From Paramacrobiotus metropolitanus (Eukaryota > Tardigrada > Eutardigrada > Parachela > Macrobiotidae): a stretch of DNA of 64,000 nt. The DNA is taken from assembly GCF_019649055.1 (NCBI RefSeq), contig NW_026570263.1:744001-808000 (forward strand), in the 5' to 3' direction. The position numbers were made by a program, and so were the translations under genes. Below the pieces are notes generated by a model. The model searched no databases. It was not told where the DNA came from and saw only the letters and a program-made list of their open reading frames with translations. Numbering within the stretch: the stretch's first letter is position 1; each line of letters begins with the position of its first letter. Below, in pieces: positions 1-64,000 of this stretch.

Positions 1-1700
1 TGCAGAGTAATTAATATGCCGACACAGCTACAATGTATTGTATGCAGTTATGAACACGTGACGGCGGTAGCGGCAATATACCACCAAGTGGCATCGTATG
101 CACACCTGACCAGCTGAAACAGCGGAAATGTCAGGACAGACTTTACTGCCAAATTTGCGCGTTATTCAGTTAATTCGGCATCAGTCAGTTCACAAATCAG
201 ATGGGCTAGCGCAGGTTTACACTACTTAAAATGATTAAAATTGAAACATTGAAAAAACATCCAAAATCGTTAGTCCCATTAGTGGTCTTGGGGCGTGCGG
301 TCAGGCGCTTTTAACCACCGCTTTACAAAAACAAACAGAACCGCTTTTTACCCGTTAACAGACTAATAACAGTAGCTTTTTGTTGTGGATGTGAGGTGCC
401 GAGCAAATTGACCGGTACAGAGCTGACGATGCATGTATGGCCGTAGCAGCACTGAAGGTCTGTTATGGTACTAATAAAATCTGGGATCGGGAATTAATCG
501 GGAATTGGTATCGGCAACTGGTACGGGAAATGGGACTGGTAATCCGGGATTGCATTTATTTATAATGGGAATGGCATTTCTTTGTAGGAAAGCAACTGCC
601 AACATTTCCTTCTCAAATTCTTAACTGTAACAGTTTTGATGACCTTTGGTACAGTTACGAACCGCCACATGATTCCTTGCTTTATTTGCGGCGGAGCGGC
701 ACGAGAAAATACTTTATGCGCCGACTGACAGTATCTATTCGGAGTGTATCGTATCTGTATCTGTAGTAGCCGTAATTTTCGAAACATTATACAAAACTGA
801 TGCATAAAGAATGTTATGTAACGCGATCCCGGCACATGATACATGATACATGATAGGACCCTGACGTCGCACACTACAAGTTTTCTGGAAAAGTAAACTG
901 AACATAGTCTTCACAACTGCAGTTAGGGACTGCGTCCTACCCTTGTGCCGCAGCTTGCCCCGGCACTTTGAACGATGCTCAAGTCAGCATACTAATGTAC
1001 TGTACTTTCAGAATGGAGAATTATAAGTAATACGAGTATATATCAGTCCCCACAGGTATTGTCACAAAAAGTGTGGTTGAAAAATGTGACACTAACAGTT
1101 ATTGGCCGATGAAATCTACAAAAATAACGAAGTTACTGGATTGGCGACAAAATAAGTATGATCGATATCGTGATCGGGTAACTACCAAAGCTGCCACTAC
1201 TACGAGCAATGTGTTAACGAGACGTTTTTCGTTTTCGAGTTTATGTTGTTAAACCATGCACATTTGGCGAACCGATAAAGGAACTAGAAAAGTCTGGAAA
1301 TCGGTGGTCACATCGGTGTCCACCGATTAGGGTAAATAAGGTAAAATGGCAAATAAGAAGAAGAATTTGGGTTGCTTTAATAATGTTTCAATTTTAACCA
1401 GCAAGTAGTGTACCGGCGCTTGCAATCATTGTTATCTTGGTGGCTATTGCCCATTAAAATGCAGTTATTAGAAAAACAACTGTAAGCAAAACAAGGAAAT
1501 TTCGCCAGGCCTAGCGATAATGAACAACCAAAACAAGAATTGTTTTATTCACCATATAATCTGTATGGCTTTAGCCTAATTGTGCAACAGAGTGCAAAAT
1601 ACTCGTAGCTTAGAATACCGGAGAATTTTACCCGTGTAAAGCGTATTCCGTTCAGTACAGTTGTATGTACATTGTACAACCAGTTATACATAACTTACAA
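1..1700. other. Gene-free spacer
   Basis: I see no supportable gene here. The stretch near 470-585 (repeated GGGAATT / GGGATC words) is an inverted copy of the region near 2340-2465, so it is repeat-derived. The longest open frame (560-874, minus) overlaps that repeat, has no recognisable domain and was not called. Confidence 0.6.
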
Positions 1701-1704
1701 CTAC

Positions 1705-2300
1705 TTCGAATGCTGCCTTATATGGGCTCCCCTTATATTACTCTCCCTTATCTGGGCTCCCCAGCAATATGAGCAACCTCTACATGGGCGGTTACGTTAT
1801 TACTCACACTTTCGCAGCTGTTATCAGAGTTATGCCTGACTGAAATTTTTGATTTATTTAAAGTACTTATTTTGCCAGTACTTTTGTAGCATTTAGTTTG
1901 TTTCAAAGTGCTCAGGTTGCATCAACGACAGTTTCAAAATCTTTCTAAAATTAAAACCTTTCTAAACGTCGCCCGCTGCACTGAGACTGACTGCACTGAG
2001 AACCCCATGAAAAAAATAATGTGACATGAAATTTCGGCATTTTTCAGTTTGTTCATTGGCAAATCCGGTTGAAATTAATGAAAAATAATATTGTATAGAT
2101 AATATAATATATAAATATAATTCGGATGTGAAATTTCGGAATTCTTTGGTGTGCTCACTTGTAAATCCGGTTGAAAGAAGTAGAAAAGGGTTTTGCTATA
2201 AATCCGATAAATTTAATTTGACGGGTATTGCTAACAAGCCGGGAGCCCAGATAAGGGAGAGTAATATAAGGGGAGCCCATATAAGGCAGCATTCGAAGTA
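1705..2300. mobile_element. Palindromic MITE-like element, ~590 bp
   Basis: The left arm around 1709-1765 (GAATGCTGCCTTATATGGGC and following) returns as its reverse complement around 2240-2297. I can follow near-perfect pairing for about 55 bp. The interior holds a diverged direct repeat (about 2025-2085 and 2125-2190, both with AAATCCGGTTGAAA). No transposase frame is visible, so this looks like a non-autonomous element. Target duplications were not identified and the outer ends are approximate. Confidence 0.6.
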
Positions 2301-2548
2301 TAGATTATATGGTTCAATACTGTGTGTTATACTTGTAATGTATGTGGTGTTTCCCATTCCCATTCCCCTTCCCATAATGAAATACATTTGCCATAGAAAA
2401 GAAGCAGTCCCAATATCAATTCCCGATATCAATTCCCGATTCCCAGTCCCGGGTTTTATTAGAACGAATACCCGGTCTGTTACTGTGTATTACAAAACAC
2501 TGCTGGTACGCCGTACGAGTGTTGCACTATGGTATGGCGGACATAATT

Positions 2549-2814
2549 GCCGCCACGGGCAGCGCAGCGCTCTGCTGGGAAAGCCGGCGTTTTGAGATTT
2601 TACAGGTTAAGAACTCAGTAATTTAGCGACTTTAAATTTTCAAGCAATGTATAGTTATTGCAACTGCGAATGCTGTACTTTTTGATGCTGATTGAGACTG
2701 GTTGTATGATGGGATGGGTGCGGATTTTACATCTCTCATGCAAGAGCCAGCTACAAATTTACCCTTAATGGTAAATGTGTATCTTAGCAGAGCGCTGCGC
2801 TGCCCGTGGCGGCA
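2549..2814. repeat. Inverted repeat, 29-bp arms
   Basis: The GC-rich arm at about 2549-2577 (TGCCGCCACGGGCAGCGCAG and on) recurs as a perfect reverse complement at about 2786-2814. The two are separated by roughly 210 bp of AT-rich DNA. It could be the termini of a small DNA element or a foldback. Confidence 0.6.
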
Positions 2815-3386
2815 AAGGTTAATCTTCGGTTATAAAATTTCTCATAACAAATCGAGCAAAGCGCGTTCTTGTGCGTCGCATAATAATCCGGAAAGATGAT
2901 CGGCGACTTGAGTGCGGCTGAATAATTAAACGGTCCTGGCTTTATGGAGCCACTATGTCAAAAATTATTCCGCTGCCCGCCATCGTGATTTATAGCAGCA
3001 TCAACTGAAAATGACAGCGTTTGTACGTTGTATACATATGCATGTTTGTACGTTGTATACATATGCCGAGTATACGTAATTCCATGATCTCACGATTTGC
3101 TAACTGTGAGAAGTGGAACATTCGACTTGGAAGACTTTCACGCAACACAATTTTCACTTGCACATACTTATGTACATATTCGTACTATCTGCTGCAGTAA
3201 CTGGAAAACTGATGATACTGGCGGTGTTTTGCAATTTTTATGGGTCGTACAGCTTTCTACCTACACCTGCTCTAGTATTCCCCGTAGTTGACCGGCATAT
3301 ACCGGTATAATGCTTTTATTCGGGCAATAGCCAATCAACATAACAACAAGCCTGCGCTGGTAGACACTAACTAAAAATTTCCAAAT

Positions 3387-3833
3387 TCACACATTGAAAA
3401 AACAACCAAAATCATGACTGTCACTTCCAGCTTTCGGTCGCCCGTTTAATGTATCCAAGACAGCAGCCGCATTTCCTTTTATAACAGCGAGGCTGAAACG
3501 TTGTCTAAGGAAGGCTGTGGATCGAGATTCGCCGGTTAAATCGCGGATTTTCCTACCGACGAAACGTATCATCTCAGCAAAGGTTGGCCCGAAAGTTCCA
3601 AACGTTTCAATTGCGAGGGGATAGAACATATATCTCATATCCTCTACAAATCCGTACTTCCGCCGCTTAAAGTCTTCCGCTAGCTGTGCCACGCTGCCTG
3701 ACTTCTTCGAGCTGGCTTTCACGTGCGACATAGCCACGGTGTCCCAGCAGGTAGCGTCCCATACTACCGCTTTTCCATCACGCACGGGTATCAGCGTCAT
3801 GCCGTCTGGGCGCTGATTGGTCTTGTCTGACAA
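3387..3833 (-). mobile_element. RLE-family retrotransposon C-terminal fragment (copy 1)
   Basis: A 148-codon open stretch encodes the nuclease end of a reverse-transcriptase polyprotein: an RPDG motif, then about 14 residues later the D of WDATCWDT, then FLRQRFSLAVIKGN near the end. The RPD...D spacing resembles the restriction-like endonuclease of R2-type non-LTR elements. This copy is diverged from the others (VIKGNAAAVLDT where others have IQRGNAASVLGT). No RT domain is attached, so it is a 5'-truncated dead copy. Confidence 0.7.
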
Positions 3834-4312
3834 TCCCGATATAATTATGTAGCTGAACGGTATATACCGGTATATACTTCAGAACACGAAAGAATATATA
3901 TATATTTCGTATTCTGCTAATTTGGCAGCGGATGATTCATGGGAATTTTTAAGAAAAACTACCCCAACTTCCCGTTGATTCACGAAGTAGCATTGTTTGC
4001 TACGTTTGCCATCTTCGATTTTGCATTCCAGCGCTCTGACACAGGCAAGCCGTTCAACAATCAAAGATACATAAGATTAAAGACATGAGACATTTATTAA
4101 AAAGGTATGATCAATAAGGTATCGCGCGCTGGTATGCCAAGTCACAGGAGGTGTTGCAAAGGTGATATTAGGAGTCAAAGGTGGTAAGAAGGCGGCACTT
4201 ACTAGAATCCTACGGTGGTATAAAGGTGGCATCCGGAGCCATACCTTATTTTGATTTGCCATGCCTTCATTTTGCCATACGGTTATACGTTGCCCATAAT
4301 TTGCCATACGCT

Positions 4313-4470
4313 GAAGTGTCAGTGACCGGACACGCCCTGTAACTGCCCACCGTACTACATAGCAGAGCGAATGAGTGACCTTTTGCCGACTATACGGCTA
4401 CCGAAAGCTGTCGCCGGAGTCAGCCGTTCTCATACCGTGCCGTCTCCGCGTATATAAGGAAGATGAATCT
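4313..4470. repeat. Diverged direct repeat, first copy (second near 6570-6725)
   Basis: Both copies share GTGTCAGTGACC, CGCCCTGTAA, GATGAGTGACCTTT or close variants, CTATA near the middle and TATAAGGAAGA-like ends. The spacing is similar over about 155 bp. This is a dispersed repeat of unknown type. Confidence 0.45.
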
Positions 4471-4609
4471 GTCGAAGGACAACGCTTTCCGCATCAGTGT
4501 TGCGTTGCGGCGTCTGGGAGCGCCGATCGTTACTCCACTCGTGTGCGCTCATCGCTTTATTAATAACCAACACACATTTCTGGTAAGAAAAGAGAACACG
4601 TGATATTAT

Positions 4610-5443
4610 TTACAACAGCAAAACTTCATTCAAACTATCCACTCCATCCATCGTACCAAGGATAGATGCTGCATTTCCGCGTTGAATCTCCAGCGATAGT
4701 CGTTGGCGCAGGAACTCATGTGATCGACGCTCTCCTGTGTGCTGTTGCAGCCTTTTTCCCAGTTCCTTCACAATAGCGATAGCCGCCGGACCCCAAGGGC
4801 CCATCGTCTCAAAACCAATCGGGGAAAAGATGTAACGCCCTTCCAGATACGAGTACAAATGGGACTTTCTCTCTTCTGCTTGTGCTGCTGCAGCACCTGC
4901 CGTAATCGACGTAGACGGGATATGGGAGAGGGCCATTGTGTCAACACACGTCACATCCCATGCTAGACACATTCCTCTCTTCCAGGCGAATGTCGTACAT
5001 CCGTCAGGGCGTCGATTTGAAGTAGAAGACGTACCGCGCGGTTCCAGCTTAGCGGGGACGCCGGCAGAAACACAAGCCCGACATATAATGCTATTTAAAC
5101 CTCCGTGACGCGCATGCCTACCGGCTGAGTAGCTGCACGATAAGCCGTGATGGCCGAGCTTGTCCACATGCTTTTGACATTTGGTGCAATTATGTGGCTC
5201 GCAAATATCCGCTCCAAGACGCAGACCGATTGAAATTTTAATCGTCTCATCATCGAGTAGATTGCCGATGTGTGCTGAAGGAAGCGCATTCAACCAAATA
5301 CCGGCTTCGGGTCGGGATTGCGCAAGGAAGCGGGCTGTGTTAATGCAGTCGCCTCGGAACAAATCCAATAAAACAGAAGCAGAAACATTACAGAGCGGTA
5401 AGTCCCAAGTCTTTTGGAGCTTTCGGAAGCCAAATTCTGGCAA
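4610..5443 (-). mobile_element. RLE-family retrotransposon fragment with CCHC knuckle (copy 2)
   Basis: A 277-codon open frame. Visible in order: an RT-distal segment (GIWLNALPSAHIGNLLDDE), a CCHC knuckle (CTKC, then H, then C in HGLSC), the RPDG...DVTCVDT nuclease motif, a conserved FETMGPWGP block and the terminal block FLRQRLSLEIQRGNAAS, ending in a Leu-rich tail. The CCHC followed by RPD-x(12-15)-D matches the order known for R2-type site-specific LINEs. The RT palm is absent, so the copy is 5' truncated. It is one of the cleanest nuclease modules in the window. Confidence 0.75.
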
Positions 5444-5639
5444 TTCTGTTTGGCGGTTTGTTTTTCCACAAATCTATCGCAACAGACGTGTTAACTGCCG
5501 GAAGGCGAGGAAGCAATGACGATAACAAATCGGATGCGGAGTGAATCGAAGCCAAATAGGCTGGAAGTGATAATTCCTCCGCCCGACGTATGTGTGCGCT
5601 TGTGATGGGCTGGTCGGCGAATTAGGCCGGCATGGGCTT

Positions 5640-6173
5640 CGCGGGAAGCGGTCTGCCGGAAGTCGACCATGACACGACGGAATCAGCGCGGAATTTACTT
5701 CAGGCCTGAGGTCAGCCGGCTTCCCTTCGAGAATGGAAGCAAAAGGTCTATCCGGGAAAGATAAGAAGAGGCCGGATGTGATCACCCTTGTTCCTTGGAA
5801 GTGCGGAAAACCGTTGGCCGTGGATGTTAGCTGCGTGGACACGCTGGCGGCCTCGCACATATGTCGACCGCACCTTCGTGAACGCCGGTGCAGCAGCCAA
5901 ACTCGCGGAAAGAGGAAAACTAGCGAGAAACGCCTGGCTGCAACTAAGATACGATTCCGTCACTGCAGCCGTCAAAATTTACGGACCTTGGGGCGACGGA
6001 ATTAAAAACGCTAATGCAGAAGGTTGGAAACGGTCCAGCGACTTTCACTGGCCAGAAACGGACGAAAGAGTTTTTTAAGCAGCGACTATCTATATAGTTA
6101 CAACGGGGAAACGCGATTTGTGTAATGGGTACGATCCCCGATCAGGATAGCACAGAGGAAGTTTTTCTGTTAT
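5640..6173 (+). mobile_element. RLE-family retrotransposon fragment (copy 3), frameshifted
   Basis: The frame starting at 5733 gives KKRPDVITLVPW and CVDTLAASHI. A +1 frame then carries on with FVNAGAAAKLAERGK and IYGPWGDG, and the end block (QRGNAICVMGTIPDQD) lies near 6100-6170. The sequence is very close to the minus-strand copy at 60088-61447, so the two are recent relatives of one subfamily. Several frameshifts make it a pseudogene. Confidence 0.7.
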
Positions 6174-6174
6174 A

Positions 6175-7716
6175 AATTCCGTTTGTTTGGTACATAGTTT
6201 GTACGTACTCGCATTAGTTCGTACGTACTGTTCGACCAGACTTGAAGTCCCCTTGGGGTTGTCTGCTCTTGTGCTGTAATAATAATAATTATGATACTTA
6301 GTAAAGGTATGTTTTACTGTATCCATACAGACGTCCATGCTCCTAAAATTGCAGTTCTAGTTGTGTAATTTGCACCGTCTGAGTAATCGGCCTTTTTTTC
6401 AATCGCGAGATGGGCGGTGATCGTTCCACTCTGTAATCACAGCCACGCAACGAGCCGGTGAACGGTAAAACTCAACGGTACAACGGTACTGGAATAAGGA
6501 TGAAGGGTTTCCCACAGAACAACAATAAAAGTGCTGAGACAGACGTTGTGATCAATGCACAAGAGCCGGTGCAGTGTCAGTGACCTGTACGCCCTGTAAT
6601 TACCGTATATCTATAATTAACCACCGCAAATGTAACCAGCACAGGGGATGAGTGACCTTTGCCAACGGGCTATAATGCTAGCAGAAGCGGTAGCCGCTTC
6701 CCACACGTATAATAAGGAAGAGGAAAAAAGAGTTTAGGGAGATAGGTTTTATTTACTATGCAGTATGCAGTGCGTATCGCTGGCGCCGGACGACACCGCC
6801 CAATTAGCCGCCACTTCACATCGGCGCTGTTGGCAGGGAGGCGCCACTGATTGCCGGCTGTGCTACGCTGGCAATAACTATCCTCCTGGGCGGCCATCCT
6901 CCTCCGGCCGCAGGATGAACGGTGGCGAGATGCACATATGGTATGTAATTATATCCACGAGAGCCCTTGACTCGATCGAGAGGCGAACGGGGGAAGGATG
7001 CATGCCATACTGGTGGGAAATGTGCCTCGTCCGGATGCGAGTCGCTGATTACTGTGTAATACCGTACATGTCGCCGTGTTTCGCCGGTATACTATCTGTA
7101 TCTGATGCAGCACAGCGACGTTACTCAGGAAGACGACGACCCGAGCGACCGGCAGTCCACAGTTAACGTTATAACCTATAATTATCAGCAACATGTAGTC
7201 ATTCTTAACGCTCGGATTGCAGTACAGAATCATAAACCTCAGTTTTGTTCTTGATCAGAACCGAATTCTCCTTTTATTTATATATAGGAGTTCTTGTGTA
7301 TATGTAAGTACACAATATGTCCGGTTGAGTTGCGTTTACCGGTTAAACCGGCACTCCGCGGTAATCAAGTTGAATGTTGTTATATGCATGTAAAACAGTC
7401 AGTCGGTTCTTGGCAGAAGCGCATTTACTACCAAATATGTCGTTTGCCCTGCAGCCGATCCGCCGCGTTATTAATGTATTGTCTTAATGTTTGTCGATCA
7501 CCTGTGTACCGGCTATTAATTACTCGCTGCCGGCAGTACGCGCTATCTTGCGGTGTGTTTGTTGATTTGTTGACGAAGCGAAGAGCAAGGTAATTAAGCA
7601 CTATATTGGTGCTTTACAAGCACTGCTGACTCATATTCCATCGTCTCCTGGAAAATTTAAAGTCTTCCGTCAGTTTAGTTCCAGCAGCGCGTTGAAACCA
7701 AGGAGTGATAAGGAAA
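6175..7716. other. Spacer upstream of the GPCR gene
   Basis: This holds the second copy of the 4313-4470 repeat (about 6570-6725). No coding feature could be supported. The 5' UTR and promoter of the GPCR gene must lie in or near its right end, but I see no diagnostic element. Confidence 0.4.
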
Positions 7717-10700
7717 ATGTTGGTGTTGCGCGGGAATTATACGGATGGCATTCCATCGGTGGAGCCCAGCGGGAACGCCAGCCCAACGGCGGGCAACGCG
7801 ACGCTGGCGGCCTCCGAGGCGGATCTGACCTTCGTGGTGCTGGCCTTTTGCTACCCGCTGCTGCTGGCGCTCTGCACCGTCGGCAACGGACTGAACCTGT
7901 TGGTGCTGCTGCTGGAGAAGAAGAAGAGCGCCGCCAACTGCTTCATGACCGCCGTCGCCGTCGCTGACCTCACTCTCCTGTAAGTATGAACGTACGTCAC
8001 GTGACCACACGACGGCGCTTGCGTATACAGATAGAGTAGAAAATTACAATAACTGGATTGCGGCGGCTCTGAATCGCTGCAGAGCAGCCAACGTTTGCAT
8101 TCCAAATGCCGCGGCCGTCTGGCACAGAAAGACGTCGTTGGTCTGCTGCTTGAAAAAGACTTGCGAAACAAAACGTGCGCCATCGCATACATTAACAGTA
8201 CGGAAACGGAGTACATGTGGACTGCCCTTCCACTCGCATTCAGATACTGTACACTTACGCTCTACGCTCAGACCATATGCGTTTTGACCAGTCCGAGCGA
8301 CTTTGCCCTCTCCTGTGTCTTTTGATAGGGAGCAGGGAGCGCAGCAGAGCAGACGACCAGGACCTACATGTTCAAAAAGGCGATTTGGACCGGGCTGCAG
8401 AGCGTTGCAGAGGACGGTCTGCAAGCCAGACGGGGTCTGACTCAGACCGCTTGCCATTTTTATTGCCTCTGCAATGCAAACTATCCCTGATTTGTAGCGA
8501 TTTGAGAGCCGCCGCAATCCAGTTAATAATGGACTATTTTCTTGCAATAATTATCAAATCTATGTATAGGGGGAAAAACTAAGCGTGTTCCACGGTTCCC
8601 CTGTATTTCTGCCGTCACTCGCCTGGAGTGTGACGTTACGGCAATACATATGGTTAAATCTGGCGCGGTACATAAGCGCCATGTTTAGCCACAACGTCAA
8701 ACTCCAGCCGGGTGACGGCAGCACTACAGGGGAACCGTGGAACACGCTTAGTTTTGCCCCATATATACATATACGAAAAGCACACATACTGTATTCGCTC
8801 GCACATCTTGAACCACAGAGTGTGTGTACGGGAAAAACACGCATTCAATATACACACTCTTACCGGGCAAAATGCACGACTACGAAATATTCCTCATCTG
8901 GAAGATGAACAGTTCTTCTTGTGAATTTGCTTAACAAATCAAGACTTTTCGTTTAAATGGCAATTCACTCTGGAAAAAAAGGTTCTGTAGCTGAAAGCTC
9001 GAATTGTTCGGTGGTTCATCGCCATCAAGAATGTTGACGCGGAACGTACCCCTCCCCCTTCAGGGGCACCACAAAAACCACAACAAATCCGTTTGTAACT
9101 CGTGCTCACGCCAAAGCTGTATGTAAATGGCTGCTTTCGAGCATAAACATGACAAAAATTGTTAGAGCTCTAATTTTTTTTATTATTCAAGAAGTTCTCC
9201 AGTCCAGATGTTGTAAGACATCAGAAATTTATCAAATCGCGAATCGCGCGTTTGGCCCGGTTATAGTGTGTATCAGACCTGTGCAGTTATGGAAAACTGA
9301 CCCAGAGTTAGAGTTAGGAGTTATAGGGAGCGTGCGAGTTACGCTACGAGTTACGCTATTAATGCAAGTAAACCGAGTTTCGAGTTATTCAGCGAGTTAC
9401 GCTACCATAGACAATACATACAATTTTTGAGCGAGTTACGCTAGAGTTAAGTTTTCGGGGAGACGAGTTACGCTTCAGAGTTACGTTATAACTCGATAAC
9501 TCGAAAATAACTCGCGTTACGTTAAATAGTTAAAAATAACTGCACAGGTCTGGTGTGTATATTGAATGCGCGTTTTTCCCGTACACGCACTCTGTGGTTC
9601 AAGATGTGCGAGCGAATACAGTACATATACGGTGCAGCATATACTGTAAAAAGCACCTATACGAAATATATTATACACTTATACAAAATCTATATACATA
9701 TTAACATATATAAAAAGTATATATGCATATATACAAACAGTATCTATATCTATACATGTACAAAATTATATATACTATATCTATATGTGCTAAATCAATC
9801 TATGTAATGCTGCTTGTATAAATATGTGTATATGCGAGTATATGTAAGGAGGTAAAAAGATAGTGGTGATGTATAAAGCATTCGTGTGCAGATGGTCCGG
9901 TGTGTTCATGTACATCTGGAACACCAGCAGCGTCCTCCACACCACCTACGCCAGCGATCTTGCCAAGCTGCAGCTGTACTACAGCGGGCGCTGCTATTTC
10001 CTGTGGGCGCAGGAGTGGTCCATTCAGTTCTGTGACTGGTACGTTTCCACTGTTTATTGCCACTTGACGCAATATGCGGGACATGGTGATTAAGCTATAG
10101 TGAAAGTATGTCGAGTGCCTTCATACATGGACACATTTAATTACAAATCGACGATATTGCAGGACCCTGATTGTCTTCTCCCTGGAGCGCCTGCTAGCCG
10201 TCCTCTACCCCTTCCGCTTCCGCTGGCTGCAGGCCGCCTGGCTGTCCCGCCTGCTCATCGTGGCGGTCTTCCTGCTGACCGGCGCATTGACGGTCTTCAG
10301 TTTCGTCATCGACTATATCCGCTGGCGCCACGACGCCTGGACCGACGACGCCCGCCTCCCGGCCTGGGTGCGCAGTTGGCGCAGCCTCCAGGGCACCGCC
10401 GAGGTAGGTCCCGGCGTTCGGGGAGACACCGCCCGAAAGGTCACCCACCTGTCGCTTTCTAGTTGACCATCTTCTTGTGCAAATTCTTCGGCTTATTCCT
10501 CATCAACGCCATCGTCATCGTCGCCCTGCGCCGGCAGCAGCAGACGGAGGTGGGTCGGATGCGGCTGGAACGCTGCAGCAGCGCCGCCCGGGAGCACCGG
10601 CAGACCACGCTGCTGCTGGTGGGCAGTGTGGGGCTGTATTTATTCGCCTGGTTCCCCAGTGTGGTCTACACCTGTCTGCAGCTGGCGGAGCACGTCCGCG

Positions 10701-11014
10701 CGGTGCGGCTGCTGTCCACGCCGGTGTGCTACGTCTTTATGTACGTCAATTATTCGGCCAACTGCCTCGTCTACGCCCTGGTCAGCGCCAAGTACCGCGA
10801 GGAGCTCCGGCGGATTCTGGCGCCGGTTATGTGTCCGCTGTGGCTGCGGGAGCGTTTTCGGAGCGTGCATGCTTCGTTGTCGCTGAATCCTCGCGGGAGC
10901 GTCGGCACGGTGACGTCCAGTGTCGGCGACAATGAGATCCCGCTGAAAGGTGACCGGAAGTGCGTCCGCAACAAAGAGGCCAAAAGTCAGGACCGTAATG
11001 AAACAGTCAATTGA
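7717..11014 (+). CDS. Rhodopsin-family G protein-coupled receptor (neuropeptide-receptor-like)
   Basis: Exons 7717-7979, 9892-10038, 10163-10403 and 10463-11014 join in frame to 400 residues. All introns are GT-AG. The start at 7717 is the first ATG of the open exon. The N-terminus carries three N-glycosylation sequons (NYT, NAS, NAT) and no obvious signal peptide. TM1 holds the conserved GN (VGNGLNLLVLLL) and TM2 AVADL. A Cys precedes TM3 (GRCYFLW). The DRY position reads ERL in SLERLLAVLYPF, and TM7 has NYSANCLVY in place of NPxxY. The long loop with RWRHDAWTDD is extracellular loop 2. The cytoplasmic tail is Lys/Arg/Ser-rich. It should be a plasma-membrane receptor acting through a G protein. 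The ligand cannot be assigned; the ERL and TM7 variants resemble invertebrate peptide-receptor groups. Intron 1 (1.9 kb) is filled with MITEs. Confidence 0.88.
8570..8765. mobile_element. Palindromic MITE in GPCR intron 1
   Basis: The left arm (AAACTAAGCGTGTTCCACGG, then CCCCTGTA, then CTGCCGTCAC) pairs with the right arm ending ...CCGTGGAACACGCTTAGTTTT. Arms are roughly 70 bp with a short centre, so the element is almost a complete palindrome and non-coding. Confidence 0.7.
8766..9650. mobile_element. Foldback element in GPCR intron 1, host of a nested hAT-like MITE
   Basis: About 110 bp at 8770-8880 (containing TATTCGCTCGCACATCTTGA and CGGGAAAAACACGCATTCAA) reappears in reverse complement at about 9250-9640. 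That right copy is interrupted by the element at 9274-9552. A (TA)/(TATAC)-rich tract follows to about 9810. Confidence 0.65.
9274..9552. mobile_element. hAT-like MITE with 8-bp target duplication
   Basis: The 279-bp element has perfect 17-bp terminal inverted repeats (CAGACCTGTGCAGTTAT at 9274-9290, reverse complement at 9536-9552). It is flanked by an exact 8-bp duplication, GTGTGTAT, at 9266-9273 and 9553-9560. The interior is a degenerate tandem repeat of GAGTTACGCTA-like words on both strands. A CAG start and 8-bp duplication are typical of hAT elements. There is no transposase. Confidence 0.8.
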
Positions 11015-11892
11015 AAGAGCTTATTCTTCCTAGTAGCGCACAAATATACCGCATACTTAAAAATTAATATTATATGGATTTTATTAATTTTTATACCGCA
11101 CACTTTGTACTGCATTAAGTAGCAGACGGCTGAGCATATACAGATCTTTGATGCATGGCTTGTTAAATAATTATTGGATAGTTGAACGGTAATTTAGAAA
11201 AAACCGACAGACAACAGCGCTCATCTAACAGCCAACAACTGATAATTCCAAATACAAGCAATATAAGCAATTTGATCAGTATAACCGTAGTCAAGCTGAA
11301 CAGACAGAAGAGCTACTCTCTTTCTCTCTCTCTGAGCTCTATCACTCTGTCTGTTCAGCTTGACTACGGTATAACGAATTCATCAGCTTCCGCAGACGCA
11401 ATTAATTGTAACATGGATAGTAACCATAGTCGAGCGTATGCAGTTTGCGTATATACATACCAATCGACGCTACGCCAATACCGTATAGCAGCAGGCTGCC
11501 CAAGGTCAAACCCAGTATTAGACAACTTTTTTGCAAATGTTGAGCATGAATATGAGGCGGAAACTCCAGTGCGGGTTGTTTTTGTCAGTGTTGATCAGTT
11601 TATACGCGATATGGTGTTGATGAAGGATGACAAACGCAAATCCAGAAAGGACGAGACTGGCAATTGTCGAGTGTCGTATTATCAATGCGGTACAGTATAT
11701 ATACAGTCTGGACTGTAACTAATATTAGTGTTGATGAGAATCCGCGCCCGGACCACGATACTGTAATGATTTAGCGATTTTATTTTATGACCCTTGAACA
11801 TTTTATGACACACTCCATGATATACATATTTTCATCATTCTCTACATTTTATGCACAGAAGAAGTTGAGCAGAATGCGCCGAACCGAGACTA
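11015..11892. other. Spacer between the GPCR and protease genes
   Basis: It contains a strong hairpin (separate entry). The 178-codon plus frame at 11182-11718 runs through the hairpin. Its C-terminal part (NFFANVEHEYEAETP and on) has protein-like composition but matches no family I know. I leave it as an unsupported ORF, possibly transposon debris. Confidence 0.4.
11284..11370. repeat. Perfect 24-bp stem hairpin
   Basis: ACCGTAGTCAAGCTGAACAG and on (11284-11307) pairs perfectly with 11347-11370. The 39-nt loop is rich in CT. It may be a foldback insertion or a transcribed hairpin; nothing in the sequence decides this. Confidence 0.7.
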
Positions 11893-14800
11893 TCACTTCC
11901 TCCAGGCGCGCAGGTTGTCCAGACGTCGCGAGACGGAGGCCATCCGGACGGAATGCGGGTTGGCCAGGATCAGCTCCACGAGCCAGTCCATCACGTGCGA
12001 CACGCGCCCGTTCACGCCGGGAAACTTGGGATCCGCGCAGCCGCTATACAACGAATTAATTATATATCACTGCATATTGCAGAGGTCACCGTTTGCTTAA
12101 TTAAGGCAACAAGACGCACGATATAATATTACCATATCTTGTAAAGGTCACCGGTTAATTAAGCCGTAACTTATAAATTAAGTAACTGATTAACTAAACG
12201 CGGTATATGACTACATCTGGAAAAGGTCACCAGTTAATTAGGCCGCAGCTGATCGATTAATTAACCAGTTAACCAGTTGCGGTATATGACTACATCTTGT
12301 AAAGCTCACAAGTTAATTAGGTCGCAGCTGATCGATTAATTAACCCGTTAACCAATTGCGGGATATGGCTACACATTGTAAAGGTCACCGGTTAATTACG
12401 GCTACAACACGCCCACGACTAAACAGTGTCAAGGTTTCTTAAGCCGCCTTACTAGGCCCACGAGACGACGCCGGTCAACTCGAAGCGCAGCGGATCCTCC
12501 GGCGTGCTGCACTGCAACGGCCCGCCGCTGTCGCCCTGACAACTGCAAAACAAAGACCACGTGACCACGGCCCGTACAACGGAAGATCTAACTATGGGAA
12601 CCTGTCGCCGATGTTCCGGGCGCAGAGCATATCGGGCGTGATGAGGCCGGCGTAGGCGCGATTGCACTGCTGCCGGTCGACGATCTTGACGTCCACCTGG
12701 CGCAGGGTGTTGCTGGTGGCGCGCAGGAGATTTCGACCCTGCCAGGTGTTGGGCCGGACGTCGCCCCAGCCCGTGATGTAGCAGCGCTTGTCCACCGGCG
12801 GATCGATGGGTGAGGGCAGGCAGATCGGCAGGATGTCGTTCTCATCGAAGAAGATCGGCTGTACAGTAATTAAAAATTTAGTTAATTGGACAATGCATTA
12901 TTTGGCACTTTCAGAGAAAGGCCAAGCAAGGCGGGTGCGTACCTTGGCGGTCTCCAACAAGCAGAAGTCGTAGGTGGTGGGATGGGTGTTGTATTTGGGA
13001 TGCATGGTCATGCGGCGCAACGTGTAATCGCGCTGGTTGGGTTCTATCTGCTGGTACAAATGGTGCTCACCCACGCGGACGCCCAGAATGTCCACACTAT
13101 GGTAAAGGTCACCACGTTGTGCTACTACCGCACCGGCTTATTGGCTGAATGCCGATAGAACTCACGTGTTGCCCTCGCAGCAGTGCGCCGCCGTCATAAC
13201 GTAGAAGTGGTCAATCTGCGTTCGAGACACCGCCCGTCAAATAGCTTTACAGTAAATGAAGGCGGGATTACTTACGATGGTGGCGCCGCATTCGAAGCGG
13301 CCGTACTTGAGCAGCACGGCCTGCCAGGGCCAGCTGTGCGGACGTGCCTGTACAACTGCTTTATCTGTTACCGGCTTCGTATATATTCCAATAACGGGAA
13401 GTTCACCTCGACGCCGTGGACGATCTTGTTGGTGGCGCTGATGTAGGGGCGGGTCTTGGCTTTGCCGCAGTCCTGCGGGCAGAATTCGTCCGTCCCATTG
13501 GGACAGTTAGCCACGCCTACACCAATCACCGTGCTTAATGTTTTTGGCGCAAAATGCGTTACCTTTCATATCTTACCGTCGCACATCATCCGCGGGTGGA
13601 AGGCGCAAAGGTCACCGGTGGGATCGTTGGGACAGCCGACGTATTCCGCGTTGCACGGCGCCACTGCATCAAAAACATCATTCGCACTTTGGCAAACCGA
13701 TTAAACTGCTATGCCGGAGCTAACCGTGAACGGTCAAATTGAATCCCGAATACTCGGTCGTGGCGTCGCTGACGAAGCGGATCTCCTGGCGGTGAAATGT
13801 TTTTCAGGGGAACGGTAAAGGTCACGCTTAAACATGCCTGCTCTTACCACGGAATTCCCATACGATCGGTATTGTTTCGGACCGTTCATTCCGTTATAAT
13901 ACTGCGTCTCGCCGCCTACAAAATGTTCATTACCGAATTATTATGGACAGGTCCCTTCTTAATTATCTTCGGTAACTGACAGAAATTTATTCCTGTTGTC
14001 TCCATTTCTGACAATAAATTCGCAGTAGTCTCTTATTCTCAGAAATTCTTACGGGAGAGATCGGTGATGGCCAGGTAATCAGTGAAGGCGCTCGGGTTGA
14101 AATCCACCCCGAACTCCATATCAAACGTCACAGCCGTAATCTACGAAAAAATGCAATTCCTAAGAACATTCCTGAACATTTGCGTTGTGTGATACTAGTC
14201 AGACAGCAATACCTCGATGGCGATGGACGGCGGCGCTGTGACGGTCCACTGACACTGCGTGTCGGGCGGGTAGCTGGCCGGGTGGTAGGGCGATACTATG
14301 CTGATAATCTCCCCCGGGAGAAGCGTTAGCTGCTGGTCCCGACAGGCCACTTCCGGTTTGGCCGTCGTCGGTGGGGGCAGCGTGGCCTGCTCGTCCGTGG
14401 CGTTGAACTGCAGCCGAAAGCCGGCACTATGTCATAACGATAGCAGCCAATCAGCGTCTTCCGCTCGTTTCGTTGGTTAGCGGTAAAACGACGTATACTA
14501 ACCCAGCCACACTTCCATCCGTGCCTATTAGCGAAGGACGCGATTATTTCATTTATTGATCACAACCGGAAGTCCACCTACAGAATTCGACGACGAGGGA
14601 AGAGCCGTTGAAGACCAACGACCCGGGCGACGTTTCCCCGCAAAACGGACCTAATGACAGGGGTGTGTTAGCAGCGAGCGCGGCAGTAAAGGTCAGCGCG
14701 CGCACCGGCGAGGTTGTTGTTCTGCAGGAGCTGGTCGAAGGCCGGTCCGTGGAAGTCCCAGGCGCAGACGTCGACGGCGGTGCGGTTGGGCGTGTAGAAG

Positions 14801-15262
14801 GTCAGCGTGTCCACGTAGCAGCCGCCGCTCTCCAGGGGGTAGCCCTCCAGGCCGAAGGCGCCCGCGAAGCTCACCAGGATGTTCTGCAAGCACATTACTC
14901 AGTATATATACATATATGCGCGCAGACAATTATTTTGTTGCCGCATAAAATTAAGCAATACTATGCATACTTTGCCTGGTGGCACGTTGATGATGAAGCG
15001 GCACTTGGCGCTGTTGGGGTAGCCGTGCTGCGGGTAGTCGTAGTACGGGGAGGCGATGACGCCGCTGGACAGGCTGATCACTTCCGGCGCTTTGCAGCCC
15101 AGTTCTGCGCCAACGATTCCATTAATCATCCCCATAGGCATCACTGAGTGGTCAAGCACAATTGCGGACGATTGTACTGTACCATTCCGACTCACCTCCG
15201 ACCGCGGCGGTCTTTCCCAGGAACAGCAAGACGACAAACAGCGCCAGTTTCCCCACGTCCAT
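11893..15262 (-). CDS. Secreted CUB-CUB-LDLa-trypsin serine protease
   Basis: Sixteen exons join in frame to 617 residues: 15262-15196, 15104-14971, 14883-14706, 14650-14578, 14426-14213, 14140-14053, 13915-13848, 13785-13725, 13663-13577, 13516-13407, 13347-13276, 13215-13166, 13096-12943, 12858-12602, 12542-12453 and 12043-11893. A signal peptide (about 1-20, core LFVVLLFLG) is followed by CUB 1 (about 25-160), a Pro/Thr linker, CUB 2 (about 176-294), an LDL-receptor class A repeat (about 296-343) and a trypsin domain. The activation site is K354|IVHG. The catalytic triad is complete: His395 (TAAHC), Asp444 (YDFCLLE) and Ser543 (GDSGGP). Asp537 at the base of the S1 pocket predicts cleavage after Arg/Lys; the usual Gly216 is Ala (SWAYGC). 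It is likely an extracellular zymogen in a proteolytic cascade. The physiological substrate is unknown. Confidence 0.9.
12060..12415. repeat. ~80-bp tandem repeat in the last protease intron, bearing AAGGTCACC words
   Basis: Four to five diverged units share GTAAAGGTCACCGGTTAATTA, then GCCGCAGCTGATCGATTAAT, then GCGGTATATGACTACATC. Each unit holds AAGGTCA or a variant, a consensus half-site for monomeric nuclear receptors (ERR / FTZ-F1 type). Whether it is bound is unknown. Confidence 0.7.
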
Positions 15263-16250
15263 GTTCGATGCTGGGATGATAATGTGTTCATACACAGCGA
15301 TACAGGCCGCAGTCAATTCCAGCTGGACAGTTTATTAATTACGACAACAGTGCCTGCTGCGGAAGCATGCAGTATATACAACTGCATTTCCCATTATAAT
15401 TATGCTCGTTGGCTTATGCGCAACTCTGAGGTTGTTATCCGTGTCGAGCACAGGCTTATCCAGACCCGATAAGCGCCGACAATGGGACAATGGTACGGCC
15501 TGTTTGAAGCAGCCTTCGCTACCGTGCATTCTACGCATTGTATTGTACACTGGACGCAGTACTGATATTTAGATAAGGCCTTATTCAAGATTACGTGACC
15601 AACTTCCGCCCAATTTGCATATCTGCCGTTTTACTGCCGTTGTCATTCAACTAGTAAATCAACAAGTACAGGGAGTGTTGCGTACTGGGCACATGATAAT
15701 ACGTACTTTGTGTAACGTCTAGGATCTCTTTTTTGTTTCAGCGGCTAAGTTTAGAGATTTGGCGTGGTAATGCTCAGTTGGTTTTGGCGACCGTCTCCTC
15801 ACGCACCAACTGGGATCAATATGTGAATATTATTTTTGTGACGCTGTCCACTATACTCAAGGTTAATAAAACTATAGACCGTCACGAATCTGGATTTAAG
15901 CGTAGCCAACTGTTAGTGTGTAACAGCATACGAACTATCTTTTTTATACTAGATGGACTTTTCATTTGGCCACAACCGATTAATCGCATACAATACAGAA
16001 AACACAATATAAGTATAACAAAACACTTTCGGTTTATCAGTTCCTTCCATACCCTCGTCAAAACGTTTGTTCTAAACTGTATCAACATACCTCAAATGTT
16101 AAGCCGTTTATCATAAAATGTGCCGACGGCATGATTTTGGCAGCAGATCTTATGTAATGATTTATATCATTACGAAAACATATCGAAGTTACAAAATTTA
16201 TTCGAAGCTCGTACCCGCGTCTTCGCAACAGTTTAGCCAAAACGTTAAAC
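15263..16250. other. Spacer with a minute RLE remnant
   Basis: Around 15737-15800 (+) the reading QRLSLEIWRGNAQLVLATV is recognisably the 3' end block of the RLE family (QRLSLEIQRGNAASVLGT in intact copies). Nothing else could be supported. Confidence 0.6.
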
Positions 16251-16289
16251 AGAAGCAAGCGCAATACAAGAAGAACAAAAGAACAAAAA

Positions 16290-18480
16290 CTTTGTCGGTC
16301 GACCGTCATGTAAGTAAACAATATCTCGCTTAGCAAGAAACAATTCCAGAAAAATAAAAAAAATAAACCAGCCAAATTCCAAGATTAGCACTACGACCGC
16401 CCATGTTAATTGCCAACAGTCCAGACACCGTCGCGGTTCTGGTTCATTGCTAATAACAATGTAAGATATTGCAGCTAAAGCGAAAGCTTTGTCGGTCGAC
16501 CGACATTGATCGCCTCGCCTCGCCACATAACCTAAAAAGCGATTTTGATCCATGTGTCGCCGATATAGAGCATCATAGCTTTTCTGCCGAACCTTGTTAA
16601 GTAATCAGTTATCAAGGCATAGTTTCTGTGCAAGGACATGATCGGTCGACCGACAAAAATTATCTTAAAAGCAAAAATCGCAAAAAAAAGCAAAAATCCT
16701 TCGAAACAAAAAACAAACTGCTCCAGTTTACCTAGTTGGAGGCAGAACGTTAACGACAAAATACCTGACACTGCCCACGCGGTGGCTGCATCACTTTTGC
16801 TGCCGACCACGCTCACATAACCTAAAAAGCGATTTTGATCCATGTGTCGCCGATATAGAGCATCAAAGCTTTTTTGCCGAACCTTGTTAAGTAATCAGTT
16901 ATCAAAGGCATAGTTTCTGTGCAAGGACATGATCGGTCGACCGACAAGAATTATTCTTAAAAGCAAAAATCGCAAAAAGGAAGCAAAAATCCTTCGAAAC
17001 AAAAAACAAACTGCTCCAGTTCACCTAGTTGGAGGCAGAACGTTAACGACAAATACCTGACACTGCCCACGCGGTGGCAGCATTACTTTTGCTGCCGACC
17101 ACGCTCACCGTAGGCTACTTTCATGCTGTTTCTGATTGGCTGCATGGCAGTTTCAGTGCTCATCGCAAGTTCACGTTCGGAGCCGTTGCGCCCAAGCTGA
17201 TTTTGACAGCAAGTTTTGGTAATGACAATTCCCGACTTTTTTATCTGTGCTTTTAAAATGGTTTCTGGTATTTTGTTTGAATCATTGACGTTTTTGGTTT
17301 TATGGCTGTCGACAGCTAAATTTTATTTCAAAACGTTTAAAAAACACTGCTAGTGTTGAAATTTATGCGTGACAGTGATTTATGCGTGGCACTGTCACGC
17401 ACGACATGCTTATGGATATAAGTGCAACGTTCGACACAGTCTGCAATGATGCGAGGACCCACAGCGATTTTGGACCAGTTCTAGGGTAAAACCTTATCGA
17501 AAAGCTTCCAGTTTAAACGTCATAAAGATAACACGTGTCTAACTATTGTGTGCGTTTTTATTTCCAGATTCTTGGGAGGCTCTGCTTAGATGGACAATTG
17601 TGCATGAGGACATGCAGTAAAGCAACAGGTAATGCAATTGTGTAGTAGAGCGCTATTTTCAGCTGCAAAACGATAAAACAAATTTCGATTCAAGGGAACA
17701 TTAGTCGTTTTTTGTTACCTTAAACATAGGAAGCGAGCAGAAACTAAATATTTTACTAAAGAAGTTTTCCCTAGGTATTTTGAAGTGCAAGAGGGACAAC
17801 TTTAACGTATTAAAATTTGAGTTGATTTAAGAATTTTTTATTGCTTATTTGCATGTCGACATGCATATGTCTTTCTTATCGCTTATTTGCATGTCGAGAT
17901 GCCTGTTTCAAAAGGTGCAGTCAGTGCGTAATTGGTAATTTGGTGGTGCGTATATGAAGTGTCCATAACTTGTTTTTGCCATTTTTCTGATTCTTTTTCA
18001 AATAATAAATTTTTAAAAAATAATAAATGAATTTAATGCGTTGTTCCTGCACTGTCCTAACCATTGCAGTTGGCTCATAAAACAATACAGAATGTTTATG
18101 TCAAAGTGTCGATTTTTCCATTCGCTTTATTTATTGGCCAAATGCTCCGTTAACAAAAACAGAAATTTTTAATTTAGGATTTTTTGTTTGAAAATTGCAT
18201 GTCGACATGCACAGCAATTTTGTTGCCCCAACACGCAGCGCTTTTCTATAAGGAATGACCGTTTTTGAATGCAGTAAATCTGGAATGCAGCATCTGTTTC
18301 GTTTAAGTAAAACTTGAATGCAATTGTTGTGCATCTAAAAATATCATATTGTAAGTAAGATAACCATGCTGATGGTTTAAAATTTAAATGTTTTGCAGGG
18401 CAGGTGAAGTATTGCATTCCAGGTCCCTTGCCAGACGCGAATTCACTGAAAAGTGCGTGGATGTCGACATCCATGATTGT
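16290..18480. repeat. Cluster of palindromes centred on GTCGAC
   Basis: Palindromes: CGGTCGACCG (16296-16305), GTCGGTCGACCGAC (16491-16504), TCGGTCGACCGA (16642-16653 and 16933-16944), GCTGTCGACAGC (17305-17316), TGCATGTCGACATGCA (17850-17865 and 18196-18211) and TGGATGTCGACATCCA (18458-18473). A near-palindrome lies near 17889. All share a GTCGAC core with different matching flanks. Between them the sequence is AT-rich and gene-free. Confidence 0.75.
16525..17104. repeat. Tandem duplication, 2 x 290 bp
   Basis: The unit 16525-16814 is repeated head-to-tail at 16815-17104. The match starts at ACATAACCTAAAAAGCGATT in both units and differs by a few substitutions and indels. Each unit includes one TCGGTCGACCGA palindrome. 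No coding content is evident. Confidence 0.85.
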
Positions 18481-18840
18481 CCTTGTCATCGCGGCGACGA
18501 TTAACTTGTTATGCATTTAGTCGCTAATGCTGTCATGCTGGCTCTTTTGAAATTTCTATCGCTCTTGTCAGTTTTCCGTTTATGCTTCTGGCGCATTATC
18601 CAAATCGAGTTTTTACATAATTATGTTGGTGTTTTCATGAGAAATTATGTCTCGGATGTTGGTTTTTTGTGTAAAACTAGTTATGTGGAACATGCCAAAA
18701 TAAATACAAAATGGTATCTGATATCCATATCTAGATGTTTCATATTTGTAAGTTTAATATAAAAAAGGAGGTAATCCCTAATATCTAAAGCTAATTCAAA
18801 AGTAATTATTAAACTATATGATATTTCTGACTATATATAT
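17105..18840. other. AT-rich gene-free stretch
   Basis: Apart from the palindromes listed separately I see no gene. The open frames here are short, lysine/phenylalanine-rich and unlike known proteins. Confidence 0.5.
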
Positions 18841-18849
18841 ATATAGTGC

Positions 18850-19075
18850 CCCACTGCCCAGCACCGACGCCGCATTCGGCATTCCCCCGTTGTATTTCCA
18901 TCAACAAGAGCTGCCGTAGAAACTCACGCGAGCGTGCTTCTCCGGCGTGCTGCCGTAGTCCTTTACCCAGCTCCTTGACGATAGCAATTGCCGACGGTCC
19001 CCATGGCCCATGGGGATAAAAATGTTGCGGCCATTCAGACAGAAATGCAGTCTGGATTTCTTTTCCGCGGCTTGC
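18850..19075 (-). mobile_element. RLE-family 3' fragment (copy 4)
   Basis: Encodes YPHGPWGPSAIAIVKELGKG and FLRQLLLMEIQRGNAE, the last ~70 residues of the RLE protein, then degenerates. It sits directly downstream of the F-box 1 gene on the same strand. Confidence 0.7.
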
Positions 19076-19200
19076 ACACATCCACACAACTATCATTGTG
19101 TAGATGTATAATTAATTACAGTGGCATTATCACAAAACAAATCATAGGGCGTTGCCGGTAAAACCCGTGCGCAGTCGCACTGCGCAGTTGCAGTAATGTC

Positions 19201-22200
19201 TCATCCGTTGTAAACCTCGGCGATGCCCCACAGTGCCATGTTGCTGAGTTGGCGGATGTCGACACTTCGCAAGTCGGCATCATCGCGCGCATACGCATGC
19301 CGACTGCCATCTGGATGGAATCCGCTGTACCTGCGTATGAAGCAGGCACTATACAGATAAGAAGCGCTGCGCCGTTTCCCAAGGGAATTAAGAAAAAAGG
19401 CACACCAATACGTACGCTGCTTGCAGGTATGTACATTGTACGTACGTGCATACTTGATACGCGTGCATGTTGTAAACCTGTATCATATTTTATTATTATT
19501 TTATTTTATTATTATCATAGTTTATGCAGAAAAGTACACGTCATTGTATTAGCGTCAACTTGCTTGTTTATGAAGCGACGGATGTGGTACCAGTCGTCTG
19601 GGTAGGGGAGGCTGCGGCACCAGCGAGCGTGCACCGCCGCCACTTTGGCGTGAACGGCGGCGCTGGCCGGGGGAAAGGCCCGCTCCATGGCCCACATGAA
19701 GCGCCGGCGGACCGGCTCCCAGTCGTCTGCGTCCCGCCAGTGACAGATGAATCGCGGTATGATGATCAGCGTCGCATCCAGAACGGACGGTTGCTGTACA
19801 TGTCCAAGCACTAGCGAATTCGAGTGGGAACCAAAGTCCCAACAGGACCTGCACTTGTTAATAAAGCGCTTTTCTTGGTTTGGTTGCCGCCAGTTCTGCA
19901 GCTCCCCTCTCATCTCGATAAACAAATCCGTCCCGCGCATCTCCAGCCCATCGAGCATCAGTTGGTCACAATGGTCCAGGAAGCGCAATAGTAGATTGGG
20001 TTCCGGGGACATCAGACAGAAGGATTTCAATACCAGGAACGGCAGCTGGATGCGCATAACTTCCAACAACTTCTCCACATACCACAGCATGTGCCAGTTA
20101 AACGGATCCCCCTCCCAGTCATGGGCGCGTGCGATGAGGGTGACACTCCGCGTTTTGGGCGTGATGACCCGGCTCAGTAGCATCGCGAAGCGGCAACAGT
20201 AGTTATGGTCACCGCACTGTGTGCTTGTACTTTGCAGATTATCTGCTAAAACACTGATGTGTTGCGCCGTGCGGGGATCGCCCAGTATCGCTTGCCACAA
20301 TGCACACACTCTGCAGAACAGATGGATACAAGATTTAGCAACGCGCAGCTGCTTTATGAGGTGTGATTTGGTCTAGACGCAGACTTGCACCTTTAATGGA
20401 GGAAACCGATCACCACACATAATACAGTTACCTATCTACGAGAAGTAGCCTACTCCACTTCAGTTTTAAAGGTTTCTCCAGCAAAGGAATGAGATTTTCT
20501 TAAAACTACAGAGAAACGTTCACTCTACGCTAAATTCTCTTTAAGATGGTGGGTTAAGCATTATTTTAGAACATATCCTTGAATTTAGGCGCATTATTTT
20601 ATCTGCAAGATTGCCGGTTCACCTTGGCCCACATTAAGCGCTCTGCCTGTTTGCATTATAAATACACTGCGCAACACTCGTAGGAGCAGGCATGACACAA
20701 ATTTCTTGCTTCTGCGGATACAGACATCTTCACGTCCCAGCATCAATTATCATTGCATAAGAGTGGAGTATGTAGCATTAAAATTTTCGAAAGTTCTTGT
20801 TAGTCACTGCGTAGCACACATATGCAAATGAAAAGAGGTTCATGGATTTTAGTTTCTCAACAAAGCTTACTTTACGTGGTAGTTGGTACTATTATATTTT
20901 CGAATAAACTGGAAAACCGATAAATTATTCATACCTGAACGTTCTGTAAGGTTTTAGTGCTCGCAGTACCGGTATTGAGCAGTGCTTATTCGCTGCACAT
21001 ATCTGCGCGGAAGCAGAAGCGAATGTGCAGTGTTCTGTCGTAATTGATTGTTTTTTTCTACCGCGGTGCAAATTTTGCAGTTATTCTAAATTAATTTATT
21101 TGAAATGTATTTAATGGAAGGAAGACTAACCAGAGCACTACTTCCTTCACCAAATTCAGAAAATCTAAGTTTTAAAAAAAAGGTGGGAGATTACTGTGGT
21201 ATATTAAAAAATATTGTCACTTCCGCCTCACTTGCAAAGGTTGATCGTCAAACGTAGCTGAACAAATATTTAAAAATGTGAATGGGTGCACAACATTACA
21301 TAGCACAGTACATACTGTTACTATGAAGTTGAGTATGAACTATTGGCATTTACCATAATAATTATTATTTTAATTTTGGGACGACCGAATTTTTGGACTT
21401 TCACTTCAAGCAGACATAACTCAAAAAGCGCTTATAGTCGCCCTTTTTTCATTGCGATGAAGTGGGGGATCATGAATTCGCATTGTAATAGTAAGTATGC
21501 TATGTACTCATTCAATTGTTGTTTTATAAAAATAGTAAGTGATTACAGAATATGTTATCGTACTATTGTGCCCGAAGATTGCCCCCGACGAGCGGTCTGA
21601 TGTTGAGCTATGCTGGGAAGAACGTACAGGAAAGAGTGCACCTGCGATAGAAGACCGGAGCAACCAACGCTTGTGGTCGGATATGCTGACTGCCGGGAAA
21701 CTGGAAGTGGAAGCTTTAAAAGAGAGCGCCGACGTTATTGCCTCTGCTCGTCTGTTGGCTGCCTCTGCTAGGGATGCCAGTGCCTGGTTGTTTGCATTGC
21801 CGGTCGCCAGCCTTGGCACACTGGTGGACGATGCCGGTCTGCGGATCGCTGTTGCTTTGCGGATGGGTGCGCCTATTTGTAAGGAGCTTAAAAGTCGGTG
21901 TGCTGAAATGGTTGATACACGCCGGTTACATGGATTGTCGTGCGTCAAAAGCCAAGGAAGGTTCAGGAGGCATGCGAGTTTGGATAGCGTGATTCAGCGT
22001 AGCCTGGGATCAGCAAAGGTGCCGACAATCTTGGAGCCTCCCGGACTGTGCAGACGGGACGGGAAGCGGCCAGACGGCTTATCACTCTTCCCATGGAGAA
22101 ATGGCCTCCCTCTGATATGGGATGAGACAGTTTGTGACACATTCGCTACTTCGTATATAGCTGGCTGTGCAGAAGCAGCGGGATCGGCTGCTGAAGACGC

Positions 22201-25200
22201 GGAAGTGCGGAAGCGAAATCTCTATGCCGAACTCACTGATCGGCATTTTTTCCAGCCAGTGGCACTCGAAACTATGGGAAGTTGTGGCGAAAGTACCCGC
22301 CAGTTCATCAATGAAGTCGGCCGGAGAAGCGCGCGCTGTTCAGTATTTGTGGCAACGTATAAGTGTGGGAATTCAGCGCGGAAACGCGGCTTCTGTCCTG
22401 GGGACGGTCGGGTGTTCTCGAGAGTTAGAAGAGTTATTTTTCTTATTCTGATTACTGGGTATTTAGTTTGAATGTAAATGGCATTGGCTTGTACAAGTTG
22501 ATAATAAAGACAATATGTTATAAAACAATTTTTTATCAGATGCTGTAATATACAGTTCATGTTGCGAATGCCGGTTGCAGCATAATGCATTGTACCACAC
22601 ATGTCAATGCAAGCTAGCCAGTGGCCACTGCTGCATGTTCCTACGATGTGATATGGTGGCGCTTACAAGTCAGAAGTAGCATTTCGACTTGCTTTAGCCC
22701 GTATTAGGTATTACCGTATTAGTACTGTACGAGTAATATTCGGAAATTTCGGGTAGCTATAGCTAACCCAGAATGTCATGCTCCTTCTGTCATGCTGTTT
22801 ACTGTCATGCTCCTTCTCTGCCGGTAGACACGCTCGCCATGGCGGGCTAAACAGTATTGTCTGCCGATCATTAGTTTCGGCGGGTATCCCAGCGAAGCTC
22901 GAGCCCCGCGGCACATCCCACACGTCCGATCGTCGCCCGGACGGGTGCACGACGTTCGCCTGGAAACGTGGCATGTGTTTAGCTTGGGACGTCACTTGCG
23001 TCGACACTGTCGCCCCATCGCATATCAAGTCCACTTCGGCATCCGCGGGATCCGCCGCTGCCCAAGCCGAAGACAGGAAGACCAGTCTGTACGCATACCT
23101 CGATGGCAGATACATTTTCGCGCCGTTAGCCTTCGAAACACTCGGACCATGGGGCAAGTCGGCATCCGCTCTAGTGAAGGAAATCGGCAAGCGACTGCAG
23201 CAGCACACTGGTGAACCTCGATCACACGAATTTCTACGCCAGCGTCTGTCTATCGAAATTCAACGGGGAAATGCGGTGTCCGTTTTTGGAACTATGGATG
23301 TAACGGACAACTTAAGAGAAATTTTCCTGTTATAATCATTTTTGGTTTATTAACAAAATTTGGAGTGTGACTGACTTGTGCTAATAAAGACACTCCCAAA
23401 TTCAGACACCAGACTTGCTGCGCCATGGCAGTACAGGATGTTTGAGTAGGCCTTATTGTTTTGTAATGTACAGATACTCGTACAGTCGTACAGAACGGTC
23501 ATGCAGGTAAAATAAAATACAATTGCTACATTGCTTAAGCTGTTGCTGCAATACAGTTTCTTCATTGTATTTGTACCGTATGGCATGAGCTTGCGAATGT
23601 AGGTCCAGAACTTCCAGGATCTCCGTCAAGAGTACGAGTGGCAGACGGCGCAAGGTAGCCTCAGCACTGCCAGGAGTGCCGGCATCGATGGCTTCTTTGT
23701 CAGTACTACCGCGTCCGCTTTCAGTACGCATACAGCGCGGATATCCTTCAAATCATCAACGACAATAAATTAATTTCAACGCCTATAAAAGTAATCCTAT
23801 GCCAAACATTTACAAGCACCTTTCAACAACCACTTCCAGATGATATATATAGTATAATGCACTCTGCTTGCATATAAAGGCGTAAATGTGTTTTATTACA
23901 GAATAATAAGTATTTAAGTTTTCTTGTCTAATAGAATATACTATAAAGAAAATTGGTTACATCGGCAAATTGTCGAGGACCCTGGTTACGTAGTTAGTAT
24001 TCATATAATTACTGTATATATTTATATACGTGACAAATGTATGTATGTGTGGCAGTGTTACATGGTGAACCATCAGTACTGTTACACGGCAAATACAGTG
24101 TATCATCACAGTCGGGCATCCAGCAAGGTGATCCCCTCAGCCCCCTTCTGTACTGCTTTGCAACTATCGGACCACACCAACGCCTGAAGTCAAAGTTGAA
24201 AGAGAGCTTTCTGGACGATGATGCGCTGGGCGGAGACCGTGAGGATGTTTTTAACGACCTCTGCTCCCTTCAGGAAGCGCTACCAGAACGCGGGCTAGCG
24301 CTTAAATATAGCGAAATGCGAGCTGATGGTGATCGGAGAAGAAGAACGCCAAATTGTGTATGACGCATTTCTCCATGCCTATCCGGCAGACCTGCAATGT
24401 CCCCAGCTGAAGGATCTGCATTACCTCGGTGCACCACTCCACGATGATGCTGTTTGGGGCGCACTCGTCAGTGCTACAGAGGCTTTCGGACGGTTGACGG
24501 AGCGCCTAAATCTAATACCTGCCCATCAGGCCCTATATCTGCTGCGGGTCCCGGCTCCAAAAAATTTCGTTTTTTGCAGGAAGACAAAGTAACTCTTGGG
24601 TACACTGAAAAAAAATATTTCCATCGGCCATGGTTGAGTGGGCGTGGCCAAACTTAAATTCCAGTGGTAATACATACAGTACTTTACTATGTATTAAAGG
24701 AATACCGTAATAGTGTACTGTACCATGTCAGAGGTTTTCAAAAATACGTATACGGTGATCGGTAGTCAGATCATTTTCATAATTCTTTTAAAAACTACTA
24801 CTGTCAAATAAACCACCGAGAAAAATTACATATTATAGTATCAGTGTGGTATGTATTGGCCTATTGGGAAAACGGAATACGTCCCGCGGTATTAGACTAT
24901 TATACAGACGTTGGGTCAAATACAGTAGGCGTTCTCACTACTCGGTAGCTTCACAATTTTTTGATTTCTTCTCGATTACTAACACAACTATTTTTTAGGA
25001 CGATTAGACACGATCGGACTGCTGAAATCGCTTATGCCAATCTCCTAACGTATTACGCTACACTGATACGGTATTCCCAACGCATAGATAGTGCTGTACG
25101 TATTTATGCCACAGGAATTAGGTTTAGCCACGCCCACTTAACCATGGCCGATGATAATATTTTTTTAAGTATACCCAAAGGTTACTGTGTCTTCCTGCAA

Positions 25201-27555
25201 AATACAGAATTTTTCGGAGCCGGGAGCCGGTGACCGGGCCCTGGTGAGATGCAGCATGGGTACGGTAAGGCTGAGCTACAAGTTGCGCGCAAGCCGATGC
25301 TATCAACAAAAGATGTTATTAAGCAAGTTTGATTATATGATACGCCAAAGCCTCACCTCTATTACCAACGTGAACATCACTGATGATAAGTGGTCGCAGG
25401 CATCGCTCCCGATTGTAGACGGCGGTCTCGGAATTGGAAGCGTCGAGAAGCTTGCCCTTCCGGCCTTTCTGGCCTCAGCTTACTCGGTAGCTCCACTAAC
25501 ATCGGAAATTATTGAATTCGTACCGGACATCTACTGTCGTGATGCTACTGCAGAATGGCTCCAAATAACCCAACATGACCTTCCCCCCTTGGACGCGCGA
25601 CCAGTCCAGAAAGTTTGGGACGATCGCATAATCCGCGACACCTCTTGATCGGCAGCCCTGAACGACATATCCGAGCAGCGAGGCTGCGAGGTGTGAGCAA
25701 GAAAGAAAATGGGGCATGGTTGGGAGCGCTTCCGGTTGCCTCACTTGGCAACCTTCTTACGGACTCCGTGGTAAGAATCGCCGTTGGTTTGCGTCTGGGG
25801 GCACCGGTCTTTACCCCACACCGCTGTGTTTGCGGTGAGTGGGCGAATGCTCGGGGCTACCATGGCCTAAGCTGCAAGAAAAGCCGCGGACGAATCCCTA
25901 CACATAAATGTCTGAACGCCGTTGTGAAGCGCAGCCTCGCATCTGCTGGTTTCGAAAGCGCACTGGAACCGCAAGCTATCTATTCATCAGACAACACCTT
26001 GGGAGATTGGACCAATGCTGGCATGGGCCTCTACTTGCCTCAACACAATGGCCATATCGCGTATTACTGCGACATCCGCACGATCGGGAGCAGTAGCAGC
26101 ACAGGCCGAGCAGGGCAAGACCGAGAAATATCGCGATATCGGCCAGGACTACGTGTTTCGCGCTCTTGGTTTTGAATCGCTCGGACCGCCCGGACCGGAT
26201 GCTGCCCGTAGGATAACGGAATTCGGACGGATGATACGACAAAAAACCGGCGAAAAACGAGCCACGGAGTATCTTCGCCAGCGGAGCAGCATCGAAATCC
26301 AACGAGGAAATGCGGCATCGATCTTGGGGACAGCGCCGATAGGGGCAAATTTAGACCAAATTTTCTCTGTGATTAAGCCGTCTCTGTCGATTGATGCGAT
26401 CGTTTCTGAAGTTATTGTGAAAGTTTTCTGAATTTCATTGTACATTTCAGTTATCGGTGGTTTGTAACTGTTGTATGTGGTCATTCCAAATGCGGAGCCT
26501 ATTTTCATTTGGCAGAAGTGCTGGCGTTTAATATAGAAATTCTACAATAGTACTCGTATATACTGTAATTTCAATGTTCCAGTTGTATTTATGCAGTCAG
26601 CGTTCCTTTGATGCAGACCTTGATGCAAATCAGACGCACCTGGAGACAGCTGGAGGAGTTGATTGTCAGCAGTCTGGTGGGACGTAATGGAAGTCGCCTG
26701 GCTCGATGACAGACCGGTAGCGGCGGTACGGCACGTGGCATACCGCTCCAGTATCCTCTGCAGAGCTGCACCTGTCCAGTCCCTGCTGGCGGCGTCGACG
26801 ACAATGAAAGTGCACCGATGCGGATCCGGCCCGATGCGCAGATGGAAACGACAGTTCTCCTCCATGCGCTTATACGCCAACATCCCGGCCCCGGCCAGTG
26901 CCGCCGATGGCTGAATAGGGTACACTTGCCGGAAGCTGTCGATCAACTGGGAGGCATCGGCCGTTGTGCGTGTGTTGAAGACGCATTGCGTCCGAGCATT
27001 CGCATTCAGGAGGATTTCATGCCGCGTGTACAGAACACCGGTCGTCGTTCTTGCCAGCAGCGGTGGTTCGGCGAATGGCAGTCGGCTCATGATCTGACAC
27101 CAGTCGACAACGGCAATATCGTTACCATTACCAGACGCAGCTGCATGATTCTTCCTTGACAGGTTTAAATTTGTGCTGATAAAATACATTCTGCATTCGC
27201 AGTCGAAATACAGGACAGTGGCCGGCCGGAAGCGGAAGGGCCCGTCGTAGTGGTCACGGAGAGCGACGAAGACCGGCATGTTGTGCGACTCGCTGAAATG
27301 CATATCCAGCGACATTAACGGCAGCGGCCAGACGTGTGACGCGTGCATGTAGCGTGCAGCCGCCCCGGCCCGGCGGGCGTCAAAGTCCACCAGCACGTGC
27401 TCATCGCGAATGTCCTGGATGTATCCCAACCAGCACTCCTCCTGCCCTGCAGTACCAGCTGTATGCATCCGCACCGCTACAGTATTTTGGTAATTGATCG
27501 ACTCTGCGCCAACCAAAAGCCGTCGAAATCCCGGATTAACCAGCCTGCAATCCAT
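19201..27555 (-). CDS. F-box protein with Tudor/Agenet-like N-terminus (F-box paralogue 1, intact)
   Basis: Exons 27555-26640, 23745-23577, 20310-19564 and 19330-19201 join in exact phase to 653 residues; the start is an ATG with purine-rich context (aaaATGG). Residues about 28-125 contain a Trp/Val/Asp pattern (WLGYIQDIRDEHVLVDFD, then HVWPLP, then GPFRFRPATVL) suggestive of a Tudor/Agenet-type fold; this is inference. Residues about 340-380, across the intron 2 junction, match an F-box (LPLVLLTEILEVLDLHSQ then RVCALWQAIL), so the protein may be a substrate receptor of an SCF ubiquitin ligase. The 280-residue C-terminus (DDWEPVRRRFMWA, KVAAVHARWC) is conserved in paralogue 2 but unknown to me. 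The last intron has a GC donor (AACAA|GCAAGT) and AATAAA signals just inside it. Introns 1 and 2 (2.9 and 3.3 kb) carry antisense RLE copies. Confidence 0.8.
20311..21500. other. Non-coding part of F-box 1 intron 2
   Basis: AT-rich intronic DNA. I see no gene, no clear terminal repeats and no tandem array in this part. Confidence 0.5.
21539..22451 (+). mobile_element. RLE-family retrotransposon fragment (copy 5) inside F-box 1 intron 2
   Basis: A 310-codon frame begins upstream of the CCHC region (ALPVASLGTLVDDAGLRIAV). It continues through a knuckle-like region (HGLSC present, first Cys pair altered), KRPDGLSLFPW...WDETVCDT and VALETMGSCGE. A frameshift near 22330 moves the end (WQRISVGIQRGNAASVLGT) into another frame. 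The second catalytic motif reads DET instead of DVT. Opposite orientation to the host gene. Confidence 0.75.
22800..23335 (+). mobile_element. RLE-family retrotransposon fragment (copy 6) inside F-box 1 intron 2
   Basis: The 185-codon frame opens in the region just after the CCHC knuckle (FSAGRHARHGGLNSIVCRS). It keeps RRPDGCTTFAW...WDVTCVDTVAPSHI and FLRQRLSIEIQRGNAVSV to the stop, without internal frameshift. It is nearly identical to the copy starting near 61560, so both belong to one recently active subfamily. Confidence 0.75.
24037..26431 (+). mobile_element. RLE-family retrotransposon with RT remnants (copy 7), split by a MITE, in F-box 1 intron 1
   Basis: The longest copy of the family. 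It shows the RT palm (SGIQQGDPLSPLLYC near 24110-24160; catalytic motif FLDDD near 24208), then connection/thumb segments (YLGAPLHDD; IPAHQALYLLR). After the MITE at 24549-25225 come LPIVDGGLGIGSVEKLALPA, the CCHC knuckle (CVCGEW...HGLSC), a damaged nuclease core and RSSIEIQRGNAASILGT near 26280-26330. Several frameshifts separate the pieces, so it is a dead but nearly full-length 3' two-thirds. Antisense to the host gene. Confidence 0.8.
24549..25225. mobile_element. MITE, ~680 bp, inserted in RLE copy 7
   Basis: Long inverted termini: the left runs from TCCCGGCTCC (24549) through TTGCAGGAAGAC and CATCGGCCATGGTTGAGTGG to about 24655. The right is its reverse complement, about 25115-25225, with scattered mismatches. 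The insertion splits the RT coding sequence between LYLLR and ALVRCSM. I could not assign a convincing target duplication. The AT-rich interior has no transposase. Confidence 0.75.
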
Positions 27556-29340
27556 TTTAAGCTGCAACAAGGAAACAAATCACTGCCTTCATGTAGAACG
27601 GGTTCTCTGCTGAGTCTGCTCCATGAAGATAATAAGTACTAATATGGAACAACAAAAGAAACAACAAACATTTAAAACAGATTTTTTACATACTTAAATA
27701 TAAAAATGCATCAGTTATTATGCGGCGGGATCTGCTACGTGAATAAAATCTATTATTTAATATAAATCTACTAGAGCACAATTATTACTGTTTAATAACT
27801 GTATAAATGCTAAGTAGCATAATTTGTGTATTTATTGTATTATTGTATAATCGGATGCTGTTCGAGTCGTATAGCAACATAATATCTATAATTACAGTGC
27901 TGTAACATAATAATTATAATATAATTATTTGTCAGCTCAGTCAACCATATTATGGTTGACTGAGCTGACAAAAAACTGAATTTAAATTTTATTCCAGTCG
28001 TATAACTGGTGATGTACGAAAAGTACGAGCAGTGTAGAAGTACTCGTAGTCGTAGAACAGGACGATCCATAGAAAAATCGTGGAACAGCGTTTAAATTTA
28101 ACGACGCGATCGAGCCTTGTCGTGCATTAAGTAAATATTATACACTTTTGATGCGCACCAGTTAACGAAAAAAAGCAACGTCGCTACGGTATTAAAACAT
28201 TTTTATATATAGATACTGTAAATGTATGTATAGATATAAAGCTGAAACTCGTGCGAGTTTCCGATGAAGCGCAGCTGTGCGGAATACCAGTGTTCTTGGC
28301 AGCGTTAAGAGCAGCTGACTGCGCTGTGTTCCTGTGGGGCCGAGATCTTGACGAACTGTTCTTGATCTTTAGCAGTTGACATTTATAGTTCATTCATGTC
28401 TACAAGACTGATCATGTAGAAACTGCGAACATAATTATATAGTTCAAAAATCAAAACATGGTAATGCATGATGCATGTGCAGAAATGAGTCAAATGACAT
28501 CCGTACGCTGTGAGTGCGATGTATACAGAACACGAATACGAGCCAAAATGTATACACAAACACTGCAGAGTGCAGATGAATAATAGTAAAATTATGCGCA
28601 TATAAATCCACTAAACGTACTGTATTGTATGCACTCGTATACATACAGGATAATAATAATATTAGTAAAGATTACTAGAAGCACTGTACAGTGTACAGTA
28701 GGTACGTAAATGCTGAAACGCCAGGTGCGTCGAGTCCGTCACAGATTAGAATTTAGAACACTTGGATGCCTGCATCATGTCCTTAATGTAACATTATTGA
28801 TAATTAACGATAATAGACATTTTTCGCAACTGCTCCACTTAACCATAGCACTACACTTAACCATACGCTATGGTTAAGTGCGAGCGTATGGTAAGTGCGG
28901 ATACCATACAAATTCGTTGTATGGTAGCTGACTTCCAAAGGCTCCTCTTAGTTCCCATACACTTTAACTTCGTTAGAGCTAAGCTTTTCTAGCACAGAAA
29001 ACATCGGAGAACTTGAATTTTAATGTTCCAAAGGATGCCATACCGTGTAGCACGAGAAAAAAATTAAATACGAAGACCTCTAGAAAACAACTGCGCTGGT
29101 TTTAAGGTATCCTGTACACTGTCACTCCGATGGCGGTGTCTAGCTACACGATAAGGTATGGTTAAGGTATGGTTATGGTGTCTTTTGCGAAAAGCCTCTA
29201 TTAGAGGCTTTTAACAGTGAACAGTTAACAGTGAACAGTGATGAGTTAACAGTGAACAATATGCTCAACTGCTCAAGGATCTCGAGCTACACAACTCCAA
29301 GTACCGTATGCTTCATAAGAGAAATACGTTCCGTATTCCG
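27556..29340. other. Gene-free spacer with hairpins
   Basis: No gene supported. It includes the 23-bp-arm hairpin at about 27928-27973, an imperfect inverted repeat near 28840-28900 (ACTTAACCATA / TATGGTTAAGT) and a small hairpin near 29187-29213 (AAAAGCCTCTA). Confidence 0.5.
27928..27973. repeat. Near-perfect 46-bp palindrome
   Basis: TTTGTCAGCTCAGTCAACCA then TA is mirrored by TATGGTTGACTGAGCTGACA then AA with essentially no loop. It would extrude as a cruciform or mark a tiny foldback insertion. Confidence 0.8.
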
Positions 29341-29345
29341 TATTA

Positions 29346-29578
29346 CTAGGGGGAATCCATAAATTACGTACGCAAAAAAACACGGTTTTTTCACCCCTCC
29401 TTCCCCCTTCGTAGCGGTCCGTCACGTTTGCTTGAGCCCTCGCCCTGGTTCGTTCAATCGTAATACATGGAGCTGACCACCCCCTCCCCGTGGGTTCGCC
29501 GGGGTCGTCACAGCTTGTCACATTTTTTGGGCCCGTCCCTCCCTGGTTCGCTGCGTACGTATTTTATGGACCCCCCTA
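29346..29578. mobile_element. ~230-bp MITE with GGGGG..TCCATAAA termini
   Basis: The left end TAGGGGGAATCCATAAATTA and on is matched by the right end in reverse complement (TAGGGGGGTCCATAAAATAC). Arms are about 28 bp. Termini of this kind are familiar from animal TIR elements. The interior is GC-rich and non-coding. A TA duplication is possible but not provable. Confidence 0.7.
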
Positions 29579-30045
29579 AATATACGGAATAAGAAACCGG
29601 GAAAGCGTAGTGCATATTTGCAACGTCTGGAGCCACCATAATTCGACTTTTTGAGTAGTACCAGTTATGGCTGTTCTGTATATCAAATTATCAATGAACA
29701 GACGCGGTAACGATTCAAATATTTCGTAACGACGCCCATCGTAGCGTCGCTAGTGCCCCCATTTAGCGACAGCAGTCCGCAAGAAGACCGACCACGGGCG
29801 GCACCTACTGCAGAAATAGCAGCGGTGCAGTGCAGCTCGTTGCGGTTGGTCGCTTCTGTCACCGGATGACCGCCACCCCGTCGCGCACGGCCAATCCTCT
29901 ACCTTGATGTTCACGGGCGGCTGCCATATCCGCAGCCATTGTTATAAAAGAACTTTCTTAGGTTTCTTAGGTTCACTGCGTATGTGTAGACTGTAATAAG
30001 CACACTACTGTATTAAGTACTGTAATAAGCAATTGAAGTACTACT

Positions 30046-30205
30046 GTAAGGCCTCGTCCCGAATTCGAAGCGAATCTCGTTGCGATACAGCAACTTCACC
30101 TCGCGAGGTGGCTTCGCGTGCCGTATCTGTAGGCGCGGCCACTGCATACTGCATACAGCCACCGTACCATAGCGCGATTCGCTTCGAAATCGGGACGAGG
30201 CCTAA
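30046..30205. mobile_element. ~160-bp MITE, termini GGCCTCGTCCCGA
   Basis: AGGCCTCGTCCCGAATTCGA and on at the left pairs with the reverse complement at the right (TAGGCCTCGTCCCGATTTCG). Arms are about 28 bp and the interior is non-coding. Confidence 0.75.
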
Positions 30206-30598
30206 AATGTTAAAAATCAATTAAGCGATGGAAATGTGCATTCAGTTACTAAGTATTCTTCTGCTTGCTCATTTTTCAACACCCACTACTGCTCCCGCCA
30301 TCCAACGCAACAACACCTTTTAATGCCAGATAAATAATTCGTACAACGCGAAGACAACACAGCACCACCCGATTAGCGCAACACGTGAAATGAAAGCTTA
30401 GCACCACTGACCACTTCCGGCTCGACCCCGTCGGGCCCGATGCTATCATGCTAACAAAACTTCAAAAAATCAACCGTGAACGAATTAAATCCGAATAATC
30501 AACAATTTCCGCCCTCTTTCCACAACCGCGTTTCTTATAAAGCGCCTCTCGCCATCAAGAAAACCAAAAGCAGAAAAGTAAAGATTGATCCGTTCCGT

Positions 30599-32354
30599 TC
30601 AAGCGTCCTTCTTTCGTTTGCGCAGCGGGTCGGAGGCGACATCGCGAGCGACGCGCTTCTTGCTGGGCTGGTCCGCTTGAGCATTGGCGTTAGCGTTGGC
30701 GTGGACGTTGGCCACCAACACCGACGCGTGATGATGCTGCTGGCCGCCCGCGTGCGACGCTTGGCTGCTGTTGGTGCTGCTCTGGATGACGCTGGCCCCG
30801 GCCCGGCCAGCGCCGCGCGGTGGCCTGCGACAGCTGCGCCCGCAGGTTGTACATCTCCCGCTCCAGGTGGCTCATGTTGTCGATCTGCCAAAAAAACCAC
30901 ACGAAAATACAGAAATTAAATTGTAGAATACAGAATAAAATAAAAATAGCAATTACCGAATTTAACACAGTAGACTTTATTACAATTAATGAGAGAATCA
31001 ATAATGAAACTGATAAATGAATAAAATGTATGTTAAATTGCTCGGCCACCTTGTTCCAGTCGCCCTTGCACATCTTCAGGGCCTCCAGCAGCAGCAGCGT
31101 CTCCTGCTCCGTCCATTCGCGACCCACTTTACCCTGTAATTAGCACCAAGATATGCTGAATATTCCGGCGGTTGTGTCAACAAACAAACGCACTGGCCCG
31201 GTACGCACCCTGGCCGCCGAGCGCTTGATGTGGCTGCCGGCGCGCAGACCGTAGCTGGGACCGGCGTTCTCCCCGCCGCCCGGCGCCGGTGCCCCGGCGG
31301 CGGCGGCGTCGGCCTCCTGCTGCTCCTTGGTGACGTCGTTTAGCTTGCAGATGTAGTCGGCGTTGGCGCTGGGCAGGCCCTGGTGCTTGACGGGCTGCAG
31401 CGGCTGGATGCCCACCGGCGTGTCCAGCAGGATGTTGTAGTGCGCTGTGTTGCTGTTGTCAAAGAAATTATCCATTAAAATAACAAATCAGCCTCATAAT
31501 ACAGCTATCAACTGCATCAAATAAATTCGAAACAGTATTCCGCTGTTCAAATAAATACATGCGGTTACTCAAAAGCGAAAAAGTAAGCACAATTTAATGA
31601 CGTTATCACGTATGTTAACGAAAATACCTGCCAAATTAAGGAAATTTTCAAATACTCAATCAAATAATTTATGACGTTAAATCAACAAATTCAAACATTA
31701 ATCATTCAACCTTGTCAAAATTAATTATTAATTAAAAATCGAATCAAAAACTGAAATAAACACGTCAGAAAATTTACAGAAATTTACCTATCGTAACCAT
31801 GCCGAATAATTGGGAATTAATTTATTAAGCTCTGCGGGGAAACCTCACGGATGCGATGGCGCTGATCCTTTTCCTGCGAGAAAATTTGCCGAAACGCCGT
31901 CGCCGCAGGCGGGGGCGCGTGCGACGCGGACAGACTGCTGTAGTCGTCCAGATCGCTCAGCTCGGCTCCTTGCGCTTAAGACTGCTTCCTGACGCGCCCG
32001 ATTTGGACGAGCTAGCGCTCCTGTATTCGAAAAAATTATTAGCTACCTGATTCTTTCGAACTATGCGACGACTGAGGCAAACATACACTAAGAACTGAGA
32101 AACTGCCATTAGAAGTGAAGCAGCTGAATGACTCACCTGCCAGGCGCAGGAGCTGGCGAGCGCTTGTTGGACGACGACACTCACGACAGATCGGCGTTGC
32201 GACTGGAGGCCCCCGTTCCTGACGCACTGCTGTTGCGGGAAGGAGCGGGCGGTGAGGACTGGCGGCTGCGCTTGTTTTTGTTGGCCGTCTGGCTGCTGCT
32301 GCTGCAGGAGGTCCCCGCTTTCTGGCTACTCTTACTCGCGCGACTCCCTTCCAT
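30599..32354 (-). pseudogene. Broken SMARCC-like (SWI/SNF subunit) SANT gene
   Basis: Exon-like pieces with consensus splice sites: 32354-32137 (Ser-rich N-terminus homologous to the plus-strand neighbour), 32020 to about 31830, 31452-31209 (YNILLDTPVGIQPLQP), 31133-31050 ([17 protein letters not shown], then DWNK, the start of a SANT domain) and 30884-30599 ([15 protein letters not shown], later SKKRVARDVASDPLRKRKK). The two middle pieces match the segment before and at the SANT domain of SMARCC/BAF155-170/Moira, a core chromatin-remodeller subunit. The rest of the SANT domain and the following region are missing. An in-frame TGA follows NADLS in exon 1, and frameshifts occur near 31945 and 30810. 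The SWIRM domain is not seen. A diverged functional gene with assembly errors is the alternative. Confidence 0.6.
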
Positions 32355-33320
32355 TGATGATTGACGCTGACGCCTCACGGGCTCAACGCATCCAGGAATT
32401 CGAAACCAACACAACTAAGAATTCCCTCGTTATGGTTGACACATTTAGCTTGGCCGTTTGTGTTGTCAAACTTTTCGACTGCGCCAAATGCAAAACATCC
32501 GCAAAAGGAAAAATAAAAAAATAAATAACTATTTATAAATATTGTTTATAAATTGTAAATAATAAATTACTGTACAGTGTACAATGTACAGTAAGTACTG
32601 ATTTTCTGTTTGAATGACGTGCGGATTTACGTATCACACTCAGTTGTCAGCTACAGGGATTTTGCTACAAACACAGTAGCATCAAAAGTACTTACCATTA
32701 ATTCAAGACAGTGCAACAGCGACTCGTTGTACAGGAAAATTGCATACGTCATAACGTACAGTTTTGAAACATATTATTTATTGGATGCGCAGTGTTGTCT
32801 CTTTCGAGTCTGGCGGCTTATACGTTGTGCTGTGGACGCGATGTCAAACTCGACGAGTACCGCACCGTCTCTGTACTCCCTGCAAGCCAGTGAACGACGT
32901 CTCAGTTCTCAGGCTGCAGCTTTCAGTCTGACGGCGCCGTTTTGCTGTATTTTTACAATCTCTCCGTTTCATCTTTTTGCCATTGTTCGAAAATTGTTTT
33001 CGGAAATTTCTTTTGAAATGACTTATCTGGTTCCTGTATTGACAGACGGGATCGACGGACATGCGGGTTATGCTGCCCTGATGGAAAAATCCCAACTGGC
33101 TTGATTCATGCCAGTTGGGCTGTTTCGATCAGCGCTGTCAACCTGCAACTGCAGCATTTGACTCTGCCATTTGCCACTTTTTGGATTTTGTAGTTTGTAC
33201 GTCCAATATTTTCTTGATATCATCCAGCTGCTGATCAGCCATTACGAGGGAATTTTTGTTCATGCTGTTTTTGATTTCCTGAATGCGTTGATTTCGTTAG
33301 GCGTCAGAGCGTAATCATTA
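32355..33320. promoter_or_regulatory. Head-to-head intergenic region (likely bidirectional promoter)
   Basis: The 0.97-kb interval separates the start codons of the two divergent homologous genes. I see AT-rich DNA near 32510-32600 and a GTACAGTGTACAATGTACAG repeat near 32572. The 164-codon frame at 32610-33104 has no protein-like pattern and was not called. No core promoter element was identified. Confidence 0.4.
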
Positions 33321-36300
33321 ATGGAGACGCGTCGCTCGAGTGACAGCAGCCAGAGCGCGGGACCCTCCGGCTGCAGCAGCAGTCAGACGGCCACAAAGCG
33401 CAGCCATCCCTCCCCGCCCGACGTCGCCCGCGACATCATGGCGTCGGGAACCGGCGCTACCACCAGCCATGGGGAGCTGGCGCAGGCCAAGCGATCACCC
33501 GCCCGAGCGCACCAGCCATCTTCTGCGACGGCGGCCGCCAGTGGCGAGGGTGAGGACGACGGCAGTCTGCTGCACGCCAGCGACTCGCATCCCGAACCCG
33601 GCACACTGCCCGCGGGGAAGACAGGCCGCAAGCAGAAGGCGGTTGTGCAGCAGCCCGTGAAGGATCCGGAATCCGGGCAACTATACCGTTGTTTGGTGAT
33701 TGACTATGGTAAGCAGAGCCGTGTACAAGGTGTAGACTGTGTCACTGTACAATACTGTGAATTATTTGTCAATCGTTCATTTATATTGGTTTGGTGCAGA
33801 ATATTGATTATTAAATTGTTTCTAAGAGATACAGTTTATTCAGCTACAAGAAAATTATGAAGTAAGTCTGTGTTAATTGCAGAGCAGGAAAATGAGAGTG
33901 AGAAATATCCTTTTATAACGGAAAAGACGGTATCGGCTGAAGCGTTATTGACTCAGTTAAAACTTGAGGAGAACTCCTTGGAGAAGTTCGGCGTAACACC
34001 GGTGGAGGATGCTGTTGCCCACATTGTGCAGTCACGGAAGAGAGTGTATTTACCGTGCACGGAGTCCGAGAATGGTTTGGAGAGCGTTAAGCGGTAAGTT
34101 CAAATTAACCTTTTTATCAAATAATTATGTCACAATTACCAGTTTATTTTGTTGATGTTATTCTTGCAACGCTGAAGGCCATACTCCACCAGAATAAAAA
34201 TTTATTTTATTCATCATAAAATAATGATGAATTTATAATTTTATTTTATTCATCATAAAATAATGACGGATTTTGGAAACAGTTTTCACTGACTGGTGTG
34301 CGAAAAACTACTAGTAATATCTCGTGCGGACGTGGATATCTGTACTTCGTACTGTTTCAGTATTTGATTAGTCGGATTTTTTACAGCTCTTTACGACAAA
34401 AATTGATTAAGAACGCATTCAAATTCGAAATCGAGGATTTTGCCAATGAGGAGGGATTTAAGGACTTTATAAAGAAGTGGTAAGTGTGTTGTTGAGACAG
34501 AACTTGCAGCTAGTCATGCAGCACTTGGCCAACTATGAGAAGATCCCTGTATTGCTTTTTTGTAGCGCGGAAAAGGATAAAGGTGATGCGACATGGTTCG
34601 CAGGAGTCTTGGCAGAAGCCAGCCGTGACGTAGATGTCAGCGAGGTGATAGATGTTCCCGGTCATATCGAGCGCCAACTGCTGCTGCATGATCGCGAGGC
34701 GTTGTATGGGGAAATAGTGACGGCGATTAGGCAGAACCATTTGGATGAAATGGACAAGATCCGACAGGCAGAACCGCGTCAGCTGAAGTTGCTGCGCCAG
34801 CGGTTGATCCAGGAGCGCCTGCAGTTCCAGTCCGAGCAGGAGGCGAAGGCGCGCCTGGCCGCCCAACAGCAGACGCAGCAGCAACACGGCCCCATGGCGT
34901 CCCTGGGCGTGGCCGCCCCCGCCCCCTCCGCCTCCATCCCGGGTGGCCTACCGCCCTGCTCCGCCGGAATGGGCCCGACACCGCCCCGAGGACCGCTTGC
35001 GGCGCAGACGCCAATCCACGGCATGACGGACGCCGGGATGACGGTGCACCCTTCGGCCCTCGGTTTCCAGACCATTGTGGACTCCGGCACCCGCACTCAT
35101 GATCCCCAGAGCTTCCTGTCAGCCCACGCTCTGCAGCAGCACCCTCCGCCCGTACAGCCGCAGTTTACCGCGTCGCACCGGCGCGACATGGACGGCGCGG
35201 CGGCCCGGGGACCGAATTTCGGGATGGCGATGCCGGAAGCAGTGGGGGTTTCGTTTTCGCGTCAGACACCCGTGTACGAATCCGAGGAACACGCCATGAG
35301 GATGTCGGAGGGCTATCCGGGGATGTCCGTCAATCTCCCGGCGCAGCAGTCCCCGCCCTTCCAGCCGCAGTTCACCGAGTCGCACTGGCGCGACATGGGC
35401 AGCGCGGGTGCCCAGGAACCGAATTTCGGGATGGCGATGCCGGAAGCAGTGGGGTTTCGTTTTCGCGTCAGGCATCCGTGTACGAATCCGAGGAATACGC
35501 CGTGAGGATGTCGGAGGGCTATCCGGGGATGTCCGTCAATCTCCCGCAGCAACAGCCCCCGCCCTTTCAGCCGCAGTTCGCCGCGCTACAGCAGCGCGGC
35601 TTCGGAGGCGCGGCGGCCCCGGGCTACTTCGGCCCGACGCAGCTGTGCCCGTCCGGAATGATTTCGGTGCCGGCGCCCATGGGCGGGCAGCCGCCGGCGG
35701 GGTACCAGGCACATTTTGCCGGCGCGGAGAGAGCTGGAGCGACCTTCGGGATCGGGACGCAGGATGAAGGCGGACAGAGCGGACAGATGTCGCAGCCGCA
35801 CACTGTATCCCCGCAGCCACCACCATCCATTCCGCCGCCCCCGATGCAGGGCCAGACGTATCCCGTGCCGCAGGAAGGCTATTCCGGCGTGCAGCCGACG
35901 CTGCCGCAGCAGCGTACCGCGCCCATGCCGTCAGGTGAGTTGCGCACGCCGTAGCTGTGCTATCTGGTATGGATGCCATTTCAGATCCAATAGCAGTTAA
36001 TAATAATCAATAAAATGAAGGCAGCGGTGGTCTACGGTTGTATTTCATTGTGTTTCATTAAGGCTGATTGATGCATGAAAAAAATAATTTTTGCTAAGGA
36101 CTTGTTTTGTTTGGTATTGTACTGATAAGATCTGTGCGTTGCAGGTGAGAGTGTGTACGGGCCGAACGTGGCGGCCGGCCAGGGACCGCAGCAACGCCCA
36201 CCGCTGTCCTATGCGGCAGCTGTCCAGTTGCCGGCCTCGCCGCATCTGAGTCAGCCGCGGAGCACGGCGCCCGCGCATTCCGGGCCGCGGGCCACGGTGC

Positions 36301-36515
36301 CGTCGCCAGCACTGCAGCAGCCGCCCCGGGGGCACGGTCATCAGTCCGGACGCCAGCCGCCGCCCAGCGCGGGCCACTACCGGGCCGGCAATCCGAACGC
36401 AGGCCAGGCTCGCGGCCCCAGCATGCCCAGGGGCCAGGGCCCCGCCGGGGCAGCAGTACGCGGGGAGGGGCGCGCAGGCCAACCAGACGCGCAGTCGTCC
36501 GCGCGGGGTCAGTAA
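33321..36515 (+). CDS. Ser/Pro/Gln-rich protein of unknown function, with internal repeats and two frame breaks
   Basis: Exons 33321-33708, 33883-34093, 34387-35934 and 36145-36515 with GT-AG introns. Allowing one missing base near 34472 and one near 35450, the model closes at 839 residues. Residues 1-130 are Ser/Thr/Pro-rich and resemble the neighbouring minus-strand exon 1. About 130-300 is a charged, globular-looking region (FGVTPVEDAVAHIVQSRKRV; NYEKIPVLLFCSAEKDKGDA). Then comes a basic coiled-coil-like stretch (LRQRLIQERLQFQSEQEAKA). The rest is Pro/Gln/Gly/Met-rich low complexity with near-identical repeats around 35160-35340 and 35350-35545 (PNFGMAMPEAVG, MSEGYPGMSVNLP). The layout suggests a nuclear scaffold or co-regulator, but I recognise no family. 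At 35450 one repeat has GGGGG and the next GGGG, which causes the break. Confidence 0.6.
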
Positions 36516-37499
36516 GGCGTCGCGTTTTGTTGTGCAAATCAGTTGTCATATTTTGCTCTACGATTGTGCTCTGAATATTTGAATTTAAAAAATAATTGAA
36601 ATATTACAAAATTAATATTACTGACTTTGTATAAGTGAATATTGTCCGGAATTTGTGGTTTTTTGTAGAGACGGGGATGAGCATGTCGACGGCCGTGGAG
36701 ACACGCTGCCCCGCCGTCGTTTGATGCGGGTGGAGTGGATTCCACGGGACGCTGGCTGTTGGTTGTTTTCTTACTGATCTCTGTTACTCCGGCCTTTTTT
36801 TCCCAAGCTGTCCTTGTTTCTGATTTGTTTTCTTGGCCCCCCTCTTTTTGTCCCTGACTCATCTCACTGGCGGATCTGCTCTCCATTTTCTTTCATTATT
36901 TTGTTTGTTTTGTGTTGAGCATTTAATAGTGGCGACTGGCGCGTCCACTTGTTATTCTAGAATTAATTTGTATCGAGAATCGATGGTCAGGAGAAGCGCA
37001 CGTCATTCGGCGCAAGTTACGCGATGTGGCAATTAAAAGCTGTTACTAATTAGAGTAACCGGTGTTCGAGAGCTCTGGCAGGAATTAATGCTGCGGATTT
37101 GCATGCAATTTAACACAACAATTCGTGCACTTACCGGTTAGTATGGAATGTACGGTGCGTCGGTACTATCACGTGCATGTTGGTGTACACTCTACCTGAG
37201 TCGCTACCATACTTTCATTCAATTTTTTATGCACTGAACTGACGCTTTCAGTTTTTTCTTATTAAATTCACCGTTCTATTGAACTATTACTAAGAAAAAT
37301 TTTCCCAAAATAGGATTACCATTCCATTAATGATTAATTGATTATAACTGATATATATATTATAATAATATTATTATACACGAAAATAAATGCGCAGCAA
37401 CAATAAAAATCACCTGCAGCGCAGAAATGCCCCAAACAATTATCACAAATCCGAGAAAAAATACATGTTCCAGGAAACAGGGGAATTGACATGGCGGGC
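36516..37499. other. Spacer between convergent genes
   Basis: No gene supported. It must contain the 3' ends of the plus-strand gene and of INTS9; the AT-rich segment near 37300-37400 is the lowest-complexity part. Confidence 0.5.
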
Positions 37500-40390
37500 C
37501 TATCCGGCCGTGCTCTTGGACTGCAGGTCGTCCTCCGTCCTCGGTAGACGCGTCACCGCGGCCGTCTCCCCACCGCGCACCGCCTGCAGCAGCGCTCGCA
37601 TTCTCCCGCGCAGCTCCCTGCTGGGCTTCTTCAGGACCACCTCCGTGGCGCCCTTGCTCACTACCACCTCCATCTCATGACTCCCGCATATCTACAATCA
37701 ACATCCAACTGAAATCAAACCGGAAATGTCGATTCTTCCCGCGGAAACTCACCACCCGGCTCCGGTCCTTCTCTACCTCCAGCCGCACCTCCCCGAAGCC
37801 CTCCTTCCGCATCAGTCGCACCAGCTTGGCCACATCCGGACTGCGGTCCCCCGCGGTGATCCGGGCGCCCCCTCTGCCGATCGTCTCCAGATAGTACTTG
37901 TTGTCCAGCGTGCGGATGCCGCCGAAACAGCGCCCGGCCAGGATCTTCCCGTCCCCGGAGCTGGCCGCGTCCACCGGGATGAGGGGGAGGCTGGAGAGGA
38001 GGGGCGTGGCGGCGACGACGTTGAGACAGGCGCTGCGCAGGGGCAGCGGGATGTCGTGGTGGCCGCGGATGGGCAGGATGCGCGTGGAGGCAGGACAGCG
38101 GACGATGTAGTCGGCGCTGTCCGCTGAGTTGCCCAGCGGCTGTAAATACCGCTCGTGGATCACCAGGGCGCGCGGCTGCAGGGAATCCAGGATCTTCGTC
38201 AACTGGAAGGGTTTCAGTCGCGTATCCTGTGCATGACAACATAACCCTTTATTAAATTACTCTAATTTGCTGCAACTTAAATCAAATTAAAGAACAGTAA
38301 AATCCAGATTTAAATTGGCAAAATGATTATTTTCTTTCAATTAATTAGAGAGGAAAGAATTTAAATTCAGTATGCTTAAATAACGCACCAAGGGACAGTA
38401 GGCGACCTTCATCTGGATGGGGAGGTAGGGCTGCAAGGCCTCGCTGGGATGGAACTCGGAGTCGATAAGGACGAGGGTGTTTTTGGGACTGGTCTTCCAC
38501 TGCGAGAGCAGGTGCACCGCCGGGCCCATCCTCAAACTGTGGTGCGAGCACAGCACGATGCAGGGACTCTTGAAGCTCTCGGAGAACTTGCCGTCCACCG
38601 AGGGGAAGATGCGCAGGCGGCCGGCGCGGGCCATCTGGCCGTGGATGAAGGGCTCCTCCGGTAAATAGGCCTTGTCGCGGTAGTCCTTGTTCAGCCACTC
38701 CGAGAAGACCTGCGCCAGCGACAACATGGAGTGCGCCGTCGCGGCGATGACGTTGACGGGCAGGTGGGTGGGCAGGTCCTCCATGTACATGAACAGGTAC
38801 TCCAGCACGTCGATCAACAGGTCCACGCTGGAGAAGGGGATCAGCACGTTGCCGCCCTCGCGCAGGCACTCCTGATACAATCAAATACCGTCACCGCGTC
38901 ACATCCCATAACAGCGAATAAATAAACGTAATTTAAACGGTAAGTGAACAGAAGCTGAATTAGACGGTAAACTGCAGGGTGAGTTAAGTTAACAAATAAA
39001 ATTAAGCGGTTAGTCAAGTCAAAATATGAAACCAAAAATCAACTATAACTGAATTCAACAGTGAGGAAAAGGGTTAATTAAACTGCAAATAAATCAAATC
39101 GGTAATTTACACGGTGAATTTTAAAATAAAATTAAGCGGTAAATCACAATTAAAATCAGATGAAACTAAACCGTAAAATTACGATTAACTGAACGGCAAC
39201 AGTCTGCCTGTACGGTGTACCTTGATGGCCTGGCCCATCATTTTGAGGGAATCCTCGGGGCTGCGCTGCGGGTCCATGTTGAGGGCGGCGGCGATGACGA
39301 CGTCGGGGAAGCGGGCGTCCTGCAGATCGATCGGGAGGACGTGCGTCGTCAGCGTGGAGGAATCTGGACAGCGAAACGTTCAGCAAAAAGGCACTGAGTG
39401 CCAATAAAGAAGCGACTTCTCACCGGACAAGTAGAGGAGCTTCTCCTTGGGCGCCTGGATGAGCCAGTTGCAGGAGCCCATGCAGAAGCCGGAGCTGTGC
39501 GCCGTGATGCTCAGCGAGTTCTCCAGGAAGAGCGTCTGCCGGAAGTTGATCACCTCCAGCCGCTTCAGCGACGTCTCCAGCGCTTCCGTCGAGCACAAGG
39601 ACTGCCACAGTTCCGGCCGCGTGTTCTGCAGCACGGCGGGGAGGAGCTGCTTCACTTCCTTCACTTTCCACTTCTCCGCCTTCATCGGGCTCCCGTAGCT
39701 GTCCAGATAATTGATCATATCCTGAAAAGGGAATAAGTACTGCAATTTAGCAGCTACAACAGCACAACACATCGAAAAAATGGTAAATTTTAAAAACAAT
39801 TTATAACCAAATAAAAAAATTAATTTATCAAGAAAAATATGGAAAAACCAAAGAAAAATTACTTGAAAATTTATATAATTTTAAAATGAGTTCTTCATCG
39901 AAGATGTAGAGAAGAAGCGAGTTTTGCTAAGAGTTAAGGTAACAGAAATCTGCGTACTGACTTGGAAGACATCGCGCGCCAACTGCACAGTGGGCGCGGT
40001 GGCGAAGATGCGTCCGTGGAAGTTCTTCTCTTGAATGAGATAAGGCAGCGCGAAGAGCTGCGCGAAGTTGGAGATGAGGACGTAGTGCAGGTCCTCCGGC
40101 GTGATCTGCTGCAGGTCGGGCAGCTGGAACTCGATGGCGCCGTTGAGGAGCAAGTGGCCCTCGTTGATGAGGATCTCGTTGCGCGTGCTGTACAGGAAGG
40201 GATTGTTCTCGCTCTGCGGCCAAATGGGCATGCCCGCCAGTGATGCAGTGAACACTTGCGACACGGGCAAGAAGTGCAGCACGGAACGGGCGTCCAAGCC
40301 GCAGTCTAGCAAGAGGAACGTCTCGCCGTACTGCACGAAGAAGCAGGGACGGTTCGGGTTGTCCGATAAAGACTTGACGAAGGAACTCAT
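37500..40390 (-). CDS. INTS9: Integrator complex subunit 9
   Basis: Six exons (40390-39962, 39721-39424, 39363-39221, 38871-38389, 38226-37753, 37691-37500) join in frame to 672 residues; human INTS9 is about 658. It follows the family along its whole length: an N-terminal metallo-beta-lactamase fold (FLLLDCGLDARSVLHFLPV, HYVLISNFAQLFALPYLI, GRIFATAPTVQLARDVF), SSGFCMGSCNWLIQAPKEK with SG, the beta-CASP region (EGGNVLIPF, PFIHGQMARAGRLRIFPS) and CPLDTRLKPFQLTKIL, then the C-terminal dimerisation region. The HxHxDH zinc signature is absent, as expected for the inactive partner of the INTS11 endonuclease. The complex acts in the nucleus on snRNA 3' ends and on promoter-proximal Pol II. Introns are 60-350 bp. 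Confidence 0.93.
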
Positions 40391-41396
40391 TTTCGCTCAA
40401 AGAACTCACAGCAGTTGCGTGCTGTAGAGTATAGAGCCCAAGGCCCAAAGATTCAGATACACCGATTCTGCTCACATCGGCGACTGTCTGTTTATCAACC
40501 GCGAAGAAAACTACGAAGGACTACGAAAACAACAATCTCAAGGACAGCAAGAACAAGCAAAATTTTGTCCACCAAAAATCAATTGCAATCAAAAATTTAT
40601 TTTTCAGATCCTCAGAGTTCAACAAAAAGGCAGAAAAGTAAGTAAAACATGAACGAGCACGCTTTATTGTGAGTGCTGACGGTTTGAGTGGAAGCGCAGT
40701 GACGACGCGTCGATATTAGACAGTACAGCATGGACCATGGCTTGCAGTCTCAGTCTCAGCCTCAGCCCTCGCGCTGTGATCCTGATTTCTTGGTCTTGGT
40801 CTGGTCTGACTCGGATGCAGTGCATCGATAAAGCATGAGTAGCGAGAGTGACTGATCACGGATGTTGAGTTCCTGTAACACACGCTGCACTGTGCGATTT
40901 CGTTGGAAAAATAATCATTCAATTTCATTTGTCGAGGTTCCGTGCATGTTTACGGCCGTGTGTAGGTGCTGAGCATCTTGACCATGAAAGTTTGTTTATT
41001 TTGGCCCGCTGCTGCGCTTTGTTGGCTGGCTGACAATGCGCTGCGCGTGTGAGTGACGGGAGAGCAAACCGGTTTGGCCTGCGCTAATCGCCAGCACCAA
41101 GCATCTCCGATATCCACATGTTTTTCCGTTGATCACGTTGGCGACAGTGTAGCCGTCTTGCAGATCGGGTTGGCCGTCGCATGATCACCGATTCGCAGGT
41201 GTCGCGGAGGGAGAAATCAATCGCACTGCATAGTGCATAGTACTGCATACCTCGCTGCATTCTCGACGCGCCTGAGCAGCCTAACCAAACGACAGCCAGT
41301 GTTTGCTCTGTCCACACTCTACTCTACGGACAGTGACTGTCATGTCTTGGAAAATTGCTGGATCGTGTCCTTCGTGATTCCCGACTGATCTGAACC
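40391..41396. promoter_or_regulatory. Divergent promoter region, INTS9 / RhoGAP gene
   Basis: The start codons of two divergently transcribed conserved genes are 1.0 kb apart. It contains the 5' UTRs and both promoters. I saw no TATA box at a decisive position and no ORF worth calling. Confidence 0.5.
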
Positions 41397-44300
41397 ATGG
41401 CTTCCTCCTCCCCCCAGACCCCCCTCACCCGCCGCGCCCCCACGGGGACGCTGATCACGGATGTGGGCCAGAGCACTTTCTACGCCAAGGAGAATCCCAG
41501 TCGATCGGTAAGTGTCCATTTCCCACAGCCTGGAGCTTGTTAGTAGGTGTTGCCCTTGAATTTGCAGGTGTCGGTGCGTCTGCGCCCCCCGCGGGGCACC
41601 CCCACCAGCAGCAGCCTGTCTTCCTCGTGCAGCGTGGACGGGACGCTGCGGCAACACGCCAGCCTCCCTCGGGACGGCAGGTACGACGTTTATACCTTCG
41701 TGTAGCGCGATGTGATGGAATCTTCGGTTGCAGACGCTTCTTATCATCAGCCGCGAGCGACTCGCGCTTCCCGCGCTTACAGGACTGCGCGCACTTCCAC
41801 TATGAACGCGTCGGGCTCAGTCGACTGCAGGTACATACACGGTCATTGTCAGGCTGCAAACATACAGCGCTGCATTGCGCGGTGCACGGCGTGTTTACTC
41901 GGCGCGGCGGTGTTGTTGACGGCAGCGCCAACTGGTAAATAAACAGTGCAACAGCCGGGCAACTGTATGTATTTGCCAAAACCGAGGCTGTGCAGTTCAT
42001 TTGCTGCACTGAATGAGCGGCACTGTTTCACCGCTGGTTTTATGCCGCGCTCACTGTGAGTAGGATGTCGGCTGCTAGAATGCTATTAGCGCCAGCGAGT
42101 GGAGATGGGGTGGGCGTGTTGGCGTTGCTGGTTCGCTGACGCTCGGCCAGTGCAACTGCGCGTCGGCGTTGAGATGGAGTGGCTGCGGCCAACGTTGTCG
42201 CTTGTGTTTCAGTCAGTAAAACACATGCTCGTTATATACAGGTCTCGTTATACCAAGGCGCCACAGCATCGCTGGTCTCCTCCACCGAGTGCTGCCTGTC
42301 CGACGACAACAAGTGTCTGGCCAACAACAGTTCCGACGCGACATCATCCGCGCTGCGCTGGGCCTCCCGCGCGGTATACCACGGCGTGGACGAGGCATCG
42401 GGGGAGTTGTTCTTCACGCTAAGCGTCAGCTGCAACGCCAAACACTGGCTGATCCGCCGCTCCTGGCCGCATTTGCTTAAATTCGACAAGCAACTGCACA
42501 CCTGCTGCTACGACCGCGGATTCAGCCAACTGACGCCTCTGACCAGTCTGGGCGCCGGCCGACCGGATGGCGGACGGGAAACTATCGAGGTAAGGTGGCT
42601 GCAATGGTAATCCTGCTCTCCGTACTCCTGGTCATCCGCTGCACTCGATTGCCACGGCATAAAGGCCTTTTGTGGGCTGTAGTGCTGTGTAATGAATGAT
42701 CTCTCAAATTGCCCGTCAAAGTAGGTCGAGTGAATGCAATCGATTGCGTGGCCCGCAGCGCTATTGCATTGGCTGTTTGCTGCGCTTCTATAGAATCAGG
42801 TTGCCCTGTGAGTTATTTACCTCATCGGAATGCCGTCGTCTTCCGCTTTATTATCACTCTGCTCTTTATTGGCATTATATGCATCTTTTTCATACTGTTA
42901 TGTATTTCTCCTAAATCAACCGTCAGTTTCGGCGTAATGAGAGCAGACGCATTGCTCTGCATCAGTGGCGCTGAGCAGCGCTCTTCAGCGTCTTAGTTGG
43001 CGTGTACTGCACGTATGATACACTGGCTCGTTACGTGAACGGTCTAGCTTAATTGTCCATTTCCCTGTCCGTTACTGTGTAGTGTTAAAGTGTTGGTGCA
43101 GTGCTAATGAGGCTCTGGATGCGTGTTTGCATGTGCATGTCGCGCTTCACCGGTTGGCTACAGCTGTACGTGGCCTGCGTGCAGTGCATGCGTAATGTTG
43201 TTTCAGCGTGTGGGAAAGTGTGTTAATAGAGTTGCGACGGTAGTGGGGGCGGTGATTGCAGAAAAGACTAGATTTGTGTAGTTTTGACATGTCAAGACGG
43301 GTGTTGCGCTGGTCGTAGGCTCTGAAGGGTCCGCTCAGTGCGTATCTGGCCCGCTTCTCCCAGATTGCCGGCAATCTCATCAACTGCGCTCCGGTCCTTA
43401 GCTGGTTGGAAGTAAGTCTGGCTACTTAGCTGCTAAATGATGGTTAAATGATCCAGGATAAAATTGAAATAGTTTTCTTCCAAATGAAATTTTGAGGATT
43501 TTAAATACGATCTTTTTGAAGTTTATTTTTCGAGTATTGTTTAATAAACTGAAATAAACAAATTTGAATATCGTATGATTCGTATTAATACCTATCGGTA
43601 CTGATATGATTTTATCGTTATTTCCCACAGTTTTTTCGCTGTATTAAATCGGCATTTCATTTGATCTGTTTGTCCGCCTAAAAAAATTAATTGAAAGTAA
43701 TTGAAAAAAGCTGTTTTACTTCATATTTCAAACCGTCTCAAATATTCAAAGCCCGGTTTGTTTTTCGAATGATTTGGAACGAAATAAATTTTTGAAACTA
43801 AAAAACGTTTTGTACTTAACTCATTTCCCGAAATGTTTAACCAAGGATATTAAAAAATTAATTATCGTTATTGATACGAGTATATCGTATTTCATATACG
43901 ATTTATCGTATTTCAGCAGTTTTACTTATCGTATGTTATGAAATCGGCGTTTGATTTATCAGTTTATTCACCTAAAACAGTTAAAAAAATAACTTAGATA
44001 ATTTAGTTGTTTATTTTAAACCGTTTCAAATACTGGAAGGCATTGCTGCTGGAAGACTTCATTTCGAAATGATTTTCTTCGAAGGTTAGAAATATGAAAG
44101 GTTTGACTGGGGTTGAGCTAAAATCAACGGAATCCCTTGCCGAAAGAAATGCTTTTATCTAGTAATTAACAGAATTTCTGTGTTCCCGTGCAGTTAGACA
44201 ACCGGGGCTTCCATCTGGTGGCCTGCGCCTCGGACGGCTCGGCCATCAACACGCCGGCCGTGGCGGCCGTCCACGTGGTGAAGCGCTACGTGCCGCAGCT

Positions 44301-47300
44301 GGACGACGAACTGGCGCTGGAGGTGAGTGCCAAATACCAATGCGACGGGCGTCGATTATTCGTTATCTTGCTTGCTCAGCCCACAAGACAGACTGTCTTG
44401 TCGCGGTCGGTTTGCACTCGATGGCGTGTGTACAGTGTTTACAGCGCTGTTTACTCACTTGTTTGCAGGTGGGCGACATGATCTCGGTGATCGACATGCC
44501 GGCCGGCGAGGAGTCCATGTGGTGGCGCGGCAAGAAGGAGCTGGAGGTCGGCTTCTTCCCCGGCGACTGCGTCCAGCTCATCTCGCGCGACAAAATCCCC
44601 CACGGCACGCCCGACGCACGGCGCTGCATCACGTCTCTCAGCCATGAACAGCTGCCAGGTATAACCTTAATGCACGACTAATTAGACGTTCAGTTAATTT
44701 ATCACTGATTTGATATCCAATAAAATTAAGTAAACCTGGAATTTATTTGAATCTTGTAATTGCACCGTAAGTTTGATTGAATATAAATTAAGTCGAGTAC
44801 GTGCGGACGACAGCGAAAACGTTGGTGTCGATCGATTCTCCCCGGAAATGAATAACTTATAAGTATGTTTTTGTAGTATTGCGGAAACAGAGCAAATTTG
44901 CCAGTTTCTTCCGTTCCTTCCTCTCCAACCGCCCCACCCGCCGCCGCCTGAAGGAGTCCGGTATTTTACGCGAGCGTATTTTCGGCTGTGACCTCGGCGA
45001 ATATCTCATGAACGGTATTCTTCACTCTTACAATTATAGCAGTATATTAATTGAAATTTGTTATTATAATTATTTTAAATCAGAATTTTTGTTTCGTGCG
45101 ATGCGTGAACATAACCCGTGCATTGCAGCCAGCAGTGGTGGCGCCGAGGGTGTCGGCCTAAAAGTGCCGGCCGTCTTAATCCACTGCGCGGCCTTCATCG
45201 AGCAGTACGGCATCATCGACGGGATCTACCGTCTGTCCGGCATCCAGTCCAACATCCATCGTCTGCGCCAGGAGTTCGACGCCGACCACGTGCCGGACCT
45301 GGCCAACAGCGAGCTGTACATGCAGGACATCCACTCGGTGGCCTCCGTCCTCAAGCTCTACTTCCGCGAACTGCCCAACCCCTTACTCACGCACCAGCTG
45401 TACGAGCAGTTCGTCGAGGCGGTGCAGGCCGCCGAGGAGCTGCGTTTACTGAAGATACACGATGTCGTTAGCCGGCTGCCGCCGCCGCACTACCGCACGC
45501 TCGAGTATTTGATGCGCCATCTAGCGCGCATCGCTTCCGCCGCGGGCAGAACTGGGATGACCTCGAAAAATTTGGCGATTGTCTGGGCGCCCAATCTTCT
45601 CCGGTAAGGTTTTTTGACTGCCCTAAGTTTCGGAGTTTCTTTTTTAAAATGCTGTCGGAAAAAAATGCAACCAACCGAGTGGGGAAATTTTTCGGCTGAT
45701 TTCCACGATTTTTTAGAATTTTTTGAATGATTTGTTGCAGTTTTATTCATTCTTTGAAATTTTTTAGAAATATTTTTGGCTGTTTTATTATTAATTGGCC
45801 AGTTTTGTAGGATTTGTAAAATATTTTTAAAATTTGCGGCGATTTTTTAATACATGTATTTCACAGTTTTTGAACGTTTTTTTGGGTTAATTTGGTCAGT
45901 TTGAAATTTCAATATTTTAATTTTAATGCCCTAATTATCGTAATTTAAAAGGAACTGATTTTTGAAATTTCTCGCTAGATCGTCGGAATCGGAGTCGAGT
46001 CTGGACGCGTTGAAGGGCGTGAGCGTGTGCGCCATCGCGGTGGAGTACCTGGTGAACTACGCCGAGCTGATTTTCAGCAGCCAGATGCAGACGCCGGCGC
46101 TGCTCAGTCGTTCCGGTAGGCCGCCCTTACTTGGCGCTGTATGAATCTGCAACGCATGATGAGCGCATTTGATGCTGTATTAGGCATGAGCGGGCTGAGT
46201 GGCCGGCCCAAGTCGCTGGCCGTGTCCAACCCCGCCAAACTCCTCACGCTCGACCAGGCCCGCAGCGTCACCCGCGCCAACCCCTCCCGGAGGCGCTGCC
46301 CGCCTTCGTCGAGGTCGGCGCCGGTCCGCACAACCTTCCCCAATTCCACACCGTCATCGAGCTGCCCAAATCACGGTAGGAGTTTTCGAACAAAAACGCT
46401 CTGTATATCGTATTGCGACGACCTTGAAATATATGTTAATATTAAAAATTAACTGGATGGAACAATTTAACCAGGCTGGTAAAATGTTTTCGAAACGTAA
46501 CAAAAAAAATGAATACTATACAAAAATGCCCAGAACTAAGCAAAGAAATTTCTAGGATTGTATAAAAAATGTTATAAAATGTTAGTTTTAAAAATAAGTT
46601 TTAAAAAATGAGAATTAACCAGAGAATTTCCAGAGAGGTAAAAAATGTTTAAATTTAACCATGTATTTTTAAACAGTATAAAAAAGATTGGAAAGTATTT
46701 AGAAAAATTCCAGAAATTAAAATTTGCATTATACCGTTTGATTTTAGTGGGAAACGGCGCAGTCGCAGCGTCAAGGACCGTAAGACCTCCTTAACGTGGC
46801 GCAGCATCCTGCCCGGGCAGCGCAGCCAGCGCAAACAAGTGTGCAGCGACCGCTTCCTTCCGCTGTCCTTACACTCGCCCCCCGGGGCCTCCCAACTAGA
46901 CTCCCGATTGTCCAGCAGCCGCTCCGTGGAGTCCGTCTTCCAGGTGGCCCGCAGCGCCCCCGACCCGCTCCTCCTGCACTCCACCCTCCCCGAGGAGCCC
47001 GTCTCGGCCCCCGTGCACCCGCCCCTCACCCGCTCGCACTCCAGCCCCGTCAGCCACAGCCGCTCCGTCTCCCACGAGTCCTACTTCGTCCGCAGCGGCT
47101 CCCTGGGCTTGACGCGGCCCCGCCGCATCATCGACGTGGTGCGGACGGTGCGGTATGATCAGTGCGAGGGCGGACTGCTGGTCAAGCTGTCGTTTGATGA
47201 GGCCGTGGAGAACGCCATGCAGGTGGAGGCCGGGATACTGAATGAGACGCTGGTGGCGCCCGCGACCCCGGTGGAGGTCCGCGCGGAGGTCGTGGAGCCC

Positions 47301-49260
47301 GTGCCGGTGCGGCAAGCGGCGCGGGTGACGTCGAAGCGGCCGTACCGCGCCCTGTCGCCGCTGGTGCTGCGCCGGCATCGCAGCTGGGTGGCCGAGGAGT
47401 CCAAGCAGGAGAAGACGGCGAAGGGACGCTTTGTGAAGGCCACGACGTTCCCGCGGCAGACTAGCGGGATCAAACGGTGTTTGAGCGCCTCCCCTAAGAC
47501 TGTACGTTAGGAAGAAATATGGAAAAATAAATTTAGTAAATAACGTAGAAATTTCATTAACAATTAATGATAAATTTAACAATAAATTCTAAATAAAATC
47601 GGCGTAATAAAAATGATGGTGAATATTTGTTTGTAAATAGGGTCGACGCGTGGAGGTGGATCGCGACGCGGTCTCGCTGGTGCTGGGCAAACGCGCCTCC
47701 GACTCCTGTAGTTCATCGTCGTCATCCGGACGGAAATCCTTCCGCCGCAGCGCCGCGGAAGAGGACGCGGACAGTCTCGTGGTTGTGGCAGCGGAAGCGC
47801 CAGTGTCCGTCGTCGTGGCGGTGGTGCACCACCAAGAGCAGCAGCAGGAACAGCAGGACATCGAGGAGGCGTGCCAAGCCATCTGTGATTCATTCCCCGG
47901 CCAAATGGACGCCGAGACGACGGTTACCCCCAGTGCGCCGTATCTGGAGGATGTCGAGGACGCAGCGGATGTGGCCACCACCCCCGAGATCGCCGCCACC
48001 TTCGTCTGGCTCGACAACGCCGAATGCTCGTCGCTGTCGTCGGCGTCCAGCTCGTCGTCGCTGAATTTACTCGATGCGGAAGACGCGGATAGTAAAACAG
48101 AAGGGGAAGAAGAGAGTGTTGTCCCGACGCCGTCGCTGTTCTTGTTCGGACTGCCCAGTCGGCCGGAACTGTGTCGCACGGCGTCCGTTCCCGTGGGGAA
48201 CGGCGCGGACGAGGCCACCGCGTCCGAGCCGGTCAGTGTGAAGCGTCACAGCTATTTCTTCGGTCAGAGCGACGCGGACTGGGTGAAAACTGATTCCGCG
48301 GAGGAGAAACAAGCCGAGCAGCGGATTTTGGAGGCGGAGGAAGTGCGCGCGTCCTATCTGTTTTCCCAACCTATTGCTGATCTGGGTGCGTCTTCTAGCC
48401 GCGTTTACACGCCGGTGGCGGCGTCCAGCTTGGCTGAGACGCTGGAGGAGATCGCCAAACAGCTGCCCAGTCTCCAGCCGCTCCCGGACACCGAAATTCC
48501 CGAAATGGATGACAAAACGCATCGTGAAGTGGAAAATGAAGCGGCGGAGGTCAGCAGCAACATACAGGCCGACGGGTACCGCTGGATGGACAGCTCCAGC
48601 GAGTCCCTGGCCGCGCCGACGTCGGACACCGACGCGGCGCTCGAGCCGACCGCGGAGCCGCGTAGTGACGGGAAAACCGGTGAAGAAACGACGGAGAACG
48701 TCCCGGACACCCCGTGCAGCGTCCGCGCGCTGCGCTGCCGTTTCGAGGCCGACCGGAAGCCGGAGCCGGTGCCCAAAGCGCCCACCGGCGTCACCCTGGT
48801 GCGCAGTCCGACGCGGGAGTCGCTGAAGAGCAAGCTGGACGCGTTGAGCGACGTGTACTCGTCCGAATCGACGGAGGCGGACGAGCCCGTCGCCTGGCAT
48901 GCCCCGCTGCCGTTCAGCCGGAAGTGGAGCGTCCCCGCGCCGGTGCCTATCAAGTCAGAGGGCTCCACGGGGTTCCGCTGGCCGCCGGAGCGCGAGGAAC
49001 CCAAAGAAGAGAAGGAGCGGAAGGAGGACGGCAAGGAGAACAGCGACACCGTCAGTCTGTCGGAGGAGGGCGGGACCGGCGCCGGAAGTGGCGGGAGGAA
49101 GGGGAAGAAGGTCAGCCAGATGTGCCAGATCTTCCAGACCCCCGAGGCGGTCGCCGCCCCGTCGCGGGGTGGTACGTTGACCGCCCGCGGGACGTCCGGG
49201 CGCGCAGCGTTGAGCAGCAGCTCGGTGCGGTTGTTGCCGCAGTATTACTCGTCCGTTTAG
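41397..49260 (+). CDS. ARHGAP32/33: PX-SH3-RhoGAP protein (ARHGAP32/33, CdGAPr group)
   Basis: Exons: 41397-41507, 41568-41680, 41734-41830, 42242-42589, 43319-43411, 44194-44322, 44469-44658, 44877-45014, 45129-45603, 45979-46115, 46184-46375, 46748-47501 and 47641-49260. About 1465 residues if one missing base near 46287 is allowed. Domains: PX-like (about 108-262; HWLIRRSWPHLLKFDKQLH, ending NLINCAPVLSWLELDNRG), SH3 (about 288-345; WWRGKKELEVGFFPGDCVQL) and RhoGAP (about 395-590; arginine finger Arg441 in DGIYRLSGIQ, MTSKNLAIVWAPNLLR). The block GRPKSLAVSNPAKLL...FHTVIELP is a signature of this group. The C-terminal 800 residues are acidic/Ser-rich and disordered, with Pro patches. It should switch off Rho-family GTPases (Cdc42/Rac in relatives) at membranes and cytoskeleton. 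The frame break after RANPS lies in a CCCTCCC run. Confidence 0.9.
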
Positions 49261-49345
49261 CGCGTTGAACGGAATAACGCGCGTTGAATCGTTGAACGGT
49301 TTAGCGCGTTGAACGGAACGGTTGTTTAGCGCGTTTGAGCGGAAT
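49255..49345. repeat. Short tandem repeat spanning the RhoGAP stop codon
   Basis: TTTAGCGCGTTGAACGGAA-like units recur about four times, the first including the TAG stop. They form the start of the 3' UTR. Confidence 0.7.
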
Positions 49346-49593
49346 GGTGAGGAGATTTCGGCGAGGGCGTTCCCGATGGATTTCGACAGGAAGGGAGGTT
49401 AACCGTTGGAATGATTGACATTTTTTTCCTCGTTTTACGCCGACTTTTACTGGTTTCAGTAGCGTTAACTGCTTCTTCCAGCTAGCCTTCTTTAGTTTTG
49501 TTTTTCCTCTGTGATTTTGACATCTCTGCGCGCCTTTTTTTGCGTTTATTCTCTCACCGCGTTCGCGTCGTCCCGATGGTTGGTGGTACACTT

Positions 49594-49930
49594 GTACGTA
49601 CTCGGAATGGATAGAATGGAATACTCGTAGAATCCTAACGAAATAATTATTGATTTCTACTGTATGACGTATGTGTTCGATGTTATCTTCCGTGGGAATG
49701 ATCGTTCAACGCGAGCATTAGGTTTAATACTTTAATTCCACGTCTTTAGTAACAAATAGCACAATACTTTATTAAAAGTACATTATAAAAAAAATACGTA
49801 CTCGGAATGGATAGAATGGAATACTCGTAGAATCCTAACGAAATCATCAATGAATTCTACTGTATGTGTTCGACTTTTTCTTTCGTGGGAATGATCGTTC
49901 CACGCGAGCATCAGGTGTAATTCTGCGTCG
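49594..49930. repeat. Direct repeat, two ~135-bp copies 200 bp apart
   Basis: CGTACTCGGAATGGATAGAA, then TGGAATACTCGTAGAATCC, occurs near 49597 and 49797. Downstream GGGAATGATCGTTC also matches. The copies have diverged by small indels. Confidence 0.75.
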
Positions 49931-50090
49931 TTTGTAAGTTTGTGACAAATAACAAAATATTTTTTTAAATATAATAAATATTAAAAATACATTAAAATAT
50001 AAAAATCAGTGAAAAATAAATATATAAATATGATAAAGTATGAATGTTAACCTAAAAATAATCAAAGCAAAGCGTTTGGGAGGAAAAAAG

Positions 50091-50163
50091 TGACCACGGT
50101 GGGAGTCGAACCCACAATCTCCTGATTCGTAGTCAGGCGCCTTAGCCATTGGGCCACGCGGCC
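50091..50163 (-). tRNA. trnR(acg): tRNA-Arg (anticodon ACG)
   Basis: The reverse strand reads GGCCGCG...CGTGGTC (7-bp acceptor stem with two G-U pairs). The D-arm is GGCCCAATGGC, the anticodon arm CCTGA-CTACGAA-TCAGG with anticodon ACG, and the T-arm has GTTCGACTC. There is no intron and the discriminator base is A. A run of T (CTTTTTTCC) directly downstream on the minus strand is a Pol III terminator; A and B boxes are in the normal positions. The 73-nt length is standard. Confidence 0.95.
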
Positions 50164-51386
50164 ATGTCGTTATAACCAGTGCATGGTGCACGCGCACAGC
50201 CTGTTTGGCTTTTCGCAGCGTTTGCGCAGAAAGTTGGATCTATTTACAGCCGGCTGCTAGCGTATCACCAGCAAAACTGCCAACCATCTGCACAAACCGT
50301 AAAATTGTAAAAAGTGCACCGGGAGCATGTTTATTTGATACTGCTAACGAAGTCGAAGATTTTGGTAGACTTTCACCAGCTGTTACTCGGTAAAGTAAAG
50401 CCTGGAAAAGTTCCTTTTTGTGTTCCCTGTACAGTTGTACGCATCACTGAAAGGTCAGCTGTTTTGAGTTGTTTTTCAGTTCCACAGACAATGAAAAAAC
50501 TGATCACTGGTTTGATTTTCCAACTTACCGGTTAGGTTGGGCTAGGTTGTTGTTAACTGAAGTTGCGATGAAAGATGATCCCGTTCGAAAGCTTCCCTAC
50601 ATAGTACATACATATACATACGTAAATATAGACATAGAAAATGTCAATTTCAATGGCTGCTGTCAATATCTGAACGAACGCATTCAACTCGCAGTTGTTT
50701 CAAGTGTATTAAACTGTTAGATTGAATTAAATATTACTATTTTGAAAAGCGAGCCAGTGCGAGGAAAATCTGCAAATGTGTCTTTGTTCTGTCGGTCAGA
50801 TGTTTCATAAATTTTACGGGTAGGAAAATCTCTTTACTGAACAAAGTTTTCCTTTTGTAAGGCATTCAAGTATGTATTACAAACATAATCTGATTATGGC
50901 AAGCCGGATAATAAAATTCAGTATGTGCGAGTACATATAGGTAGATATATATATGTATGTATACAATACATATTTATATACAGATATGTATTCGTATAAA
51001 ATATGTGTACATATCTGTACATGTATATATACACATATGCGAATTTGCATTCCAGCGTATTGATAGTAAGTACTTCATAGTATTGCGTGTCCTATTAATG
51101 CGTATTCATAGCACTTACTTCAATGTTCCAAGCAACTAGAATTGTTACTATTTTGCAAGGTTACGGTGAAAGCTTTACCGAAGCCAGCTTTACCGGACCC
51201 GGCATCAGTGGCACGGGTTAAAAATATTTTTTTACGAAATAAAAGGCATGTGAAACAGTTTCTGAACATGCTAAATCTAAATATCTGATAGTATTTTCAA
51301 TTATTTGTTTTAAATTTTGGAGTTTTTCCGACCTCGATGTCCCAGATTGTTTGTAGTCACATTAATATTATAGATCTTGGTTCGCT
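50164..51386. other. Spacer between the tRNA and F-box paralogue 2
   Basis: No gene supported. A TATATG/TACATA-rich microsatellite-like tract runs from about 50935 to 51050. Confidence 0.5.
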
Positions 51387-52898
51387 CTATGAGGCACTGC
51401 TACTGCTGGTCGTGCCCAGTGAATGTTTCGACAGAAACAATTCATAGATTCCCCACAGCGCCAGTCTGCTGAGTTGGCCGAGAGGCACACTTCTCAAGTC
51501 GACGTGGTCCCACGCGTGCGGACTGCCATCCGAATGGAACCCGCTGAATCTGCAGGCACAGCAACAGTGCTCGTATTTTTTTACCATTCTACCTTTTTAA
51601 ATAGCAGCAGCAACGTTTAAATTTGAATCCTTACAAGTAAGCAGTATTACGCGAATGCACTTTTTCTTATATTGATGACCTTTGCCAGTACGCGTACTAG
51701 AACTACACAAACACATGTGCAGCTGATGAGATACCGGTGCATCGGTGCAGGTTAGACGACAATGCTTGATGACGTACATGTTGAGGAAGTAGCGGATGGG
51801 TTGCCATTCCTGCGGGTACTGCAGTGTCTGGCACCAGCGCGCGCGCACCGCCGCCACTTTGCTGCGAACGTCGGCCGTGGCCGGGGGCAACGCCCGGTCC
51901 TTGACCCACATCAGGCGCCGCCGGACCGGCTCCCAGCCGTCGCGGCACTCCAGGACCAGGCGGGCAATGTCGACCAGTGTCCCATCCAACACCGACTGCA
52001 CATGTACACCATTGGGTCGGGCTTGGCCGAAGAAGCGGCGTTCCCTAAAGGGCAAGGAATGGAGGGCGTGTCCGTGCGACCACATTTCCTGATAAAGTTG
52101 TCCTTGCACTTGCCACCCCTCCAGGACAAGTTGTTGTTGTTGTTTTGTTGTTTAATGAGCTTAATGTCTACAACAATCAGGGATGTCCTGCACGAGGTCA
52201 TAGACTAAAATGGGAGATAAGGCTATCGCATTAGCGAAAGCCTTACATTTAAAACATCACAAATTTAGACAACATACAGTTTTACAGTAAACAGTAATGA
52301 TCAACATGAAGTTGAAGGAAACGCTTAGTCCATTTCAAATCCGCCATTTAACCGTATCCAGGCAAGAATCAAAACTGTTAATGCGGTTGTATGATTCATG
52401 GGGCAGTCTGATTTCATTCCACAAGTGCGCCATTAGATAGGCAAAGCTCCGTTCGCTGATGAACTTCCGTCCGTCCGAGGCGCACGTGTCCACGGGTTCC
52501 ACTGCGTAGGGATGTTCATCAAGGGACGTTATCTGACGTGTTCTGCCTGCAATACAAACGGCGGCAGCACCAAGTTTTTCCCGAAGTTTGAAAAATTTCT
52601 CCCCATAAGGTACAAGACGGAACACCATCTTGTACATCAGGAGCAGAGATTTTCGGATACGACAAAATAACAGGGACTTGTAACCCGCTTTTTTTAACGT
52701 TTCGGCATACTCAAACTTGCAAGGTCCGAATCTGATACTTTTTAAAAATCGGTATTGGCAGTCTTCTAACCATAGAATGTCCAAGTTAGGACATTAGTGG
52801 TTCTATGGGAATGAACCTATAGACCAGGACACGAGTGGTTCACTTGGTTCTGAACCAATAGAACCAATAAAAAGACGCTAACATTAAATAGATCTAAG

Positions 52899-54236
52899 TG
52901 TACCTATAGAACCACACAGAACCACCGTAGAACCACTTTAGTACCACAACTGAACCGCGTCTGCTGTCAGTCGCTAACACGCTGCCGCACTACCCGTCTC
53001 CTGTCGTGAACCAGTGAACCTATAGAACCACACAGAACCACTATAGAACCACAAGTGAACCACGTCTGCTGTCAGTCGCTGACACGCTGCCGCACTACCC
53101 GTCTCCTGTCGTGAACCGGTGAACCTATAGAACCACACAGAACCACCATAGAACCACTATAGAACCACAAGTGAACCACGTCTGCTGTCAGTCGCTGACA
53201 CGCTGTCGCATTACCCATCTCCTACTATGAACCGGTGAACCTATAGAACCACACAGAACCACCATAGAACCACTATAGAACCACAAGTGAACCACGTCTG
53301 CTGTCAGTCGCTGACACGCTGCCGCACTACCCGTCTCCTGTCGTGAACCGGTGAACCTATAGAACCACACAGAACCACCATAAAACCACTATAGAACCAC
53401 AACTGAACCACGTCTGCTGTCAGTCGCCGACACGCTGTCGCATTACCCATCTCCTACTATGAACCGGTGAACCTATAGAACCACACAGAACCACCATAGA
53501 ACCACTATAGAACCACAAGTGAACCACGTCTGCTGTCAGTCGCTGACACGCTGCCGCTCTACCCGTCTCCTGTCGTGAACCGGTGAACCTATAGAACCAC
53601 ACAGAACCACCATAGAACCACTATAAACCACAACTGAACCACCTCTGCTGTCAGTCGCCGACACGCAGTCGCATTACCCATCTCCTACTATGAACCGGTG
53701 AACCTATAGAACCACACAGAACCACCATAAACCACTATAGAACCACAACTGAACCACGTCTGCTGTCAGTCGCCGACACGCCGCCGCATTACCCCTCTCC
53801 TACTATGAACCGGTGAACCTATAGAACCACACAGAACCACCATAGAACCACTATAGAACCACAACTGAACCACCTCTGCTGTCAGTCGCCGACACGCTGT
53901 CGCATTACCCATCTCCTACTACGAACCGGTGAACCTATAGAACCACACAGAACCATCATAGAACCACTATAGAACCACAACTAAACCACGTCTGCTGTCA
54001 GTCGCCGACACGCCGCCGCATTACCCCTCTCCTACTATGAACCGGTGAACCTATAGAACCACACAGAATCACCATAGAACCACTATAGAACCACAAGTGA
54101 ACCACGTCTGCTGTCAGTCGCTGACACGCTGCCGCACTGCCCATCTCCTGTCGTGAACCAGTGAACCTATAGAGCCACACAGAACCACCTTGGAACCACT
54201 ATAGAACCACATCTGCTGCCAGCCGACGACAGGCTG
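52899..54236. repeat. Minisatellite, left arm, ~116-bp unit x ~11
   Basis: Starts of the unit (GAACCGGTGAACCTATAGAA) fall at about 53007, 53113, 53229, 53345, 53461, 53577, 53692, 53806, 53922 and 54037. The period is thus about 116 bp, with one shorter unit. Each unit combines repeated GAACCAC words with CTGCTGTCAGTCGC and an 'accCGTCTCCT' block. Units alternate between two sub-variants (CCGTCTCCTGTCGT and CCATCTCCTACTAT). Confidence 0.9.
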
Positions 54237-54529
54237 CTTAATTTTTTCTATCTTCCCTGGGTCTACATAATTACTTTGTGGATTTAGGCGCGCTTAATGT
54301 CAGTATCTCTTGATAACTCAGTTCAAAACTGTTTTTTTATCGTTTTGATTCGGTGGTGTAAAAACGATTCTCTTAGACTTGGAAAAAATCAGCAGTAGTT
54401 TTTGCAAATAAAAAGTAAGATTTGAGCTAAAGAAAAAGCAGAAATTTTTAAGCGGAGAAATGATAGACACCGTCGCGGGTGTACAATTTTGGAGTTCATT
54501 GCACAACAATGGTATCAGTTTCCGAAATA

Positions 54530-55390
54530 TTAATCCAATGGCATCTGGTTGTCGAGACCATCTGAACAGAGCTTCGCTAAATACTTATTGCGCCTCTTGA
54601 TTAGCCGGTGCAAGAAAAAGAGCTGGCGATATTTGGTCATCTTGAGCAACGCGAATCTGTACCGTCCCAGCCATGCATTCGTTTGCTCACAAGCTTGCGT
54701 ATTCGCTGATTTCAGATTGGGATGAGATTCGATGATCCGAGCTGGGTTGTACTGAGTGTGACACTGATGACCGACATGGCTTTTCAGATGGAACTTATCG
54801 ATGACCTTTCCAACGGCTCTCCACATGTTATTGTATGGCTTTGGTAATGGTAATGGCAGTTTGGTAGCTTTTAGAGAGTCCAAGTTGCACATATTGTCGT
54901 AAGCAATAAATATCGAGCCCCATTTCTCCGCCGGATAAGATTTCAGTGTTTGGCATAGCCAGGCCACAACGATAAGAAAAACCTGAGACACGGATTCCGA
55001 CCTACAACGTAATCGGTGGTACAACGTAACGCTATCGGCCGACAAACACATCAGTTTTTTAAAGAGCGTGCCTGTACATTATACAAAATCCTTGTGTAAG
55101 AAAGTTGTCATAATCATACAGTTGCGAGAGCCTCCCTGTCTCAATTCAAACAAGAATTTCACTTACTTATGCAAGGGAGAAAACCCATCAACATGTCCAC
55201 ACGCTCGTACGATGAACAGGTATCCTCGAGACCGTTGTGGATGTGTCGACGGACTCCCGGTATTTTTATAACAAGGCAAAAGAAAGGCATCACTTTCAAT
55301 CGCTTCCTCGTCTGTATCGGTGGTTGCGCTGACCATAGAATTTTCTTCAGTTTCTGTGTTGCTTTCTTTATTTTCCGGCAACGTAATCAA
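54530..55390 (-). CDS. KDZ-like transposase, degraded C-terminal part
   Basis: The main block (55051-54530, 173 codons) shows LMCLSADSVTLYHR, WGSIFIAYDNMCNLD, GKVIDKFHLKSHVGHQC, then the Glu-Gln motif ACEQTNAWLGRYR and RLIKRRNKYL. This order (YDNxCNL, D-FH...H..C, EQ-N) is that of KDZ/CxC-type transposases. An upstream piece at 55390-55163 gives an acidic linker and FIVRACGHVDGFSPLHK, followed by a consensus donor, so an intron of about 90-110 bp probably separates the two. The N-terminal half cannot be reconstructed. The catalytic core is incomplete, so the element looks non-autonomous now. Confidence 0.6.
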
Positions 55391-56199
55391 ATTTCCGTGT
55401 GCGCTGTGTAAGAATGGCGAAATCCCTGTAATTTTTTATCTTTAAGAGAGCGCCTTACGGGAAAAGACAACGTATAACCGTTTAATGGGCCAGGTCAATT
55501 GCTCCGTGTAAGTCTTACGCGACGCGCAAGCGGCAGTCGGGTAAAATATCATGACGTCAGGGCGCGTAAGCAGGTAAACGATTTGATTGGTAAACCAGAA
55601 TTCTGGGATGGGTTTTCCGCTTACCCGTGCGAGTAACTGTTGCGCTTCGAAATCTAAGCGCAACCGTTAGGCCCAAACTACGAGTAACTAGTACTCTCCT
55701 GCAAAGATGAACAAAATTTTGTTTGTTTGAACCAAAAGTGCATCCAGCGACCCAGATTCACACTCGTAAACTCAGAATTAACTTTTTTAACGTATTACCA
55801 CATTAAAGCATCAAAAATAAAGTTTTCGGTTCCACTTCAGTTTTTCAGTTGTTCAATTTCTTTCTTGCGACGGAAGCGTACTCGACTTACGATTGGACGA
55901 TATATTTGTCGCTGAGTCATGGACAGATTTTTACGCGTTTCTCCGTTACCCAACGCGTAATGGTTACCCAGATGCAATTGACACTTGCCCAATAAACTAC
56001 AAGTACCAAAGGTACTTCTATACTATAAAGCAGACGCTCATGGGGTATGTACTGACTTGCGTTCATACGATTCTGCAGATTGCGTTGTTTTTTTTTACGG
56101 CATCAAAAATTTAATTCTATTTTTAATTGCAAACGACCGCAGAGTATAAATCGGTAAACCTGTTAAATCAACCCAACTGCTAAAAAATTTTAACATCAA

Positions 56200-56325
56200 A
56201 ACAGAAAGAGTTCAGTTAACTTTTCAACTCCATCCATTGTTCCTAAGACTGAAGCCGCATTTCCCCGCTGAATCTCCAATGATAACCGCTGTCGGAGAAA
56301 TTCAAGGGACTGACGGGCTTCTTCA
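56200..56325 (-). mobile_element. RLE-family 3' fragment inside the KDZ-like element (copy 8)
   Basis: The minus strand reads LEFLRQRLSLEIQRGNAASV, then LGTMDG and a Leu/Phe end with stop, i.e. the last ~40 residues of the RLE protein. It adjoins the right minisatellite arm. Confidence 0.75.
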
Positions 56326-56334
56326 TAATGGCTG

Positions 56335-56985
56335 ACAAGCGTAGGTAATACGGCAGCGTGTCGGCGACTGACAGGAGACGTGCTTCAGTTGTGGTTCTAT
56401 AATGGTTCTATGGTGGTTCTGTGTGGTTCTACAGGTTCCCCGGTTCATAGTACGAAAGGGGTAATACGGCAGCGTGTCGGCGACTGACAGCAGGCGTGGT
56501 TTAGTTGTGGTTCTATAGTGGTTCTATGGTGGTTCTGTGTGGTTCTATAGGTTCACCGGTTCATAGTAGGAGATGGGTAATGCGACAGCGTGTCGGCGAC
56601 TGACAGCAGACGTGGTTCACTTGTGGTTCTATAGTGGTTCTATGGTGGTTCTGTGTGGTTCTATAGGTTCACCGGTTCATAGTAGGAGATGGGTAATGCG
56701 GCGGCGTGTCGGCGACTGACAGCAGAGCGTGGTTCAGTTGTGGTTCTATAGTGGTTCTATGGTGGTTCTGTGTGGTTCTGTAGGTTCACCGGTTCACGAC
56801 AGGAGACGGGTAGTGCGGCAGCGTGTCAGCGACTGACAGAAGCCGTGGTACAGTTGTGGTTCTGTAGTGGTTCTATAGGTTCATCGGTTCACTTTGTGGA
56901 ATTGTTAGTGAGACTGCGTGTCGGCAAGTAAGTGTCCTGCGGGAGCAATGTTGGTTCTTTGTGGTTCTATAGGTTCAGAACCAGT
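56335..56985. repeat. Minisatellite, right arm, inverted relative to the left, ~116-bp unit x ~5-6
   Basis: The same unit as the left arm, read on the opposite strand (GTGGTTCTATAGTGGTTC, CAGCGTGTCGGCGACTGACA). The two arrays together make very long subterminal inverted repeats. Confidence 0.9.
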
Positions 56986-59925
56986 GAACCACTAATGTCC
57001 TAACTTGGACATTCTCTCCTTCTAACTGATCAATCAGTAGCTTATGTTGGCAGAAAGCTACGGAACTGCCATAATCGGCTATCGGTTTAACAAGGGAATC
57101 GTACAACTTCGTCCGAGCTGCACTGTTTTGATATGGAAACAGTGCGTTTAGGTAACGAATGCGTTTTTTCATGCGGGTAGCTAGATTTTCGCTGTTACGT
57201 TTCCAGTTTAGATGTCGGTCCAGGTAGATACCTAGATACTTTGCATTTTCCAATACGGGGATATTTTCACTGTTTAACGTGTACACACTATCTGGCACTT
57301 TTATACGCTTTCTGGTGAATCTTACATGAGCGCTTTTCTTTGCATTGAAGTTTAGCTGGTGTTCAGCCGCATATCTAGAAATAATGTCTAAAGCTGATTG
57401 AAACACCTGCTCGTCTTGAGGAGACTCAACTTTTTTTAGAAGGCATACATCATCAGCGAAAACAAATAATTCACAGTCTTCTGGTAGATCCGGAATATCG
57501 TTCATGACACACAGATACATCTGAGGGCCTACCATCGACCCTTGTGGAACGCCGCTTGTTACTTCTCGAAGAGACGACAGTTTACCGTTTACATTCACTG
57601 CCTGAAAACGACCTTGCAAATAGTCACTCAAAAGTTCCACGAGAGCTTCGTTTAAGTTCAGTTCACGAAGTTTGGTTATCACGGTGGAGTGGTCAACACG
57701 ATCAAAAGCTTTACTGCAGTCTAGAAAAACACAGTCAACATCTATACCACAGTCAATAAAGTTCATGACCTTTTGCACAAGGATTTGATTTAGCAGTTCG
57801 GGTGAATGTTTTTTACGATAACCAAATTGGAAGCTGCGAATAAGATTGTTAGATGTTAGATGATTCGTTAATCTACCGTTAATTATTCGCTCGAAAACTT
57901 TAGATAACGGATGAAGACAGCTAACTGGCCTCCAGTTTTTGGGTATCGTGAGATCACAGGACTGTTTTGGTACGGGGGTAACATAAGAAATTTTCCAACT
58001 GTTCGGAAATCGTCGTTCAGATATGCAACAATTGAACAAAATTTTAAGGGGAACAATTATTGCCGAACCACAGGTTCTAATGAGATGATTTGTCACAGTA
58101 AACGGTCCGCTACTTTTCGAAAGATCGACTGCTTTTAACGCTTCCCAGATGTCACATTCATTGACGAAATTTTCATTTGGTCCAGATTTCTTGCCCAACG
58201 CTGATGACAGACGGCAGTGTGACGGACACGGTAAAAGAGAGTCAAAATAGTGTGCGTTCAAAACTTCCGCTTTCTCTTCGTCGGTTATAGCAACTTTACC
58301 ATCATGGTGCAGAATTGGCATGCCCTGTTTATCGACGCTTTTTCGTACATAAGACCAAAACTTTTTCGGGTCACTTCTGGAGGCTGTAGCAACATCCTGT
58401 AGTTGTCGATTCATAAACTTTCTCGTCATTAAATCACACTTCTTAGCATAGCTTTTCCAAGCTATTTTTAGTTTTCCCTTTCGCTCACCGACACCCGCCC
58501 TAACGTAACGCCTGTGTGCAGTATCTCTCGTTCTGATAGCTCGCTTTAGCGCAACAGGAAACGATATCGCGAATCGCTTCGGTTTTAGTTTTATTCTTTC
58601 AAAAAATGCCATAGCTTTGGTGACAATAACTTCCTCGATTTTGTCAGCCATTTCTGAAGAATCCATATTTTTTAATTCAATATTCCAGTTAGTTTGAAAA
58701 AGGTCATTTCGATAATTTGGGATATTTTCGGGCAGAAATTTCCACACAACTTTTTCTGGCTGCTTAAAAATGGATTTTGGAAGCAGAGCAACTATGGAGA
58801 CGGCATGATGGTCATTTGTACTTGATGTCGGGCTTACCACATTTACAGCCTCAATATACCAGTTTGTTGGTACAATCGCTAAATCAAGAATGTTGCTATT
58901 TCTGGTAGGAATCGTAACAATCTGCTTGAAGTTACACTCTTTTAAAAGTTTCAGCAGACACTGACCGTGGACAGTAGTTGACGTCAATTGCTGCCAATTA
59001 ATTTTCGGGCAGTTAAAATCCCCGAGTAAGACAAACCGGCTTACATCGTTTTCGCAAAATTTTTCGCTGATATGCTCCACAAACCGTGGTAACACTTCAC
59101 CAATCATATCAGGTGACCCGTAAAATACGCCAACAATAATGTTGAATGCACTTATCTCAACCGCTACGAACTCAAAATTGTCACTTTCAAGGTCGGTCCT
59201 TCTTTTCCCCCCTAATTTCTTGTTTGTTACCAGTGCTACACCACCACCAGATTTACCGAGTCGCACTCGACGGAAAACTTCAAAAGATCGCCCATTCCGG
59301 AACAATTTATCCGGCAAACCTGCTCTGTCTTTTGTCTCCGTTAGTCCAATAATATCGTACCCAACACTAAAAGCTTTCACTTCCGCCGATTTTGAAGAAA
59401 TACCGTTTATATTGCACAACTTTATCAAAATTTTAGATTTCGGTTTTTTACTGCCACAGTTATTCGTCGTGCGCGTGCGCAGTTATTCGTCGTGCGCAGT
59501 GCGGCTGGAGGGCCTGCAGGTAGGTCGGTACCGCCGGGCATTGGTGGCGGAAGGATTTGAGCAGGAGGAACGGCAGCTGGATGGCCATGATGGCAAATAA
59601 ATCCACCACCCAGTTGGCGATGTGCCACTCAAAGTACAGATCCGCCTCCCAGTCCCGGCGTGCGGTGATGGTGACGCTCTTCGTGGCGGGACTGATTGTG
59701 CGGCACAACACCATCGCGACGCGGCGACAGTTATGGTCGCCGCACTTCGTGCTGGTGAAGTTCTCTGTTAAGATGCTGATGTGGTGCGTCGCGCGGGCGC
59801 CGGACAGTATCACTTGCCACAAAGCACACACTCTGTACAAATAGAAAAAAATTGCATTTGTCCAGAGAAACACCCTACTGTACGCATACTTCGGTTGGCC
59901 CATTATTTCAATCAGTTCCGCTTTG

Positions 59926-59970
59926 GGGATCCTAATATTAATCACTTGATTAATACTAGGATCCCTAAAG
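59926..59970. repeat. Imperfect ~40-bp palindrome in F-box 2 intron
   Basis: GGGATCCTAATATTAATCA and TGATTAATACTAGGATCCC, reading in from each side, are separated by only a few bases. It is similar in style to the palindrome at 27928-27973. Confidence 0.65.
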
Positions 59971-60087
59971 ATGCCGGAAACCGGCATCTGGTGAATGCGC
60001 TGCCTTCAGCACACATTGGAAACCAGGCACCTCCTTTAATAAGTATCACGGTACGAGTACAAACTATGCACCAGAACAAAACCGAAT

Positions 60088-61447
60088 TTACAAAAGAAAC
60101 ACTTCCTCTATGCAATCCTGATCAGGGATCGTACCCATTACACAAATCGCGTTTCCCCTTTGTATTTGCATAGATATTCGCTGTTTAAAAAACTCTTTCG
60201 CCCGCTTTTGACCAGTTGAAGTCGCTATACCATTTCCAACCGTGTCCACTAGCTTTTTAGTTCCGTCTCCAAAGGGTCCGTAAATTTCGAAGGCTGCAGC
60301 AACGAAATCGTATCTTGCTTGCATCCAGGCGTGTTTTGATAGTTTCTCCCTTTCCGCAAGTTGGGCTGCTGCGCCGGCATTCACGGAAGTGCGGTCGACA
60401 TACGAGGCCGCCAGCGTGTCCACGCAGGTAACATCCACTGCCAGCGGTTTTCCGCGCTTCCACGGAATAAGGGTGATCACATCCGGCCTCTTCTTATCTT
60501 TGAGGGATAGACCTTTTGGTTCCATTCTTGAAGGGAAGCCGGCTGATTTCAGGCCGCGGGCGAATTCCGCGCTGATTTCGTCGTGTCGTGGTAATCTTCC
60601 GGCAGACCGCTTACAGCGAAGTCCGTGCCGGCCGAACTCGTCGACCAGCCCACCACAAACGCATACGTGTGGAGTGACGATCGGTGCTCCCAGACGCAGC
60701 GCAACACTTATGCGAAAAGCGTTGTCGTCTAACAGATTACCGAGGCAAGCTGCCGGTAAAGCATGGATCCACACGCCTGCTTCCGGGACTGACACCGCCT
60801 TTAGATGTGCGACTTCCTCCTGTGAAGTTCGTAGTGCGGTCAGTCTTAAAAATGTCTGCAGTGTCGTGGGAGTGTCCCAGGCTTTCTGGACGTGTCGGAA
60901 AGCCTCCATCGGAAGTTCGTCAGTATCGGCCTCTAACTTCCAGGCTCGCGTGGCGGTGATGACATCCGTTGCCGTCAGTGTCGGGCATAATCTGGAAATC
61001 AGTTGGTGCAACGAGGAAGCCGATGCCAAGTAGGTAGAGGGAGCTAGCTTCTCAGTGCGTCTGATTCCCAAACCACCGAAACGAACAGGAAGGGAGGCCT
61101 GGAGACATGTTGGGTGGTCCATCCTGACATTGGTGATGATCTCAACCGCCTCGCGAAATACCTGGTCGAGTCTATATAGCTCTTGTGGAAACATCCATGC
61201 GAGGGAGGTGCGTAATATGTGAACAATTTTCGGCACTCCTAGGCAGTTTTTTAGCAGGAATAGCGCTTGGTGTTTGGGAATTAGCTGCAGGCGGCCGCAC
61301 ATAATACCAAGCTGGCTGATTTTCTCACTGATCATCGGGATTACGGCAGCTGGTAGAAGAGGGGAGCCGAGCAGGTTCAGTTTATCAGCTGTTACTATGG
61401 TTATTCCAGGGAATAAATTGGAAACCTCCTCAATGACGATACATTAA
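60088..61447 (-). mobile_element. RLE-family retrotransposon, RT thumb to nuclease (copy 9), in F-box 2 intron
   Basis: A long open frame: NLLGSPLLPAAVIPM, then the thumb (LIPKHQALFLLKNCLGVPKI), SLPVRFGGLGIRRTEKLAPS, the CCHC knuckle (CVCGGLVDEFGRHGLRC), KKRPDVITLIPW...AVDVTCVDTLAAS, IYGPFGDG and FFKQRISMQIQRGNAICVMG to the stop. No frameshift is evident from the thumb to the end, so this is the best-preserved copy and a template for the family. It begins in the RT connection region, so the palm is lost. Here it has the same strand as the host gene. Confidence 0.82.
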
Positions 61448-61559
61448 AGATTTCAGTCGGGCTAAGGCTGGGCGCAGTAATCTGTGTGCACACTCATGTG
61501 TAAAACGCCGCAAACCGGTCGACGTTTATGGCCATCGCGGACTGCCATGCTCTTTCTCC

Positions 61560-62515
61560 GCCGGTTGACACGCTCGCCATGGCGGTATGAACAATATTGT
61601 CTGCCGATCATCGGTTTCGGCGGGCATTCCAGCGAAAATCGAGCCCCGTGGCCCTTCCCACACGTCCGATCGTCTCCCGGACGGATGCACGGTGTTTGCC
61701 TGGAAACGTGGCATGTGCTTAGCCTAGGACGTCACTTGCGTCCACACGTTCGCCCCGTCGCATATCAAGTCCACTTCGGTAGCCGCGGGATCCGCCGCTG
61801 CTCATGCTGAAGACATGAAAACCTGTCTGTACGGGTACCTTGACGGCAGATACATTTTCGCGCCGTTAGCCTTCGAAACACTCGGGCCTTGGGGAAAGTC
61901 GGCATCCGCTCTAGTGAAGGAAATCGGCAAACGACTGCAGCAGCACACTGGTGAACCTCGATCACATGAATTTTTACGTCAGTATCCCGCTATGCGCAGA
62001 AAGCGTGTATTACTTACGTACGTGCTGCGACGTACGTGTTGTTATCTGATCTCTTACATACGACTGCTGTTCTTATCTAACGCATTTGATCACTAATTCC
62101 ATTAGCGATTCTCGTTGCATGTTTCAGTGTGTTCGAGTCTTGTGTAGAGACTGGGAAGCTGGCTTTTAACAGAAAGTTAGTGTGACCTTCTGGTAGAAGA
62201 GTGTTCCGTTCTGCTGATTAAAAATTTGGGAAGTTCCTGAATGTTTGGGTTTCGGTAGCTTTCGTTAGGGACATCCGCTGTACCTAGCGGAAGTAGAGTT
62301 TGTGTAGGACCACTCATCGGGTCCAGAGTGTATTCCCATGCACTGTACCGACTGATTGTGGTTGGTCATCGAGTACGGTAGTTGTGTGCAACTTCCGTAT
62401 AGCATGTCACTAGCGAGCTTCTATCTGTCGAAATTCAACGGGGCAATGCGGTGTCAGTTCTTGGAACTATGGAAGTAACAGATACTTAAAAGAAATTTTT
62501 CTATTGTAAGTTATA
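61560..62515 (+). mobile_element. RLE-family fragment (copy 10) with an internal ~440-bp insertion
   Basis: Close to copy 6: the reading starts with RHARHGG..., keeps the RPDGCTVFAW region and FAPLAFETLGPWGKSASALV in broken frames up to HEFLRQ near 61982. About 440 bp of unrelated sequence follows, then the 3' end (EIQRGNAVSVLGTMEV) near 62430-62490. Antisense to the F-box 2 host gene. Confidence 0.75.
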
Positions 62516-63030
62516 ATTAACCTTGTTTTGTTAATAAAATTTCCAATGTGACTGGCTTGCGCTAATGAAGACAGATCACTTGATCGAATTGACAGCCTCT
62601 GTGGTGGGCTGCAACATAAACAATTACGGCTGACTGAAATGCAGTCTAATGAGTCTATGCAGTACCATTCAGTCTATATCTATATATATGCAGCTTATCA
62701 GTGATTCAGTCTATGCAATAAAATCAGCACGGGGAAAGTTAAGTTGTGAGGATTAAGATACTACTGGTCCATACAGCGGAAGTTGCGGAACTGGTTGAAA
62801 TACAGTAATGGGCGAAGCGAAGTACTGATAAGTAATACCGTTTAATACGTAATAGTAATCATAAGGTAGTTTGTAATTACGGTCTACGGACACTATTCTT
62901 ATGCAAATTCTTCATTTGGGATAAATTCTTCATTTGATGATATCTGTTGAGCGAAGCTCGCCTTGTACATATTGAGAAATAAAGTTCAGTATTCTTATGC
63001 AATGACAATTGCGAATTGAACTGATTTTAC
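62516..63030. other. Intronic spacer of F-box paralogue 2
   Basis: AT-rich intron DNA between RLE copy 10 and the second exon. I see nothing else in it. Confidence 0.5.
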
Positions 63031-64000
63031 CGTCTGGCTCGGGCCTGGGTGTGCAGGTCCAGATCTTGCAGGATCTCGGTCAACACTGTCAGCGGCAGGT
63101 GGCATAAACAAGCGCTCGCACAAGTACAGCTGGCAGTGGCAGTGCCGACGTTCGCGTTTCTCTCGCCATCAGTATCACTGCTCGGGCATCGTCCAGTTCC
63201 TACAAAATACAACGGACGATTAACCGAATGACAGACATCTTGAACAAATCTGACCGGCAACGTTGACAAACCACTTGCAAGATGTATATTTGTATGGCTC
63301 AGTCGCATGCACGCGTATCTGTACGCACCCTCGATACTTTTATGGATGGTTTGACAAGTTTGGTCCGTGTGCAGTGTGGACCGGCTGGCGTTCGCGCTGG
63401 CCATGGCGCGGGACGTTGCATGCTGCTCCAATATCTTCCGCAATAATCCCGCTGTCCAGTCCATGGCTGCGGTGTCGTTCTGGCTGCCCACGACAATAAA
63501 CGTGCAACGAGCCGTGCCGATGCGCAGGTGGAAACGACAGCTGTCCTCCCGGGCAGCCATCGCCGGATACGCACGGTACACTTGCCGGAAAGTGTCGATA
63601 AAATGGCAGGCGTCCGTTATTCTGACAAACATGGGCACAGGCACCGCTGACAATGATTCGCTCGGCCCGGACCCGGACCCGGCCAGGAGGATCTCGTGCT
63701 GTGTGTAGAGCAGGCCGCTGGTCCTGGTCAGCAGCGGCGGTTGGTCCAAGGGCAGCCGGCTCAGCAGCTGGCACCGGTCGACCGCGGCAAGATCCCACGC
63801 TGTCCAATATCCGTTGTCAGACTCAGCACTATCTATACCAGACGCCGTCGCTTCCAGTTCGTCACCTGCCGCTGCCGGTCCAGTCATTGGCCAGTCAGCG
63901 TCTGCATCGGTGCTGACGAAGTACATTCGGCATCCGCAGTGGTCAGCGAAATGCAGCACCGTGGCCGGCCGGAAGCGGAAGGGGCCGTCGTGGTGGTCGC

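What the first reader, a model, noticed from the sequence alone, without database searches (positions are those of the whole stretch)
52773..57018. KDZ-like DNA transposon whose arms are two inverted minisatellites
The element has 30-bp perfect terminal inverted repeats, an 8-bp target duplication and a transposase fragment with YDNMCNL, DKFH...H..C and EQTN motifs. About 11 and 5-6 copies of the same ~116-bp unit lie in opposite orientations just inside the ends. KDZ elements are poorly described outside fish, fungi and a few invertebrates, and large subterminal arrays may serve as transposase-binding sites.
Basis: partly seen in the sequence, partly recalled or inferred. Interest (0 to 1): 0.8.

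Follow-up and report, generated by a model that had tools for sequence, protein, structure and literature searches.

The report
KDZ transposon with inverted repeat-array arms
This is a jumping gene of the little-studied KDZ superfamily, probably in a tardigrade, whose two ends are built from mirror-image arrays of a short motif repeated about once per turn of the DNA helix, perhaps docking sites for its transposase; several relatives in the same genome carry such arrays made of other motifs.

Summary
Window 52771-57018 (4248 bp) is a DNA transposon: 8-bp duplication CTTCTAAC, perfect 30-bp inverted repeats, inverted 116-bp arrays (10.3 and 4.6 copies). Cutting it out in silico restores a 963-aa LINE frame. 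The 30-bp end occurs 61 times (up to 3 mismatches) in the 170-Mb genome, probably the tardigrade Paramacrobiotus. The transposase fragment misses Pfam KDZ on its own, but a 60%-identical gene between homologous ends passes the cut-off, and an 83%-identical copy has a KDZ-type CxC5 domain upstream. This copy keeps two exons, so it is non-autonomous. New points: (1) ends differ outside the repeat (CAT versus GAG in 17 of 20 elements); interiors are flipped in 3 of 11 comparable pairs; (2) arrays flank 13 of 13 examined KDZ loci at least 55% identical to this one, 6 of 22 more distant ones; (3) arrays repeat a lineage-specific motif, mostly every 8-11 bp; (4) in 7 of 13 elements the two arms share longer exact stretches with each other than with any other element. 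Best reading: a foldback-type KDZ transposon whose arms are transposase-docking arrays that exchange sequence. Binding is inferred. Foldback arms are known in MULE and P elements; my searches found no report for KDZ.

The parts
52763..52770 (.). left target-site duplication CTTCTAAC
52771..57018 (.). whole element, 4248 bp, 5'-CAT...CTC-3'
   Evidence: one CAT and one GAG outermost triplet in 17 of 20 two-ended elements
52774..52803 (+). left terminal inverted repeat (30 bp, holds AATGTCC-AAGTTA-GGACATT)
52919..54215 (+). left arm: array of the ~116-bp unit, GAACC motif mostly every 8-11 bp
54530..55051 (-). last transposase exon (KDZ core), 173-aa ORF
55169..55432 (-). second-to-last transposase exon (RGYLFIVRACGH block), 59% identical to the C57 copy; CxC5, DGxwK and CxEEP exons not detected in this element at E 1e-3
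56344..56925 (-). right arm: inverted array of the same ~116-bp unit
56986..57015 (-). right terminal inverted repeat (30 bp)
57019..57026 (.). right target-site duplication CTTCTAAC

Best explanation
A non-autonomous, internally deleted copy of a cut-and-paste KDZ-superfamily (Kyakuja-Dileera-Zisupton) DNA transposon with foldback architecture. It inserted into a LINE reading frame with an 8-bp duplication (shown). A KDZ transposase made elsewhere in the genome recognises the conserved terminal core CCAAGTTAGG for cleavage (inferred). It docks, through its zinc-cluster part, on the many GAACC motifs of each arm, set about one helical turn apart and inverted between the two ends, which would favour pairing of the ends (inferred). 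Other KDZ lineages in this genome have other motifs at similar spacing (shown for the sequence, inferred for function). The two arms exchange sequence: in many elements they are homogenised together, and the interior is sometimes flipped relative to the asymmetric CAT and GAG ends (sequence pattern shown, mechanism inferred).
For: KDZ. CxC5 matches: 27 of 29 over the cut-off; by my comparison of two tables 26 of 29 lie within 7 kb of a KDZ match. Mobility: 61 end matches, control 0, duplications, LINE frame of 963 aa restored on excision. Related ends on a KDZ-positive element: C129, duplication GGTAAAGA, GAG/CAT, CCAAGTTAGG with one mismatch at one end. Arrays: 6-12 motif copies within 250 bp of each of 41 ends (GAACC at 40; at the L013 CAT end 1 GAACC and 12 GGTTC) against a shuffled GAACC mean of 0.04-0.55; clusters remain at both ends of the 356-bp and 438-bp copies, where the two 250-bp stretches overlap. 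KDZ loci with an array beside the gene: 13 of 13 examined at 55% identity or more to the window ORF (one more at 60%, C138, not fetched), 6 of 22 below 50% (tally mine). Spacing: ATTGG exactly 10 bp in 42 of 45 intervals, GAAAC 29 of 36, AACAG 40 of 54; GTTCC 9-11 in 16 of 20, CACTG 9 or 11 in 25 of 42, TTTAC 10-11 in 15 of 25, window GAACC 8-11 in 51 of 66. Arms: window left and right consensus units 100% identical, next element 88%; own arms share the longest exact match in 7 of 13 elements, e.g. L021 292 bp against 186 with about 97%-identical siblings. Interiors in opposite orientation relative to the ends: 3 of 11 pairs, best L023/L030 over 1592 bp.
Against: No binding data. The window ORF alone does not hit KDZ. 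16 of 22 examined more distant KDZ loci have no array of score 200 or more in the piece fetched (about 1.45 kb of 3' side for 14 of them; wide pieces for C104 and C84), so not all KDZ elements need one. L062 (8 bp) and L053 (8-10 bp) depart from the 10-bp spacing, and the L053 array may lie outside its element. A strict 10.0-bp spacing drifts from the 10.5-bp helix over long arrays, so phasing is local. No intact autonomous element with both of these ends was found among the loci fetched. 11 of 20 elements lack a clean duplication. In 6 of 13 elements (L012, L018, L020, L023, L025, L027) an arm shares a longer exact stretch with another element than with its partner, and by consensus unit only 6 of 13 have both arms ranking each other first. 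8 of 11 interior pairs align wholly or mainly in the same orientation.
Confidence: 0.72

Rival explanations
1. The element is a KDZ transposon, but the arrays are passive minisatellites: slippage and arm-to-arm exchange expand a short motif and nothing binds it.
For: Array length varies freely between siblings with 97-99% identical interiors (L018 7.1/5.9, L020 15.4/2.9, L021 8.4/12.9 copies). 14 of 20 further KDZ loci have no array in the piece fetched.
Against: Different motifs in separate KDZ lineages show similar ~10-bp spacing; the motif cluster survives at both ends of the shortest copies; 13 of 13 examined close KDZ loci have one.
Confidence: 0.2
2. The arrays bind a host factor or position nucleosomes (about 10-bp periodicity) and so affect silencing or expression rather than transposase docking; inverted arms could also yield double-stranded RNA for silencing.
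For: Spacing near 10-10.5 bp; long inverted arms, up to 383 nt at 95% complementarity in the window.
Against: Motifs differ by transposase lineage, which a single host factor does not predict; the motif points inwards in the same way at 40 of 41 ends.
Confidence: 0.07
3. The element is moved by another superfamily with 8-bp duplications (hAT or P) and the KDZ gene is a passenger.
For: 8-bp duplications are not unique to KDZ (established knowledge); the window ORF has no Pfam KDZ hit.
Against: A KDZ-positive gene sits between related ends with its own 8-bp duplication in a second family (C129); Pfam scans of the cores and exons tested gave no hAT or P match. The interiors of the non-KDZ copies were not scanned with Pfam.
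Confidence: 0.03

Closest known systems
Zisupton / KDZ DNA transposons (fish, fungi, Pristionchus)
   Same: KDZ transposase domain, CxC cysteine cluster (by Pfam's own label), multi-exon gene (PMC9297572, passages), terminal inverted repeats and 8-bp duplications (PMC12730594, passages and section 19)
   Different: Long inverted tandem arrays at both ends and asymmetric CAT/GAG termini; neither is described for KDZ in the passages I read. Kyakuja is reported with 7-bp duplications, CA..TG ends and no inverted repeats; in Pristionchus no duplications were detected
Galileo (P superfamily) of Drosophila
   Same: Long arms with tandem repeats that hold extra transposase-binding sites (PMC3688188, abstract and passages); shown there by footprint and gel shift
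   Different: P-type THAP transposase; two sites lie in the first two of four long repeats; no ~10-bp motif arrays reported in the passages read
Foldback elements FB4 and Tetris of Drosophila, Tm1 of root-knot nematodes
   Same: Inverted arms with tandem repeats, variable middle, non-autonomous copies, 8-10 bp duplications in Tetris (PMC4079207, PMC4022104, passages; Tm1 from a search listing only)
   Different: Mostly placed in the Mutator superfamily, here KDZ. The 10/20/31-bp sub-repeats of FB are recalled, not read here
CACTA (En/Spm) elements with subterminal repeats
   Different: Other transposase, 3-bp duplications; that TNPA binds 12-bp subterminal motifs is recalled

Membership tests
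KDZ superfamily | KDZ transposase domain (Pfam PF18758) | tested here: met
   Not by the window ORF itself; by relatives: 15 of 27 members match at E up to 1, 3 loci over cut-off in the genome search including C129, 60% identical to the window ORF
KDZ superfamily | CxC cysteine cluster associated with KDZ transposases (PF18718 CxC5) | tested here: met
   In the C57 copy (6.1e-9) whose core is 83% identical to the window ORF, and in C58 (27.0 bits against cut-off 26.9); not detected in the window copy, which lacks the upstream exons
KDZ superfamily (Zisupton) | 8-bp target duplication | tested here: met
   8 of 19 scored; 0 of 342 mismatched pairings; L030; C129
KDZ superfamily (Zisupton) | terminal inverted repeats | tested here: met
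   30-bp perfect in the window
KDZ superfamily | active cut-and-paste transposase | not testable with these tools
   needs an excision assay
Foldback architecture | long inverted arms made of tandem repeats | tested here: met
   window; both arms found by the repeat finder in 14 of 20 two-ended elements
Foldback elements of the Mutator superfamily | MULE transposase | tested here: not met
   Pfam scans of the window ORF, 27 KDZ cores and 10 upstream exons of relatives give KDZ/CxC5 and no MULE match
P superfamily (Galileo) | THAP DNA-binding domain | tested here: not met
   no THAP match; interiors of the other elements were not scanned with Pfam

The most novel reading that the evidence does not exclude
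In this animal several KDZ lineages carry a private docking code: a lineage-specific motif of about 5 bp repeated about once per helical turn in inverted arrays at both ends, on which many transposase molecules assemble, so that array sequence decides which transposase moves which element and array length sets how often. Arm-to-arm exchange keeps both ends in step and flips the interior.
Probability: 0.3. Interest if true: 0.75.

Novelty: new variant of a known kind. Interest (0 to 1): 0.55.

Why it matters
It extends foldback architecture, known from Mutator-like and P-like elements, to a third superfamily whose biochemistry is little studied, and gives a natural series of motif arrays in one genome against which KDZ DNA recognition and the use of long repeated arms can be tested directly. 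It also gives marker-bearing ends (CAT versus GAG) that make arm recombination visible.

Tried and rejected
Structure: AlphaFold2 model of the core exon, mean pLDDT 71.9, pTM 0.54; 10 PDB fold matches up to E 10, none at 0.001 or better; profile search of PDB sequences, 0 matches. Inconclusive. KDZ relatives in viral contigs: 40 pattern matches, none a relative. First stitching of C129, C1 and C74 used the wrong strand for three loci; corrected, and for those three loci only and later are used. An apparent end in C58/C130 (CCAAGTTAGG) looks like coding sequence by eye and was dropped. The array at L053 may lie outside its element (a candidate end precedes it); it is counted among the 6 of 22 with this caution. 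Chance or assembly artefact rejected: duplications, restored LINE frame and many copies. Literature: Zisupton with 8 bp, tandem repeat and inverted repeat gave 0 papers; any two of Zisupton, foldback, subterminal, minisatellite gave 61 papers, 15 listed, of which I read passages of three (PMC4022104, where Zisupton is not in the main text, PMC4079207, PMC3688188) and judged the rest by the listing. The other searches were also judged by capped listings except for the papers cited. The original Zisupton and KDZ papers are not held and Repbase was not available, so 'not in print' is limited to these searches.

Dropped rows: L030 from the scored duplication count (end not found by script); L031, single-ended, from the duplication test; the 11-kb pair C24:369153-380307 and the KDZ locus C138 were not fetched. 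Left out of the protein alignment: L052 and L053 (stops), C130 and C84 (split across pieces), C515 (broken), L063, L064, L068.
Full report
What is there. The window is G000:C43:744001-808000 of a 169.8-Mb, 533-contig assembly. Contig C1 is 4,484,719 bp. The published assembly of the tardigrade Paramacrobiotus sp. TYO is 170,483,395 bp with a longest scaffold of 4,484,941 bp (PMC8277472, passages), so the host is probably that animal; this is inference. Zisupton is listed, without description, among DNA transposons of tardigrades in PMC11071193 (passages).

The element. It spans 52771-57018, flanked by CTTCTAAC at 52763-52770 and 57019-57026. The 30-bp inverted repeats are identical. They hold a short palindrome, AATGTCC-AAGTTA-GGACATT. 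Outside them the left end has CAT and the right end, read inwards, GAG. Joining the flanks with one copy of the duplication gives a 963-aa open frame that runs across the junction. The ORF on the right flank carries endonuclease and reverse transcriptase domains of a LINE. So the insertion is clean and interrupted a LINE.

Copies. The 30-mer with up to 3 mismatches occurs 61 times, control 0. I fetched 19 convergent pairs of up to 8.5 kb (one 11-kb pair was left out) plus one single-ended KDZ locus, L031. With the window this gives 20 two-ended elements. Outermost triplets over the 41 ends read: CAT 20, CAC 1, GAG 19, GCG 1; 17 of 20 elements have one CAT and one GAG. L012 has two CAT ends and arms that match different elements best, so it looks recombinant. 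Exact 8-bp duplications: 8 of 19 scored, 0 of 342 mismatched pairings, plus L030 by eye. L014, L026 and L027 show a duplication-like 7- or 8-mer set off by 4-5 extra bases (by eye). The rest have none.

Which superfamily. The window ORF alone has no KDZ hit. It has 64 matches in the genome. Pfam KDZ finds three loci over the cut-off, C65, C129 and C515, and nothing in 14 control genomes; all three are among the 64. Of 27 aligned cores, 15 match KDZ at E up to 1, best 8e-9. In relatives the exons are colinear: CxC5, a DGxwK exon, a CxEEP exon, an RGYLF exon, the core; not every relative shows all five. CxC5 has 29 genome matches, 27 over cut-off, 26 of them within 7 kb of a KDZ match by my comparison of the tables. 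The window copy shows only the last two exons, so it is non-autonomous. The link between these ends and KDZ is the C129 element: its KDZ-positive gene lies between GAG-AGTATCGCCGAGTTAGGGTGTTTT and CAT-AGTATCGCCAAGTTAGGGTGTTTT with the 8-bp duplication GGTAAAGA, and has its own inverted arrays. Both families share the CAT/GAG triplets and the core CCAAGTTAGG, with one mismatch at one C129 end.

The arms. The repeat finder sees an array in both arms in 14 of 20 two-ended elements, mostly of 105- or 116-118-bp units; very short copies (356 and 438 bp) keep only motif clusters. Each of 41 ends has 6-12 motif copies within 250 bp: GAACC at 40 ends, and GGTTC at the CAT end of L013, which has 1 GAACC and 12 GGTTC because that copy has one single array running through; letter-shuffled GAACC means are 0.04-0.55. 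In other KDZ lineages the motif changes: GAAAC (C129, C515), GTATC/CACTG (C1, C74), GTTCC (C58, C130, C137, C103), ATTGG (C65), AACAG (L022 second gene, L069), TTTAC (L067), scored or seen in the repeat unit. Spacing is exactly 10 bp in 42 of 45 (ATTGG), 29 of 36 (GAAAC) and 40 of 54 (AACAG) intervals, and 8-11 bp in 51 of 66 for GAACC in the window; L062 (8 bp) and L053 (8-10 bp) depart. Array beside the gene: 13 of 13 examined KDZ loci with at least 55% identity to the window ORF, 6 of 22 below 50% (my tally). For comparison, 6.3% of 1.45-kb intervals of the window outside the element hold an array of score 200 or more. On a tree of 27 cores the array label needs 2 changes, shuffled mean 9.4, 0 of 500 as low; near-copies help this clustering, and 'no array' means none in the piece fetched.

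Arm exchange. The window's two arms have identical consensus units; the next element is 88%. In 6 of 13 elements with two separately scored arms (WIN, L015, L019, L024, L025, L026) each arm's best match by consensus unit is its partner; in L017 and L023 this holds for one arm. By longest exact match the partner arm wins in 7 of 13: in L024 275 bp against 31, in L021 292 bp against 186 with siblings whose interiors are about 97% identical, in the window 115 against 27; it loses in L012, L018, L020, L023, L025 and L027. So homogenisation is common, not universal. With the CAT end set left, 11 pairs of 16 interiors share sequence: 4 align only in the same orientation, 4 mainly so, and 3 only in opposite orientation: L023/L030 (1592 bp, four colinear blocks), L022/window (319 bp) and L024/L027 (289 bp, 73%). 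Recombination between arms would do this; the two short cases could also be separate insertions.

How it most likely works. Shown: mobility, KDZ kinship, arrays, spacing, arm similarity. Inferred: the transposase cuts at the shared core and docks on the arrays. The nearest precedent is Galileo, where the THAP domain binds sites in the repeats of long arms and the authors suggest higher-order transposase assemblies (PMC3688188, abstract and passages). Spacing near one helical turn would place neighbouring sites on about the same face of the DNA. Where spacing is exactly 10.0 bp the phase drifts over a long array, so this is a local effect.

Novelty. KDZ elements are known, and foldback arms are known from Mutator-like and P-like elements. 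I found no account of foldback arms or lineage-specific phased arrays in KDZ in the searches, judged mostly by capped listings, in a library that lacks the original Zisupton and KDZ papers and without Repbase. I rate it a new variant of a known kind.

Noticed in passing
window 56978-59428 (-) and 52335-52769 (-): A LINE reading frame (endonuclease and reverse transcriptase) that the transposon interrupts; in frame for 963 aa once the element is removed in silico.
   Followed up: yes
L014, L022, L023, L026, L027, L029 element borders: Copies without a clean duplication often have a few extra bases, frequently GAGAG- or CTCTC-like, between the element end and the flank (by eye); possibly end-processing filler or end-to-end junctions.
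   Followed up: no
L022 (G000:C206:125647-133527): One element holds two KDZ genes of different lineages (76% and 35% identical to the window ORF), the second with its own AACAG array, so perhaps one KDZ element inside another.
   Followed up: partly
G000:C57:315103-316810: A 1.7-kb element-like stretch with a 22-bp exact inverted repeat and inner tandem arrays, about 0.7 kb beyond the array of the C57 KDZ locus.
   Followed up: no
window 19515-20309, 51597-52109, 59460-59987 (-): By eye, the ORF at 19515 resembles the ORF at 59460 in its first part and the ORF at 51597 in its last part (WEPVRRRxMW, AAVxARWC), suggesting a multicopy gene or repeat family; not identified.
   Followed up: no
L053 position 1106 and L061 position 1392 (gene orientation): Candidate ends of a third KDZ lineage, CAT[T/C]ATCTCCAAGTTAGCTA, with the same CAT and CCAAGTTAG, which suggests a terminal signature common to more KDZ elements here.
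   Followed up: partly
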